A stretch of DNA of 64,000 bases from Enterobacter cloacae (lineage in GTDB: Bacteria; Pseudomonadota; Gammaproteobacteria; Enterobacterales; Enterobacteriaceae): NCBI GenBank assembly GCA_014169315.1, contig AP022133.1:3906001-3970000 (forward strand), in the 5' to 3' direction. The position numbers were made by a program, and so were the translations under genes. The number at the start of each line of letters is the position of its first letter. The first letter of the stretch is position 1. This document shows positions 1-64,000 of the stretch, in pieces. The notes beneath the pieces are model-generated. The model was not told where the DNA came from. It did not search any database and saw nothing but the letters and a program-made list of their open reading frames with translations.

Positions 1-88
1 CACTCAACGTTTCACCCGCCACCAGACGGCTGATTATCAGTGACAGCCTGACAGCCAGCCGGTCATGGCGGCGTTCTGCCTGTGTCAT
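1..88 (-). CDS. YfjR-like WYL-type transcriptional regulator, N-terminal fragment
   Basis: Only the first 29 codons lie in the window; the gene runs off the left edge. The visible N-terminus begins [18 protein letters not shown] and continues with [11 protein letters not shown], which I recognise as the start of the YfjR/YafY-type helix-turn-helix regulators of CP4-like prophage islands. A GGAGAA ribosome binding site lies about 7 nt before the ATG. It follows a YfjQ-like and a YfjP-like gene on the same strand, the same order as yfjP-yfjQ-yfjR in E. coli CP4-57, which supports the call. The DNA- and ligand-binding domains cannot be seen. Confidence 0.65.
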
Positions 89-304
89 GAGAGGTTCTCC
101 AGGAAAGTTAACTGACTGAAAATGATGTGATTACTTTAAACAGGGGGGCGGACAGGGTATGGACAACGCAGAAACTATTTTTTATTTCTGCAAAAGCCAG
201 ATGTAACGGGGGTTACAGGCTATTACCGGGAGATTGAGGCACACGAGCACGTAGCAATTCGGACAGGTGGTGTCCGATAATAACAATGTGGCAACATAAA
301 ACGT

Positions 305-1126
305 CTACTGCAGCTGTGTGAGCAGTGTTTCAGCCATCACCCACAGCGCACGGTTAAGCTTCACGTCCCCGTCAATGCCACGCACGGCACGGGTATGCGT
401 TCGTTCGCCTTTAACATTACGCCCGCTGAGTCCGCCCTTAATCAGGTTTTCCTGAATCCGCTGGTACGTGGTCCACAGGTCATTGCTCTCATCCTGCCAG
501 CGGCGTGGGGAGAGTATTTGCGACTCAGTCACCGGCTGGTGGTCTTCACCAAAGCGGTATGTGAGAGCGGCTTTTGCCAGTGCCTGCTGTGCCGGAGGCG
601 GCAACAGCAACGACTGCATGGCATCCCGTTTCTCCTCCACCCGGTCAAAAATCCCCAGTACCTCATACGCGCCTTCAATCACCTGACTCACCACGTCCCC
701 CTTGTGCGGCACCCGTACCTCGCCAAACGACTCGCCACAGACAAGGCCGTTCTGACAAACCGCACGAAATAGTCCCGGCAGCATCTGGTACGAACTGCTG
801 CCATCGTGAGAGTTGAGCAGGATTATTTCCGGCACCTGCTTACCGGTTATCTGTCCCTCACGCCGTAGACGCAGCATATGCTTGGTGTGTTCGCGACGCT
901 CCGGATCACGCACACGGGTCTGACAGGCAAAGAATGGCTGGAAGCCTTCTCGCTGCAGGCTGTCCAGCAAGGAGATGGTGGGTATATAGGTGTAGCGTTC
1001 ACTACGGGATTCATGTTTGTCCTCGCTGAACACACTGGGCACCACGCGAAACAGCTCCTCGCTGGTTAACGGACGGTCACGACGAATAATGTTTGCAGCG
1101 CCAAAGCGCGAAGCCAGACGGGTCAT
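305..1126 (-). CDS. YfjQ/YafZ-like DUF932 protein
   Basis: The 273-aa protein has the length of E. coli YfjQ/YafZ and matches what I recall of that family closely (N-terminus MTRLASRFGAANIIRRDRPL, interior VPEIILLNSHDGSSSYQML). DUF932 proteins are common cargo of CP4-like islands, plasmids and phages; their role is unknown, though some sit near anti-restriction or toxin-antitoxin genes. An in-frame ATG at 1141 exists, but its ATGAGGAG is the ribosome binding site for the ATG at 1126, so 1126 is preferred. It lies downstream of the YfjP-like GTPase and upstream of the YfjR-like regulator on the same strand. The 216 bases between this gene and the YfjR-like start hold no gene that I can see. 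Confidence 0.8.
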   Translation of the reverse strand: MTRLASRFGAANIIRRDRPLTSEELFRVVPSVFSEDKHESRSERYTYIPTISLLDSLQREGFQPFFACQTRVRDPERREHTKHMLRLRREGQITGKQVPEIILLNSHDGSSSYQMLPGLFRAVCQNGLVCGESFGEVRVPHKGDVVSQVIEGAYEVLGIFDRVEEKRDAMQSLLLPPPAQQALAKAALTYRFGEDHQPVTESQILSPRRWQDESNDLWTTYQRIQENLIKGGLSGRNVKGERTHTRAVRGIDGDVKLNRALWVMAETLLTQLQ

Positions 1127-1217
1127 AAGCAGACTCCTCATAACGGGAAAACAAATAAAGGGGATCCCCGTCGCATCGGCGACAGGGTCAGGGAAATAAC
1201 AGGGATGGATTAAATAC

Positions 1218-2081
1218 TCAGAAGAAGAAATCCCAGACGGCGCGGGCCACAGAGACCACGGTGGTGCGCACGGCCTGAATGACGGCCCGCACAGGTGTGG
1301 GTATCAGAGGAAAGGCACTGATGCTATCGAGTAGAGCACCGACGGTTTCACCAAAATCGCTTCGAGCCTGTTCCCGGACTACCGTCGTGCGAAAGGAAGG
1401 CTGGAGTTGCGACACCACCGGGCTGGTGGCCTCACGTGGCAGGCACTTAATCATCCGCTCGGCCATCACCCTAAGCCCCCATTGTAGACGGACCGACACA
1501 GCACACACCGGATGTACGGGCTGGAACAGCTCATGCAGCAGGCAGATTTTGCGGCTGATATTCTGCTTCTGCGCGGTGGACAACTGACCATTACCGGTGG
1601 TGGGTTCGGCCTTGTCCGACTGACTGATAACGAACAGCACCTTATGCCGGTATACCTCACCAATAACCTGACGGTAAAAGTGCTCATCCACAGCCAGAGC
1701 CCGGTCATCAGCCTTAATCAGCCACAGCACCAGATCGAGCTGGGGAAGCTGTTGCTGGTACAGCGAAGCATACTCAGCATCGCGGGCACTGCTTTCCCCC
1801 ACGCCGGGCAAGTCCACGATGGTCATAAAGCGCTCTCCAACCTGCAGGCGAAATTGCAAAGGTTCACGGGTGCAGGCCGCGACATGGCTGACTGGCGATA
1901 CTTCGTCGACAAACAAAGCGTTGCAAAGGCTACTCTTTCCCGCCCCGGTTTTACCCATAATGCCGATCACAGGTTCATAGTCGATAAGCAAGTAAATGTG
2001 TTTCAGGATTGTGTCAAACAGTTGTGCAGGTAGCACTGTCATCGCCTCGCTGATAATGTTGATACCTTCTTGTTTATTCAT
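1218..2081 (-). CDS. YfjP/YeeP-like 50S-ribosome-type GTPase
   Basis: This is a 287-aa P-loop GTPase, the length of E. coli YfjP. It shows a G1 loop GKTGAGKSS near residue 43, the G3 motif DLPG near residue 90, and a G4-like SQSDK. The C-terminal half is hydrophobic (AFPLIPTPVRAVIQAVR, then VVSVARAVWDFFF), suggesting membrane association. These Era/TrmE-related GTPases are found in CP4-type islands; their function is unknown. The start at 2081 is preferred over 2108 because GGA lies 8 nt before it and the length then matches the family. The leader contains a strong hairpin (2111-2134). Confidence 0.8.
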   Translation of the reverse strand: MNKQEGINIISEAMTVLPAQLFDTILKHIYLLIDYEPVIGIMGKTGAGKSSLCNALFVDEVSPVSHVAACTREPLQFRLQVGERFMTIVDLPGVGESSARDAEYASLYQQQLPQLDLVLWLIKADDRALAVDEHFYRQVIGEVYRHKVLFVISQSDKAEPTTGNGQLSTAQKQNISRKICLLHELFQPVHPVCAVSVRLQWGLRVMAERMIKCLPREATSPVVSQLQPSFRTTVVREQARSDFGETVGALLDSISAFPLIPTPVRAVIQAVRTTVVSVARAVWDFFF

Positions 2082-2110
2082 GATTTTTCCAGGCAGAAAA
2101 TAAAACAATA

Positions 2111-2134
2111 ACGGCGAACCTGTCGGTTCGCCGT
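2111..2134 (-). terminator. perfect hairpin in the leader of the YfjP-like gene
   Basis: A 10-bp perfect inverted repeat (ACGGCGAACC / GGTTCGCCGT) with a 4-nt loop. Read on the minus strand it is followed by a T-rich stretch (TTATTGTTTTATTTT) and then, within about 30 nt, the start of the GTPase gene. It has the form of an intrinsic terminator, so it may end an upstream minus-strand transcript or attenuate the GTPase operon. The rest of 2135-2399 shows no gene and no convincing promoter. Confidence 0.5.
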
Positions 2135-2399
2135 ATAGATAGTAATGTTCTGTAAGATGATATATATCTGAAATTATTTGGATTATCTGATGTAGCTGGG
2201 TAGTGGGAACCGCGTTTCAGACATACCGATAATAGGCTGTAGCACTCGGTTTAGGATCGATGAAGTCGTTGATTAGTGTTAATATTAGCGCCAATTTTTC
2301 AGCGTTCTGATTCCGTCAATACATCAACACATTAGGCTCTCTTGAAAGCTTAAAGTTCAGAACCTACCATGCTCAGAATTGATAAGAAGAAAGGAATAT

Positions 2400-4538
2400 A
2401 TGTCCAGGCTGACTGATTTAATTGCCAAAGCGAAGGCCAAAGACCCGCAATTAGGTGCTGATTTGGATCGAGAAATCAAGATTCTGTCGTCACGTCTACC
2501 CTTTGGACTTAATTTTGAAAGACATAGCCCTGAAGTTGTTGAGTTGCCATTGCGGCCTATTCGCAAGGGAGACAAGGTTCGCGTGCTGCCAGAGCGTGGG
2601 TCAACTAAGAAAGGTGATCAACGGCTGTGGCAAGTTAAAGCCATTCATAAGTCGAAGAAGGTCGCTGATCTCGAATTGCTGGGCGCGGCTGATGTCGAAA
2701 CTCAGACTGTAGCGCTTGACGACCTTGTAGTTATAGCTGAATTTCGTGACACGATCTGGCCGGGTCTGGTTAGTACAGGAAAAGTGCAACGCGGCGGAGA
2801 CAAACCTTTCCACTCAGTTATCAATGGCGAGAACTACCATGTGTTAAAGGCATTAACCTATACACACAGGGGCAAAGTGGATGCCATCTATATCGACCCG
2901 CCGTATAACACAGGGGCAAAAGACTGGAAGTACAATAATGACTACGTCGAAGGTGACGACATCTATCGACACAGCAAATGGTTGGCGATGATGGAACGTC
3001 GCTTGCTAGTAGCTAAAGAATTGTTAAATCCAGCGGATTCGGTGTTGATCGTCACTATTGATGAAAAGGAATATCTGCGGCTGGGAATGTTGCTGGAACA
3101 AATATTTCCGGAAGCTAACGTGCAGATGGTTTCATCAGTTATAAATCCAAAGGGAGCTTCTCGTGGAAACGGATTTCGACGTACTGATGAATATCTCTAT
3201 TTTGTGATGTTTGGAGCTTCATCACCTGCACGCCTTCAGCTTGGTGCTGATTGGGCTAGTTCTGCTTCAAGTACAGTAGAGGATAGTGAAGAAGGGAAAG
3301 CACCATCGACACCAGAATGGACCTCAATGATGCGACGTGGTTCACACGCTTCCCGTGCGGAGCGGCCTGGGCTTTTTTTCCCAATATATGCTACTCCCGA
3401 TGGAAAACGAATTGTTGAGATTGGCGAGAGCATTCCGTTAGGAGCAGAACTCCCACAAGACAGACCCGGACTGACGACTATTTGGCCTCTACGTTCAGAT
3501 GGTTCAGAAGGTGTATGGCAAGTTGGGCCTGCAGAATTACGAAACCGCATTGAGCAAGGTAGGGTTAGACTAGGACGAGCCACTTCCTATGGTTTTGTCG
3601 TGAATTATCTTCCTGACGGTGCGTATGCAGCCGTATTGTCTGAACTTTTCGAAATACATGGTCGTGCTGAGGATGGCTCACTAATAGCAACAGGTCGCCG
3701 CGATACTCGACGAGTTGCCCCCTCACAGTGGAAAATTGCATCTCATAATGCCTCAGAGTATGGCACCGCCCTTCTTCGATCCTTGTTACCGTCGAGGACT
3801 TTTCCATTCCCTAAATCGCTTTATGCTGTTGAGGACGCTCTTCGCTTTTTTGTTGCTAACAAGCCCAAAGCAATCATTCTCGATTTCTTTAGTGGTTCAG
3901 GTACAACAGCCCACGCAGTCATGCGCCTAAACAAGCAAGATGGTGGTTATCGTCAGTGCATCTCTGTCACTAATAACGAAGTCGCTGCCGACGAACAGAA
4001 AAAATTGCGACAACAGGGCTTTCGCCCCGGAGATCCTGACTGGGAAAATTGGGGCATTTGTGACTACATAACCAAGCCACGTGTACAGGCTGCCATCACA
4101 GGTAAAACGCCGAAAGGACAACCTATTAAGGGCAATTATAAATTTATCGATGAGTTCCCCATGTCTGAAGGCTTCGAGGAAAACGCCGAATTTTTCACCC
4201 TGACCTACGAAGCTGAGAAATCGGTTAGCCACAATTTGGCCTTTGTTCACATTGCGCCGTTACTGTGGCTACGCGCTGGCGCATGCGGCAAACGTATTGA
4301 CAAACTGCCTGCTAAAGGATGGGCGGTGACTGATGCTTATGGCCTGCTGTCGGCTATGGATCAGGCCACCCCCTTCATTGAAGCCATTAGCCATGCCAGT
4401 GACGTGCGCGTGGCCTTCATCGTCACCGACGATGATCGTCACTTCCAAGCTGTCACCAGACGTTTACCAAAAGGCGTTGAGCCTGTGCGTCTGTACGAAT
4501 CGTACCTGACCAATTTCAGCTTCACCAGTGGGGAATAA
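2400..4538 (+). CDS. mod: Type III-like DNA adenine methyltransferase (Mod)
   Basis: The 712-aa protein is a beta-class N6-adenine methyltransferase: the catalytic DPPYNTG motif is at about residues 166-172 and the S-adenosylmethionine motif DFFSGSGTT at about 495-503. That order (motif IV before motif I) with a long variable stretch between them, the likely target-recognition region, is typical of Type III Mod subunits. It modifies DNA and supplies sequence recognition for the Res partner. The start is ATG at 2400 with AAGGA 6 nt upstream; a TTG at 2379 lacks a site. The stop lies 5 nt before the res start, so the two are one operon. Part of a mobile island. The recognition sequence cannot be predicted. 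Confidence 0.88.
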   Translation: MSRLTDLIAKAKAKDPQLGADLDREIKILSSRLPFGLNFERHSPEVVELPLRPIRKGDKVRVLPERGSTKKGDQRLWQVKAIHKSKKVADLELLGAADVETQTVALDDLVVIAEFRDTIWPGLVSTGKVQRGGDKPFHSVINGENYHVLKALTYTHRGKVDAIYIDPPYNTGAKDWKYNNDYVEGDDIYRHSKWLAMMERRLLVAKELLNPADSVLIVTIDEKEYLRLGMLLEQIFPEANVQMVSSVINPKGASRGNGFRRTDEYLYFVMFGASSPARLQLGADWASSASSTVEDSEEGKAPSTPEWTSMMRRGSHASRAERPGLFFPIYATPDGKRIVEIGESIPLGAELPQDRPGLTTIWPLRSDGSEGVWQVGPAELRNRIEQGRVRLGRATSYGFVVNYLPDGAYAAVLSELFEIHGRAEDGSLIATGRRDTRRVAPSQWKIASHNASEYGTALLRSLLPSRTFPFPKSLYAVEDALRFFVANKPKAIILDFFSGSGTTAHAVMRLNKQDGGYRQCISVTNNEVAADEQKKLRQQGFRPGDPDWENWGICDYITKPRVQAAITGKTPKGQPIKGNYKFIDEFPMSEGFEENAEFFTLTYEAEKSVSHNLAFVHIAPLLWLRAGACGKRIDKLPAKGWAVTDAYGLLSAMDQATPFIEAISHASDVRVAFIVTDDDRHFQAVTRRLPKGVEPVRLYESYLTNFSFTSGE

Positions 4539-4543
4539 ATAGA

Positions 4544-7117
4544 ATGAAGTTCACTCTCAAGGACTACCAGCGCGATGCTGTGCGTGATTCGCTGGTAAAT
4601 CTCAGAAAGGCTCGCCGTTACTGGCATAACGAGAATGAAAAGAGCGCCTTCTCTTTAACGGCTGTGACCGGTGCGGGTAAGACTGTCATGGCTGCCGCTG
4701 CGTTTGAAGCATTATTTCATGGCGACGACGAATTTAATTTCGATGCCGATCCCGGTGCGGTCGTGATCTGGTTCAGTGACGATCCTGCACTGAACGAACA
4801 AACCCGTTTTCGCCTGATGGAGGCCAGTGACCGTATCAACTATAACGATATGGTAGTCGTTGAACACCCTTTCAGTCGGCGCAAGTTTCAGGCCGGGAAA
4901 ATCTATTTCCTTAACACGCAGAAGTTTGGCAAGAATAGCCTATTGGTGCGCGGGTTCGATGATAAAGGCGGGCTTTTCGAAGCAGCCCCTGATGCGCAGG
5001 CTTATACGTTGTGGGATACCATCCAGAACACCATCGAAGATCCGGATCTGACACTTTACTTGGTGCTGGATGAAGCGCACAGGGGGATGGGTTCGTCAAC
5101 GACATCCAGCGAAGCAGCTAAAAGTACCATTGTGCAACGGCTCATCAATGGTTCGGCTGGGGTAAAGGGTATTCCAGTAGTATGGGGGATCTCCGCAACA
5201 GTTGAACGTTTCGACAAAGCCATCGTGAATGCTGGTCACCATGTCAAACTGCCGAACGTAGTGGTTGACCCCGCTAAAGTGCAGGAATCGGGACTTATCA
5301 AGGACGATATCATTCTGGGTGTGCCGGAAGAAGCTGGTGACTTCGATACAGTGTGGGTACGCCGTGCTGCCGACAAACTCAGGGAAGCGACCGATGCCTG
5401 GGCAGAGTATGCAAGACAGCAGGAAACCGTGCGCGAAGTAGTGCCTCTGATGGTATTCCAGGTACCCAATATGCCAGATCCGAACGAGGTCGGACGCTGG
5501 CTGGATACGTTATTCTCGCGTTATCCTGAATTGCCCATTGACAGTGTTGCTCATGTTTTCGGTGAACACACCACACAACGTTTCGGCCAACATCAGGTAC
5601 CTTATATTGAACCGCAGCGGGTGCAGGAATCCACCTGGCTGCGTGTACTGATTGCTAAGGATGCCATCAGCACTGGTTGGGATTGCCCGCGTGCCGAAGT
5701 GATGGTTTCCTTCCGCGCGGCCAGCGACAGGACACATATTACACAATTGCTGGGGCGTATGGTGCGAACTCCACTGGCAAGACGTATTCCGGGTAATGAG
5801 CGCTTAAACTCAGTAGAATGCCTGTTGCCTAAGTTTAATACCAATACCGTAAGAGATGTCGTCAATACCTTGTTCAGGGGCGATGATACATCTCCTCCGA
5901 GCGGACGCATCCTGGTTAACCCTGTGGAGATGAAACCTAACCCGGCGGCTTCATCTGCCGTATGGGAAGTATTTGAAGCGCTACCTTCGCAAACCCGACC
6001 ACAGAAAGGAGCCAGACCCGCCAGACGTCTGACCGCACTGGCACAGGAACTGGTTGATGACGGCATTCTTGATGGGGCAGTTGGGAAAGCCCATGCTGCT
6101 TTGCACGCTGTCCTGGACAGGTTCCAGACAGAAAATGCTGAAAAAATTAAAAACAAGCGCAATGCCGTGCTCGTTGTAGATGGTAAAGCGGTGGTTGCCA
6201 GCCTGAAGAACAAAGCAATGACCTTCAACGAATTCTGGGAGGAGGCGGACGTAGCGGTGATTGATGACGCCTACCGGCGTGCAGCCCGAATCTTCAGCCC
6301 GGATGTTTCACGTACCTATGTGGAATATCTGGCCGATAAGGTCGCGGATCGAGAAGAGGATGCAGAGGAGTACCTAGAAGCAATCATGGAAGCTCGTGTA
6401 ACCGTTGCTGGCCTAGGGCTAGTGATGGAGGTGCAGGATTACTTCGATGCCGAGGCCGATAAACTGGCGAAGACTTGGCTGATGGAGTATACACTGCAGA
6501 TCAAGTCGTTGAAAGATGAGCGTAAAGAGGCTTACCGTCAAATCGTCGAAATGAGTACCGAACCACAGGATGTGGATCTGGTCAGGCCGGAGAACAAGTT
6601 TGAAATGACCAGAGCGCGTGAAGGTGAGAAGGAAACTGACCTTCCAGTCTGGAAACACCATTTATTGTGTGACGAAAGTGGGAACTATCCAGCTCAGTTG
6701 AACCAGTGGGAAACCACGGTTTTTGAGATCGAAACCAGACGTGAAGGATTTGCTTTCTGGTATCGTAATCCACAGTACACAGGACAGTCTTCACTAGGCA
6801 TCGCCTATGTTGAAGCCGAACAATACAAAATTGTTCGTCCCGATTTCCTGTTTTTTGCCAATCACGATGGCAAAATGGTTGTAGATATGGTTGATCCACA
6901 TGGTCTCCATCTGGCTGATGCTTTGCCCAAATTGAAAGGGTTGGCGTTGTATGCCAAACATCATTCCAATGCTTACAGGAGAATCGAATCCGTTGCGGAA
7001 GTGAAGGGTAAATTACGGGTTTTGGATTTGAAACGACTGGATGTACAGGATGCAATTGCTAATGCTGAAAATGCAGAACTGTTATTTAGTAGCGGACTTG
7101 CTGATGACTATCAGTAA
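4544..7117 (+). CDS. res: Type III-like restriction subunit (Res), superfamily 2 helicase-nuclease
   Basis: The 857-aa protein has a superfamily 2 helicase core: Walker A TGAGKT at 42-47, DEAH box at 176-179, STGWDCPRAE (motif V) and QLLGRMVRTPL (motif VI). The C-terminal region would hold the nuclease. It has PDF at 766-768 and DMVDPH at 781-786, but no obvious acidic-x-Lys pair as in classical PD-(D/E)xK Res subunits. It presumably translocates on DNA with Mod and cleaves unmethylated targets. It follows mod by 5 nt. It is somewhat shorter than the well-known EcoP1I/EcoP15I Res proteins (about 970 aa), so the system is a divergent Type III-like branch. Confidence 0.85.
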   Translation: MKFTLKDYQRDAVRDSLVNLRKARRYWHNENEKSAFSLTAVTGAGKTVMAAAAFEALFHGDDEFNFDADPGAVVIWFSDDPALNEQTRFRLMEASDRINYNDMVVVEHPFSRRKFQAGKIYFLNTQKFGKNSLLVRGFDDKGGLFEAAPDAQAYTLWDTIQNTIEDPDLTLYLVLDEAHRGMGSSTTSSEAAKSTIVQRLINGSAGVKGIPVVWGISATVERFDKAIVNAGHHVKLPNVVVDPAKVQESGLIKDDIILGVPEEAGDFDTVWVRRAADKLREATDAWAEYARQQETVREVVPLMVFQVPNMPDPNEVGRWLDTLFSRYPELPIDSVAHVFGEHTTQRFGQHQVPYIEPQRVQESTWLRVLIAKDAISTGWDCPRAEVMVSFRAASDRTHITQLLGRMVRTPLARRIPGNERLNSVECLLPKFNTNTVRDVVNTLFRGDDTSPPSGRILVNPVEMKPNPAASSAVWEVFEALPSQTRPQKGARPARRLTALAQELVDDGILDGAVGKAHAALHAVLDRFQTENAEKIKNKRNAVLVVDGKAVVASLKNKAMTFNEFWEEADVAVIDDAYRRAARIFSPDVSRTYVEYLADKVADREEDAEEYLEAIMEARVTVAGLGLVMEVQDYFDAEADKLAKTWLMEYTLQIKSLKDERKEAYRQIVEMSTEPQDVDLVRPENKFEMTRAREGEKETDLPVWKHHLLCDESGNYPAQLNQWETTVFEIETRREGFAFWYRNPQYTGQSSLGIAYVEAEQYKIVRPDFLFFANHDGKMVVDMVDPHGLHLADALPKLKGLALYAKHHSNAYRRIESVAEVKGKLRVLDLKRLDVQDAIANAENAELLFSSGLADDYQ

Positions 7118-7137
7118 CTTATAGAAAATTAAGAAAA

Positions 7138-7162
7138 TGGTCTTTTTATAAATAGAAAGGCC
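7138..7162 (+). terminator. imperfect hairpin after res (left of SIR2 gene)
   Basis: GGTCTTT pairs with AAAGGCC (one G-T wobble) around an A/T-rich loop, 20 nt after the res stop codon. The sequence closely resembles a hairpin after the next gene (8813-8838). It has no strong T-run, so termination is likely weak. Confidence 0.4.
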
Positions 7163-7234
7163 GTAGTTATATAAAATCCATTTATATACTGTTTTACAAT
7201 CGCACTAATAAAATTGAATAAATAGGTGATAACT

Positions 7235-8773
7235 ATGAATTTAGGATTCTTTTTTGGCGCTGGGGCAGAAATAGGGTATGGATTGCCAAGTGGCGGCAAA
7301 TTTGCCATTGACCTTTTTCGGCAAGACCCGAGCCAGTATAAAACTGAGCTTCGACAGCAACTGAGATTAGTGGACTCACGCTCTCCTTATGCCAATGATT
7401 GGCTACCTCAGGGATATGCTGATAAGAGTATTTATGCTTTTGGACGTAACGAATTTACTAGTATTATTGAATCATCTATCGAATATAAACGTGAGGAAAT
7501 AATTCGGCGTCTAAACCGTTTTGATCAAGAATGCGATGATGCGATATTGGCACTAGGAATTGATAGAGGCACACTAGAAAATTTATTTTTAGAGTTGACA
7601 GGCAATGTTATTGGTGAACGTTTGTACACACACGACATTCGTCTTAACGAGTTATTGGCAAGAGATGTTAGATTATTTGAGTCAGAATACTACTCGGCCA
7701 TGTTAGATGTAGTACGACAATCAGATAACAACGATGATTTAAAAAGATATGTCACATCATTTTTGCAATTATTAGTCGGCGCACACGGTCAAGCCCTCGT
7801 GCAACGCTTGAACCAAGAGTTGTTTGAAGCTGCGCCGGATGATTTACCAATCTTCGATGATATTACCGGCATGTTCCGCCTAGAGTTTAATCGCATAGGC
7901 TCAACAGCTCTAGAATTATTGCTGGAAGAAAATAGAAACTTCAATATTGATGAAGATGCAACCGCTCTTACACTTTTCTGCGCGATAGCCCAAAAAGTAT
8001 TAGAGAATCTGTTTACGACTGTACTCGATTACCAGAAATTAATAGATGACCATTTTCGCTACCTCTTCTCGCCATCCACCGAATGGGCTAAATTCACGCG
8101 TATGGTTATTTTTCTTAAGATAGCCCGTGATTATATCAGTGCCCAAGCACCATCTGTCGAAGATCTTCCCGATCATGGCTATTATCATGACTTAGCTACA
8201 TTCACTGGTGACTTAACAATTTCAGCCATTGGAACAGCCAATTATAATAGCCTTCTAGCAGAGGTTTTCCGTGGTATGAATATAGAATTGCCGCAAATTA
8301 TCCACCTGAATGGTAGTGTGCATGACTATTATAATCCCTATAAAAATGCGGTTATCACTTGTGAAAATCCAGATGATGTAGATCAAAGCCAGATCCATGT
8401 TCCCTTCATGCTGACACAAAGTGGTCTTAAGCCTTTAACGTCGGTAACCATGTCAAGACGGTACGTTAGTCTATTCGATGCTTATGCTGAATCTGACGCT
8501 ATTGTTGTTGTAGGCTTTGGATTTAATAAGGATGATAGTCATATTAATGGACTTTTTCGCGAGTTGGTTGAAAATCAAGGGCGGAAGTTAATCCTTATTT
8601 CAAGAAGCGTAGATGGAACAGTTGAAGAACAGAAACGACGACTGCGTAACAAATTACGTATTTCCCACGCATTTAATCACTTGCTAACAGTTATTCCTGT
8701 AGATGATCACACTAGACTTCAAGATGGACAACTATGGTTGGAGCTAGTCTTAGCGTCGTTAAATGAACAATAA
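7235..8773 (+). CDS. SIR2-domain protein, candidate defence NADase
   Basis: The 512-aa protein carries split SIR2 (NAD-binding) signatures: GAGAE at 8-12 followed by GLPSG, TANYN at 334-338 (canonical TxNYD), HLNG at 357-360 with the likely catalytic histidine, and VGFGFNKDDSHIN at 426-438. About 320 residues, predicted largely helical, separate the first and second motifs, far more than in classical sirtuin deacetylases. Such long SIR2 proteins in bacterial defence loci degrade NAD upon phage infection (family knowledge: ThsA, DSR, SIR2-HerA systems). No second effector domain is evident. The ATG at 7235 is preferred, with AGGTGA 5 nt upstream. It lies 117 bp after res, same strand, and is more A/T-rich than mod-res, suggesting separate acquisition. 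Its own N-terminus has no signal peptide, so it is cytosolic. Confidence 0.75.
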   Translation: MNLGFFFGAGAEIGYGLPSGGKFAIDLFRQDPSQYKTELRQQLRLVDSRSPYANDWLPQGYADKSIYAFGRNEFTSIIESSIEYKREEIIRRLNRFDQECDDAILALGIDRGTLENLFLELTGNVIGERLYTHDIRLNELLARDVRLFESEYYSAMLDVVRQSDNNDDLKRYVTSFLQLLVGAHGQALVQRLNQELFEAAPDDLPIFDDITGMFRLEFNRIGSTALELLLEENRNFNIDEDATALTLFCAIAQKVLENLFTTVLDYQKLIDDHFRYLFSPSTEWAKFTRMVIFLKIARDYISAQAPSVEDLPDHGYYHDLATFTGDLTISAIGTANYNSLLAEVFRGMNIELPQIIHLNGSVHDYYNPYKNAVITCENPDDVDQSQIHVPFMLTQSGLKPLTSVTMSRRYVSLFDAYAESDAIVVVGFGFNKDDSHINGLFRELVENQGRKLILISRSVDGTVEEQKRRLRNKLRISHAFNHLLTVIPVDDHTRLQDGQLWLELVLASLNEQ

Positions 8774-8812
8774 ATGATAATAGACACGCCATCGTATTTG
8801 CATAAAAATAAC

Positions 8813-8838
8813 TGGCCTTTCTAATAGATAGAAAGGCT
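8813..8838. terminator. hairpin between SIR2 gene and convergent YagK-like gene
   Basis: GGCCTTTCT pairs with AGAAAGGCT around a short A/T loop in the 82-bp gap between two convergent genes. It could serve both as a bidirectional terminator. It is a near copy of the hairpin at 7138-7162, so the SIR2 gene is bracketed by similar sequences in the same orientation. Confidence 0.5.
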
Positions 8839-8855
8839 AATTATTCAAAAATAAC

Positions 8856-9482
8856 TCACCCCCGGCTACAGCCGAAGTTACGATCTCCATCACCGAATAT
8901 TTTAGTTCTTACTTTGGTCATGTAATTCACCCTATTCATCAAATCGTTGTAAGTTTGCTCGAAATTGTTCCTTTTACGATTTAGGAGATACTTTCCATTT
9001 GATGGGTAATTAACTAGCTTCCCAGAGTCATCTATCGGGATACTAAGTGCACTGTACCAGGCTGTTGTTATCATTGTGCGTAACGTGTTACGATTCAAGT
9101 CGTAATCTCCCAGATGATAATAAGCATCCTGATTGAAGCATAATATTAAATGGTAATGCCGCTTTCCATTTTTAGTATATTCTCTGACCCATGCGTAACG
9201 TAAGGTGGAATGTCGGGTATCGGGCCATTCTTTCCGTTGAGTTTTGATATGTTTATCGTGCCCAAGCTTTGCTTTTAACGCACTGGTGAAACGAGATATA
9301 GCGCCAGAGTCTATTTTTGGTTGAAAGAATGGGTTGTCCAGACTCTCTGTATCTAGTGGATCATGTAAATCAACACGTATAATCATTGTATTAGGATGTT
9401 CATTGAGTGAATTATCAATAACCTGTTTGATTCTATCCCGATATAGAGATACATGTGATCCGAACTCACTGTTGTATGTCAT
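8856..9482 (-). CDS. YagK/YfjJ-like (inovirus Gp2 family) protein
   Basis: The 208-aa protein resembles the YagK/YfjJ C-terminal domain family, now often named inovirus Gp2-type. It contains HYHLILCFN at 109-117, a His-x-His-hydrophobic pattern reminiscent of rolling-circle replication initiators, preceded by IIRVDLHDP near residue 34. The role is presumed to be in replication or mobilisation of the island; no experimental function is known to me. Start at 9482 with AGGA 7 nt upstream. It lies downstream of the YfjI-like gene on the same strand, separated by about 125 bp with no recognised feature. Confidence 0.7.
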   Translation of the reverse strand: MTYNSEFGSHVSLYRDRIKQVIDNSLNEHPNTMIIRVDLHDPLDTESLDNPFFQPKIDSGAISRFTSALKAKLGHDKHIKTQRKEWPDTRHSTLRYAWVREYTKNGKRHYHLILCFNQDAYYHLGDYDLNRNTLRTMITTAWYSALSIPIDDSGKLVNYPSNGKYLLNRKRNNFEQTYNDLMNRVNYMTKVRTKIFGDGDRNFGCSRG

Positions 9483-9607
9483 ATAGTATCCTGTTTGATG
9501 ATATTGAAGTAAGTGATGGATTTAATATATATTACCTATCATGACAACAAACCATTAACTGAACTGGGCTCATTATTCATTTTTACTCTTGAATTAAATA
9601 CAATTAA

Positions 9608-11029
9608 TCAGAATGAAGTTGAGGCGTTCAAACCAGCGATAGCTATTAATGTGGTTTTCCCCTTTTTTCCCACAAGGATTTTATTTTGAGAGAATAATGT
9701 ACTGAGTAATTCATTTGCTTTACTACGATTCCTGAATTTGTTAGGGCCATATTGGAGGATGGTATTTTTAGTAATATAAGGTACAACAAGGCGATTACAA
9801 TGGTTTTTTATCCACCAATAAAGCTCATCAGCCTCCGAGATTGCCAGCGTGAATTCTTGAGGTTTAGAAAATATGTGGATGTACTCATTCACATACCAGG
9901 TAGTTATCTTCACAGCATCTTCGACTGCAGAAAGAGGTATATCGCCATCATTGCCATTAAAAAAATGCAGAAGAGCGGCTACTCTTGCCGTATTTTCTGC
10001 GACCTTAGATGCATAGTCTTTAAAGTCTGTTAAGGTGCCAAGTAAGCCCATATCTGACTCCACCTTGTTATAAAATTCTATCCAGCGACTTTCCGCTTCT
10101 ACAGAGAAACGCAGACAAAGACGATTATTTTGATTATATCTTGAAATATTTTCTTTAACTATCTCCATCAGTCGTTGATGGAATACCGGCAAATGTTCGC
10201 TTGAAATAACGGGACTGGAGATAATTCTGGAACCTTGTTTTGAATCAGGCTGACATATCAAGCACCGGGCGAAGAATCCGATACCTTTAGCTGCATCACC
10301 TTTACGTTGCAGATAACCTTTAAACACCTCAGGCTGAACCATCAATCCTAATGTTAGTCTGGCATTTTTGATTAATTTTTCCGGTTCGCTTTTCCTTTCC
10401 ACGGAAAATGTTGCACCATCCCACATTTTGTTGATAAAGGGGAGTTCGTTCAGCGTATAACCATTAAAAATAGTACCAGCTTCATCAGACATAATACCGA
10501 TAGAGCGCCAGTAACCACAGAGGTAATCCTTAATAGCCGCAGGTGTGGCGTCGTTAAATATCTGCTTGAATCTCACAGGTGCTTTACGTTGCAACTCCAG
10601 AAACTCTTTCAGACGTTCATTCGTTGCCGAGTGATCTTTATTTTTGCGAATATCTGACTTCAGTTTTGACATCAAGGCTTTCTTTTCAATGTTAAAAACC
10701 GTTTCTTCATTCCTCCAGACAACCAAGTCATGAGTATATTTTTCAAACCATTCTTCTTCCAGTTGATATAATGGCTTCATCAGTAGTTTGTCCACAGTAC
10801 TTTTGCGTTCACCAGATTCCGCCAGCGTCAGTAAGAAAAGCGATACCGGACTGCGCAGATTATTCAGTCGGCACACATCAATACGGTTCTGGCATGCAAG
10901 CGAAATAACCCCCAGTACCGATGCGGCAATCAAAGCCTGAGGAGCCTGCGTGTGCTGTTCCACTTCATAAACCGCATTTCTGATAATCTGAGGAAACGAA
11001 TCAATAGGAAAAGGACGAGCGTTAAACAT
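9608..11029 (-). CDS. YfjI-like DUF3987 protein
   Basis: The 473-aa protein is close in length and content to E. coli CP4-57 YfjI (DUF3987). A degenerate P-loop, AESGERKST at 70-78, replaces the strict Walker A form. A D-E pair follows in IMSDEAG, and the C-terminal 90 residues may form a winged helix. DUF3987 proteins are helicase/primase-like genes found beside AlpA regulators and integrases in satellites and islands, so a replication role is plausible. Start at 11029 has GAGG 6 nt upstream. It is followed by the YagK-like gene and preceded, after 135 bp, by alpA on the same strand. Confidence 0.75.
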   Translation of the reverse strand: MFNARPFPIDSFPQIIRNAVYEVEQHTQAPQALIAASVLGVISLACQNRIDVCRLNNLRSPVSLFLLTLAESGERKSTVDKLLMKPLYQLEEEWFEKYTHDLVVWRNEETVFNIEKKALMSKLKSDIRKNKDHSATNERLKEFLELQRKAPVRFKQIFNDATPAAIKDYLCGYWRSIGIMSDEAGTIFNGYTLNELPFINKMWDGATFSVERKSEPEKLIKNARLTLGLMVQPEVFKGYLQRKGDAAKGIGFFARCLICQPDSKQGSRIISSPVISSEHLPVFHQRLMEIVKENISRYNQNNRLCLRFSVEAESRWIEFYNKVESDMGLLGTLTDFKDYASKVAENTARVAALLHFFNGNDGDIPLSAVEDAVKITTWYVNEYIHIFSKPQEFTLAISEADELYWWIKNHCNRLVVPYITKNTILQYGPNKFRNRSKANELLSTLFSQNKILVGKKGKTTLIAIAGLNASTSF

Positions 11030-11164
11030 GCAATACCTCTAATAAAATTCACGTTAAAAACGTTTCGCTCAAGTTGCCATTCCGCTATTAATTGCAGAAA
11101 TAGCAGGATGAACACGGAGCATTCAGAAAAAAACAAAAAAATAAATGCACAAAACCTCTGGATC

Positions 11165-11401
11165 CTAACGTTCGTTAATCCAGCAAAGCAGATCGCTTAA
11201 CAACCAGCCACAGGACTTCAACCCAATAGACTTACGCAACGGAAACTGACCGACTTGCTCCAGTTTCCAAGCCGTTGAACGAGATATCGATGTGATGCAC
11301 TGACGTTCTTTTTCACGTACGAGGCGATCATGGGGTTCGCCATAGTTACGCAGGACCTGTAAACGTTCTTGTGGTGTTGGATAGTTGAATGTTGATTTCA
11401 T
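11165..11401 (-). CDS. AlpA-family excisionase/regulator
   Basis: The 78-aa protein is a small helix-turn-helix factor of the AlpA family: DRLVREKERQCITSISRSTA is the recognition-helix region and WLLSDLLCWINER the typical end, where the family selects Trp/Arg residues. AlpA regulates excision of CP4-57 by activating the nearby integrase gene; a similar role is inferred here. The start is well supported by GGAGG 6 nt upstream of the ATG at 11401. It heads the YfjI/YagK cluster. Confidence 0.8.
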   Translation of the reverse strand: MKSTFNYPTPQERLQVLRNYGEPHDRLVREKERQCITSISRSTAWKLEQVGQFPLRKSIGLKSCGWLLSDLLCWINER

Positions 11402-11479
11402 GTTGCCTCCTTCGTTTCAGTGAAAGCAGCATGTCTCAGTTTACGAGGATGTGAAAGGAACGGCCTCGCTATTAAGGCC

Positions 11480-11910
11480 TTAATAAGGGGCCGAGTATTA
11501 GAGATAAGTGACCGCAACTTGCTTGACACATACCGAGCATTACCACGCCTGATGAGCCAGACAAAGCGAAAGATAAAGTCAGCAGCGGCAGACGGTGCTT
11601 ACGATGTGAACTACTGTCACGACTGTCTAAAGAGGAAGAAAATCAGGCCGATGATACCGTTGCTTAGCGGGGCGGTGTACTGGTCTCTGGAGAGGAATCA
11701 AGTGGTGGCGTACCAGCGATTAACGGGGAACAATAAGGAATGAAAATAGAAAGTAGGCTAACACCTGCGTTCGTTGGCGGAAACTGCAATGGCGCGGGTG
11801 AAGGGGGTGAATAAAATGACGATACTGCCTATGCCGGTCAATGTGGGGATTGCCTGAGATATAGGAACAAGGACTTTGCCGCTCTCAAAAATGATTTATT
11901 CAACAAAGCC
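11480..11910 (+). mobile_element. degenerate IS903-like (IS5 family) remnant
   Basis: The 3' part of an IS903-type transposase survives in two frames. About 11500-11740 encodes KIKSAAADGAYDVNYCHD and then VVAYQRLTGNN; 11770-11857 encodes the tail AETAMARVKGVNKM ending VNVGIA and a stop. These match conserved parts of IS903 transposases including the catalytic Asp of ADGAYD. The element ends in an 18-bp inverted repeat, GATTTATTCAACAAAGCC, at 11893-11910, the IS903/IS5-type end. The 5' part and the left inverted repeat are missing, and frames are broken, so it is inactive. Confidence 0.75.
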
Positions 11911-11950
11911 CCTCCAAATCATAACGATCATATCCACTTAAAATCCCCGG

Positions 11951-12823
11951 TCATATAGAAACATTTTTTAGCCATCGACGAACGGTCTCAGAATTAAATT
12001 TATATTTCCCACCATACTTATTTTTATTGAGACTGGTTAAGATATCAGCCATCGTTGTAAAGTTAACATTCCCTTCATTATCCAAACAATATTCATTCAG
12101 CAATATGTACAAAGCCAAATGTTCTATTTTTGAATAACGGCTTCCACTTTCTACCTTTTCAAGGCTAGGTGAAACAGTCAATATACATGCTAATTTTTCG
12201 ATATCATCAACATTCATGTATAGGTTATTAATGCTAACTTCAATCACTTCTTTAAATGTCAAAAAATCGTTTTCATCATGTCCAATGACTTTCAAAAAAG
12301 ATGAGTTATCGTCATCTGAGAAAAAAGGATTTGCATTGAATACTTTATAATCACTTTTTACAAACTTTGTGGTTGCACCTGGTTTAACCTGCCAATACCC
12401 GTACGCGTAACCATCGTAATAAAGCTGATCATCACCGATGGGAATATAGCAAATCTCGGCACCCTTTTTCCTTCGAAACTGTCTAACATTAGTCAAATTA
12501 GATTTGTTTTTTTGATAAGAATCAAGTTCATTAATTATTTCATTTTTCCTATCTTCAATAAACCCTCCGTATTGCTCAATGTTATCCATTAAGCTATTAG
12601 GTGTACTAATACCTGTATAAATATAGTCGTCATTCGTCTTTAATGCGGAATCATCCACATTATGAATAGTACATGATAACTGACATAAACATCCTTCAAA
12701 ATGTACATAAAGAGGGAGCTTATCATCACACCAAAGATCTATGACTTTATCCAATTCAGTGCCACACTGAACTACAATACTTTCTACAGTAACAAACTTA
12801 TTTCCAGTTTCCACAATGATCAT
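11951..12823 (-). CDS. hypothetical protein, unknown function
   Basis: This A/T-rich gene encodes 290 aa that I do not recognise. It starts at an ATG with GAGGG 5 nt upstream. The protein is acidic in the middle (SDDDNSSFLKVIGHDENDF), has no signal peptide or membrane segment, and ends with a region (ADILTSLNKNKYGGKYKFNS, then ETVRRWLKN) that looks like a small helix-turn-helix. Similar C-terminal helices occur in phage or plasmid replication and regulatory proteins, but this is speculative. It stands alone between the IS903 scar and a small gene on the other strand; base composition differs strongly from the core genes, so it is foreign cargo. Confidence 0.6.
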   Translation of the reverse strand: MIIVETGNKFVTVESIVVQCGTELDKVIDLWCDDKLPLYVHFEGCLCQLSCTIHNVDDSALKTNDDYIYTGISTPNSLMDNIEQYGGFIEDRKNEIINELDSYQKNKSNLTNVRQFRRKKGAEICYIPIGDDQLYYDGYAYGYWQVKPGATTKFVKSDYKVFNANPFFSDDDNSSFLKVIGHDENDFLTFKEVIEVSINNLYMNVDDIEKLACILTVSPSLEKVESGSRYSKIEHLALYILLNEYCLDNEGNVNFTTMADILTSLNKNKYGGKYKFNSETVRRWLKNVSI

Positions 12824-12952
12824 TTACCCTCAGAATAAAAAATTCACTGCCTCTATGGTTTTGATAGTGTTTTAATACATTACACAGTGAGACCTATTGC
12901 CCAATTCAGTCAGTACTACTATAATCAAATTGGATCCATTAAGGAACAGCCC

Positions 12953-13111
12953 ATGCACAAACAACCAATGTCATCCTTCGTTACTAAAGAACAAATCTAC
13001 CGCGCCGTTGCCAGCTCGACCGCGATAGAAACCGGTGCTCCTGTGCACAAAATTGAGCAGCAGCTTAAACGCAATCAGGCACTGGCGAAAGCCGTTGGCC
13101 TCGCCCGCTAG
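12953..13111 (+). CDS. small 52-aa protein convergent with fic
   Basis: The reading frame is open from 12887, but the ATG at 12953 has AGGA 7 nt upstream and is preferred. The 52-aa product is helical and basic at the end (KIEQQLKRNQALAKAVGLAR). It contains SSTAIETG, loosely like the S/T-xxx-E-G/N inhibitory motif of class I Fic antitoxins (VbhA type), with Thr in the last position. It overlaps the end of the convergent fic gene by 4 nt instead of preceding it, which is unlike known vbhA-vbhT order. An antitoxin role is a guess. Confidence 0.5.
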   Translation: MHKQPMSSFVTKEQIYRAVASSTAIETGAPVHKIEQQLKRNQALAKAVGLAR

Positions 13112-13722
13112 TCTGGCAAGATATCGCTCACCAGCTGCATCATAGGGCTGTAGTTCCCTGATACGCCTGCCTGTATTGCCTTGAAGTAAAACGCCTTATG
13201 CTCATCCCACAGGCTGTAGTCCAGTAAGCCCTTTCCCGCCAGAACCGACAACACATCGCAAAGCAATCTCGACAGACGCCCGTTACCTTCTCTGAATGGG
13301 TGGATCAAAATAAATTCCACATGGCATTCAGCCAGATAACGAACCAGCTCCGGACGAGCCAAGGATTTCAGTTCACCAGACCGGGAAAGAAACTGCTTCT
13401 CGAAACCATCAAGCAGCAGCGGAATCCTGTCGGCAGCGGCAAACTGAAAGCCGTCCTTAGTCAGGTTAGTGTTACGCAGCCTCCCTGCCCAGTCATATAC
13501 ATTCCCCAACCATTGGCGATGCCACGTGCTGATGTGATCAAAAGCTAGCACCTCAGGCGGCTGGCCCTCGATAAATAGCTGCTCATACAGCATCAGCAGC
13601 AAGCCAGACTCCAGCGCCTCCATTTCCTGCTCATCAATGATCCCCAGCTTATTGGCAAGCACTAGGTCGTTTGAGCCTGGCTGATATCGCTCTTCTGCTG
13701 AATTAAGCTCATATCTTGACAA
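13108..13722 (-). CDS. fic: Fic-domain AMP-transferase (toxin-like)
   Basis: The 204-aa protein is a Fic/DOC enzyme with the complete active-site motif HPFREGNGRLSR at 141-152; the histidine and the anion-binding GNGR loop are intact, so it could transfer AMP from ATP to target proteins. The start is best placed at TTG 13722: GGAGG lies 7 nt upstream inside the last codons of the integrase gene, and the TTG is 4 nt past the integrase stop. Translation is therefore probably coupled to the integrase. No classical antitoxin gene precedes it, nor did I find an internal S/T-xxx-E-G/N segment with confidence. The other candidate is the small convergent gene. Confidence 0.85.
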   Translation of the reverse strand: MSRYELNSAEERYQPGSNDLVLANKLGIIDEQEMEALESGLLLMLYEQLFIEGQPPEVLAFDHISTWHRQWLGNVYDWAGRLRNTNLTKDGFQFAAADRIPLLLDGFEKQFLSRSGELKSLARPELVRYLAECHVEFILIHPFREGNGRLSRLLCDVLSVLAGKGLLDYSLWDEHKAFYFKAIQAGVSGNYSPMMQLVSDILPD

Positions 13723-13726
13723 GTCC

Positions 13727-15043
13727 TTACCTCCGTCCAAACAAGTTCACAACGTTGTTTTCCTGCTGCCGTTGATAGTTGTTGACCCGATCCTCCCAAA
13801 TCTCAAGCGCCCTGCGTTTTTCAGTCAAGTAATCATAACGGTCATAGTGTTTCGAGCTGACATCGTTCAAAGCGTGATTCTGAATACGGTCGCGGATCTC
13901 TTTGCTGATCCCCGCCTCCCCCATCAGCGTTTTACAGGTACGACGTAAATCTCGCGCCGTGAAAACTTTAAACTCAGGATTAAAGGCCCGAAAATACATG
14001 ATGGAACGCGCCAGACTATCCGTGCGCACTGGGCGCTCACCGTTCGTTGATAACGGAAAAATAAAGGGACTGTTACTTTCCTTAGTCAGCTCTTTAACTG
14101 AGGCTAATTCCTGTAGTGCCGATTCAGTCAGCGGGATCAGATGCTCACGCTTGTTTTTCGATACATCGGCTATGACCAGCAACGTCTTTTGTTGCCAATC
14201 AATAGCACTCCACTGGCTGGCAATCATTTCAAACGGACGCTGTCCACCAGCATAAACACAGAAGCGAATCAGATGCTGCATCAGCGGCCCAACGTTGGTG
14301 GCCTCGACGAACTGTTCCATGACAACACGCAACTCTTCCAGCGTTAACCATGTATCACCCACTTTTTCCGCCGAAGACTGTTTCGGTATGGCCGAGACCG
14401 GGTTAACTTCAAGACCAAACGTGATACCCACGCTGGTATTCATCGGATCGTTATCGGCTTTAAGCCCATAGTTGAATGCCGCCATCAGATAGGAACGAAT
14501 TCGGTTTGCATGGACCACCGCATCACGCTGGATAATGCCTGACAAGATCGTTTTGATCTGTAAGGGCGTGACATCTTTCGCTTTGGTCTCGCGAGGAATG
14601 ACTGAATAGCACTCTTTTTCAAGACGCTTCAGTACATCGGCCCAGGTCCGCTTATTGTCGAGCTTCATCTTATTAACGTAACCATGCACCAGTTCTTCAA
14701 ACGATCCTTGAGAACGATGGATCTGCATGATGTGCTGTTCGGCCAGGCGCTGTTGCTCAAGCTCTTGCTGGGGCTCTTTTCCTTCAACAAGCCAGGCACC
14801 ATACTTTTTCGCCAGCTCATTGGCCGTCACCAGTTTCATCTCAGGCCAGATGCCCAACTGGATGAACTTCTCTTTCTTCCCTTTCTCAACGTAATAACGG
14901 AAATAAAAAACTTTGCTGCCTGAAGGCTGAACCTTGACGCCAAGCCTGCCAGTACCACGTTGAGCACTGTTGCTCCACACGTAGTACGCCGTGCTTTTAG
15001 TCTTCAATCCACGTATAGCAGTCTCGGTAAGATTAGCGGCCAT
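13727..15043 (-). CDS. P4-type tyrosine integrase
   Basis: The 438-aa site-specific recombinase has an N-terminal DUF4102-like arm-binding domain (LTETAIRGLKTKSTAYYVWS) and a C-terminal catalytic domain: Arg in GGQRPFEM, RDLRRT, then NHAL and the nucleophile Tyr in KHYDRY. It integrates and helps excise the island at the ileX tRNA, whose 3' copy is 200 bp upstream. The start at 15043 (MAANLTE) has AAGG about 9 nt upstream and fits family length; 15088 would be a longer alternative. The leader holds repeated 11-bp motifs. The last codons contain the fic ribosome binding site. Confidence 0.92.
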   Translation of the reverse strand: MAANLTETAIRGLKTKSTAYYVWSNSAQRGTGRLGVKVQPSGSKVFYFRYYVEKGKKEKFIQLGIWPEMKLVTANELAKKYGAWLVEGKEPQQELEQQRLAEQHIMQIHRSQGSFEELVHGYVNKMKLDNKRTWADVLKRLEKECYSVIPRETKAKDVTPLQIKTILSGIIQRDAVVHANRIRSYLMAAFNYGLKADNDPMNTSVGITFGLEVNPVSAIPKQSSAEKVGDTWLTLEELRVVMEQFVEATNVGPLMQHLIRFCVYAGGQRPFEMIASQWSAIDWQQKTLLVIADVSKNKREHLIPLTESALQELASVKELTKESNSPFIFPLSTNGERPVRTDSLARSIMYFRAFNPEFKVFTARDLRRTCKTLMGEAGISKEIRDRIQNHALNDVSSKHYDRYDYLTEKRRALEIWEDRVNNYQRQQENNVVNLFGRR

Positions 15044-15068
15044 GAGTTTACCTTTCTGAAAATAAGCG

Positions 15069-15114
15069 TTACCTGACCCGATGCCCATTTTGGGTCAGGT
15101 AATGGGTCAGGTAA
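15069..15114. promoter_or_regulatory. repeated 11-bp motif upstream of int (operator or arm sites)
   Basis: One inverted copy (TTACCTGACCC, 15069-15079) and two tandem direct copies (TGGGTCAGGTAA, 15091-15102 and 15103-15114) lie just before the integrase start. This arrangement suggests binding sites for the integrase itself (arm sites, autoregulation) or for AlpA. No direct evidence distinguishes the two. Confidence 0.55.
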
Positions 15115-15240
15115 CGATAGTACAATGAGGAGACGAGACAACCAATCAGAAACAAAAACAACATCATAACTGATTGATTATAGACAATTAAAAATACAAT
15201 AAGCGTCAATAGCGAACGATTAGAAGCATGCCGATTTTAT

Positions 15241-15287
15241 GACTCATAATCGCTTGGTCGCTGGTTCAAGTCCAGCAGGGGCCACCA
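15241..15287 (+). tRNA. 3' fragment of tRNA-Ile2 (ileX, CAT), island attachment site
   Basis: The 47 nt from GACTCATAATCGC to CAGGGGCCACCA match the anticodon arm through CCA end of E. coli ileX as I recall it. The 5' half (acceptor strand, D arm) is absent: the bases before 15241 do not fit. It is therefore a direct-repeat attachment copy, not a functional tRNA. The intact gene should lie at the other end of the island, left of the window. The next genes (DnaJ-like, yqjH, yqjI) match the neighbourhood downstream of ileX in E. coli. Confidence 0.85.
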
Positions 15288-15313
15288 AATTTTAGATTTA
15301 AAATCATATGATT

Positions 15314-15340
15314 AAGCCACTCGACAGAGTGGCTTTTTTA
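15314..15340 (+). terminator. rho-independent terminator after ileX copy
   Basis: AAGCCACT / AGTGGCTT stem with a 6-nt loop and a run of six T. It is the normal tRNA gene terminator left in place. From here to 15744 there is no convincing gene; a weak 88-codon frame on the minus strand is rejected. Confidence 0.75.
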
Positions 15341-15744
15341 TACTTTGAATCTGGAGTGGCGGTAAAATGGCGATAGAAACCGCTACACACCACAATTGGC
15401 TTAGTCTCTCGATCAGCGCAGCACTCACCCCAGCATCTGCTTTCGTCGCAATTTGCCTTTTCATCATCCGTTGAGTGGTTAGATTGGCGTCAAAAGTCCA
15501 GGACCAGAAAAAATGAAGTTCTCGCTTTATACAAGATCGCTGCTCACGAGTGTGTAAGTCTCCCGATAGTCGTTCCACACACCTCCTTCCAGAAGGATCG
15601 CGACAAACTTATCTTATCTTCATAAACCCTAAAAACTAAAGAAATCCCCCATCGCGCCGATCATCATCCGTGTGTATTATTTCCTGTAGCTTTTACAACA
15701 ACTAACCTTAACTCAAATACTTAAGCGCCAAAGCGAAAGGCATC

Positions 15745-16914
15745 ATGAGCACACCGATCAAACGGCTAGAAATCATTAAAAATGCCATTGAACTGGAAGA
15801 TGACGACATCATCCAGAGCCAGCTGACACGGCTGAAAAATGAAGCGTTTGACGATGAGCTACAGGCAATCGTCGTGGCGCTTGAGCAGAAAAACTATACC
15901 GCCGCCATTGCGGCCATCACCGCCTGGCTACAGAGCCAGCGCGCCATTACACAATGGCGTGACCCACAGGTGGCGGCCAGCAAACTGGAGCTTAAAGCAC
16001 TGGAAGAGCGTCTGCGCGATCTGATTGACCGCCGCAATGCGCGGGTACAACAGCTTGATGAGTTCAACGATCTCTATTTCTCCCGCCTCGGGCCGCTGAT
16101 GCAGCAGATCCTCGCCCTGCGTAAGCAGCTTGCCGAGCTAAACCTGCGTCGTCAGCAGGCAGAGGCACGTCGCCGGGAAGAGGATTACCGTCGCTGCCAG
16201 CTCTATATGGCGCAGGCGGTGGAAGTACTGGCAACGCTCACCCAACGCTGGCGCGACCTGCCTGCCGACTCCGTGCAAGCCGCTGAGGCACGCAAGCACC
16301 TGCAACAACAAAGCAATCTGATCGCCAACCTGCTGGCCGAAGCGCTGGAGCTGGAAAGCGGGCTCACGCGCGAAGAAGAGCCGGCACGCCAGGCGCGTGA
16401 CGATGCCAACGAAGAGTACGAGAAATACCGCGAGCAGCACCACGACGCCGAAATTCGTCTGCGTAAAGGAAAGAACCTTTCGGAAGACGATCAGAACGAG
16501 CTGAAACGCCTCTGGCGTCAGGCGAGCAAACTGTGCCACCCGGACCTGGTTGCGGACGATCTGAAAGAAGAAGCCAACACGATGATGGTGCAGCTCAACC
16601 AGGCGAAACAGCGCGGAGATGTGAAAGCTATCCGCTCACTGGTGGCACGTCTGCAGCAGGGCTTTGAGCCACTGATGGCGAGCGACAGGCTGAACGATCT
16701 GGAGCGTATCCGCAAAAAAATGGCGCAGGTTCGCGAGCAAATCGACATCCTGGTGAATGAGCTGGCAGAACTTGAGAAAGAGGAATCCTGGCTGCTGGTT
16801 TCATCGCTGAGCAATATGGAAGCCTATTTTGCTCAGCAGGAGAAAGCGCTGTACGACGTCCGCGCCTCGCTCGAACACCAGGTGAACGAAGCGCAGCTGG
16901 ATTCAGCAGCCTGA
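15745..16914 (+). CDS. J-domain coiled-coil protein
   Basis: The 389-aa cytoplasmic protein is mostly predicted coiled coil (Glu/Arg/Leu/Gln-rich, residues 75-245 and 310-385). Near residue 255-295 it has a J-domain: LWRQASKLCHPDL, with the HPD tripeptide at 265-267 needed to stimulate Hsp70 ATPase. The J-domain lies in the C-terminal half and not at the N-terminus as in DnaJ. It is probably a DnaK co-chaperone of unknown client. AAGG lies 7 nt before the start. Its stop directly abuts the convergent yqjH stop. I recall related proteins in Enterobacter and relatives but no symbol. Confidence 0.75.
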   Translation: MSTPIKRLEIIKNAIELEDDDIIQSQLTRLKNEAFDDELQAIVVALEQKNYTAAIAAITAWLQSQRAITQWRDPQVAASKLELKALEERLRDLIDRRNARVQQLDEFNDLYFSRLGPLMQQILALRKQLAELNLRRQQAEARRREEDYRRCQLYMAQAVEVLATLTQRWRDLPADSVQAAEARKHLQQQSNLIANLLAEALELESGLTREEEPARQARDDANEEYEKYREQHHDAEIRLRKGKNLSEDDQNELKRLWRQASKLCHPDLVADDLKEEANTMMVQLNQAKQRGDVKAIRSLVARLQQGFEPLMASDRLNDLERIRKKMAQVREQIDILVNELAELEKEESWLLVSSLSNMEAYFAQQEKALYDVRASLEHQVNEAQLDSAA

Positions 16915-17679
16915 TTATTTGGCGTGCCAGTATGCGCTGGCACGCACTAATTGCAGGTCGATAGCATCGCTCTCAAACCGACGACTCAGGTTTTTCACAA
17001 CCTTCCCTTCTCCGGTAAGCCAGATAAAGTAATCTTCCCCGGGCACAGTCAGCGTCGCCAGATGGTCAGACACCGCCTGCTCGCTGTGGCCGACAATCCA
17101 GGTGATATTAACGTCGCTCAGATGCGCCAGATAGTCCTTGTAAGATCCGTCGCCGACAGTCACCACCGCATGAATTTCCGGGCGCACAGTCTGTTTTGCC
17201 ATGCTTTCTAAACGGCGGCGTAGCGCGGGCATGCCGGACTCGTCGCACACATACAGCTGCCAGGCGTAATCTTCCGGTACCACCAGCGAACCGCGCGGCC
17301 CCCCGATAGTCAGCCTGTCACCCACGTTTGCCTCTACGGCCCAGTGGCTGGCGATCCCACCATCATGAACGAAGAAATCCAGCACCAGCTCCTGATTCAC
17401 CTCGTCGTACAGCGGCGTATAGTCGCGCGTCTGCGGACGTACGCCGTCACCCCAGTCAATACCGTCATCGGTGACAACGGGTGGAACAAAGGTTGTGCCT
17501 GGGGCCGGGAAAAAGACTTTGACGTGGTCGTCAAAACCGCGAGAGCTAAAGCCTTCCAGCGCTTCTCCACCTAAAACAATACGCTGGAAACCAGGACTTA
17601 CGCGCTCAACGCGGAGCACATTCAGCTCGCGAAAGCGCAGGTCATTACGAACACGTTGTGGGTAGCGGGTTGATATCAT
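16915..17679 (-). CDS. yqjH: NADPH-dependent ferric-chelate reductase YqjH
   Basis: A 254-aa siderophore-interacting protein of the FAD-dependent reductase family; it reduces ferric siderophores such as enterobactin complexes to release iron in the cytosol. The N-terminal half is a FAD-binding barrel (FQRIVLGGEALEGF, TRDYTPLYD with the conserved R-x-Y-T/S), and the C-terminal half binds NAD(P)H (TIGGPRGSLVVPEDYAWQLY). It is divergent from yqjI, which represses it, and the 146-bp gap holds a Fur-like site. In E. coli yqjH is repressed by Fur with iron and by YqjI with nickel; the same context here supports that wiring. Confidence 0.9.
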   Translation of the reverse strand: MISTRYPQRVRNDLRFRELNVLRVERVSPGFQRIVLGGEALEGFSSRGFDDHVKVFFPAPGTTFVPPVVTDDGIDWGDGVRPQTRDYTPLYDEVNQELVLDFFVHDGGIASHWAVEANVGDRLTIGGPRGSLVVPEDYAWQLYVCDESGMPALRRRLESMAKQTVRPEIHAVVTVGDGSYKDYLAHLSDVNITWIVGHSEQAVSDHLATLTVPGEDYFIWLTGEGKVVKNLSRRFESDAIDLQLVRASAYWHAK

Positions 17680-17724
17680 TTGTGTACCTTTTTCGGGTGA
17701 ATACGATATATCGAAATAGATTTT

Positions 17725-17810
17725 AAATGATAATGATTGCTATCCAGACAGAATGCAAGAATTTTTAGATTGCATCTAAATATATCTTAGATATAGTTTA
17801 GATATATCAT
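17725..17810. promoter_or_regulatory. Fur-like box and YqjI operator repeats
   Basis: A Fur-like site (AATGATAATGATTGCTATC, about 17726-17744) carries one perfect 7-mer TGATAAT and a degenerate partner. Nearer yqjI, three GATATA/TAGATATA-type repeats (TTAGATATAGTTTAGATATA within 17787-17810) form overlapping palindromes, as expected for the PadR-family YqjI repressor. Together they would give iron control of yqjH and autorepression of yqjI. Confidence 0.6.
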
Positions 17811-17825
17811 TTAAAGAGAAATAAC

Positions 17826-18320
17826 ATGCGACACGAACACGAAGGTGGCGGACGCCGACAGCGCTTTTTTGGCCACGGCGAACTGCGTCTGGTGATTCTG
17901 GATATCCTGACCCGTAATGCGAGCCACGGTTACGAGTTAATCAAAGAGATTGAGAACATGACTCAGGGGAATTACACCCCGAGTCCTGGCGTGATCTACC
18001 CGACCCTGGATTTCTTGCAGGATCAGACATTTATCACCATTACGGAAGAAGAAAACGGCCGCAAGAAAATTGCGATTACCGTCGCCGGGCAGCGCTGGCT
18101 GGATGAAAACCACGAACAGCTGGAACACATTCAGGTGCGTATCAAAGCACGCTGCGTCGGCTTTCAGTTGCGTAAAAACCCGCAGATGAAGCGGGCACTG
18201 GATAACTTCAAAGCGGTGCTGGACCTGAAGGTCAATCAGGGAGAGCTCAGCGACGCGCAGCTTAAGCAGATCATCGGCGTGATCGACCGTGCGGCGCTGG
18301 AGATCTCCCAGCTGGATTAA
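17826..18320 (+). CDS. yqjI: PadR-family metal-responsive repressor YqjI, short form
   Basis: The 164-aa protein has the PadR winged helix ([20 protein letters not shown] to [13 protein letters not shown]) and a C-terminal dimerisation helix bundle. It matches E. coli YqjI from the [14 protein letters not shown] segment onward. E. coli YqjI, as I recall it, has about 40 extra N-terminal residues rich in His and Cys that bind nickel; here only MRHEHEGGG precedes the core and upstream codons do not supply the rest. The start has a weak AAGAG site. It is divergent from yqjH and overlaps the convergent MCP gene by 4 nt. Confidence 0.88.
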
Positions 18321-19876
18321 GCCAGCGCGCGTTCGCTCACGCGGAAGACACGTACCAGCTCTTTCAGGTGCAGAGCCTGCTCGTTCAGTGATGCCGCCGC
18401 TGCAACAGACTCCTCCACCAGGGCGGAGTTCTGCTGAGTGGTAGCATCAATCAGGCCAATTGCGCTGTTAATCTGCGAGATACCTTCCGTCTGCTCATGG
18501 CTCGCCTGGCGGATCTCACGCAGGATAACGTCCATCTCTTCCACGTTACCGACCATTCCGTTAATCAGGCCACTGGCTTTCTCCACCAGGTTCATCCCGT
18601 CCTGCGTCTGGCTGGTCGAGTTCTCAATCAGCTGGCGGATTTCACTGGCAGATGAGGCGCTCTTCTGCGCCAGCTGGCGAACTTCACCCGCCACGACCGC
18701 AAAACCACGGCCGTGCTCACCTGCACGCGCTGCTTCTACCGCCGCGTTAAGCGCCAGAATGTTGGTCTGGAAGGCGATGGCATCGATCAGGTCGATAATG
18801 TCGGACATTCGGTTCGATGTCTCATTAATCAGGCGCATTTTGCTGGTCACCTGCTTCATCATCTCACCGTTGTTCTTCACCACAGTGGCGGCATCTGCCG
18901 AGAGATGCGTCGCTTCCCCGGTATGGGATGCCGTGTTTTTCACCGTCGCGGTGATCTGTTCCATTGAAGCGGCGGTCTGTTCCACAGAACTTGCCTGCTC
19001 TTCCGTGCGCGCAGCCAGATCCTGGTTACCCGCAACAATCTGTGCGGCGGCACTTGAGATGTTCTCCGAGCCGGTTTGCACCTGTTGCACAATCTCCAGA
19101 AGGCGAGTTTTCATCTCCATCAGCGCATGCAGCAGAAGGCCCGTTTCATCTTTACCGTGCGACGTCATGCTGCCGGTCAGATCGCCATCGGCAATGGCCT
19201 GTGCAAAATTCACGGCCTGGTCCAGCGGACGGGTAATCGCGCGCACAATAAACCAGCCAATCAGGCTGCCAGCCACCACGCTGAAGAGGGTGATAAGGAT
19301 CAGCAACAGGCGGCTGGTTCTGAAATCACCGTCCACCTGCGTACCTGCGCTTTGCATCTCGTTGTTTTGAATCTCAATCAGCGCCTGCACTTTCGCTTTA
19401 TAGGCCTGTTGCAGGTTGAGGGTATTGGTCATCATCTCTCTGATGGCCCCTGCACGATCGTTGTTCTGCACCGCCTGCAAAATGCGGTAGCGCGAATCAA
19501 GATACTGCTGACGCACCCCACGAATATCCGCCAGAACCTGCTGTGATTTTTCATCGTGCAGTGCGTTGTTCAGTTCGCCCAGGATGACCGTAATGTGCTC
19601 GCTGATCTCTTTCAGACGCTGCTGTGACTGCGCGGTGTACGCACCCTGCTCGTCCAGTAACATGAGCTGCTGAGTGCCAATAAATTCCTGGAAGTTGTCA
19701 ATTAACTGGTTCGCTTTTACCGTAGTCGGATAATCGCTGGTAATGATGGATTGCATCCCGGTGTTTGCCCTGTGCAAACTGAACAGGGATAAACTTGCAC
19801 TCACCACCATCAGGACAATAAAGAACCCAAACGCCAGAAATAATTTCGTGCCGATTTTTACGTTAGATAAGAACAT
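18317..19876 (-). CDS. methyl-accepting chemotaxis protein
   Basis: A 519-aa inner-membrane chemoreceptor: TM1 at about 11-31 ([20 protein letters not shown]), a periplasmic four-helix ligand domain (about 32-190), TM2 near 190-212, a HAMP domain and a cytoplasmic signalling hairpin with the conserved tip around [20 protein letters not shown]. No C-terminal NWETF-type pentapeptide is present (it ends RVSERALA), so it probably depends on other receptors for CheR/CheB methylation. The ligand is unknown. Start at 19876 has GGAG 6 nt upstream. A sigma-28 promoter lies about 40 bp upstream. This gene is absent between yqjI and aer in E. coli K-12. Confidence 0.92.
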
Positions 19877-19916
19877 ATTTACTCCATCGATGTGATTATT
19901 TCTAAGACGATCTCCG

Positions 19917-19943
19917 TTATCGGTAACTAACAACCTAACTTTA
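19917..19943 (-). promoter_or_regulatory. sigma-28 (FliA) promoter of the MCP gene
   Basis: On the minus strand: TAAAGTTA, an 11-nt spacer, then ACCGATAA, one mismatch in each box from the flagellar consensus TAAAGTTT-N11-GCCGATAA. It places the receptor in the class 3 flagellar/chemotaxis regulon. Confidence 0.8.
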
Positions 19944-20165
19944 TGACTTTGATCGTTTTTTTATTTCACAATCATTCTTATTGATAAGTTAAGGCTATTA
20001 ATTTACGCGCATCGATCGTTATGTGACCATCAGACAGGGTGTTTCTGAAATTGCATCATGGAAAACTGACTTAGGCGGGAATAAATAACTCAGTTAATTT
20101 CTTTAGTTATTTAATACTTCATTAACAATAAACATTAAGAATAATTACAACCACACAAAATAATA

Positions 20166-20203
20166 AAGCCGCTTATTCCGAATGGAACAAGCGGCTTTTC
20201 TGG
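20166..20203 (-). terminator. rho-independent terminator of aer
   Basis: AAGCCGCTT / AAGCGGCTT stem, extended by TTCC/GGAA, followed on the minus strand by TTATTATTTT. It separates aer from the downstream MCP gene, which has its own promoter. Confidence 0.8.
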
Positions 20204-20215
20204 AACATTACTGAC

Positions 20216-21736
20216 TCAATAAAGTACGGTTACCGCATCCTCAAGACGCCCGGCACGGTGCTTCACCATCGCGGAGATCTGCGCGCTTTCCTCCACCAGG
20301 TCAGCATTTTTCTGCGTGATACTGTCCAGCTCGGCCACTGCACGGGTTAATTCCGACAACCCGGTTGCCTGCTCGGACGTCGCGTGACTAATCTGCGCGA
20401 TAAGCTGCGTGACGTTTTTCACCTGCTCAACGATATCGTCCATTGTACGGCCTGCCGCGTACACCTGATCGGAGCCAGACTGGACCTTGTTGGCGCTGGC
20501 ATCAATCAGCTTACGAATATCGTTGGCCGCACTGGCGCTACGGCTGGCAAGATGGCGAACTTCACCTGCCACCACCGCAAAGCCTTTACCCTGCTCACCA
20601 GCCCTTGCCGCCTCAACCGCTGCATTCAGCGCCAGAATGTTGGTCTGGAAAGCAATGTCGTTGATCAGCGAAGTAATCGAACCAATCCGCTGCGTGCTGT
20701 CGGCGATATCATCCATCGTTTTCACCACGGTTTGCATCGCATTCCCGCCCTTTGTCGCCGCGCTGCTGGCGGCCATTGAGAGCTTGTCTACTTCGGCGGC
20801 AGTTTCAGAGTTACTTTGTACCGAGGCGGCCATCTGGTTCATCGTCGCAACGGTCTGCTGCACGTTAGCGACGGTCTGACGCGTGCGGTCGTTAAGATCT
20901 TCGTTGCCCTGCGCCAGCCTGTCGCTGCCATCGCGCACGCTCACCACCTGGCTTGACACATCATTGATTAACCAGCGGCACATCAGCCCTAACTGCCCGA
21001 CCGCACGCAGGGTGAGCCCCAGCTCATCGCTGCGGTTCAGGTGCTGCACGCTGTTACGCTCTCCCGTCGCCACCTTCAGCGCCTGACGCGCCACGTTTTC
21101 TATCGGGCGGACAATTTGCTGTTCGAACAGCAAAGTGCCCAGCAACATCACCACGGCACAAGCCGCGAGCGGTGCCCAGCCTGCAGCATCTGCCACCAGC
21201 GTGGCAGCGAGCGCCGCAAAGAGCACCGCCATCACGCTGCGTACCCGCCAGCGCAGCGGCATCGCCGGTAACTTACCGAGCCAGCCTTTACGGATCACCA
21301 GCCCTTTATGAATGCGTTTTTTACAGCGCCCCTCATTCAGCGCTTTATACAGCGGCTCTACGGTTGCAATCTCGTCTGCCGTCGCTTTCGTGCGAATCGA
21401 CATATAACCCGTTACCTGCCCGTGGCGTACCATCGGCACAGCGTTCGCACGCACCCAGTAGTGATCGCCATTTTTACGGCAGTTTTTGACAATCCCACTC
21501 CAGGGTTCGCCCTTCTGTAGCGTGTACCACATATCGGCAAAGGCCGCTTTTGGCATATCGGGATGACGCACCAGATTATGCGGCTGCCCGAGCAGTTCCT
21601 TGAGTGAATAGCCACTCACCTGCACAAAGGTGTCGTTGGCATGGGTAATGTAGCTGTGGATGTCGGTGGTGGACATTAAGGTGGTGTCATCATCCAGAGG
21701 ATATTCATTCTGGGTGACATAAGAAGGAGAGGACAT
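20216..21736 (-). CDS. aer: aerotaxis receptor Aer
   Basis: The 506-aa protein equals E. coli Aer in length. It has an N-terminal PAS domain that binds FAD (about 20-120; [32 protein letters not shown]), a membrane hairpin at about 165-205, a HAMP region and a chemoreceptor signalling domain ([20 protein letters not shown]). It senses redox state and directs cells to oxygen or energy-rich sites; no methylation pentapeptide is present, as usual for Aer. The start at 21736 is preferred to 21745 because AAGGGA is then 8 nt upstream. A clear sigma-28 promoter precedes it. Confidence 0.95.
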
Positions 21737-21787
21737 TGTGGGCATCCCTTGCAGGTTATTCGAATGTTAATTTTGTGGTTTATTGTT

Positions 21788-21814
21788 TTTTCGGCGATAA
21801 CGAATTTATCTTTA
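21788..21814 (-). promoter_or_regulatory. sigma-28 (FliA) promoter of aer
   Basis: Minus strand TAAAGATA, 11-nt spacer, GCCGAAAA; this matches the FliA consensus and the known flagellar control of aer in E. coli. Confidence 0.82.
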
Positions 21815-21955
21815 GTTGTTAAATATGATGAAGGTCGCAAATTTCAGTTAAACCGCACTTTTTGTACGCTTTCTTAATCTATTGATTTCAAATACTTTCA
21901 CAGAGAAATTACCTATGAAGCATGACCTGTTTACGCCCACTTAAGAAGCATGCCT

Positions 21956-21972
21956 TGCACCACCCCAGTGCA
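21956..21972 (+). promoter_or_regulatory. NtrC-like enhancer site upstream of patA
   Basis: TGCACCACCCCAGTGCA fits the NtrC (GlnG) consensus TGCACC-N5-GGTGCA with one mismatch, 139 bp upstream of the sigma-54 promoter. The distance is normal for an enhancer. Confidence 0.6.
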
Positions 21973-22110
21973 ATTGACGAAATCTGGCGCAAAACCTTTC
22001 TCCCTTCCCTCTGTCGCTTAATCCCGTTTCGGTTACATCGGCATGATTAAATATTGCGTAACATAATTTTAACCTGGCGTTTATCCCGATTTTCGTTAAG
22101 TCAGATGAGG

Positions 22111-23552
<1,442 letters not shown>

Positions 23553-23557
23553 TATTC

Positions 23558-23585
23558 ACTCCCCCTCCATGCGAGGGGGAGTTTC
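23558..23585. terminator. bidirectional terminator between patA and the cupin regulator
   Basis: ACTCCCCCTC / GAGGGGGAGT stem with CATGC loop between two convergent genes, followed by TTTCTT on the plus strand. Confidence 0.7.
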
Positions 23586-24188
23586 TTAGCGGTGGAACTC
23601 CGCCACCGTCATAGTAAACCGCAGAAGGTTTTCTCCCTCATTAGCGTAACCATGCGCCGCCTCTGTTTTCGCAACCGCAGACGCACCAGCGTTAACCTGC
23701 GTGATTTTATCATCCACCGTCAGGGTCAACACGCCCTCGTTAACATGCAGCAGCTCAAACGTCCCCGCCGGGTGCCCCGGTGAGGTAAAACACTCGCCGG
23801 GATGCATCTCCCACTGCCACAGTTCAATCATGTCCGGGCCCGCGGTTCCTGCCAACAGTCTGGCGCGCCCACCCTGTGCGCCCTGCCACAGAACCGGGAT
23901 CGCCTCTTCTTCAATAATGTGCACCAGTGGCTCACTGGAGACGTTGACGATATCCGCCACCGAGACGCCAAGCGCAGCGGCAAGTTTGCAAAGAATGGCA
24001 ATGCTGGGATTCGCCGCCCCTTTTTCGATCTCCACCAGCATGCCTTTGCTGACGCTGGCGCGGCGGGAAAGCTCATCCAGCGAGAGTTTTTTCTCTTTGC
24101 GCCAGTTACGAATACGGTTCGCCACAGCCAGGCTTACCTGGGCGATATCTGCACCCGAATCGGTCAATATATTGACTTTACCAGTCAT
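23586..24188 (-). CDS. XRE-cupin transcriptional regulator
   Basis: The 200-aa protein has an N-terminal XRE helix-turn-helix (NWRKEKKLSLDELSRRASVS, then KGMLVEIEKGAANPSIAIL) and a C-terminal cupin (WEMHPGECFTSPGHPAGTFE, LHVNEGVLTLTVDD). Such regulators sense small molecules through the cupin and often control a neighbouring catabolic operon. It is divergent from the B3/B4-domain gene 42 bp away, which it likely controls. No specific member or symbol is recognised. Confidence 0.85.
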   Translation of the reverse strand: MTGKVNILTDSGADIAQVSLAVANRIRNWRKEKKLSLDELSRRASVSKGMLVEIEKGAANPSIAILCKLAAALGVSVADIVNVSSEPLVHIIEEEAIPVLWQGAQGGRARLLAGTAGPDMIELWQWEMHPGECFTSPGHPAGTFELLHVNEGVLTLTVDDKITQVNAGASAVAKTEAAHGYANEGENLLRFTMTVAEFHR

Positions 24189-24230
24189 TAGTCACTACCA
24201 TGATATAAAACAGTCAATACAGGATTATTT

Positions 24231-24917
24231 ATGTCTCTCGTTACGCCGTCAATAGACTCGCGTCTTGCCAGGCTTGTTCCTGGCTTTCGGGCGTTGAGTA
24301 TTCTGGTTGAAGCTGCGCCGATTACCCACCCAGAGGTTGCCCGCGCGGCGCTGGCGCAGGCCTGCCAGCAAGTGCTCAATGATGATGTGCCCTGGGCTGA
24401 AGCGCACCTCTCTGACTGGGATAATGTGTTTAAGGCCTTCGGTGCAAAACCGAAACGCACCCCCTGCTCCGCCGCGGCTTTGCGCAAGCGGGTGCTGAAA
24501 GACGGTTCATTGCAGCCGCTCGATCCGGTGGTGGATATCTACAACGCGATCAGCATCCGCTATGCCATTCCGGTTGGTGGAGAAAATCTCGCGGCCTATT
24601 CCGGCACACCGTACCTGACCCTGGCTGAGGGTAATGAGCCCTTTGATACCCTGAAAGAAGGCCAGCCAATGGTGGAATACCCTGACGCCGGGGAGGTTAT
24701 CTGGCGCGACGACATCGGCGTCACCTGCCGACGCTGGAACTGGCGACAAGGGGTACGCACGCGTCTGGACAGCCGGGCGCAATCCATGTGGTTTATTCTC
24801 GAAAGCCTGCCGTCAATGCCACTGGCAGTGCTGGAAGAAGCAGGTGCCGAGCTGGTCAACAACCTGCAACGGCTGATGTCAGGGGCAACGGCTCAGGTGC
24901 AACTGCTGGAACTGTAA
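24231..24917 (+). CDS. B3/B4 tRNA-editing-like domain protein
   Basis: The 228-aa stand-alone protein resembles the B3/B4 editing domain of the phenylalanyl-tRNA synthetase beta chain: central strands DIYNAISIRYAIPVGGENLA and YLTLAEGNEPFDTL, then DAGEVIWRDDIGVTCRRWNW. Free-standing B3/B4 proteins may hydrolyse misacylated tRNA or bind amino acids; the substrate is unknown. It was probably the first gene of an operon with a dihydrodipicolinate-synthase-like gene, of which only a scar remains 12 bp downstream. Confidence 0.75.
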   Translation: MSLVTPSIDSRLARLVPGFRALSILVEAAPITHPEVARAALAQACQQVLNDDVPWAEAHLSDWDNVFKAFGAKPKRTPCSAAALRKRVLKDGSLQPLDPVVDIYNAISIRYAIPVGGENLAAYSGTPYLTLAEGNEPFDTLKEGQPMVEYPDAGEVIWRDDIGVTCRRWNWRQGVRTRLDSRAQSMWFILESLPSMPLAVLEEAGAELVNNLQRLMSGATAQVQLLEL

Positions 24918-24929
24918 GAGGACAAAACG

Positions 24930-25009
24930 ATGTTTCACGGGTTAAGCGCCTTTCCGCTAACGCCACTGAAGGACGGCAAATGATACTCGCGGATCTGGAG
25001 CTGGCCTGA
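24930..25009 (+). pseudogene. deletion scar of a dihydrodipicolinate-synthase-like gene
   Basis: An ATG with a good AGAGGAC site starts MFHGLSAFPLTPLKDGK and then a stop, the typical beginning of DapA-family lyases (F-x-A-L-P-T-P). At once follows, in another frame, LADLELA and a stop, which looks like the end of such a protein. About 280 codons are missing between them. The reading is inference; the C-terminal part is too short to prove. Confidence 0.55.
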
Positions 25010-25013
25010 AAAT

Positions 25014-25098
25014 GCCGGGTGGCACTTGCGCTTACCCGGCCTACAAAATCAACATAACCTCGTGCCCGTAGGCCCGGTAAGCGCAGCGCCACCGGGCA
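25014..25098. repeat. REP pair (BIME)
   Basis: Two REP units in inverted orientation: GCCGGGTGGCAC...TTACCCGGCC at 25014-25044 and GGCCCGGTAAGCGCAGCGCC... at 25068-25098. They lie between two genes ending on opposite strands, a usual place for bacterial interspersed mosaic elements, and may act as terminators or mRNA stabilisers for lsrG. Confidence 0.8.
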
Positions 25099-25103
25099 AA
25101 ACG

Positions 25104-25397
25104 TTACTCCGGCAACAGTCCCACAAAACTGCGTTTTTTGCGCGGCTCCGACATCAACTGCTCAAGCTTATCCACGCACGCCAGATAGTGCGGCGTTTTC
25201 TTGTGTGCCAGCACCGCCTCTTCGTCTTTATAGGCTTCGTAGATAAAGAACCGGGTTTTCACGCGCGGGTCCTGCAACACGTCGAAACGCAGGTTTCCCG
25301 GCTCCTGGATCGCCCCTTCATGATTGGCGCGAAACACCTCCAGAAACTCGTCCACCCGTTCGGGTTTGATGTTGATCTCCACTAACGTCACATTCAT
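25104..25397 (-). CDS. lsrG: phospho-AI-2 isomerase LsrG
   Basis: The 97-aa protein belongs to the antibiotic-biosynthesis-monooxygenase (ferredoxin-like) fold: [39 protein letters not shown], ending [13 protein letters not shown]. LsrG isomerises (4S)-4-hydroxy-5-phosphooxypentane-2,3-dione (phospho-AI-2) to the 3-hydroxy-2,4-dione form used by LsrF. It is the last gene of the lsrACDBFG operon and overlaps lsrF by 4 nt (ATGA). Cytosolic. A REP pair follows. Confidence 0.95.
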
Positions 25398-26281
25398 TTT
25401 GCTTCTCCCTGTTTTTCTTCCTGCCAGAACTGGAACGCTTCCCGCGCGCTCATGTTCTCGTGAACCACTTTTTTCACCGCTTTTAGCATGGCGAGTGGCG
25501 CGCTGGACTGGAAGATATTGCGCCCCATATCCACGCCAGATGCCCCTTGATCAATCGCACGGAAACACATCTCCAGCGCCTCATGCTCCGGTAGTTTTTT
25601 GCCTCCGGCGATCACAATCGGCACCGGACAGCTGGCGGTGACTTTTTCAAAGCCCTCGTCCACATAATAGGTTTTGACGAACTGCGCCCCCATTTCGGCG
25701 GCGATACGGCTGGCGAGCGAGAAATACCGTGCGTCGCGCGCCATCTCTTTACCCACGCCTGTGACCGCCAGCGTCGGCATACCGTAACGTGCCCCGGCGT
25801 CCACCAGCTTGATGATGTTGTTGATCGACTGATGCTCGAACTCACTGCCGATGTACACCTGCGCCGCCACCGCACAGACGTTCAGACGCAGAGCATCTTC
25901 CATCGCCACCGCCACGCACTCGTTGGACAGTTCGCCTAAGATCGAGTTACCGCCGGACGCGCGCAGCACCACCGGTTTGTTGGTGGCAGCCGGCACAGTG
26001 CTTCGCAGAATGCCACGGGTACACATCAGCACATCGGTTTCGCCAAACAGCGGGGCAATCGAGAGATCAATACGCTCAAGGCCGGTAGTCGGCCCCTGAA
26101 AGTAACCGTGGTCAAAGGCCAGCATCACCGTGCGGTTGCTTTTCGGGTTGAAGATGCGCGAAAGTCTGGACTGCATGCCCCAGTCCAGCGAGCCGCAGCC
26201 CTTCAGGGTGTACGGCACGTTTTGCTGCGGTGTGCCGATGCCAAAATCTTTGCCGTCTTTGATGTCGTCTAAATCAGCCAT
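25394..26281 (-). CDS. lsrF: phospho-AI-2 thiolase LsrF
   Basis: A 295-aa class I aldolase-fold enzyme (DeoC/FbaB family) that transfers the acetyl group of 3-hydroxy-5-phosphooxypentane-2,4-dione to coenzyme A. Visible signatures are [16 protein letters not shown] near the start of the barrel, [14 protein letters not shown] with the active-site lysine, and [14 protein letters not shown] plus [14 protein letters not shown] forming the phosphate site. Start at 26281 has GGGGGAG about 5 nt upstream. It lies between lsrB and lsrG in the operon. Confidence 0.95.
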
Positions 26282-26292
26282 TTACTCCCCCG

Positions 26293-27294
26293 TCAGAAAT
26301 CGTATTGGTTGATGTTCTCTTTGGTGAACACCACGCGCTCTGGCAGCAGCACAATGCCGTTGCCCTTCGCCTCATACTGGTAGCCCTGCACGCTGTTCGG
26401 CTCGACCTTCAGCGTACCGATATCGTTGACCTCCACGCTGTCGCCAACGTTAAGATCGCCTTTTTTCAATAAATGATCGGCGACATTGACCGCAATTTTG
26501 CCCTGTTGCACCACATCCCACAGGCCGAAGGCTTTCACCGTGCCGCGCTCTACGTACGGACGCATCACGTTAGGGGTACTGAACCCGACAATCGCCACCC
26601 CTTCACGCTTCAGGTTTTCCGCCGCCTGCGCTGCCGCTGGCAGGGCGTTGGCATCCGGGGCGATGATCGCATCCAGATCCGGGTACGCTTTTAAGATCCC
26701 TTCGGCAGTTTGCAGGGATTTGGTGGCATCGTTATAGCCAAACTGGGTGGTGACAATTTGCCACTGGGGATGCTCTTTCTCGATTTTGGCTTTCGCCTCT
26801 TTTACCCACTGGTTCTGGTCGGTGACGGTGGGGCTTGAGTAGAAGAACGCGACTTTGGCATTCGGTTTGGTGACCTGTTTTCCAGCCATATCAACCAACA
26901 GGCCGCCGAGCTGTTCCGGGGTGCCCTGGTTGATGTAAATACTGCGGCACTCCGGTTTGGTGTCGGAGTCCCAGGTCAGTACCTTCACACCACGCTGCAT
27001 CGCGCGTTTGAGCGCCGGGCAGAGGCCATCCGGCGACACGGCGGAGACGATAATGGCGTTATAGCCCTGGTTGACGAAGTTGTTGATAAGCTGCACCTGG
27101 CCGGAGACGCTTGGCTCAGTCGGGCCATCATAGGTGACGTCTGCGCCCAACGTTTTACCCGCCTCTTTCGCGCCGTTGCCCCCGCTGGTGAAGAAGCCCA
27201 CGCCCACCAGCTTCGGGATAAAGGCAATGCGGTCTGCCGCCTGTGCCGACGCGAAGCTGAGCGCCATCGCCAGGACTATCAGTTTTGTTTTCAT
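26293..27294 (-). CDS. lsrB: AI-2-binding periplasmic protein LsrB
   Basis: The 333-aa substrate-binding protein has a signal peptide ([20 protein letters not shown], cleavage after AQA). The sugar-binding-type lobes follow ([53 protein letters not shown]). The residues K, D, D around the AI-2 pocket ([16 protein letters not shown]) appear kept. It captures autoinducer-2 in the periplasm and passes it to LsrCD. The start at 27294 (GGAG 7 nt upstream) gives the signal peptide directly; it overlaps the lsrD stop by 4 nt. An in-frame upstream codon at 27336 lies inside lsrD and is unlikely. Confidence 0.95.
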
Positions 27295-28274
27295 CTTACG
27301 CTCCGGGTAGTTTTGAGGAAGAAATTGCGCACCCATTCACGGTGCAGACTCAGCGAACGTCCCATCACCACCACAACCAACAGCGCCCCTGACAGCGCGC
27401 TCGACACCTGGTTGGGGATGCCGACCATCTGTAAACCCTGTTGCAGGTACCCCACCAGCAGCGCCGCCAGTGCAGTTCCCATAACCGAACCTGAACCGCC
27501 GTAGATATTCGCCCCGCCGAGCACGGCGGCAGTGAGTGCAGGCATGAGTAAATCGCGCCCCAAATCCGAACGCGCCGAACCGAAATAAGAGACCATCACC
27601 AGCGCAGCTATCGCTGAAGCCACACCCACCAGGCCATACAGCACATAAGGCATACCGTTCACCGACAGCGCCGCATAGCGAGCTGCACGCGGGTTTTGTC
27701 CAATCAAAAACAGGTGGCGGCCAAAGCGCCCGCGGTGGGTTATCAGCCAGAAGAAGACGGTAATGACCGCAAACAGCACCAGCGGGACTGGCAGACCAAA
27801 AACGGTGAGGTTGGCGAAGGCGGTAAAGCTGTCCGGGAAGCCACCAATGCCCTCATAGCCTGTCGCCCCTGCCATGCCGGAGAGCAGCAGCGCTCCACCG
27901 CCGTAGAGGTAGAGCGTGCCAAGGGTGATAACCAGAGGGCTGACGCCGGTGTAATGAATAAGCGCCGCGTTAACCAGCCCGCACAGCAGGCCCAGCAGCA
28001 ACGTCAGCGGAATCGCCACCGCCATCGGCCAGCCCGCCTGCATCATCACCCCCAGCGCAATGGCACACAGGCCAATGGTTGAGCCGAGGGATATGTCTAT
28101 CCCACCGCTGATGATCACAAGCGTAAGCGGCAGCGCCACAATGCCGATGCAGATAAAATCACTGGTACTGAACAGCAGCATGTTGATGTCGAGCATGCGC
28201 GGGTTAATGGCTCCAAAAAGCAGGATCTCCAGCACCAGTAACACCAGCAGCGCGCTTTCCCAGTTAAGCTTCAT
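27291..28274 (-). CDS. lsrD: AI-2 ABC transporter permease LsrD
   Basis: A 327-aa inner-membrane permease of the ribose/AI-2 family with about nine hydrophobic segments. The family coupling region includes [20 protein letters not shown] and a later [21 protein letters not shown]. It forms the channel with LsrC. Its start lies directly after the lsrC stop (TAA-ATG) and its end overlaps lsrB by 4 nt. Length agrees with E. coli LsrD (330 aa). Confidence 0.94.
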
Positions 28275-29306
28275 TTACGCCACCTCTTTTTTGCGTTTGG
28301 GAAACGGGGTGACGTGCTTTCCCCCTTTGTTACCCGGCTGGAAGCGGCCGTATTTCAGCGCCCGTTGATGCCGTGCCAGGGCCTGACGCAGGCGTCCGTC
28401 GAGCACCAGCACGCCCAGTAACACCAGCCCGGCGATAAAGTCATTCCACCAGGCCGGGAGTTTAAACAGCACCAGCACGGTATCGATTTGGGTCAGGAAA
28501 AACGCCCCGAGGAACGCGCCGACGAGCGTGCCGGTGCCGCCCAGCAGCGAGATCCCCCCCAGCACGCAGGCGGCAATGGCTTTCATCTCCAGCCCGCTGC
28601 CGGTCTGGTTGGGCACAAAGCCAATCTGCGAGGCAAAGACAATCCCGGCGCAGGCCGCCAGCATGCCGTTTAGCGTAAATGCGATCATCCGCGTACGGTT
28701 CACCGCCACGCCGAGCTGTCGCGCGGCAGTGAGGTTATCCCCGACGGCGTAGAAATCCCGCCCGAACGCGGTTCGCGACAGCATCCACACGCCGACGGCG
28801 GTTAAAAACAACACCACCATACCGAGTGGCGAAATACCGGCGACGGCAGGAACGGAGAGAGATTTCAGCCCCGACGGTAACCCTTCAATCCACTTCCCGC
28901 CTGTCCAGAGCAGCATCACCCCGCGGTACAGCCCCAGCGTACCGAGCGTGGCGACAATCGCCGGAATGCGCAGCCCCACCACCAGAAAACCGTTGAATGC
29001 CCCCGCCAGCGCGCCAACAGATAACGCAAAGAGCATTGCCACCGGCAAGCTGTAACCACTGTTGAGTGCCACACCGACGGCAATGGCAGACAGCCCAACG
29101 GTGGAACCAACGGAAACATCAATATTGCGGGTCAGCATCACCAGCGCGGCACCGAGCGCCAGCAGGATCAGGATTTGCGAGCTGGCGAAGATCATCCCCA
29201 GCGTTTGCAGGCTGAAATAAGCCGGGTTCAGCGCCACCAGCACGGCGAACAGCGCGAGGATCGCCAGAAAGGCGCTCAGCTCGCGGTTTTTCAGCAAGGT
29301 CTTCAT
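28275..29306 (-). CDS. lsrC: AI-2 ABC transporter permease LsrC
   Basis: A 343-aa inner-membrane permease, paired with LsrD. Hydrophobic segments run throughout ([43 protein letters not shown] signature). The tail is basic and cytosolic ([20 protein letters not shown] then KRKKEVA). Start has GGAGGG 6 nt upstream inside the end of lsrA, with a 4-nt ATGA overlap. Part of lsrACDBFG. Confidence 0.94.
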
Positions 29307-30790
29307 GATTGCCCTCCGAACGCCAGCGCCATCATCCGATCAAGGCTGACGGCGTGGCGCGGCAGTTCGCCGCTGAGTACGCCCTGATGCATCACTAATA
29401 CACGGTCTGCCAGGCCAGGAAACTCATCAAGATCGCTTGAGATCATCAGTACCGCTACGTTTTGCGCCGCCACGCTTTTGATCAGTTGATAGATATCAGC
29501 GCGCGCCGACACATCCACGCCGCGCGTCGGTTCATCGACGATCAACAGCAGCGGATTGGCCTCCAGACAGCGCGCCAGCAGCACCTTTTGCTGGTTACCG
29601 CCGGAGAGCGTGCGCACGGTTTGATCCGCATGGTTGAGCTTGATCCCCAGTGCCCGGTGATAGCGCTCCACCACCGCAGACTCCCGTTTGCGCTGCTGCC
29701 AGATGGACGGTTCATTCAGCGCCACGGTGTTCCAGCGGATAGGCGCGTCCAGGAACAAGCCAGAAACCTGCCTGTCTTCCGGCAGGTAGACCAGTCCTTT
29801 ATCCAGCCGTAAAAAAACGGGAGCATGGGTGATCTCCTGATTCTCCAGCCAGACCCGTCCACCGCGCACCGGGCGCAGACCGTAGAGGGTTTCAGCAAAC
29901 TCGGTGCGCCCGGATCCCACCAGCCCGGCAAGGCCAACGATCTCCCCGGCATAGATTTCCAGATTAATATCGATAAACCCTTCCCCGGTCAGATCTTCCA
30001 CGCGCAGCACCGGAAAATCCTGCGGCTGGGTGCGGCGGTTGCCCGGCAGCGACAGCCACAGTTTTTGCGCGTCGCTTAACCCCTTTTCCCGGCTCACCGG
30101 CGTCATGGCGGCAATCAGGGCGCTATCGTCAAACTGCGCGGTTTCACCACTGAGCACCACAGCTCCGTCGCGCATCACTGAGACGTGGCTCGAAAGCGTG
30201 CGGATCTCCGGCAACTTATGCGAGATAAAGACAATGCCGACGCCAAGTTCCTGCAGGGCGCGGATCTGGCGAAACAGTCTTTCGGTTTCGCCTGGCGTGA
30301 GCGACGCCGTGGGTTCGTCAAGGATCAGGATCTTCGCATTGCGCATCAACCCACGCAGGATCTCCACCATCTGTTGATCCGCCACTTCCAGGGTGCTGGC
30401 GGTGGCATCAAGACCGATCTGGCACTGTAACTGCTGGAGTTTCTCCGCCAGCCGTTTATCCACCCCGTTTTCACGCGGCAGGCGGAAAAGAATGTTTTCC
30501 CGCACTGTCAGGTTGGGAAACAACAGCGGCTCCTGCGGTACCAGGTAAATGCCCAGCTTGTGTGCCTGCCCCGGGCTGAGGCGCGCAAATGACTGGCCTT
30601 CGACCGAAAGTTCACCGTTGTCCGCGGTCTCTACGCCGGCGATTATCTTCATCAACGTCGATTTTCCCGCACCGTTACCGCCCATCAGCGCATGCACCTG
30701 ACCCGCACGCAGCGTGAAATCAATGCCTTTTAAGACCGGCACGCCAGAGAACTGCTTGCAGATATCACGTGCTTCGAGAAGTGGCGTCAT
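29303..30790 (-). CDS. lsrA: AI-2 ABC transporter ATPase LsrA
   Basis: A 495-aa fused double ATPase. The first domain has Walker [10 protein letters not shown] at 37-45, Walker [11 protein letters not shown] and the LVPQE Q-loop; the second has GLVGSGRTE in place of a strict Walker A, signature LSGGNQQKV and [13 protein letters not shown] degenerate second P-loop is usual for this sugar-transporter family. It energises AI-2 import. Two ATGs overlap at 30793 and 30790; 30790 gives 5 nt from GGAG and is preferred. It is the first gene of the operon, divergent from lsrR. Confidence 0.94.
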
Positions 30791-30803
30791 CATCGCTCCG
30801 CTA

Positions 30804-30838
30804 TTGAACAAATGATTTTTAGATTTAATATTGTTCAA
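30804..30838. promoter_or_regulatory. LsrR operator near lsrA
   Basis: TTGAACA and TGTTCAA half sites, perfectly inverted with about 20 bp between them, 14-48 bp upstream of lsrA. LsrR binds such sequences and releases them on binding phospho-AI-2. The left half continues as GAACAAATGATTTTT, repeated in altered form at 30971. Confidence 0.65.
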
Positions 30839-30934
30839 AAGCGTAGACGGTGAACTATATTTACAACCGTGCAGGGATCACAGTTTTATCGATTAAGATT
30901 CAGATAAACCTGGAACAATCTAAAAGATCCGTTT

Positions 30935-30950
30935 TGTCGCGTGGCTCACA
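30935..30950. promoter_or_regulatory. possible CRP site in the lsr intergenic region
   Basis: TGTCG-N6-TCACA has a perfect right half and a 3/5 left half of the CRP consensus. lsr operons are activated by cAMP-CRP in E. coli, so a site is expected in this 215-bp gap; this one is only moderate. Confidence 0.35.
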
Positions 30951-30970
30951 CTTTCCCCCCGCGCCATCAC

Positions 30971-31000
30971 GAACATATGATCTAAATTTTTATAAGAGTT
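30971..31000. promoter_or_regulatory. LsrR operator near lsrR
   Basis: GAACATATGATCTAAATTTT repeats the GAACAxATGATxT core of the lsrA-side operator, with a TTCA half site ending about 5 nt before the lsrR start. It suggests autorepression. A third partial copy, GGAACAATCTAAAAGAT, is at 30912. Confidence 0.55.
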
Positions 31001-31005
31001 CACAT

Positions 31006-31977
31006 ATGAGCGATAAACGCACTGCGGAAGACGGTCGGTTTGCCGGGCTGGCACTGGCAGAAGAGGAGCTGGTTGCCCGCGTGGCGTGGTGTTACTACCA
31101 CGATGGGCTGACCCAGAACGACATTGGCGAGCGGCTCGGCCTGCCGCGTCTGAAGATCTCCCGCCTGCTGGAGAAAGGACGCCAGTCCGGGGTGATCCGC
31201 GTGCAGATCAACTCCCGCTACGAGGGTTGTCTGGCGCTGGAAACTGAGCTTCAACAACGCTTTGGCCTGAAGCTGGTGCGCGTGATGCCCGCGCTGAACA
31301 CCCCGCCGATGAACGTGCGGTTAGGCATTGGTGCGGCACAGTCGCTGATGGGCGTACTGGAACCCGGTCAGCTCCTGGCCGTGGGATTTGGTGAAACCAC
31401 CATGAGCAGCCTGCAGCACTTAAGCGGCTTTATTAGCTCACAGCAGATCCGCCTTGTGACGCTTTCCGGCGGCGTGGGGCCGTATATGACCGGTATTGGT
31501 CAACTGGATGCGGCCTGTAGCGTCAGCATGATCCCCGCCCCGCTGCGCGTCTCATCCGCTTCTGTTGCCGGGATCTTAAAACAAGAAACCAGCGTACGGG
31601 ATGTGATCCTCGCAGCAACCGCCGCCGATGTCGCGGTGGTGGGAATTGGTTCTGTAAACCAGCGCCGGGATGCCACCATTTTACGCTCTGGCTATATCAG
31701 TGAAGGTGAGCAGCTGATGTACGCCCGCAAAGGGGCCGTGGGTGACATCCTCGGTTACTTCCTCAATGCCGAAGGGGAATGCGTTGAGGAGCTGGAGATC
31801 CACCGTGAATTACTCGGCGTCACGCTCGATGAACTGGCACAGTTGCCCATCATCGTTGGCGTGGCCGGAGGGGAAGAGAAAGCCGATGCGATTTATGCCG
31901 CACTGAAAGGTCGCCGTATCAATGGCCTGGTGACGGAAGAGACGACAGCCCGCGCGGTGCTGGCTCTGGCAAACTAA
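31006..31977 (+). CDS. lsrR: AI-2-responsive repressor LsrR
   Basis: The 323-aa SorC/DeoR-type regulator has an N-terminal helix-turn-helix ([20 protein letters not shown], then KISRLLEKG) and a sugar-phosphate-isomerase-like effector domain that binds phospho-AI-2 ([53 protein letters not shown]). It represses lsrACDBFG and itself. The frame is open upstream to 30850, but ATG 31006 gives the family length (E. coli 317 aa) and an AAGAG site. lsrK follows by 37 nt. Confidence 0.95.
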
Positions 31978-32014
31978 GAGTCTGTTCAGACTGCGCTAAC
32001 AACGAGGCATGCTC

Positions 32015-33604
32015 ATGAGTTACCTTTTAGCGTTAGATGCAGGGACAGGCAGCGTTCGCGCCGTCATTTTCGATTTGCAGGGCAACCAGATAGCCGTCGG
32101 CCAGGCCGAGTGGAAACACCTGAGCGTAGAGAATGTACCGGGGTCGATGGAGTTTGACCTCGACACCAACTGGCGGCTGGCTTGCCAGTGCATCCATCAG
32201 GCGCTGGAGCGTGCGCACCTGAGCGCGGCGGATATTCAGTCAGTCGCCTGCTGTTCAATGCGCGAAGGGATAGTGCTGTATGACCGCAACGGCGAGGCCA
32301 TCTGGGCCTGCGCCAATGTTGACGCCCGCGCCAGCCGCGAGGTGGCTGAACTCAAAGAGATCCACGATTACCACTTTGAATCCGAGGTATATGACGTCTC
32401 CGGCCAGACCCTGGCGCTGAGCGCCATGCCGCGCCTGCTGTGGCTTGCGCACCATCGCCCGGATATCTACCGTAAAGCCGCTACCCTTACCATGATCAGC
32501 GACTGGCTGGCGGCGAAACTCTCCGGCGAGCTGGCGGTGGACCCGTCGAATGCGGGTACCACCGGCATGTTAGATCTCTTTTCCCGCGACTGGCGTCCGG
32601 CCCTGCTGGACATGGCCGGGTTACGCGCCGATATTCTCTCCCCGGTGAAAGAGACGGGCACATTGCTTGGAGCCATTACCAAAGCGGCCGCGCAGCAGAG
32701 CGGCCTTCGCGAAGGGACGCCGGTGGTCATGGGCGGTGGCGACGTGCAGCTCGGGTGTCTGGGGCTGGGCATCGTTCGCCCCGGACAAACGGCAGTGCTG
32801 GGCGGTACCTTCTGGCAGCAGGTGGTGAATTTACCGCAGGTGCGTACCGATCCCGATATGAATATCCGGGTTAACCCCCACGTGATCCCCGGCATGGCAC
32901 AAGCCGAATCCATCAGTTTCTTCACCGGATTAACAATGCGCTGGTTCCGCGACGCCTTCTGCGCGGAGGAAAAGCTGATTGCCGGGCGGATGGGCATGGA
33001 CACCTATTCCCTGCTGGAAGAGATGGCCAGCCGCGTTCCGGCAGGCTCTTACGGGGTGATGCCCATCTTCTCCGACGCCATGCATTTCAGGCAGTGGTAC
33101 CACGCCGCACCATCGTTTATTAACCTCTCCATCGACCCAGAAAAGTGCAACAAAGCCACGCTGTTCCGCGCACTGGAGGAAAACGCCGCGATTGTCTCCG
33201 CCTGTAACCTGGCACAGATTTCCCGCTTCTCCGGCGTGACGTTTGAAAGCCTGGTCTTTGCCGGTGGCGGAGCCAAAGGCGCATTGTGGAGCCAGATTTT
33301 AAGCGATGTCACCGGGCTGCCGGTGCGCGTACCTGAAGTCAAAGAAGCGACGGCGCTGGGCTGCGCGATTGCCGCAGGTACCGGGGCAGGATTGTTTGCA
33401 GATATGGCGTCGACAGGCGAGCGGCTGGTGAAATGGAGCCGCGAATTTACGCCAAACCCGGCACACCGCGAGTTGTATGACGGCATGATGCAGAAATGGC
33501 AGGCGGTGTACGCCGACCAGCTTGGGCTGGTGGACAGCGGGCTGACCACGTCGATGTGGCAGGCACCGGGGCTGGTGCGCACTGAACGTTCTGTGGTTCC
33601 GTAA
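32015..33604 (+). CDS. lsrK: autoinducer-2 kinase LsrK
   Basis: A 529-aa FGGY-family carbohydrate kinase that phosphorylates imported AI-2, trapping it and producing the LsrR ligand. The N-terminal ATPase motif is [20 protein letters not shown]; the second domain shows [19 protein letters not shown] and [20 protein letters not shown]. The start at 32015 has GAGG 7 nt upstream; the ATG at 32009 is too close to it. With lsrR it forms the arm divergent from the transport operon, as in E. coli. Confidence 0.95.
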
Positions 33605-33609
33605 AAAAA

Positions 33610-33658
33610 CACCGGGTGGCGCTGTGCTTATCTGACTTACGATTTCGTCGCCCCGGTG
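33610..33658. repeat. degenerate REP-like sequence after lsrK
   Basis: CACCGGGTGGCGCTGTGCTT begins a REP-like unit and CGCCCCGGTG closes a loose inverted match. It lies at the 3' end of lsrK in a 76-bp gap. Weaker than the REP pair at 25014. Confidence 0.4.
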
Positions 33659-33680
33659 AGCAGAGCTTTTATTAGCATGT

Positions 33681-34154
33681 TCATCTCCAGCCTTCGGGAG
33701 GAGGTACAGCCTCTATCTTACTTTCCGGTGTTAACTGGTATTCAAAATTACCTTCAGAAAGGGAGAATCGTGGATAGCGATCGGGATATTCATCGACGAC
33801 TAATAGGTAATTTTTAACAATACAATTTTTGTCATTTTGGATTTCTGAGAAACACCTCAAGTCTTCATGTGGGCTTATCTTATTATTAGTAAATCCATCA
33901 CCAATATCTGTTATATAATAACGATGCCAAACGTCAGGAAATAGTGGATATTTAGCCCTGATATCTTCTCTATTTAAAATGAACCAGGAAATTTTTTCCA
34001 TATCAGTCCAGGGCATATGGGTGACCACTAGTTCAACGTCTCCATATCCATCTGAAGAAGCATGTAATACTTTAACTGGCCTTAACGTCCAAAGGTTATA
34101 AAATGCGCCTGCCAGAAACAAAGTTAATAACAATAATGGGAATTTCTTTTTCAT
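33681..34154 (-). CDS. DUF943 membrane-anchored protein, copy 1
   Basis: The 157-aa protein resembles the enterobacterial DUF943 family. It has one N-terminal hydrophobic segment (FPLLLLTLFLAGAFYNLWTL, about 5-24), then LRPVKVLHASSDGYGDVELV and LPFTD/MPWTDMEKISWF, features shared with the second copy at 35170-35694. It is predicted to be anchored in the inner membrane with a periplasmic domain containing two cysteines (CFSEIQNDKNC), which could form a disulphide. Its start overlaps the end of the DUF3289 gene by 4 nt. Function unknown; an immunity-type role is possible because of the tandem, coupled layout. Confidence 0.75.
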   Translation of the reverse strand: MKKKFPLLLLTLFLAGAFYNLWTLRPVKVLHASSDGYGDVELVVTHMPWTDMEKISWFILNREDIRAKYPLFPDVWHRYYITDIGDGFTNNKISPHEDLRCFSEIQNDKNCIVKNYLLVVDEYPDRYPRFSLSEGNFEYQLTPESKIEAVPPPEGWR

Positions 34155-34998
34155 TGATACATCTCAACTCTTGAGACCGATTGAAAATTAGTAAAAAATG
34201 GCTTAAATGCGAAATTCCTGTGTCGCTGCAAGAAAAACCATATCCGGAAAAATCGGAATTGACTGTAAAGCTCACTTTTAATATCGGTGACATCCAGTCC
34301 AAAGTGGTCCTGAGCCAGGAAATGAACCGTTGCGCTCCAGCCAATAGCGTACTGTTGAAAATTTAATAGTGTTATCTTTTGAGCTGCAATATCATGCACA
34401 CTAATTCCCAGGCCATTTACTCTGTCCATTTTTTATTGTATTTAGGAAGAGTTGATTTTAGTAATTTTCTCTTTATATTACCTAAGAATTCTGGAACAGA
34501 TGTTTTTCGATTATTTAAACTTAGTTCTGTCTGAATGCTGTCTTTAATTATTAAAAGTGGATTGCCTATGAAATAACCATTTATCCTGTCATGAAAAGCA
34601 GAATTCAACCGTTGGCTGTAAAATCCACTCCCATTTCCATATCTGAAATGATCAATCAATTCTCCGATTAACGTTTTGTACTCTCCCTGAAATGAAAAAA
34701 TCTGAGAAAGCTCTTTCATTTCAGTAAACAATATATCAACACATTCCTCATGCGATATTTTTGTACCGGCAGAAGAGGAACCAAAAAAATCATCCAGATG
34801 GTGCTTATCGGGAAAATCGTAACGCACCAGTCGATAAGGGTCCACTTTTTCGGATACATCCCCAAGACCAAGCGACAGCAATTCCTGCTCCCCCATGTCA
34901 CCACACTGCATATCATCAGCATCGGTATCATAGAAACGCGTGACCGTTTCAAAAAGCGTGTAGGGAAGAAACATTGATGGGCTGAAAGAATTAATCAC
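34151..34998 (-). pseudogene. DUF3289 gene, copy 1, split by a frameshift
   Basis: Two frames together make one DUF3289 protein like the intact copy at 35691-36509. The N-terminal part (34417-34998, 193 codons) begins MFLPYTLFETVTRFYDT after a short extension from GTG 34998 and ends LPKYNKKWTE. The C-terminal part (34151-34429) reads GLGISVHDIAAQ, GWSATVHFLAQDHFGLDV and FFLQRHRNFAFKPF. The break is at a run of six T on the plus strand (A on the coding strand) at 34429-34434; one added A restores the frame. It may be a true mutation, a phase-variable tract or a sequencing error. The DUF943 gene overlaps its end by 4 nt. Confidence 0.75.
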
Positions 34999-35169
34999 GT
35001 CTTATTTACCTTATTAATAATCAGTAAGTTATGTCATTTCAGCATCAGACGTTAGATTAAAAACCTCACAAAGAACAGGTGTTTCATCACACTCTTCCGA
35101 TTCTGGTTCGGCGAAGAAATCAGACGAATGCAGAATAGTGTCTGCCCCGCTTTACTGCCGGGCAGACGG

Positions 35170-35694
35170 TCAACGAAACAGCCAGCGTTCCAGACATTCG
35201 TTGGACCTTTGGCTCAGATCGGCGAAATAATTTTCATAATTGCTTTTCAGAACATTGCCGTCAGTCCCCTGGACATATTCTCCTCCGAAATCATGAGTAT
35301 CAAACGTCAGGGCATCATTCTCACCATGTATAATGCTCATTGGCAGGCTTTTATCTACGCAGCGGTTGTCGCTCCTGGCATCTCTGAAACAATAATAATC
35401 ATCGACCCAACGACCATTACTATTTTTACCGCCACCAACGGCTTCTATAATGATAATTTCGTAAAAATCGGATATTGAAATATTATAATGATCTTGTGAT
35501 TTTTTGTTATCGTTAAACCAGCTAATTTTATCCCGATCGGTTAAGGGCAGGTGGTCAACTGCAATAACATAGTCGCCTGTCCATACATTCTCAGAAAAAA
35601 TAACATTTACTTTTCGCAAGGTATAGACATTATAAATTACAAATAGTAAAAACAATACTGCCAACGGTTTTTTAATAAAAATAGCTCTCATCAA
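35170..35694 (-). CDS. DUF943 membrane-anchored protein, copy 2
   Basis: The 174-aa protein is a diverged paralogue of the product of 33681-34154. It has an N-terminal membrane segment (LAVLFLLFVIYNVYTLRKV, about 11-29), then LPLTDRDKISWF and two cysteines (YYCFRDARSDNRCVDK) at the matching place. Predicted periplasmic domain. Start overlaps the stop of the preceding DUF3289 gene by 4 nt, the same junction as in copy 1. Between this gene and copy 1 (34999-35169) I see no gene; an 8-bp inverted repeat GTCTGCCC / GGGCAGAC at 35140-35167 could form a hairpin. Confidence 0.75.
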   Translation of the reverse strand: MMRAIFIKKPLAVLFLLFVIYNVYTLRKVNVIFSENVWTGDYVIAVDHLPLTDRDKISWFNDNKKSQDHYNISISDFYEIIIIEAVGGGKNSNGRWVDDYYCFRDARSDNRCVDKSLPMSIIHGENDALTFDTHDFGGEYVQGTDGNVLKSNYENYFADLSQRSNECLERWLFR

Positions 35695-36509
35695 TATTTA
35701 TCCATTCTCACAACTGTACCAAAATTGGTGGAAAATGGTTTAAAAGAAAAAGCCCTATGCCTTTGCAAGAAAGGCCATATACGAAAAAATCGGAATTCAT
35801 TGTAAAACTTGTTACTGATATCTATGACATCCAGACCAAAATGATCTTGAGCTTCGAAATGTAGCGTTGCACTCCACCCATGAGCATATCTTTGAATATT
35901 AAAAAATCTTATCTTTTGCACTGAAATATCGTGAACAGTAATTCCAAGATCATTAATCTTATCTTCTGGTAAATTAAATTTAACCAAATACGACACTAGT
36001 AGACCGACTTTCAACTCCTGAGGAATAAAGGGTAAATAAGCATCTTTTGATTTATTATGAAATTTCTTTTGAAGTATATTACGTATGATAGCAACTGGGT
36101 TCTTCGAGCTAGCTTTATTTAATCTCAAATGAAAGGCCGAATTCAATTTCTGGCTGACAAATACCCGACCATTTCCATATCGAAAATGTTCAATCATCTC
36201 CCCAATCAGCGCTTTATAATCGCCATAAAGCGAAAACATCGATGAGAGTTCTTTCATTTCAGTGAATAAAATATCAACGCATTTTTCGTGAGTTATTTTT
36301 GTATCAGAGGCTGTATCGCTAAATATGCCGTCCAGATTATGTGTTTGAGAGAAGTCATAACGAACAAGCTGGTAAGGATCTACCTTTGCAGATACATCCC
36401 TGAACCCAAGCGCCAGCTCATGCTCCTCCATGTCGCCACTCTGCATGTCATCAACACGATAATCATCAAACCTCGCCACCGTTTCGAAGAGCGTGCAAGG
36501 GAGAAACAT
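35691..36509 (-). CDS. DUF3289 family protein, intact copy
   Basis: The 272-aa protein has the DUF3289 pattern: MFLPCTLFETVARFDDYRVD, DDMQSGDMEEHEL, VDILFTEMKELSSMFSLYGD, FRYGNGRVFVSQKLNSAFH, GITVHDISVQKIR and the tail GWSATLHFEAQDHFGLDVID. No signal peptide or membrane segment, so cytosolic or exported by a dedicated machine. The gene is A/T-rich compared with fadH and lsr genes, suggesting transfer. It overlaps the DUF943 gene by 4 nt, and the module is duplicated. DUF3289 genes have no assigned biochemical role known to me. From 36510 to 36761 there is no other gene. Confidence 0.75.
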   Translation of the reverse strand: MFLPCTLFETVARFDDYRVDDMQSGDMEEHELALGFRDVSAKVDPYQLVRYDFSQTHNLDGIFSDTASDTKITHEKCVDILFTEMKELSSMFSLYGDYKALIGEMIEHFRYGNGRVFVSQKLNSAFHLRLNKASSKNPVAIIRNILQKKFHNKSKDAYLPFIPQELKVGLLVSYLVKFNLPEDKINDLGITVHDISVQKIRFFNIQRYAHGWSATLHFEAQDHFGLDVIDISNKFYNEFRFFRIWPFLQRHRAFSFKPFSTNFGTVVRMDKY

Positions 36510-36718
36510 TGATGAGTTTAATGAATTAACTATTTTTTAGTATATTTTTAATAATCAATAATTTATAAGAGATGAATGTACAACACCAGAACAAAAACCC
36601 TGTATAACAGGCCTTATTTCACATTCCCCATTGCATCTCGCAGGGATCAGATCTTTGAATCCCATCACAATCACCGCATTCCCCTTTTCCCTTTTACTCC
36701 ATGCTGGCTAAATTAGTA

Positions 36719-39916
<3,198 letters not shown>

Positions 39917-40001
39917 CGGCCCTCCTGAATGGTAAAATTTCGGCGTTATCCCTGAAAAGGGTGCGTGAGTATACCCGTTTTCAAATTATTTTGGGGTTTT
40001 G

Positions 40002-40505
40002 ATGAACCAGCTGACTTATCTCCAGGGCTACCCGGAGAACTTACTTTCCCAGGTTCGCAGCTTAATTGCCGAGCAAAAGCTGGGCGCTGTGCTGGAAAAA
40101 CGCTATCCGGGCACGCACGATTTCGCGACCGATAAGGCGCTCTGGCAGTATACGCAGGATTTGAAAAACCAGTATCTGAAGAGTGCACCGCCTATCAACA
40201 AGGTCATGTACGACAACAAGATCCACGTACTGAAAAATGCCCTCGGCCTGCACACGGCGATTTCCCGCGTACAGGGCGGCAAGCTAAAAGCGAAAGCGGA
40301 GATCCGCGTCGCAACCGTGTTTCGCAATGCACCGGAAGCCTTCCTGCGGATGATAGTGGTTCACGAGCTGGCGCATCTGAAAGAGAAAGAGCACGACAAA
40401 GCGTTCTACTCCCTGTGCTGCCACATGGAGCCGCAATACCACCAGCTGGAGTTTGATACCCGTCTGTGGCTTACGCATTTATCGTTAAAGAGTAATGCGC
40501 AGTAA
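40002..40505 (+). CDS. ygjP: YgjP-type metallohydrolase
   Basis: The 167-aa protein has the zinc-binding signature VVHELAHLKEKEHD (HExxH plus a further His) of the YgjP/M48-like (DUF45) family and equals E. coli YgjP in length. The biochemical substrate is not settled; a UTP pyrophosphatase activity has been attributed to the E. coli protein, as I recall. The ATG at 40002 has GGGG about 6 nt upstream; a TTG just before it is not needed. It lies between rlmG and ygjR. Confidence 0.9.
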   Translation: MNQLTYLQGYPENLLSQVRSLIAEQKLGAVLEKRYPGTHDFATDKALWQYTQDLKNQYLKSAPPINKVMYDNKIHVLKNALGLHTAISRVQGGKLKAKAEIRVATVFRNAPEAFLRMIVVHELAHLKEKEHDKAFYSLCCHMEPQYHQLEFDTRLWLTHLSLKSNAQ

Positions 40506-40575
40506 CGCACGCGAATTGTCATGATGGCGTGCTACAGTGGCTGAAGGTTCCCAGCTACGGAGTACGTAAACGTTT

Positions 40576-41568
40576 ATGATACGTTTCGCAGTCATCGGTA
40601 CGAACTGGATCACTCGTCAGTTCGTCGACGCCGCCCACGAAACCGGCAAATATAAACTCACCGCAGTCTATTCCCGCAGCCTTGAGCAGGCGCAGAGTTT
40701 TGCAAACGACTATCTGGTCGAACATCTGTTTACCTCGCTCGATGCGATGGCGCAAAGTGATGCCATTGACGCGGTCTATATTGCCAGCCCAAACTCCCTG
40801 CACTTCCCGCAAACGAAGCTGTTCCTGAGCCATAAAAAACATGTGATTTGCGAGAAGCCGTTGGCCTCAAATATTCAGGAAGTGGAAGCCGCCATTCAAC
40901 TTGCCCGCGAAAACCAGGTGGTGTTGTTCGAAGCATTCAAAACCGCCAGCCTGCCGAACTTCCTGCTGTTGCAGCAATCCTTACCGAAGGTTGGCAAAGT
41001 GCGCAAAGCCTTTATCAACTACTGTCAGTACTCTTCGCGTTACCAGCGTTATCTGAACGGTGAGAACCCGAACACCTTTAACCCGGCCTTCTCCAACGGC
41101 TCAATTATGGATATTGGTTTCTACTGCCTGGCCTCCGCCGTAGCGCTGTGGGGCGAACCTCATGGCGTAACGGCAACGGCCAGTCTGCTGGAGAGCGGCG
41201 TGGATGCACACGGGGTAGTGGTACTGGATTACGGTGATTTCAGCGTGACGCTGCAGCACTCCAAAGTGAGTGATTCCGTCCTGCCAAGCGAAATTCAGGG
41301 TGAAGCGGGATCGCTGGTGATTGAGAAGATTTCCGAGTGCCAGAAGCTGAGCTTCGTGCCACGTGGCGGTAAAGCGCAGGAGCTGACGCAACCTCAGCAT
41401 ATTAACACTATGCTCTATGAGGCAGAGGCCTTTGCCCGTCTGGTAGAAAGCAACGAAGTCAATCACCCTGGCCTGGCGGTAAGCCGCACCACGGCGAAGC
41501 TGCAAACGGAGATCCGCCGTCAGACGGGGGTGGTCTTCCCTGCAGACAGCGTCGACGCTATCGCGTAA
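40576..41568 (+). CDS. ygjR: Gfo/Idh/MocA-family oxidoreductase YgjR
   Basis: The 330-aa protein has an N-terminal Rossmann fold (MIRFAVIGTNWITRQFVDAA), the EKP motif of the family (VICEKPLASN, about 90-99) and a C-terminal alpha/beta domain with MDIGFYCLA. It is an NAD(P)-dependent sugar or polyol dehydrogenase of unknown substrate. No strong ribosome binding site is visible close to the ATG. It is single and followed by the alx leader. Confidence 0.92.
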   Translation: MIRFAVIGTNWITRQFVDAAHETGKYKLTAVYSRSLEQAQSFANDYLVEHLFTSLDAMAQSDAIDAVYIASPNSLHFPQTKLFLSHKKHVICEKPLASNIQEVEAAIQLARENQVVLFEAFKTASLPNFLLLQQSLPKVGKVRKAFINYCQYSSRYQRYLNGENPNTFNPAFSNGSIMDIGFYCLASAVALWGEPHGVTATASLLESGVDAHGVVVLDYGDFSVTLQHSKVSDSVLPSEIQGEAGSLVIEKISECQKLSFVPRGGKAQELTQPQHINTMLYEAEAFARLVESNEVNHPGLAVSRTTAKLQTEIRRQTGVVFPADSVDAIA

Positions 41569-41609
41569 AGCTGTGTAATGAAATGCGCAGACCATTGACG
41601 AAACCGATG

Positions 41610-41810
41610 CTCTGACATATTTTGTTACCCGCAAAGGGGAGTAACTTCCTTGCCGGTGGATCGTCATTACGATGCGTGCAAAACCGCATCCGGTCGCCGG
41701 GCAGTTGAAAACCTGTTTTTTCAGCTGTAAGTGAGACCTTGCCGGAAGGCGAGGTCTATGCATAAAAAGCTAACGGCTATCGTCTTCTGACCATAGCCGT
41801 TTTTGTTTTT
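41610..41810 (+). ncRNA. yybP-ykoY riboswitch (PRE element) of alx
   Basis: The leader carries conserved blocks of the manganese-sensing yybP-ykoY class: CGCAAAGGGGAGTAACTTCC, then GCCGG...CCGCATCCGGTCGCCGG, and a second GAGACCTTGCCGGAAGGCGA near 41733-41752, which forms the other arm of the aptamer. A terminator hairpin (AACGGCTAT / ATAGCCGTT, 41772-41801) with a T-run follows, 20 bp before the alx ribosome binding site. Mn2+ (and high pH in E. coli) would open alx expression. Confidence 0.85.
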
Positions 41811-41830
41811 TTATGTGTAAGGAAAAAAGT

Positions 41831-42799
41831 ATGCATTCTGTCGGCACTCCAATGTTATGGGGCGGATTCGCGGTCGTCGTGCTTGTCATGCTGGCGATCG
41901 ACCTCTTTTTGCAGGGACGTCGCGGCGCACAGGGCATGACCATGAAACAGGCTGCCGCCTGGTCGCTGGTGTGGGTCACCCTCTCCCTGCTCTTCTGCGC
42001 TGCCTTCTGGTGGTATCTGGCCTCAACCGAGGGGCGTGCCGTTGCCGATCCTCAGGCGCTTGCCTTCCTCACCGGCTATCTGATTGAAAAAGCCCTGGCG
42101 GTGGATAACGTCTTCGTCTGGCTGATGCTGTTCAGCTACTTCGCCGTACCGGCATCACTGCAGCGTCGCGTGCTGGTCTACGGCGTGCTGGGCGCGATTG
42201 TCCTGCGTACCATTATGATCTTCGCCGGAAGCTGGCTGATTACCCAGTTCGAATGGTTGTTATACGTCTTCGGTGCGTTCCTGCTGTTCACCGGTATCAA
42301 GATGGCGCTGGCAAAAGAAGACGGCTCCGCCATTGGCGATCGCCCGCTGGTGAAGTGGATCCGTGGCCATCTGCGCATGACGGACAAGATCGAGAGCGAA
42401 CATTTCTTCGTGCGTAAAAACGGCCTGCTGTTTGCCACTCCGCTGCTGCTGGTGCTGATTCTGGTTGAGCTGAGCGATGTTATTTTCGCGGTAGACAGTA
42501 TCCCGGCCATTTTCGCGGTGACCACTGACCCGTTCATCGTGCTGACCTCTAACCTGTTCGCGATCCTCGGTCTGCGTGCGATGTACTTCCTGCTGGCGGG
42601 CGCGGCGGAACGCTTCTCCATGCTGAAATATGGCCTGTCGGTGATTCTGGTATTTATCGGTATCAAAATGCTGATTGTCGATTTCTACCATATTCCGATC
42701 GCCATTTCGCTCGGTATTGTGTTTGGTATTCTGATCGTCACGCTGATTATCAATACCTGGGTTAACCGCCAGCACGATAAGAAACAGCAGGTAGAGTAG
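41831..42799 (+). CDS. alx: TerC-family membrane protein Alx
   Basis: The 322-aa inner-membrane protein of the TerC family is nearly identical to E. coli Alx. About nine hydrophobic segments are visible, with conserved acidic residues in the membrane ([31 protein letters not shown]) that fit manganese export. Alx is induced by alkaline pH and manganese through the leader riboswitch. ATG 41831 has AAGGA 8 nt upstream and matches the E. coli start; the ATG at 41813 overlaps the terminator T-run. Confidence 0.95.
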
Positions 42800-42807
42800 T
42801 CTCTCCC

Positions 42808-42830
42808 ACCCTCTCCCGCCTGGAGAGGGT
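42808..42830. repeat. short palindrome of the CCCTCTCC family after alx
   Basis: ACCCTCTCC / GGAGAGGGT with a 5-nt loop, 10 bp after the alx stop. The same core recurs at 44297 (split by an IS), 54546 and 58491. It may act as a terminator, though no long T-run follows directly. Confidence 0.6.
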
Positions 42831-43012
42831 GAACACATTTTTGTAACTTAATAGTTAAAAAATATGACGCAACACGTAAAATCCAGCATTTTACGCTTCC
42901 CTCCACATGCACTTTCCTTATACTCGACCAGGCAAACATTTATTTACATCTGGACATAAATGTGACTAAGAACACATCCGGGATGGAACACAATTTCACT
43001 TAGGAATTTTGT

Positions 43013-44254
43013 ATGAGTACACAATCAAACGGCCTGTTTGCGCGCCTGGCGCAGGGTAGCCTCGTTAAACAAATTCTGGTCGGGCTGGTTCTGGGGATCC
43101 TGCTGGCAATGGTGTCAAAACCTGCCGCTGAAGCCACCGGACTGCTCGGTACCCTGTTCGTTGGCGCGCTGAAAGCCGTCGCACCGGTGCTGGTTCTGAT
43201 GCTGGTGATGGCATCGATTGCCAACCATCAACACGGACAAAAAACCAATATTCGCCCAATTCTCTTTTTATACCTGCTGGGCACTTTCTCTGCCGCGCTG
43301 ACGGCTGTTCTGTTCAGCTTCCTGTTCCCTTCCACCCTGCATCTGACCACCGCTGCGGGCGAAATCACGCCCCCTTCCGGCATCATTGAAGTGATGCGCG
43401 GTTTGCTGATGAGCATGGTTTCGAACCCCATTACCGCGCTGATGAACGCCAACTATATTGGCATTCTGGTCTGGGCTGTGGGTCTGGGCTTCGCGTTACG
43501 TCACGGCAATGAAACGACGAAAAACCTGGTCAACGATGTCTCAAACGCCGTGACCTTTATTGTCAAAATCGTCATTCGTTTTGCACCCATCGGTATTTTC
43601 GGCCTGGTCTCCTCTACGCTGGCAACCACTGGCTTCGAAACCCTGTGGGGTTACGCGCAACTGCTGATCGTCCTGATTGGCTGTATGCTGCTGGTGGCAC
43701 TGGTGATTAACCCACTGTTGGTGTTCTGGCAGATCCGTCGCAACCCGTACCCACTTGTCCTGATGTGCCTGCGTGAAAGCGGTGTGTATGCCTTCTTCAC
43801 CCGCAGCTCTGCAGCAAACATTCCGGTCAACATGGCGCTGGCTGAGAAGCTGAACCTGGATCGCGATACTTATTCTGTTTCTATCCCGCTGGGTGCGACC
43901 GTGAATATGGCGGGTGCGGCAATCACCATTACCGTGCTGACACTGGCGGCGGTGCATACGCTGGGTATCCCGGTAGACTTGCCGACAGCGCTGTTGCTGA
44001 GCGTGGTGGCATCGCTTTGTGCATGCGGTGCATCGGGCGTGGCGGGCGGTTCACTGCTGCTGATCCCACTGGCCTGTAATATGTTCGGTATCCCGAATGA
44101 AATCGCCATGCAGGTTGTGGCGGTGGGCTTCATTATCGGCGTGCTGCAGGACTCCTGCGAGACGGCGCTGAACTCGTCAACCGACGTGCTGTTCACCGCA
44201 GCGGCTTGCCAGGCGGAAGATGTGCGTTTAGCGAAGAATGCCCTGCGCGGATAA
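43013..44254 (+). CDS. sstT: sodium/serine-threonine symporter SstT
   Basis: The 413-aa dicarboxylate/amino-acid:cation symporter (DAACS family) imports serine and threonine with Na+. Around eight to nine membrane segments plus the two hairpin loops are visible, including [19 protein letters not shown] and the [20 protein letters not shown] segment with the substrate/Na-binding NMAG. Very similar to E. coli SstT (414 aa). An 8-bp inverted repeat CGTAAAAT / ATTTTACG lies at 42875-42895 in the leader. Start at 43013 has AGGA about 8 nt upstream. A terminator follows at once. Confidence 0.96.
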
Positions 44255-44258
44255 AAGC

Positions 44259-44286
44259 AAAACGGCAACGCAAGTTGCCGTTTTTA
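44259..44286 (+). terminator. rho-independent terminator of sstT
   Basis: AAAACGGCAAC / GTTGCCGTTTT stem, GCAA loop and T-run, directly after the stop. Confidence 0.85.
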
Positions 44287-44310
44287 GTGTTTGCTCCCTC
44301 TCCCTGTGGG

Positions 44311-45595
44311 TGTACAGTCCGGGGACATAGTGAACACTTGTTCGGGGACATGGTAGACACTTACAACTAAGGCATAAGAACCCGTTTATGGAGTCACTTA
44401 TGCCCTGGGATGCGAGAGATACCATGTCATTACGTACCGGGTTTGTTTTGTTCGCCTCGCAGGACGGGGCGAACATCCGTTCCCTGTGCCGTCACTACGG
44501 CATTTCGCCTGCCACTGGCTATAAGTGGCTTCAGCGCTGGGCTCAGGAAGGCGCATCCGGCCTTCTGGACCGGCCCCGTATACCTCATCATTCCCCGAAC
44601 CGCTCATCTGATGACATCACAGCTCTTCTGCGCATGGCACATGACCGTCATGAACGCTGGGGCGCACGCAAGATTAAGCGCTGGCTGGAAGACCTGGGGC
44701 ACTGCATGCCCGCTTTCAGCACCGTCCATAACCTGATGGCCCGCCACGGTCTGCTGCCGGGCGTTTCACCGGGCATTCCGGCCTCAGGGCGGTTCGAACA
44801 TGATGCGCCCAATCGCCTCTGGCAGATGGATTTTAAGGGACACTTTCCCTTTGGTGGTGGCCGCTGTCATCCGCTCACCCTGCTGGATGACCACTCCCGC
44901 TTTTCCCTGTGCCTGGCACACTGCACCGATGAACGGCGTGAGACCGTACAGCAGCAGCTGGTCAGCGTGTTTGAACGCTACGGTCTGCCGGACAGGATGA
45001 CGATGGATAACGGAGCGCCGTGGGGCGACACCACCGGCATCTGGACGGCACTGGAGCTGTGGCTGATGCGCCTGGGTATCCGGGTGGGGCACTCCCGGCC
45101 ATATCATCCGCAGACACAGGGCAAGCTGGAGCGTTTTCACCGCAGCCTGAAGGCGGAAGTGTTGCAGGGGAAGTGGTTCGCGGACAGCGGTGAACTGCAG
45201 CATGCATTTGAACACTGGCGCACCGTCTATAACCTTGAACGACCGCACGAGGCGCTGGGTATGAACGTTCCGGCCTCCCGGTATCAGCCGTCCGCACGGC
45301 AGTACAACGGCAACACAATCCCACCGGAATACGATGAGGGGGTGATGGTCAGGAAAGTCGATATCAGCGGGAAGCTGAGCGTGAAAGGAGTCAGTCTGAG
45401 CGCAGGCAAGGCGTTCAGGGGGGAACGGGTAGGGCTGAGGGAAACACAGGAAGACGGCTGTTATGACGTGTGGTGGTACAGCACGAAAGTGGGGGTGATC
45501 GACCTGAAGAAAAAGTCGATCACCATAGGTAAAGGATGTTAAAAAGTGTTCACCATGTCCCCGAACACCTGTCTACCATGTCCCCGGACCGTACA
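44311..45595 (+). mobile_element. complete IS481-family insertion sequence
   Basis: The element is 1285 bp and begins TGTACAG, ends CGTACA, with long imperfect inverted ends: each contains TCCGGGGACAT twice (TCCGGGGACATAGTGAACAC on the left; its relative inverted on the right). It is flanked by GTGGG (44306-44310 and 45596-45600), a likely 5-bp target duplication. It carries one intact transposase gene and interrupts a CCCTCTCCC-type palindrome between sstT and uxaA. Confidence 0.88.
44400..45542 (+). CDS. IS481-family transposase
   Basis: The 380-aa DDE transposase has an N-terminal helix-turn-helix (CRHYGISPATGYKWLQRWAQ) and an integrase core: D in WQMDFKGHF, D in MTMDNGAPW, E in QGKLERFHRSLK. 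All three catalytic residues are present and the frame is unbroken, so it is probably active. The ATG at 44400 (MPWDARDTMSLRTGF) has GGAG 6 nt upstream and matches the family; the in-frame ATG at 44388 is an alternative. The gene stops 50 bp before the right end. Confidence 0.92.
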   Translation: MPWDARDTMSLRTGFVLFASQDGANIRSLCRHYGISPATGYKWLQRWAQEGASGLLDRPRIPHHSPNRSSDDITALLRMAHDRHERWGARKIKRWLEDLGHCMPAFSTVHNLMARHGLLPGVSPGIPASGRFEHDAPNRLWQMDFKGHFPFGGGRCHPLTLLDDHSRFSLCLAHCTDERRETVQQQLVSVFERYGLPDRMTMDNGAPWGDTTGIWTALELWLMRLGIRVGHSRPYHPQTQGKLERFHRSLKAEVLQGKWFADSGELQHAFEHWRTVYNLERPHEALGMNVPASRYQPSARQYNGNTIPPEYDEGVMVRKVDISGKLSVKGVSLSAGKAFRGERVGLRETQEDGCYDVWWYSTKVGVIDLKKKSITIGKGC

Positions 45596-45634
45596 GTGGG
45601 AGAGGGCCGGGGTGAGGGCATCAGCCCACACAGG

Positions 45635-47122
45635 CTACAGCGTCACACCACTCTTAAAGATCGCCAGCTCGCGGAAGTCGTTCTTCTCGTTACAGGTCTG
45701 CTTGCCGTTAGCAAATTCCACAATGATATCCACGAATTCGGTCAGCAACTGCGGCATCGCTTTGCCATGGATCAACTGACCGGCATCGAAATCAATCCAG
45801 TGTTTTTTCTTCGCCGCCAGCTCGCTGTTGGTGGCAATTTTCACCGTCGGCACGAAACCGCCGTACGGTGTACCGCGACCGGTACTGAACAGCACCATGT
45901 GGCATCCGGCTCCGGCCAGCGCACTGGTGGCTACCGCATCGTTACCCGGTGCGCTCAGCAGGTTCAGGCCGTGGGTTTTCAGACGTTCACCGTAGCGCAG
46001 GACGTCCACCACCGGGCTGGCTCCCGCTTTCTGGGTGCAGCCGAGGGATTTCTCTTCCAGCGTGGTGATCCCACCCGCTTTGTTCCCCGGAGACGGGTTT
46101 TCGTAAATCGGCTGATTGTGGGTGATGAAGTACTGTTTGAAGTCGTTCACCATCATGACCGTCTTCTCAAACGTCTCTTCATTACGGCAGTGGCTCATCA
46201 GAATACGCTCTGCACCAAACATCTCCGGGACTTCAGTCAGTACGGAGGTTCCCCCGTTGGCGATCGTGTAGTCTGAGAAACGCCCCAGCATTGGGTTAGC
46301 CGTGATACCTGAAAGACCATCCGATCCGCCGCACTCCAGACCAAACTTCAGCTCGCTCAGCTTACCCGGCTCGCGCTGGTCATGACGCATCACCTCATAC
46401 AACTGGTGAAGCTGCTCAATGCCCGCTTCCACTTCATCATCCTGATGCTGGCACACCATAAAATGCACGCGCTCGGGGTCGAACTCGCCCAGCGTGTCGC
46501 GGAAGGCATCCACCTGGTTGTTTTCACAGCCCAGACCAATCACCAGCACCGCCCCCGCATTCGGGTGACGCACCATGTTTTGCAGCATAGTACGGGTATT
46601 GATGTGGTCGTCGCCGAGCTGGGAACAGCCGTAAGTGTGGCTGAACAGATGCACGCCGTCGGTACCTTCAGCATCGTTGGTTTCTTTCAGGAAGCGCGTC
46701 TGGATCTGACGCGCGATCCCATTGACGCAGCCCACCGTCGGGAGGATCCACAGTTCGTTGCGGATCCCCACGTCGCCATTGTCACGGCGGTAGATCTGCA
46801 CCTCCCGATCCGCCGCCTGTCCGGCTTCCACCTGGAAGTCAGGTTGATAGCTATACTCGTCCAGATCGCTCAGATTGGTGCGGGTATTGTGGGAATGAAT
46901 ATGTTCACCCGGCGCAATCTCCGCCAGCGCATGACCAATGGGCAAACCGTACTTCACCACGTTTTCCCCTTTGGCAATGGGGAGCACGGCAAACTTATGC
47001 CCGCGTGCAATTGCCTGACGCAGCGTGACCGTCTGGTTCTCCACGGTCACGACTTCGCCTTCCGTCAGATCGGCCAGCGCGACGGCAACGTTATCCAGCG
47101 AATGGATTTTGATGTATTGCAT
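45635..47122 (-). CDS. uxaA: altronate dehydratase UxaA
   Basis: The 495-aa enzyme of galacturonate catabolism dehydrates D-altronate to 2-keto-3-deoxygluconate. It has the SAF domain at the N-terminus (about 1-90) and the UxaA core with TYGCSQLGDD, LECGGSDGLSGITANP and SLGCTQKAGA, holding metal/iron ligands (Cys, His). Length equals E. coli UxaA. ATG 47122 has GAGG 6 nt upstream. It is second in the uxaCA operon, 17 nt after uxaC. An IS481 element lies 40 bp beyond its 3' end and does not affect the coding sequence. Confidence 0.96.
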   Translation of the reverse strand: MQYIKIHSLDNVAVALADLTEGEVVTVENQTVTLRQAIARGHKFAVLPIAKGENVVKYGLPIGHALAEIAPGEHIHSHNTRTNLSDLDEYSYQPDFQVEAGQAADREVQIYRRDNGDVGIRNELWILPTVGCVNGIARQIQTRFLKETNDAEGTDGVHLFSHTYGCSQLGDDHINTRTMLQNMVRHPNAGAVLVIGLGCENNQVDAFRDTLGEFDPERVHFMVCQHQDDEVEAGIEQLHQLYEVMRHDQREPGKLSELKFGLECGGSDGLSGITANPMLGRFSDYTIANGGTSVLTEVPEMFGAERILMSHCRNEETFEKTVMMVNDFKQYFITHNQPIYENPSPGNKAGGITTLEEKSLGCTQKAGASPVVDVLRYGERLKTHGLNLLSAPGNDAVATSALAGAGCHMVLFSTGRGTPYGGFVPTVKIATNSELAAKKKHWIDFDAGQLIHGKAMPQLLTEFVDIIVEFANGKQTCNEKNDFRELAIFKSGVTL

Positions 47123-47139
47123 ATCAACCTCAGACAACC

Positions 47140-48654
<1,515 letters not shown>

Positions 48655-48765
48655 TCAATAAACGTCGACAAATAATTTACCCCTAAAGAGGCAAACCAGT
48701 CTGAAGGCCGCACCATTGCTGGCTTCCCTTGCACGTCAGAATGTCCCTACAAATATTCCAGCAAT

Positions 48766-48781
48766 TGTGATGTCACTCACC
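48766..48781. promoter_or_regulatory. CRP site between uxaC and exuT
   Basis: TGTGATGTCACTCACC fits TGTGA-N6-TCACA with one mismatch. Catabolite control of the hexuronate genes is known in E. coli. Confidence 0.65.
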
Positions 48782-48875
48782 TTTTAAAGTTGTATGACAA
48801 GTTATCTTTTTGCCGTCGCAAGATATAAGCCGACGAAATGCATTCCCGGTGTCAGATACACCGGACTTAACGGTA

Positions 48876-48888
48876 CGGATACCAATTT
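48876..48888. promoter_or_regulatory. possible ExuR operator between uxaC and exuT
   Basis: GGATACCAATTT matches the right half of the ExuR/UxuR consensus (AAATTGGTATACCAATTT); the left half is degenerate. It lies about 140 bp before exuT. Confidence 0.4.
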
Positions 48889-49026
48889 ATGCACGATGAC
48901 TTATGCCAAGGTTCGGGCTATGCCGGTATTTTTCCGGTTACGCCCCTCCCGTTAACAGTCGCCCCTGGAAATGGTTGAGCGATTGCCGTGCTCCGGTGCG
49001 GAAATAACATAACGATGAGGTTTTAC

Positions 49027-50325
49027 ATGCGTAAAATTAAAGGGTTACGTTGGTACATGATCGCACTGGTGACCTTAGGTACCGTGCTGGGCTACCTGAC
49101 ACGTAACACCGTAGCAGCAGCAGCGCCAACGTTGATGGAAGAATTACATATCTCCACGCAACAATACTCCTACATTATTGCTGCTTACTCCGCGGCTTAC
49201 ACAGTTATGCAGCCTGTTGCGGGCTATGTCCTTGATATCCTGGGCACCAAAATCGGCTATGCCTTCTTCGCCGTAGCATGGGCGATTTTCTGCGGTGCAA
49301 CCGCAATGGCAGGAAGCTGGGGTGGCCTGGCGCTGGCACGTGGTGCGGTCGGTGCAGCAGAAGCCGCAATGATCCCGGCTGGCCTGAAAGCCAGTTCCGA
49401 GTGGTTCCCGGCAAAAGAACGTTCTATCGCCGTCGGTTATTTCAATGTGGGTTCTTCCATCGGTGCGATGATTGCGCCGCCGCTGGTGGTATGGGCTATC
49501 GTGATGCACAGCTGGCAGATGGCATTCATCATCTCTGGCGTCCTGAGCTTTGCATGGGCAATGGCGTGGCTGGTTTTCTACAAGCACCCACGCGATCAGA
49601 AAAAACTGTCTCCTGAAGAACGTGACTACATCATTGGTGGCCAGGAATCTCAGCATCAGACCAACAACGGCAAAAAAATGTCTGTCCGGCAGATCCTGGG
49701 GACCCGTCAGTTCTGGGGGATCGCGCTGCCACGTTTCCTGGCAGAACCGGCCTGGGGTACGTTTAACGCCTGGATCCCACTGTTCATGTTTAAAGTTTAC
49801 GGCTTTAACCTGAAAGAAATTGCCATGTTCGCCTGGATGCCAATGCTGTTCGCCGACCTCGGTTGTATCGTTGGGGGTTACCTGCCACCGCTGTTCCAGC
49901 GCTGGTTTGGCGTGAACCTGATCGTTTCCCGTAAAATGGTGGTCACGATGGGGGCGTTGCTGATGATTGGCCCAGGCATGATCGGCCTGTTCACCAGCCC
50001 TTATATCGCTATCGCTCTGCTGTGTATCGGTGGCTTCGCTCACCAGTCACTGTCCGGCGCGCTGATTACACTCTCTTCTGACGTCTTTGGCCGCAATGAA
50101 GTGGCAACGGCAAACGGCCTGACCGGTATGGCCGCGTGGACAGCAAGTACCCTGTTTGCTCTGGTGGTGGGTGCGCTGGCAGATACCATCGGCTTCAGCC
50201 CACTGTTCGCTGTGCTGGCTGTCTTCGACCTGTTAGGTGCGGTGGTTATCTGGACGGTGCTGAAAAGCAAATCAGCTGAAGAGTTGCAGGAAGAGTCCGT
50301 CGGAAAGCCGCTCACGCAGAGTTAG
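49027..50325 (+). CDS. exuT: hexuronate transporter ExuT
   Basis: A 432-aa major facilitator (anion:cation symporter) of the inner membrane that imports galacturonate and glucuronate with H+; twelve membrane segments are seen. YLTRNTVAAAAPTLMEEL and GYFNVGSSIGAMIAPPLVVW are typical. Length equals E. coli ExuT. ATG 49027 has GAGG 8 nt upstream. exuR follows after a terminator and an operator. Confidence 0.96.
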   Translation: MRKIKGLRWYMIALVTLGTVLGYLTRNTVAAAAPTLMEELHISTQQYSYIIAAYSAAYTVMQPVAGYVLDILGTKIGYAFFAVAWAIFCGATAMAGSWGGLALARGAVGAAEAAMIPAGLKASSEWFPAKERSIAVGYFNVGSSIGAMIAPPLVVWAIVMHSWQMAFIISGVLSFAWAMAWLVFYKHPRDQKKLSPEERDYIIGGQESQHQTNNGKKMSVRQILGTRQFWGIALPRFLAEPAWGTFNAWIPLFMFKVYGFNLKEIAMFAWMPMLFADLGCIVGGYLPPLFQRWFGVNLIVSRKMVVTMGALLMIGPGMIGLFTSPYIAIALLCIGGFAHQSLSGALITLSSDVFGRNEVATANGLTGMAAWTASTLFALVVGALADTIGFSPLFAVLAVFDLLGAVVIWTVLKSKSAEELQEESVGKPLTQS

Positions 50326-50351
50326 CGTTTCCCCCGGTAACGACAACACGA

Positions 50352-50376
50352 AAGCCGCCACCAGGCGGCTTTTTTC
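50352..50376 (+). terminator. rho-independent terminator of exuT
   Basis: AAGCCGCC / GGCGGCTT stem with a short loop and a run of six T. Confidence 0.82.
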
Positions 50377-50403
50377 ATGGCAAAATATGGAGACTGGTAC
50401 GCA

Positions 50404-50420
50404 AAAGTGGTATAACAAAT
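50404..50420. promoter_or_regulatory. ExuR operator upstream of exuR
   Basis: AAAGTGGTATAACAAAT closely matches the ExuR/UxuR palindrome (AAATTGGTATACCAATTT), 29 bp before exuR, suggesting autorepression. Confidence 0.6.
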
Positions 50421-50448
50421 CATCCGTCGTACCCTGCCTGGAGCGCAT

Positions 50449-51225
50449 ATGGAAATCACCGAATCACGTCGTTTATATCAGCAACTTGCTGCCGAGCTGA
50501 AAGATCGCATCGAGCAAGGTGTCTATCTTGTCGGTGATAAACTCCCCGCTGAGCGCTTTATTGCCGATGAAAAGAGCGTGAGCCGTACCGTGGTGCGTGA
50601 AGCCATCATCATGCTGGAAGTGGAAGGCTACGTTGAAGTGCGTAAAGGTTCCGGCATTCATGTGATTTCCAGTCAGCCAAAATATTCCCTCGCACCGGAT
50701 GAAAGTCTGGAATTCGCCAGCTATGGTCCGTTTGAGTTGCTCCAGGCTCGCCAGTTGATCGAAAGCAATATTGCGGAATTTGCGGCAACCCAGGTGACCA
50801 AACAGGACATCATGAAGCTGATGGAGATCCAGGAGAACGCACGCAAGGAAAAATGTTTCCGCGATTCAGAGTGGGATCTCCAGTTCCACGTACAGGTGGC
50901 TCTGGCTACACAAAACACGGCGCTGGCAGCAATTGTCGAAAAAATGTGGACTCAGCGCGTTCACAACCCGTACTGGAAGAAATTGCACGATCACATTGAT
51001 TCACGCACTGTCGACAACTGGTGTGACGACCACGATCAGATCCTTAAAGCGCTGATTCGCAAAGATCCGCATGCCGCCAAACTGGCCATGTGGCAGCACC
51101 TGGAAAACACCAAACAGATGCTGTTCAACGAAACCAGTGACGACTTCGAATTCAACGCTGACCGTTACCTTTTTGCTGATAATCCTGTTGTTCACCTCGA
51201 TACGGCATCCAGTCTGGCAAAATAG
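50449..51225 (+). CDS. exuR: hexuronate repressor ExuR
   Basis: The 258-aa FadR-subfamily GntR regulator has an N-terminal winged helix ([20 protein letters not shown], then [20 protein letters not shown]) and a helical FCD effector domain ([60 protein letters not shown]) that binds hexuronate catabolites. It represses uxaCA and exuT. Close to E. coli ExuR (258 aa). A GGCGCA/TGCGCC hairpin at 51245-51260 follows and could be a weak terminator. Confidence 0.96.
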
Positions 51226-51429
51226 TTTCCTTCTTCTCTGGCAGGCGCATTGTTGCGCCTTCCGGTGCAGGTGGGTAAGCAAACATATATAGTGTCAGCC
51301 TTTGTAAATCCCCTCGCTCCCCTTCATGGCTTAAGCCAAAATCATTGCGCCCCATGCAAAATCTGTGACGCAGAACGTTGGGCTTTGTTACAATTAGATT
51401 CAATTTGTTTTTTTATAAGTTAGTGCTTG

Positions 51430-51447
51430 CTTACCCGCCATTTTTAC
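51430..51447. promoter_or_regulatory. possible CpxR box upstream of yqjA
   Basis: CTTAC-N8-TTTAC is an imperfect inverse of the CpxR motif GTAAA-N5-GTAAA. yqjA-mzrA is CpxR-activated in E. coli. The spacing is longer than usual, so this is tentative. Nothing else is recognised in 51261-51569. Confidence 0.3.
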
Positions 51448-51569
51448 AGGGAACAGTTCTGGCCACACACGATTGTGTCCGCGAGCGACCATAATGAAAT
51501 CACAACAATGTCGCCGTGTTGTTTTCCCGAAGAACGGGCGTGACGTTAAACGATTTCCAGGAACACTGA

Positions 51570-52232
51570 ATGGAACTTTTGACCCAACTACTGCATGCCC
51601 TCTGGGCTCAGGATTTCGAAACGCTGGCCAACCCTTCCATGATTGGCATGCTCTATTTCGTCTTGTTTATGATCCTGTTCCTTGAGAACGGCTTGCTTCC
51701 TGCTGCCTTTTTACCCGGCGACAGCTTGCTGGTATTGGTGGGCGTGCTGTGTGCCAAAGGGGCGATGGCGTTTCCGCAGACCATTTTCTTACTGACCGTC
51801 GCCGCAAGTCTCGGCTGCTGGGTGAGCTATATTCAGGGGCGATGGCTTGGCAACACGCGGATTGTGCAAAACTGGCTCTCCCATCTTCCTGCACACTATC
51901 ACCAGCGGGCGCACCATCTTTTCCATAAGCACGGGCTTTCTGCACTGTTGATTGGCCGCTTTATTGCTTTCGTGCGAACCTTGCTGCCAACCATCGCGGG
52001 GCTTTCCGGGCTGAGCAGCACCCGTTTCCAGTTCTTTAACTGGATGAGCGGCCTACTGTGGGTTGTGATCCTGACAACGCTGGGTTACGCACTCGGCAAA
52101 ACCCCGGTATTCATGAAATATGAAGACCAACTGATGTCCTGCCTGATGCTGCTGCCGGTTGTCCTGCTGGTCTTTGGTCTGATCGGTTCGCTGGTGGTGC
52201 TGTGGAAAAAGAAATACGGAGCCAGGGGTTAA
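51570..52232 (+). CDS. yqjA: DedA-family membrane protein YqjA
   Basis: The 220-aa inner-membrane protein belongs to the DedA/SNARE-associated family, linked to membrane lipid and proton-motive-force homeostasis and alkaline/drug tolerance. Conserved motifs are [17 protein letters not shown] and [24 protein letters not shown] GRFIAFVRT with the essential acidic and Arg residues. Very similar to E. coli YqjA. mzrA starts 2 nt after its stop, forming an operon. Confidence 0.94.
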
Positions 52233-52234
52233 CA

Positions 52235-52618
52235 ATGGTTATCTCCCGTCTCTCCCTGCGTCGTTTTTCCTTTGCCATGATTGTGCTGGTGATGATCAGC
52301 GCCATGCTCCTGATCTGGGCTGCGTTTTCACATCAGGAGTCTACGCTGGCCATTCGCTCTGTGAATCAGGGAACCAGCGCACCTGACGGGTTTTCTGTCT
52401 GGCATCATCTGGATGCCAATGGGATCAGCTTTAAGAGCATCACCCCAAAGGACGACGTATTGCTGATCAAGTTTGACTCCAGTGCGCAGAGTGCCGCGGC
52501 GAAAATCGTCCTCGACCGTACGCTGCCGCACGGGTATATCATTGCCCAACAGGATGATGACAGCCAGTCAACGACCTGGCTGTCACTGTTGCGCGACACG
52601 TCACATCGGTTTGGATAA
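52235..52618 (+). CDS. mzrA: EnvZ/OmpR modulator MzrA
   Basis: The 127-aa protein has one N-terminal inner-membrane segment (FAMIVLVMISAMLLIWAAF, about 12-30) and a periplasmic domain. MzrA (YqjB) binds EnvZ and links the Cpx and OmpR envelope stress systems. Length equals E. coli MzrA. ATG 52235 has AGGGG about 7 nt upstream. Co-transcribed with yqjA. Confidence 0.92.
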   Translation: MVISRLSLRRFSFAMIVLVMISAMLLIWAAFSHQESTLAIRSVNQGTSAPDGFSVWHHLDANGISFKSITPKDDVLLIKFDSSAQSAAAKIVLDRTLPHGYIIAQQDDDSQSTTWLSLLRDTSHRFG

Positions 52619-52761
52619 TTACCAGGATCCCGAATCTTTTCACTCACTTTGGTGATTACCCCGTTTACTTACTATGCTTAAGTACGCGGAGCACCCCTCA
52701 CATGTTCTCCGCATCATTCTGGATAACGGCTCTCGCCGTAACACAATGGAAGGTTTCGATA

Positions 52762-53130
52762 ATGAAATTCCGCATGACTCTGGCTCTGGCCCTTTTTTCT
52801 TTAAGCACGGCATCCTTCGCAAATTCTCTCTGTCAGGAGAAAGAACAGGATATACAGCGTGAAATCAGTTATGCCGAAAAGCATAATAATCAGCACCGTG
52901 TTGAAGGTCTGAAAAAAGCGTTGAGCGAAGTGAAGACCAACTGCTCAGACAACCAATTGCGTGCCGACCACCGGAAAAAAATCGCTGAACAAAAGGACGA
53001 GGTAGCGGAGCGCCGCCACGACCTGCAGGAAGCGAAAGAGAAAGGGGATGCGGAAAAAATTGCTAAGCGCGAGAAGAAGTTGAAAGAAGCGCAGGACGAA
53101 CTGAAAGCGCTGGAAGCTCGCGATTATTGA
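52762..53130 (+). CDS. yqjC: periplasmic DUF1090 protein YqjC
   Basis: The 122-aa protein has a signal peptide (MKFRMTLALALFSLSTASFA) and then a charged, almost entirely helical region (EKEQDIQREISYAEKHNNQH and EVAERRHDLQEAKEKGDAEK) with two cysteines early on. It matches E. coli YqjC (DUF1090) in length; function unknown. It begins the yqjCDEK group, just before yqjD. Confidence 0.9.
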   Translation: MKFRMTLALALFSLSTASFANSLCQEKEQDIQREISYAEKHNNQHRVEGLKKALSEVKTNCSDNQLRADHRKKIAEQKDEVAERRHDLQEAKEKGDAEKIAKREKKLKEAQDELKALEARDY

Positions 53131-53159
53131 GTTAACGGAAATCTCAACAGGAGAGAATC

Positions 53160-53465
53160 ATGTCAAAAGATACGACCTCAGAAAATCTGCGCGCTGAACT
53201 AAAATCCCTGGCGGACACTCTGGAAGAGGTGCTGAACTCCTCTACCGATAAATCGAAAGAAGAGGTCAGTAAACTGCGCAGCAAAGCAGAGCAGGCGCTG
53301 AAAGAAAGCCGCCACCGTCTGGGTGAAACAGGTGATGCGCTGGCGAAACAGACCCGTGAAGCCGCTGCACGCGCAGACGAATATGTTCGCGATAACCCGT
53401 GGACGGGTGTAGGTATTGGTGCCGCAATTGGTGTGGTGCTGGGTGTCCTGCTCACGCGTCGCTGA
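53160..53465 (+). CDS. yqjD: ribosome-associated membrane protein YqjD
   Basis: The 101-aa DUF883 protein has a long charged helix (about 5-75) and a C-terminal hydrophobic segment (NPWTGVGIGAAIGVVLGVLL) ending TRR, the anchor. In E. coli YqjD binds 70S/100S ribosomes at the inner membrane in stationary phase under sigma-S. Start has GGAGAG 6 nt upstream. yqjE follows at once. Confidence 0.93.
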   Translation: MSKDTTSENLRAELKSLADTLEEVLNSSTDKSKEEVSKLRSKAEQALKESRHRLGETGDALAKQTREAAARADEYVRDNPWTGVGIGAAIGVVLGVLLTRR

Positions 53466-53466
53466 T

Positions 53467-53865
53467 ATGGAAGATCCTCGTCACACACAAGGGCCTGCTA
53501 AAAATATCCTCGGCATCGGCCAGCGGATATTAACAACACTGGTCGGCATTGCTGAAACGCGCATTCGGCTGGCAGTGGTTGAACTGGAGGAGGAGAAAGC
53601 CAATCTCGTCCAGATCCTGCTGATGCTCGGGCTGACCCTGCTTTTTGCTGCGTTTGGTCTGATGAGCCTGATGGTGTTACTCATCTGGGCCATCGACCCT
53701 CAGTATCGGTTGAATGCGATGATTGCCACGACCGTGGTTTTGCTGACAGCGGCACTGATCGGTGGTATCTGGACGCTACGCAAGGCGCGTAAATCGACCC
53801 TCTTGCGTCACACGCGTCAGGAGCTGGCCAACGATCGCACCCTGCTGGAGGATGACAAGCCGTGA
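53467..53865 (+). CDS. yqjE: inner-membrane phage-holin-like protein YqjE
   Basis: The 132-aa DUF1469/holin-superfamily-III-like protein has two hydrophobic segments (LLMLGLTLLFAAFGLMSLMV and AMIATTVVLLTAALIGGIW) between charged helices. ATG lies 1 nt past the yqjD stop with no clear own site, so translation is probably coupled. Its end overlaps yqjK by 4 nt (GTGA). Function unknown. Confidence 0.9.
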   Translation: MEDPRHTQGPAKNILGIGQRILTTLVGIAETRIRLAVVELEEEKANLVQILLMLGLTLLFAAFGLMSLMVLLIWAIDPQYRLNAMIATTVVLLTAALIGGIWTLRKARKSTLLRHTRQELANDRTLLEDDKP

Positions 53866-54158
53866 GCGACAACGTCGAACGCCAGAAACGCAAAGCACTG
53901 CTGTTAAGACAGATCCAACAGCAGCGACTGGATCTGTCAGCCAGTCGCCGTGACTGGATAGACGCCACGCGACCGCTCGATCGTGGCTGGAATACCTTCC
54001 TGAACCTGCGCACCTGGACGCTGGCCGGTACCAGTATCATGGCTATCTGGGGCGTTCGTCACCCGCGCAAGCTCATCCGCTGGACTCGCCGCGGCTTTGG
54101 CATCTGGAGTACCTGGCGTCTGGTGAAAGCCGCTATTCGTCAGCAACAACTGCGGTGA
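53862..54158 (+). CDS. yqjK: YqjK-like protein
   Basis: A 98-aa basic protein with GTG start overlapping the yqjE stop. QQQRLDLSASRRDWIDATRP is the conserved core of the family, followed by a short hydrophobic part (TWTLAGTSIMAIWGVRHP). Matches E. coli YqjK closely. Function unknown; probable membrane-associated partner of YqjD/YqjE. Confidence 0.9.
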   Translation: MSDNVERQKRKALLLRQIQQQRLDLSASRRDWIDATRPLDRGWNTFLNLRTWTLAGTSIMAIWGVRHPRKLIRWTRRGFGIWSTWRLVKAAIRQQQLR

Positions 54159-54170
54159 TAAAAACAAAAA

Positions 54171-54199
54171 ACGGTAACCCAGGTTACCGTTTTTTGTTT
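54171..54199 (+). terminator. rho-independent terminator of yqjCDEK
   Basis: ACGGTAACC / GGTTACCGT stem, 2-nt loop, T-run. Confidence 0.85.
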
Positions 54200-54284
54200 T
54201 TGCGCCCCCTTCCTGTGGGCTGAGGGTTCCCCAGTAATTTTGTTCTTCTTAAGCAATTAAACTATTTCATTGAAATATAAGACT

Positions 54285-54480
54285 TATAGCGACTCCATGG
54301 TCCGGCTGAAAATCGCCGAAGCGTTTCCGTAAGGCCGGGGCGAGGCGCAGGGATGCCCGACCCGAAGCCTGAAGGAATAAGCTGAGGGTACCGCGCAGCG
54401 GCGATTTTCCTGCCGGGAGCCCGGGTTGCCAGGGCGGTGGCGGTGAACCGCCCTGGCACGTTCACCTGTGTCGTCGTTAC
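54285..54480. repeat. long structured GC-rich intergenic element
   Basis: About 195 bp with several hairpins, including CCAGGGCGG / CCGCCCTGG. Its frames (for example AVHRHRPGNPGSRQENRR on the minus strand) resemble false genes I recall being annotated at many loci in Enterobacter and relatives, so it is probably a dispersed repeat. No gene or known RNA is recognised. Confidence 0.5.
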
Positions 54481-54533
54481 AGAGCAGCAATCAACATAAA
54501 GTGAACGGAATAACCACTACTGCTTTATGTTCC

Positions 54534-54635
54534 CCCTCACCCCAGCCCTCTCCCTCAAGGGAGAGGGGGTATTCTGTGCCAACCTGTAATTTGTGGGGAT
54601 CCCTCAACCCTGTGGGAGAGGGTTGGGGTGAGGAC
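54534..54635. repeat. pair of CCCTCTCC-type palindromes
   Basis: CCCTCTCCCT / AGGGAGAGGG (54546-54568) and CAACCCT / AGGGTTG (54604-54624), flanked by CCCTCACCCCAG and TTGGGGTGAGG which themselves pair. The two halves make a larger stem-loop. Same repeat family as at 42808, 44297/45596 and 58491. Confidence 0.65.
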
Positions 54636-54810
54636 ACCCGCGCGCACGTTCCCTTACTCAATATCTTTGAAAAAGATTGACAGTTTTCCTTGCTAACAAT
54701 TGTCATTCGTCACGTTTATGATTCTCTCCATCGACAGCAAAGACACGGTATCTACCCGAATTTGCACACAAATGAAGTTCAGCCGCTGATGTGGTTTCCT
54801 GGAGAGTAAA

Positions 54811-55204
54811 ATGAAAAAATTAGAAGATGTTGGTGTACTGGTAGCACGCATTCTGATGCCAATTCTGTTCATCGTTGCAGGTTGGGGCAAAATCACCGGT
54901 TATGCGGGTACCCCAACAATACATGGAAGCAATGGGCGTGCCGGGGTTCCTGCTGCCACTGACCATCCTGCTTGAGTTCGGCGGCGGCCTGGCAGTGTTG
55001 TTCGGCTTCCTGACCCGTACCACGGCACTGTTTACTGCAGGTTTCACCGTGCTGACGGCGTTCCTCTTCCACAGCAACTTTGCGGAAGGTGTGAACTCCC
55101 TGATGTTCATGAAAAACCTGACCATCGCAGGCGGTTTCCTGCTGCTGGCAGTGACGGGCCCAGGCGCATACAGCATTGACCGCGTTCTGAATAAGAAATG
55201 GTAA
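54811..55204 (+). pseudogene. yqjF: DoxX-family protein YqjF, frameshifted
   Basis: The 5' frame begins MKKLEDVGVLVARILMPILF with GGAGAG upstream and reads to GWGKITGYAGT; the downstream frame continues QQYMEAMGVPGFLLPLTILL to the end SIDRVLNKKW. Together they make the full 130-aa YqjF (DoxX, four membrane helices). The break is one extra C in CCCC at 54911-54914; with CCC the frame would be restored. As read, translation stops after about 50 codons. It may be a real mutation or a sequencing/assembly error, since the rest is well preserved. In E. coli yqjF lies between yqjK and yqjG too. Confidence 0.88.
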
Positions 55205-55224
55205 GCACGCTATAATCAATGAAC

Positions 55225-55252
55225 AAAGCGAGGAGACATCTCCTCGCTTTTG
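55225..55252 (+). terminator. rho-independent terminator of yqjF
   Basis: AAAGCGAGGAGA / TCTCCTCGCTTT stem with a two-base loop and T-run. Confidence 0.85.
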
Positions 55253-55275
55253 CTTATCTGACGGAGGAAAGAAAA

Positions 55276-56262
55276 ATGGGACAACTCGTAGACGGCGTCT
55301 GGCAGGATGTCTGGTATGACACCAAATCCACCGGCGGACGCTTCAGACGCTCTGTTTCGGTCTTCCGCAACTGGCTGACCGCTGATGGAGCCCCGGGTCC
55401 AGGTGGCGAAGGGGGTTTTGCGGCTGAGAAAGACCGTTATCACCTCTATGTTTCCCTCGCCTGCCCGTGGGCACACCGCACCCTGATTATACGTAAGCTT
55501 AAAGGCCTGGAGTCCTTAATTCCGGTTTCCGTCGTGAACCCGCTGATGCTGGAAAACGGCTGGACGTTTGACAGTGATTTCCCTGCCGCGACGGGCGATG
55601 ACCTTTATCACCACGATTTTCTCTACCAGCTCTATCTGCGCGCTGACCCGCACTACACCGGGCGCGTTACCGTGCCGGTTCTGTGGGACAAAAAAAATCA
55701 GACCATCGTCAGCAATGAGTCAGCGGAAATCATCCGCATGTTCAACACCGCATTTGATGCCCACGGTGCCCGCGCCGGGGATTACTATCCGGTTGAGCTA
55801 CGCGATAAGATTGACTCGCTGAACAGCTGGATCTACGACAACGTCAACAATGGCGTGTACAAAGCCGGTTTTGCCACCAGCCAGGAAGCCTACGACGAAG
55901 CGGTCGGGAAAGTGTTTGAATCGCTGGGTCGTCTGGAGCAGATCCTCGGCCAGCACCGCTATCTGACGGGCGATCGTCTGACAGAAGCGGACATCCGCCT
56001 GTGGACTACGCTGGTGCGTTTTGATCCGGTGTATGTCACCCACTTTAAGTGCGATAAGCATCGCATCAGTGATTACATGAACCTGTATGGTTTCCTGCGT
56101 GACATCTACCAGATGCCGGGCATTGCCGAAACGGTCAATTTTGACCATATCCGCACCCACTATTTCCGCAGCCATAAAACCATTAACCCGACGGGCATTA
56201 TCTCCATTGGCCCGTGGCAGGATCTGGATGAACCGCACGGCCGGGACGTCCGTTTCAGATAA
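55276..56262 (+). CDS. yqjG: glutathionyl-hydroquinone reductase YqjG
   Basis: The 328-aa Xi-class glutathione transferase reduces glutathionyl-hydroquinones. The catalytic Cys is in SLACPWAHRTLIIRKLKGL near residue 63; the C-terminal helical GST domain includes YLTGDRLTEADIRLWTTLVR. Length equals E. coli YqjG. ATG 55276 has GGAGG 7 nt upstream; frame is open upstream through the yqjF terminator but that is not coding. Confidence 0.95.
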   Translation: MGQLVDGVWQDVWYDTKSTGGRFRRSVSVFRNWLTADGAPGPGGEGGFAAEKDRYHLYVSLACPWAHRTLIIRKLKGLESLIPVSVVNPLMLENGWTFDSDFPAATGDDLYHHDFLYQLYLRADPHYTGRVTVPVLWDKKNQTIVSNESAEIIRMFNTAFDAHGARAGDYYPVELRDKIDSLNSWIYDNVNNGVYKAGFATSQEAYDEAVGKVFESLGRLEQILGQHRYLTGDRLTEADIRLWTTLVRFDPVYVTHFKCDKHRISDYMNLYGFLRDIYQMPGIAETVNFDHIRTHYFRSHKTINPTGIISIGPWQDLDEPHGRDVRFR

Positions 56263-56269
56263 ATATTCA

Positions 56270-56293
56270 GGGCATCAATTGATGCCCTTTTTT
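56270..56293 (+). terminator. rho-independent terminator of yqjG
   Basis: GGGCATCAA / TTGATGCCC palindrome followed by six T. Confidence 0.85.
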
Positions 56294-56368
56294 AATTCAC
56301 AATCCCCATCTATCCTTACTTTGATTGCTTACAAAACAAGTGATTGTCTGACTATTGAGGCAAGGAAA

Positions 56369-56734
56369 ATGGACTGGTATCTAAAAGTACTGCGCAACTA
56401 CATTGGATTTGGTGGCCGCGCCCGCCGCAAAGAGTACTGGATGTTCGTTCTGGTGAACTTCATCCTTATCGTCGTGCTGAGTATCGTCGATAAAATTCTC
56501 GGCTGGGAACGGGCGGGAGGCGAAGGCGTGCTCACCACCATTTATGGTCTGCTGGTTTTGCTGCCATCATGGGCGGTACTGTTCCGACGGCTACACGACA
56601 CCGATCGTTCGGCCTGGTGGCTACTGCTGGTGTTGATCCCGGTTGTGGGCTGGATCATCATTTTGATCTTCAACTGTCAGTCCGGCACGCCAGGTGAAAA
56701 CCGCTTTGGGCCTGACTCTAAGATCAGCGCATAG
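56369..56734 (+). CDS. yhaH: inner-membrane DUF805 protein YhaH
   Basis: The 121-aa DUF805 protein has MDWYLKVLRNYIGFGGRARR, KEYWMFVLVNFILIVVLSIV, FRRLHDTDRSAWWLLLVLIP and FNCQSGTPGENRFGPD, the conserved family blocks, with three to four membrane segments. Same length as E. coli YhaH; function unknown. AAGGA lies 4-8 nt before the ATG. A REP unit follows. Confidence 0.93.
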   Translation: MDWYLKVLRNYIGFGGRARRKEYWMFVLVNFILIVVLSIVDKILGWERAGGEGVLTTIYGLLVLLPSWAVLFRRLHDTDRSAWWLLLVLIPVVGWIIILIFNCQSGTPGENRFGPDSKISA

Positions 56735-56740
56735 CATGAT

Positions 56741-56774
56741 GCCCGGTGGCGCTTACGCTTACCGGGCCTGCACG
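56741..56774. repeat. REP element between yhaH and yhaJ
   Basis: GCCCGGTGGCGCTTACGCTT followed by ACCGGGCCTGCAC, a canonical REP palindrome between two convergent genes. Confidence 0.82.
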
Positions 56775-56775
56775 C

Positions 56776-57678
56776 TTATTTGTTATGATGCGCAAAGAGC
56801 TTCGGTATTTCTCTCAGACACCACGACTTGGCTTCACCCATACTGTCGCGCCGCCACGCCATGATGATATCCACTTCACTGGTGTATTCCGGACTCACCA
56901 CACGCAGCCGCCCTTCAGCAATGTCTTTTTCAACAAACGGGTAAGGCATCGTCGCCACACCCAGCCCGGCAAGTAGCGCCTGGCGCTTATCTTCCAGGGA
57001 CGTCACCGTCAGACGCGGCTGTTTATCCAGCAGCTGTACCGTTAATACCGGGCGCTCACGGGCCGTATCCGCCACCGCCACACCGCGATACTTCACGCGC
57101 GTGACTTCTGAAAGCGGCTCTGGCTCCTGGTGAATGGGGTGATCTGGTGCGGCAACATAAACGTTCATCACGCTGTAGAGCTTGCGGGAGTTAATTTCAG
57201 ACGACGAACGGAAGTGCATGTCCGGCGCAATAACGATATCCGCCCTGCCCGTCTCCAGGCGCTCCCAGGCTCCCGCCAGCACTTCCGTGATGATCGACAA
57301 CTGGGTGTTGGCTTTATCTGCCAGCCGGTTCACCAGTGGGAACAGCGCCTCGGTCGGTACCAGTGCTTCGGTAACCAGCGTCAGATGGGTTTCCCAGCCG
57401 CGCGCCAGCGCTTCGGCGTCGGTAGTCAGTTTGTCTGCCGCTTCCAGCAGCACACGACCGCGCTCCAGCAGCATCCGGCCAACGTTGGTGAATTTTGTTC
57501 GATGACCGGAGCGGTCAAAGAGCACCACATCCAGCTCTTCCTCCAGCTTCTGCATCGTGTAGCTCAGCGCAGATGGAACGCGCCCCAGTTCATCTGCCGC
57601 CGCAGCAAAGCTGCCGCGTCGGTCAATTGCGTCCATGACGCGAAGCGCCTCAAGCGTCAATGCTCTCTCTTTAGCCAT
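56776..57678 (-). CDS. yhaJ: LysR-family regulator YhaJ
   Basis: The 300-aa LysR-type regulator has the helix-turn-helix AIDRRGSFAAAADELGRVPS (about 18-37) and a periplasmic-binding-like effector domain. YhaJ in E. coli activates yhaK-type genes and is reported to respond to dinitrotoluene-like aromatics and to affect type III secretion in pathogens. It is divergent from yhaK, 104 bp away, a typical LysR arrangement. Length matches the E. coli protein within two residues. Confidence 0.94.
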   Translation of the reverse strand: MAKERALTLEALRVMDAIDRRGSFAAAADELGRVPSALSYTMQKLEEELDVVLFDRSGHRTKFTNVGRMLLERGRVLLEAADKLTTDAEALARGWETHLTLVTEALVPTEALFPLVNRLADKANTQLSIITEVLAGAWERLETGRADIVIAPDMHFRSSSEINSRKLYSVMNVYVAAPDHPIHQEPEPLSEVTRVKYRGVAVADTARERPVLTVQLLDKQPRLTVTSLEDKRQALLAGLGVATMPYPFVEKDIAEGRLRVVSPEYTSEVDIIMAWRRDSMGEAKSWCLREIPKLFAHHNK

Positions 57679-57782
57679 CTCGTTCTCATTCAGGAAATTT
57701 GAACATACCCGGCAGAATATCTGGCTAACAATGAAGCGTCCATACCTTTACCATTGTTTTAGTGTAAAGAGAGGTCAAGTTT

Positions 57783-58484
57783 ATGATTACGACAAGAACA
57801 GCTAAACAGTGCGGACAAGCCGATTTCGGTTGGCTGCAGGCCCGCTACACCTTTTCCTTTGGACATTACTTTGACCCGAAACTCCTCGGTTACGCCTCAT
57901 TGCGCGTGTTGAATCAGGAGGTGCTCGCCCCGGGCAGTGCCTTCCAGCCGCGTACGTACCCGAAAGTCGATATCCTGAACCTGATCCTGGAAGGCGAGGC
58001 AGAATACCGCGATAGCGAGGGCAATCATGTCCAGGCAAAGGCTGGCGAAGCATTATTAATTTCCACACAGCCTGGTATGAGCTACAGCGAGCATAACCTC
58101 AGCAAAGAGAAAACACTGACCCGTATGCAGCTGTGGCTGGATGCCTGCCCTGAGCGGGAAAACCCGCCAGTGCAAAAGATAGATCTGACGAACGATAAAC
58201 AGCAGCTGATTGCATCACCCGATGGCAGCAAAGGCAGTTTGCAACTGCGTCAGCAGGTGTGGCTGCACCATATCGAACTGAAGGAAGGCGAGCAGGCCAG
58301 CTTCCAGCTTCACGGCCCACGAGCCTATTTGCAGTCGATTCACGGCACAGTGCATGCGGTGACGCACACGGAAGAGAAAGAAGCGCTGACCTGCGGTGAT
58401 GGCGCATTTATTCGCGATGAAGCGAATATTACCCTGGTGGCCGACACACCGCTGCGCGCGCTGTTGATTGATTTGCCGGTTTAA
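57783..58484 (+). CDS. yhaK: pirin-like bicupin YhaK
   Basis: The 233-aa pirin-family protein has two cupin halves: GHYFDPKLLGYASLRVLNQE and QPRTYPKVDILNLILEGEAE (metal-ligand positions), then the second barrel with ELKEGEQASFQLHGPRAYLQ. E. coli YhaK is a redox-sensitive pirin relative without known quercetinase function. It is probably controlled by the divergent YhaJ. Confidence 0.93.
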   Translation: MITTRTAKQCGQADFGWLQARYTFSFGHYFDPKLLGYASLRVLNQEVLAPGSAFQPRTYPKVDILNLILEGEAEYRDSEGNHVQAKAGEALLISTQPGMSYSEHNLSKEKTLTRMQLWLDACPERENPPVQKIDLTNDKQQLIASPDGSKGSLQLRQQVWLHHIELKEGEQASFQLHGPRAYLQSIHGTVHAVTHTEEKEALTCGDGAFIRDEANITLVADTPLRALLIDLPV

Positions 58485-58490
58485 TAAAAA

Positions 58491-58525
58491 CCTTAACCCT
58501 CTCCCCTTTGGGGAGAGGGTTAAGG
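58491..58525. terminator. perfect 16-bp palindrome between yhaK and yhaM
   Basis: CCTTAACCCTCTCCCC, loop TTT, GGGGAGAGGGTTAAGG. It belongs to the CCCTCTCC repeat family and lies between convergent genes, so it is a likely bidirectional terminator although it has no T-run on the plus side. Confidence 0.6.
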
Positions 58526-58539
58526 CGAGGGGAAACTCG

Positions 58540-59841
58540 CTACACCTTACTCGCCATGATTTCAATTATCTGCTTATCCGTAGCCTGCATCGAGCGGCAC
58601 GCCAGCGCACACAGGTTGGCGATAGACTGCTCCACGTTATGTGCCACAATCCCTTCGTTGCCCGTCACCGCAGTATCATCCAGCGCCATCATCACCGCTT
58701 TCCAGGCACTTGCAACGCTGGTAGAAACCTTCATCGCACAGCTGTTGGAGGCACCGTCGCAGATCATCCCGCTGACATCGCCGATCATACTGCTAATCGC
58801 CATCGAGATTGTCTGATACCCCCCGCCCATCAGCCACGCCATCCCTGCAGCAGACCCCATCCCGGCGGTAGTGGCCGCACACAGCGCCGACAACCGCGGA
58901 AGCTGGTAATGGATATAGATTGCCGACAGATGGGAGAGCATCAGCGCCCGCGCCAGTTTTTCGTCATCGGCCTGAATATGTTCAGCCACGACAACCACGG
59001 GCAGCGTTGCCGTGATCCCCTGATTACCCGAACCGGAGTTACTCATTGCCGGGAGTACCGCCCCGCCCATGCGGGCATCCGAAGCCGCACTGGTGCGGAT
59101 GACAATGTCTGAACCCACATCCTGAGCCACCCATCCACGCGAGCGCTGTTTATGCAGCGTCGCACCAATGTGGAGCCCCCAGTTTCCGCTTAACCCTTCG
59201 CGGGAAAGGGCATCATTCAGCTGTGCCGCCTGCAGAATAAAGCGGATAGCCTCAAAGGGAACCTGCTCCACAAACTCGATGATCTGTAAAAGCGTGGCGT
59301 GCGAGAGCACCGCCAGGGGATCGCTGTCAGCGTTCTGCGGCTGTTCATCAAGGATAAAGCGGGTTTCGCCCTGGCAGAGGATCTCCACAATCCGCGTATG
59401 TCCCCCGGCGATGGTCACCATTGCCGAGGCATCTCCGGCGTACACACAGGCGCGGGAATAGAGGATCTCATCGCAAGGCTCCTGCAGTTTCACCTGCACC
59501 TTTCCCGTGTTCAGCAGAGCTTTAGCCTGTGCCAGCGCCTCGGTTGAGGCACCTTTCAACACTTCCAGCCCAGCCTGTGCATGACCGCCCGTTGCCCCCA
59601 GTGCCGCCGCGATAGGTAACCCAACCATGCCGGTACCCGGTACCGTTACGCCAAGCCCGTTTTTCATGAGGTTCGGTGATACCCACGCCTCAATTTTCGT
59701 CACCTTACCGGGCAACAGCTCAGCAGCAGTGGCACATGCCAGCGCCAGAGAGATCGGCTCAGTACACCCCAGAGCAGGTTTTACCTCTTCCTGCACCGCG
59801 CGAATAAAATGGTTCCATAAAGGATTAGTTTGCTCAGACAT
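58540..59841 (-). CDS. yhaM: L-cysteine desulfidase YhaM (CyuA)
   Basis: The 433-aa UPF0597 protein is the catabolic cysteine desulfidase of E. coli (YhaM/CyuA), splitting cysteine to pyruvate, ammonia and sulphide using an oxygen-sensitive iron-sulphur cluster. Family blocks [40 protein letters not shown] and [14 protein letters not shown] hold the conserved cysteines. It follows yhaO by 21 nt on the same strand, forming a transporter-enzyme operon (cyuPA), usually induced by cysteine through the remote regulator CyuR. Confidence 0.94.
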
Positions 59842-59862
59842 CGTTACGACCTTAATTACACC

Positions 59863-61194
59863 TCAGGAAAATGCGAGGAAAGGAGAAACACAAAGCAGCA
59901 GTCCGGTAATAACAATAATCACCAGCGACACGCCTTTATATTTGTGCAATGCAGGGACTTTGTAGACCAGCCACGCTGGAATTAAACAACCCACCATCCC
60001 GAAAATAGGGCTACAAATGGAGGTAAAGCTCAGCACTGGCGCGTTTAACACAATCGCGCTCCAGGCCAGCAGGATGGCGAACAACATGATGCCGCGCTGT
60101 ACGGTACCTTCATTGATTTTCTCTACTGGCATTTTGCGGCGCAGGATGTTCATCACAATGCCCTGCGTTGCCTCGCGGAAGCCAAGATACACGCCGAAGA
60201 AGGCGGTCATCACCGCGAAAATATTGAGGATCACGCTGACGATTTTGACCCAACCTGCACCATCACCACTGATAAACTGTGCCGCGATCGCCAGTGCCGA
60301 AATATTTTGCTCATAGGCTTTGACCGCTTCGTCATGGCCCATCGCCAGGGTGAAGGAGACCGCGTAGAAGAAGACCGTCACAAACAGCACGCCGAAGGCA
60401 ATGTTCATCGCCCGCAGGGCTTTATGTCTCGCGACCTCGACGGATTTTTCCCGTGAACGATAGGAAATAACCATCGGGCTTAATGTCTGAATAAAGAGGA
60501 TCGAGGTTAAGGTAAAAGGCAGAGTAATAATGGCATTTTTCACCAGCAGCCCCATCGGCGGCAGCATGCCCACATTGGCTAAATGCCAGAGGCCAATCAT
60601 CGATAACCCCAGTGCTGCCACCACAAACAGCTTAGTGAGCACCATCAGGCTGGAAACTTTAAACAGCAGCTTTTCACCACGCGAAGAGATTGCCACCAGA
60701 ATACAGATCAGGAATAGACCGTAGAACGGGTTTTCAGAAAGCAAACCGTCTGTCACGCCAAAGGTGTGCAAATAGGAGGCGCTGTCGTTAGTGATGGCGG
60801 TGGAATAGACAAACATCCAGATCACCAGCATCACGAAATAGAGCGCCCCTAATAAGATGCCCCAGTTTTTACCCAAATAGCCGCTAATAACGCTCGGGTA
60901 ATCTTTGCATTCCGGTGATTCCGCCAGCGTATTAATAAACAGGCGCTGGAACAGGTACATGGCCGGATAACCAATTATCGACGAGAGTAAAAACACCCAC
61001 AGCCCCATTAAGCCAACCTGCACCGGGAGAAAAACAATCCCCGCGCCGATGGCCATCCCGATACTCATGATGACCCAGCCCGTGTCGGTGCTGTCGAATT
61101 TAATGGCTTCCAGCCATTCACTTTCACTCATCCCTGCCCGCCTTGCCGCGGGGGAATCATTCACAATCACACTGCTGTTTGTTGCCGTATCCAT
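59863..61194 (-). CDS. yhaO: HAAAP-family amino acid transporter YhaO (CyuP)
   Basis: A 443-aa inner-membrane transporter of the serine/threonine-type HAAAP family with eleven hydrophobic segments (MSIGMAIGAGIVFLPVQVGL; FTLTSILFIQTLSPMVISYR). E. coli YhaO (DlsT/CyuP) imports D/L-serine or cysteine for use by YhaM. The start at 61194 has GAGTG about 6 nt upstream. First gene of the pair. From 61195 to 61423 I see no gene, only promoter region. Confidence 0.93.
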   Translation of the reverse strand: MDTATNSSVIVNDSPAARRAGMSESEWLEAIKFDSTDTGWVIMSIGMAIGAGIVFLPVQVGLMGLWVFLLSSIIGYPAMYLFQRLFINTLAESPECKDYPSVISGYLGKNWGILLGALYFVMLVIWMFVYSTAITNDSASYLHTFGVTDGLLSENPFYGLFLICILVAISSRGEKLLFKVSSLMVLTKLFVVAALGLSMIGLWHLANVGMLPPMGLLVKNAIITLPFTLTSILFIQTLSPMVISYRSREKSVEVARHKALRAMNIAFGVLFVTVFFYAVSFTLAMGHDEAVKAYEQNISALAIAAQFISGDGAGWVKIVSVILNIFAVMTAFFGVYLGFREATQGIVMNILRRKMPVEKINEGTVQRGIMLFAILLAWSAIVLNAPVLSFTSICSPIFGMVGCLIPAWLVYKVPALHKYKGVSLVIIVITGLLLCVSPFLAFS

Positions 61195-61423
61195 AAGGCA
61201 CTCGCTTATTTTGTGTAGGGTAACCCGTTATTTTTATGAGGTTCTGTTCACCAGCGATTGTGAGCCAGGTTGCTGCAGGTAGTTGTTATTGGAGTGAAAA
61301 GATCATATCCGGAGAGAGGGAGAAAAAAGTCACAATTTTTATAAGGACTTTCTGTTATGGGAGGAAAATTTACTTCTTTATAAGTGGAAAGGACGTATTT
61401 TTTCTAAAAGTGATGACGATCAA

Positions 61424-61450
61424 GAAATAAAAACCCGCGCCACGCGCGGG
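61424..61450 (-). terminator. rho-independent terminator of the Spy/CpxP-like gene
   Basis: Minus strand CCCGCGC, loop GTG, GCGCGGG, then TTTTTATTTC, 8 bp after the stop codon. Confidence 0.85.
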
Positions 61451-61457
61451 CATCACA

Positions 61458-61868
61458 TCAGTCGGCCAGCGCGTTAGCCATATCGGTTTTCACCTGTTTG
61501 CGCTGTTCCGGCGTCAGCACCTGGCTTACGTCGAAGTAGTATTTCACACGGTAATAGCGGGTCTGCTCTTCAATTTTGCTGAAGGCGGCAAGCTGGTTTT
61601 TCACCGTACTTTCATCCCATTTTCCGGCCTGGAACATGTCAATCAACGCGCCATCTTTTACACCGGTCATCGGGATCTTACTGACGTTTTGTTCCAGCGT
61701 CTTATGCAGGTCTTCGATTTTCTTCACCTGCTCGTTACTCAGCTTCAGGTGTTGTACCAGCGGATCCTGCGACGGTGATGGGGCAGCTTCAACATTAGCC
61801 GCCTGCGCTGTAAAACTGCACACCGCCAGTGACGCAGCAACCAAAGTAATACGGGTCATTTTCATCAT
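61458..61868 (-). CDS. Spy/CpxP-like periplasmic protein
   Basis: The 136-aa product has a signal peptide (MKMTRITLVAASLAVCSFTA, cleavage after AQA) and an all-helical mature part with LKLSNEQVKKIEDLHKTLEQ and LTPEQRKQVKTDMANAL, the LTxxQ-type repeat of the Spy/CpxP chaperone family. It may protect periplasmic proteins under envelope stress; the exact role is unknown. AGGA lies 7 nt before the ATG at 61868. It stands alone between tdcE and the yhaO operon, with its own terminator. Not found at this locus in E. coli K-12. Confidence 0.75.
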   Translation of the reverse strand: MMKMTRITLVAASLAVCSFTAQAANVEAAPSPSQDPLVQHLKLSNEQVKKIEDLHKTLEQNVSKIPMTGVKDGALIDMFQAGKWDESTVKNQLAAFSKIEEQTRYYRVKYYFDVSQVLTPEQRKQVKTDMANALAD

Positions 61869-61975
61869 CTTACTGTCCTTACATTCTGTTATAGGAAAAA
61901 GCAGGAGTATTGTTTTTCAAGAGCGGATGAATATGTGTGAGTAATTATATAAACAATTTTGTATGTTTAGCGGGC

Positions 61976-62006
61976 AAAAAAATGCCCCCTGACTGGAAGG
62001 GGGCAT
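61976..62006 (-). terminator. rho-independent terminator of tdcE
   Basis: Minus strand ATGCCCCCT / AGGGGGCAT stem followed by seven T. Confidence 0.88.
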
Positions 62007-62021
62007 GGTGCCTGACTTACG

Positions 62022-64000
62022 TCAGATCGACTGGGTAAACGTCCTCGAAATCACGTCCTGCTGCTGCTCGCACGTTAGCGCATTAAACCGTACCGCATAC
62101 CCTGAAACGCGAATGGTCAGGTTCGGATAATTTTCAGGATGTTCAATGGCATCCAGCAGCATTTCCCGGTTCATGACGTTGACGTTCAGGTGCTGCCCAC
62201 CCTCGATGGCGGCTTCATGGTGGAAGTAACCGTCCAGCAGCCCCACCAGGTTGGCTTTACGTACCATCTCATCTTTACCCAGCGCCTGCGGCACAATCGA
62301 GAAGGTATAGGAGATACCGTCTTTCGCGTAGGTGAACGGCAGCTTAGCGACCGAGGTTAACGAGGCCACTGCCCCTTTCCTGTCACGCCCGTGCATCGGG
62401 TTTGCCCCCGGCGCGAACGGTGTGCCGCCCCGACGTCCATCCGGTGTGTTCCCGGTCTTCTGACCGTAGACCACGTTCGAGGTGATGGTCAGGATCGACT
62501 GGGTCGGCACTGCGTTACGGTAGGTTGGCAGCGCCTGAATTTTCTTCATAAAGCGCTCTACCAGGTCACAGGCAATGCTGTCCACGCGGTCATCGTTGTT
62601 ACCGTACTGCGGGTAGTCTCCTTCAATCACGAAATCGACCGCCAGACCGGTATGGTCACGCACCGGCTTCACCGTCGCATATTTAATGGCCGACAGCGAA
62701 TCTGCCGCCACTGACAGCCCGGCGATACCGCAGGCCATCGTGCGGTAAACGTCCCGGTCGTGCAGCGCCATTAATGAAGCTTCGTAGCTGTATTTATCAT
62801 GCATATAGTGAATGAGATTCAGCGCGCTGATGTACTGCACCGCCAGCCAGTCCATAAAGTGATCGAGACTTGCCATCACAGTGTCGTAATCCAGCACATC
62901 GTCCATCAACGGCTCGGTTTTCGGCCCGACCTGGATCTTCAGCTTCTCATCCACCCCGCCGTTAATCGCGTACAGCAGCGTTTTCGCGAGGTTGGCTCGC
63001 GCACCAAAGAACTGCATTTGCTTGCCGATCACCATCGGGCTGACGCAGCAGGCAATGGCATAGTCATCGCTGTTGAAATCCACACGCATCAGATCGTCGT
63101 TCTCATACTGCAGAGACGAGGTCACGATAGACATCTGTGCAGCATATTTTTTGAAGGCGATAGGCAGTTGTTCGGACCAGAGGATCGTCAGGTTGGGCTC
63201 CGGTGCAGGCCCCATCGTGTGTAACGTATGCAGATAACGGAAACTGTTCTTCGTCACCAGCGTGCGGCCATCCAGCCCCATACCGCCAATCACTTCCGTT
63301 GCCCAGATCGGATCGCCGGAGAAGAGCGTGTCGAACTCCGGCGTACGCAGGAAGCGCACCATGCGGATCTTCATAATGAAGTGGTCGATCAGTTCCTGCG
63401 CCTGTGCCTCATTCAGGCGTCCGGCCTGCATATCACGTTCAATGTAGATATCAAGGAAGGAGGCAGTACGCCCCAGTGACATCGCCCCGCCGTTTTGTGA
63501 TTTCACGGCAGCAAGGTAGGCAAAGTAAACCCACTGCACCGCCTCCTGGGCGTTCATTGCCGGGCGTGAAATATCAAAGCCATAGTTCGATGCCATCTGC
63601 TGGATCTGCAGCAGCGCACGCTTATGTTCCGCCAGCTCTTCGCGCAGGCGGATCGTGGCTTCCAGATCCTCACCACGCTCCAGCTTCGGCTGAAGATCGG
63701 CAAACTGAAGTTCACGCTCGCGTACCAGATAGCTGATGCCATACAACGCCACGCGGCGGTAATCACCGATGATACGCCCTCGTCCGTAGCCGTCCGGCAA
63801 GCCGGTCAATATGCCCGATTTACGACAGCGCATCATCTCCGGTGAGTAGACGTCAAACACGCCCTGGTTGTGGGTTTTACGCAGGTCAGTGAACAGGTAT
63901 TCAAACTGCGGATCCATCTCACGGCCATAGGCTTCGAAGGAGCTGCGGATCATGTTGATCCCACCGTACGGATGCAGGGCACGCTTGAGCGGTTTATCGG
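62022..64000 (-). CDS. tdcE: keto-acid formate acetyltransferase TdcE, 5' end outside window
   Basis: The visible C-terminal ~659 residues are nearly identical to E. coli TdcE (764 aa), the pyruvate-formate-lyase-type enzyme that cleaves 2-ketobutyrate or pyruvate with CoA to formate and propionyl-/acetyl-CoA in anaerobic threonine degradation. The catalytic cysteine pair is in [13 protein letters not shown] and the glycyl radical site in [12 protein letters not shown] near the C-terminus. The frame stays open to the window edge ([13 protein letters not shown]), so the start codon is beyond it. A terminator directly follows; tdcF and tdcG, which follow tdcE in E. coli, are absent here. pflB is an alternative family member, but the sequence fits tdcE better. 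Confidence 0.93.

Follow-up and report, generated by a model that had tools for sequence, protein, structure and literature searches.

The mod and res genes and a gene for a SIR2-like protein follow one another on the forward strand of the 64-kb stretch of DNA analysed here (the window), with gaps of 5 nt and 117 nt and with the lengths given in the preliminary description (Table 1). The same gene order was found in the loci L001, L002, L009 and L010 (mod of L010 is interrupted by a contig end) and in E. coli ES6, ES10 and ET625. The location in a tRNA-inserted island, which had also been proposed, was not borne out, since ARAGORN detected no tRNA within the 64 kb; one (anticodon CAT) is situated approximately 4.3 kb to the left of the window. 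An integrase is encoded at 13727-15088 and the surrounding stretch also carries other cargo.

Table 1 Features of the mod-res-SIR2 locus (positions within the window)
Feature	Position	Strand	Basis or remark
mod, type III DNA methyltransferase, 712 aa	2400..4538	+	ORF, Pfam, PADLOC
DPPYNTG, Mod residues 166-172	2895..2915	+	coordinates converted from residue numbers
Mod variable target-recognition region, residues 240-445	3117..3734	+	limits by eye
FSGSGTT, Mod residues 497-503	3888..3908	+	
res, type III restriction helicase, 857 aa	4544..7117	+	ORF, Pfam, alignment
DEAH box, Res residues 176-179	5069..5080	+	
Res C-terminal PDF...D..DPH stretch, residues 766-787	6839..6904	+	
Hairpin, res-SIR2 gap	7137..7164	+	whole 117-nt gap z -2.89
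SIR2-like R-M-associated protein, 512 aa	7235..8773	+	ORF, Pfam, family searches, profile comparison
GAGAE, residues 8-12; SIR2 GxGxS loop in which Glu takes the place of Ser	7256..7270	+	alignment
TANYN, residues 334-338; counterpart of TTNYD in other SIR2 proteins	8234..8248	+	alignment
LNG, residues 358-360; counterpart of catalytic HG, His replaced by Asn359	8306..8314	+	alignment
GFGFNKDDSHIN, residues 427-438, includes His436	8513..8548	+	alignment
Terminator-like hairpin, between SIR2 and convergent inovirus-Gp2-like gene	8815..8837	-	

Both methyltransferase motifs reported previously, DPPYNTG and FSGSGTT, are present in Mod. The position of DPPY ahead of FxGxG and the central variable target-recognition region between the conserved parts are those of a type III Mod protein, and residues 1-712 match the PADLOC type III methyltransferase model PDLC03645 (E 1.4e-296). 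The target-recognition region is 26-32% identical to those of four other alleles and 97% identical to that of E. coli 873.10, whereas its flanks are 80-99% identical. The adjacent res encodes a DEAD/DEAH helicase, as expected for a type III system; the DEAH box noticed earlier was found again and the protein matches PF04851 at 1.1e-12. The PADLOC type III restriction models matched Res weakly and partially (best 4.8e-9). Within its C-terminal PDF...D..DPH stretch, R765, P766, D767, D781, D784, P785 and H786 are invariant in all 20 aligned sequences (the window and 19 relatives). The PD and the later D residues are thus kept and the Lys of the canonical (D/E)xK is absent from all 20, and the stretch may be nuclease-like judging from its residues.

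The 512-aa protein itself scored 22.3 bits against Pfam SIR2_2, which is under the cut-off of 24.5. This model was matched by 45 of the 63 family members (E <= 0.01), and in a profile comparison the motifs of the family aligned with those of other SIR2_2 proteins (E 1.6e-5), which together point to a SIR2 profile at the level of the family. The PADLOC SIR2 models gave weak partial matches to the protein. A second search for SIR2-family proteins with alignment A1 had no wider reach (608 versus 609 proteins), no relatives were detected in phage records at E <= 1e-5, and solved structures yielded no sequence match to the family apart from two chance matches (E 0.31 and 0.38).

The alignment of the family comprised 151 rows, 120 from database proteins and 31 from the loci, with some proteins represented more than once. 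The catalytic Asn of the TxN motif (Asn336) and His436 are kept in every row, and Glu12 in all 146 rows having a residue there, the other five having a gap. The HG motif, however, has lost its catalytic His: Asn359 occupies the place of this residue in 150 rows and Ser in one. HG is kept in 21 of 22 other SIR2_2 proteins (20 by scan and L107 by alignment), and the 22nd, L113, contains LHG outside the alignment; the MAFFT alignment included the 16 of these proteins that are under 560 aa. The entries for solved structures include the KomC(H146N) NADase, which is altered at exactly this HG motif, and DSR2(H171A), and N133A/H171A DSR2 is described as a catalytic mutant control (PMC10973363). The presence of Asn in place of the catalytic His makes the NAD depletion that had been proposed for this protein doubtful. 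It is accordingly improbable that the protein is a standard SIR2 NADase in which infection triggers NAD+ hydrolysis as in ThsA, DSR2 and SIR2-HerA, despite its SIR2_2 similarity and the retained GAG loop, TxN motif and GFGF motif. We consider it equally unlikely that it is a pseudo-sirtuin regulator which tunes restriction and binds, but does not cleave, NAD, ADP-ribose or a related signal. The loss of the His with retention of many invariant residues and the placement of SIR2 inside hsd operons would suit such a regulator, but most Clostridiaceae copies have no nearby R-M gene to tune.

Among 295 Enterobacteriaceae genomes, res (E <= 1e-100) was found in four and SIR2 in five, with both present in three (hypergeometric P 9e-6). 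The genome sets for res and SIR2 were treated as one set because identical handles occurred in both, and G418, G638 and G639 were taken as the genomes of L010, L011 and L009, respectively. Together with the type I, other type III and Dnd neighbours seen elsewhere, this co-occurrence supports the view that SIR2 keeps company with restriction. Of the suggested joint action of restriction and an NAD-depleting back-up, the association with restriction was thus supported, whereas the NAD depletion remained doubtful. The tie to this particular mod-res type did not hold, since E. coli has the same mod-res without SIR2. In the best-scoring E. coli case, strain 873.10, Mod is 98% identical with the same target-recognition region and SIR2 is absent; the E. 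coli mod-res is often without SIR2, and the slot after res is occupied by BRO-N or a 244-aa protein or lacks a gene on the same strand. A SIR2 exclusive to this mod-res type was rejected for this reason and because SIR2 also occurs beside other R-M systems. In L001, L002 and L009, the Mod target-recognition region is 26-32% identical to that of the window and SIR2 is 94-95% identical: the specificity of Mod is exchangeable beside a conserved SIR2. The SIR2 gene is under strong purifying selection, with a dN/dS of 0.031-0.038 against these three loci.

Similarity searches with the SIR2 protein provided 39 other loci, a non-random sample to which ES6, ES10 and ET625 do not belong; R-M identities were checked by Pfam and PADLOC on representatives, and five of nine plasmid records were opened. 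The preliminary description had named SIR2 homologues occurring mostly without mod-res as an argument against a composite unit, and taken literally this is what was found, as a mod-res like that of the window lies beside SIR2 at four of the 39 loci. Type I R-M genes were present within 7.5 kb of SIR2 at 15 loci, and one locus each had a res remnant, an unrelated type III pair with SIR2 behind it, and a divergent Dnd operon. In total, an R-M or Dnd gene or remnant was near SIR2 at 22 of the 39 loci, which is the location expected of a guardian of R-M systems. The neighbours of this one SIR2 family therefore range from unrelated type I systems through two families of type III to a single Dnd locus.

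The neighbourhood search found no R-M gene near SIR2 at the remaining 17 loci, 14 of them in Bacillota: ten in Clostridiaceae, four in other Bacillota (two on plasmids) and three elsewhere (L003, L051 and L071). L051 lies on a 3.5-kb contig and was labelled solo in the tree. L024 was tallied among the loci with no R-M gene, yet the gene of an 844-aa protein matching DEAD and ResIII lies upstream. The survey table covers 12 of the 16 Clostridiaceae genomes with a match, the partial matches of G1206, G1365, G1381 and G1388 being omitted. The SIR2-like protein can apparently persist without R-M, as these 17 loci indicate.

Three gene orders were found at the type I loci, M-S-SIR2-R, M-S-R-SIR2 and SIR2-M-S. 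In the seven loci with hsdS immediately upstream, its distance from the SIR2 match ranges from -10 to 51 nt; in the five with hsdR immediately downstream, the spacing is 12-30 nt in all but L013, where the ORFs overlap. Such short gaps fit co-transcription. Several type I loci have another gene between SIR2 and hsdS or hsdR, with gaps of up to 404 nt (L019). SIR2 proteins 50-61% identical to each other stand beside HsdM proteins only 23-31% identical; the gene has thus moved between unrelated systems. Similarly, in the tree the R-M association switches at least five times, L051 not being counted. This tree was built from 38 rows (the window and 37 loci) collapsed to 31 at 95% identity, with any stop written as X and with L024 (partial) and L026 (broken) omitted. 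A grouping of the main clade's 11 type I rows that excludes the type III rows had a p-AU of 0.09; the drawn tree favours the direction from type I to type III but does not prove it. A passenger gene on a mobile island, functionally unconnected with its neighbours, is very unlikely. The integrase and other cargo nearby and the occurrence of the same mod without SIR2 are what a passenger would lead one to expect, but a dN/dS of 0.03-0.04 and an R-M association recurring across phyla are not.

The presence of relatives beside several unrelated restriction systems suggests that the SIR2-like gene is probably a shared phage-defence add-on, that is, a recurrent R-M accessory which is probably either a guard resembling PrrC or an independent second line. 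We tentatively prefer the former for the window, where a type III R-M system (Mod-Res) may well have received a mobile SIR2-like gene as its second line in the manner of PrrC. Mod-Res would cut unmethylated DNA as the first line, and the SIR2-like protein would be kept inactive and, once restriction is blocked or infection advances, would halt the growth of the infected cell. Candidate triggers common to the R-M types are a phage factor, unmodified DNA, a product of restriction or the blocking of restriction; the great differences among the R-M enzymes beside SIR2 make such a shared trigger likelier than docking to one particular Res. If the protein acts on NAD, it would do so without the usual His, possibly via the invariant Glu12. 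The wider proposal of a His-less SIR2-related enzyme, with Glu12 as the best candidate residue, adopted independently as a plug-in guard by type I, type III and phosphorothioation systems and firing when any of them is blocked, is rather unlikely in this full form.

It is also quite possible, though we consider it less so than a guard, that the SIR2-like protein senses a phage part alone and needs no Mod-Res, R-M loci being simply good landing sites. The 17 loci with no R-M gene seen and the varied content of the slot after res in E. coli agree with such independence. Two reported cases are in line with it: the protection given by TgvAB, encoded in a type I locus of V. cholerae, does not depend on HsdR restriction activity (PMC11411939), and in S. 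thermophilus SIR2-HerA pairs are located between R-M systems or downstream of them (PMC11514479). However, the family accompanies type I, type III and Dnd systems across phyla rather than one hot-spot, and the gaps within several type I operons are short. Moreover, for several phages, protection by TgvAB alone was 10- to 100-fold below that of a strain carrying a larger part of the locus (PMC11411939), so neighbours may matter even there. Against a guard, in turn, it can be said that the 117-nt gap and the hairpin in the enterics do not show co-transcription.

The guard reading has precedents, by analogy, in PrrC and DarTG2, toxin-type genes found in such slots. PrrC is encoded by an extra gene inside an R-M locus, that of the type Ic EcoprrI, in an association conserved across diverse bacteria, and becomes active upon restriction inhibition (PMC3506569, PMC12707154). 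The SIR2-like gene is likewise an extra gene in R-M loci of diverse bacteria. PrrC, however, combines an ABC NTPase domain with anticodon-nuclease activity, whereas no Pfam, PADLOC or NCBIfam match to an ABC NTPase or anticodon-nuclease domain was found in the SIR2-like protein of the window. DarTG2 sits between hsdS and hsdR in the RptR island of EPEC (PMC12255303) and is thus a toxin-type defence in the same type I operon slot; it is a toxin-antitoxin pair, in contrast to the single SIR2-like gene, which accompanies type III and Dnd systems as well. ThsA, DSR2, SIR2-HerA and KomC share the SIR2_2-type motifs and are linked to the family by a weak profile match via SIR2_2 proteins matching those structures, but the family differs from them in the absence of the HG histidine and of a direct sequence match. 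The statement in the preliminary description that no standard type III system with such a third gene was known needs correction, since Sir2 is among the domains of type I and III R-M loci in Makarova et al. (2012; PMC3506569), who linked Sir2 domains to R-M, AbiH and pAgo. Their linkage is of the same kind as here; neither the present family nor the missing His and the Dnd link that set it apart are defined in the part of that paper drawn on here. If one accessory protein does guard unrelated restriction systems, these would share a sign of failed restriction that is perceptible to bacteria. The missing histidine also cautions against calling every SIR2-like defence gene an NADase and offers a direct test of how the family works without it.

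A promoter scan of the region gave seven sites, fewer than in shuffles (11.6), and five terminator-like sites were counted against an average of 6.5 in shuffles. The hairpin stretches 7143-7161 and 8819-8837 are 84% identical over 19 nt; a SIR2 cassette bounded by a true repeat was rejected, as the two are not alike in the other loci examined. A sequence similar to the res-SIR2 hairpin is present in five other aligned SIR2-bearing enteric loci.

The mod and res genes and the gene of the 512-aa SIR2-like protein were all found on one strand, as the preliminary description had it. The tRNA-inserted island in which they were placed was not confirmed: there is no tRNA gene within the 64-kb window, and one is located approximately 4.3 kb to its left. 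The Pfam SIR2 score of the single window protein is weak (22.3 bits; cut-off 24.5). The SIR2 call stands at the family level, where 45 of 63 members match at E ≤ 0.01, and profile–profile comparison of the family with other SIR2_2 proteins, taken as two groups from enteric genomes, gave E values of 1.6e-5 and 5.9e-5 (probabilities 79 and 65%). The gap between res and the SIR2-like gene (window 7118-7234) folds more stably than shuffled versions of the same stretch (z -2.89), and a similar hairpin is present in other SIR2-bearing enteric loci.

Genes of the mod-res-SIR2 set in the window
Gene	Position	Strand	Assignment
mod	2400-4538	+	type III methyltransferase, PADLOC PDLC03645, E 1.4e-296
res	4544-7117	+	ResIII helicase match PF04851; PADLOC type III restriction models match weakly
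SIR2-like gene	7235-8773	+	

Mod residues 1-239 and 446-712 are 91-99% and 80-98% identical, respectively, to five enteric alleles. Residues 240-445 show 26-32% identity to four of these and 97% to the allele of E. coli 873.10. Judged from the alleles, this pattern of a variable part between conserved flanks is one of exchanged target-recognition regions. The Res family is very large: all 7999 candidates that were scored reached E ≤ 0.001. At the Res C-terminus (window 6839-6904), RPDF.FF...D..DPH is kept in the window protein and in all 19 relatives aligned with it, and none of these 20 sequences has Lys at the usual (D/E)xK place of a PD-(D/E)xK nuclease; DNA cleavage by Res is therefore not assured. 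E. coli K-12 yagJ (NC_000913.3 291500-292231, prophage CP4-6) appears to be a remnant of res, with whose 3' end it shares 90% identity at the DNA level; yagJ adjoins IS1, and yagK follows with no SIR2 in between.

In a protein search, 609 proteins matched the SIR2-like protein at E ≤ 0.001. The proposed survey of its neighbourhoods covered, besides the window, 39 loci (3 from E. coli, 5 from plasmids, 19 from one genome per species and 12 from other genomes), with R-M context scored within 7.5 kb of the gene. R-M neighbours, including Dnd and a res remnant, were found in 22/39 loci, so that association with R-M genes was borne out in general; that with mod-res of the window type was found in 4/39 (in L010, mod is cut by the contig end). 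Type I genes were present in 15 loci, a res remnant in one (L011), an unrelated type III pair in one (L020) and a Dnd operon in one (L021, Clostridium), the last two PADLOC-confirmed. In L021 (1649-8397) the SIR2-like gene divergently adjoins dndB-dndC-dndD. Representative type I genes were checked with Pfam or PADLOC and the remainder by phmmer to those seeds; hsdS alone was seen in L007 and L008, no hsdR was seen in L012, and L013, L015 and L018 are truncated by contig ends. Collapsing at 95% identity left 31 rows including the window: 14 with type I, 3 with window-kind type III, 1 with other type III, 1 with Dnd and 12 with no R-M gene seen. For comparison, the window's own 5.0-Mb genome has hsdS matches in two places. 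BRO-N occurs inside a SIR2-holding type I operon (L017 7648-8502) and also in the slot after a window-type res (L030 11034-11828), and RhuM follows the SIR2-like gene in L012 and L016.

This recurrence, the gene position and the precedents of PrrC and DarTG2, toxin-type genes inside R-M loci, suggest that the SIR2-like protein would most likely act as a guard, a second line tied to restriction. Makarova et al. (2012), who proposed that immunity and suicide are coupled, included Sir2 in their list of toxin-like domains found in type I and III R-M systems (PMC3506569). The chief alternative reading is that of an independent defence which favours R-M slots. It is favoured by the 17/39 loci in which no R-M gene was seen within 7.5 kb, most of them in Bacillota: ten in Clostridiaceae (L022, L023, L073-L075, L077-L081) and four in other Bacillota (L005, L006, L024, L026), besides L003 (with IS1 there), L051 and L071. 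The precedents of TgvAB (PMC11411939) and of SIR2-HerA pairs between or beside R-M systems of S. thermophilus (PMC11514479) also speak for it. Defence genes embedded in type I operons are established (PMC11411939, PMC12255303). The copy in L026 (Anaerococcus obesiensis) is broken by stops. A description of the SIR2-like family was not recognised in the titles, abstract beginnings and passages that were read; it may be listed by Payne et al. (2024, preprint), who treat embedded defences and are cited in the embedding literature (PMC11411939, PMC12255303).

A mainly proteobacterial clade of 15 rows (support 100/100) holds 11 type I and 3 type III loci (window, L001, L002) and L051, whose R-M type is not assigned. 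In the tree as drawn, the type III clade lies within the type I rows; the alternative in which the type I rows form a clade of their own was not significantly rejected (p-AU 0.09). Over the whole tree, with L051 left out of the count, at least 5 changes of R-M association are needed. Sequence identities point to movement of the SIR2-like gene between R-M systems: HsdM of L072 and of L018 shares 23-31% identity with HsdM of other loci, while the SIR2-like proteins share 50-61%; gene orders vary among the SIR2-bearing type I loci. The dS values that separate the window from L002 are 0.25 (res), 0.83 (SIR2) and 1.59 (mod), and the three genes therefore have partly separate histories.

At the DNA level, the SIR2-like gene is present in 6/5426 complete E. 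coli genomes, with mod-res directly upstream in five; in MS 115-1, IS1 takes its place and the SIR2-like gene is shortened. Mod-res coverage reaches at least 80% in 17 E. coli genomes and 70% in six others (E1 and the five SIR2 strains). The slot after res, inspected in 12 of these 23, holds the SIR2-like gene in five, BRO-N in three (MMC-J-0085, OkiPb01714, A20), a 244-aa protein in E1 and no same-strand gene in three (873.10, mussel ST536, ES1); none of the other 11 is among the six SIR2-bearing genomes. Among 295 Enterobacteriaceae genomes, res was found in 4, SIR2 in 5 and both in 3 (P 9e-6). G402 has res without SIR2 and G608 SIR2 without res; G638 has SIR2 and the res remnant of L011, which is too short to pass the res cut-off.

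NAD depletion by the standard SIR2 route, as initially suggested, does not agree with the active site. The alignment to the window protein comprises 151 rows, 120 from database proteins and 31 from loci, some of them duplicates. The HG-His position of other SIR2_2 proteins (Asn359 here) is Asn in 150 of these rows and Ser in one, whereas all 16 other SIR2_2 proteins aligned retain His. Profiles of the latter match the solved SIR2-like chains 8w9l, 8j4u and 8yhx as well as KomC, ThsA and DSR2. Among the solved structures are KomC(H146N), which in the alignment has N for H in exactly the same HG motif, and DSR2(H171A); DSR2 N133A/H171A was described as a catalytic mutant (PMC10973363). Because this His is replaced in the family and altered in these mutants, the canonical NADase mechanism is not expected. 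Glu12 stands in place of the GxGxS Ser (146/146 rows with a residue there) and Asn338 in place of Asp (150/151); Asn336 of the TxN motif is conserved in 151/151. A working protein, with other chemistry or in a binding role, is favoured by the dN/dS of the gene (0.031-0.038) and by some eighty alignment columns that do not vary across 63 family members. Elsewhere in the window, a Fic-domain protein (13108-13740, minus strand) adjoins an integrase and strongly matches PADLOC candidate PDC-S04 (E 4.4e-91).
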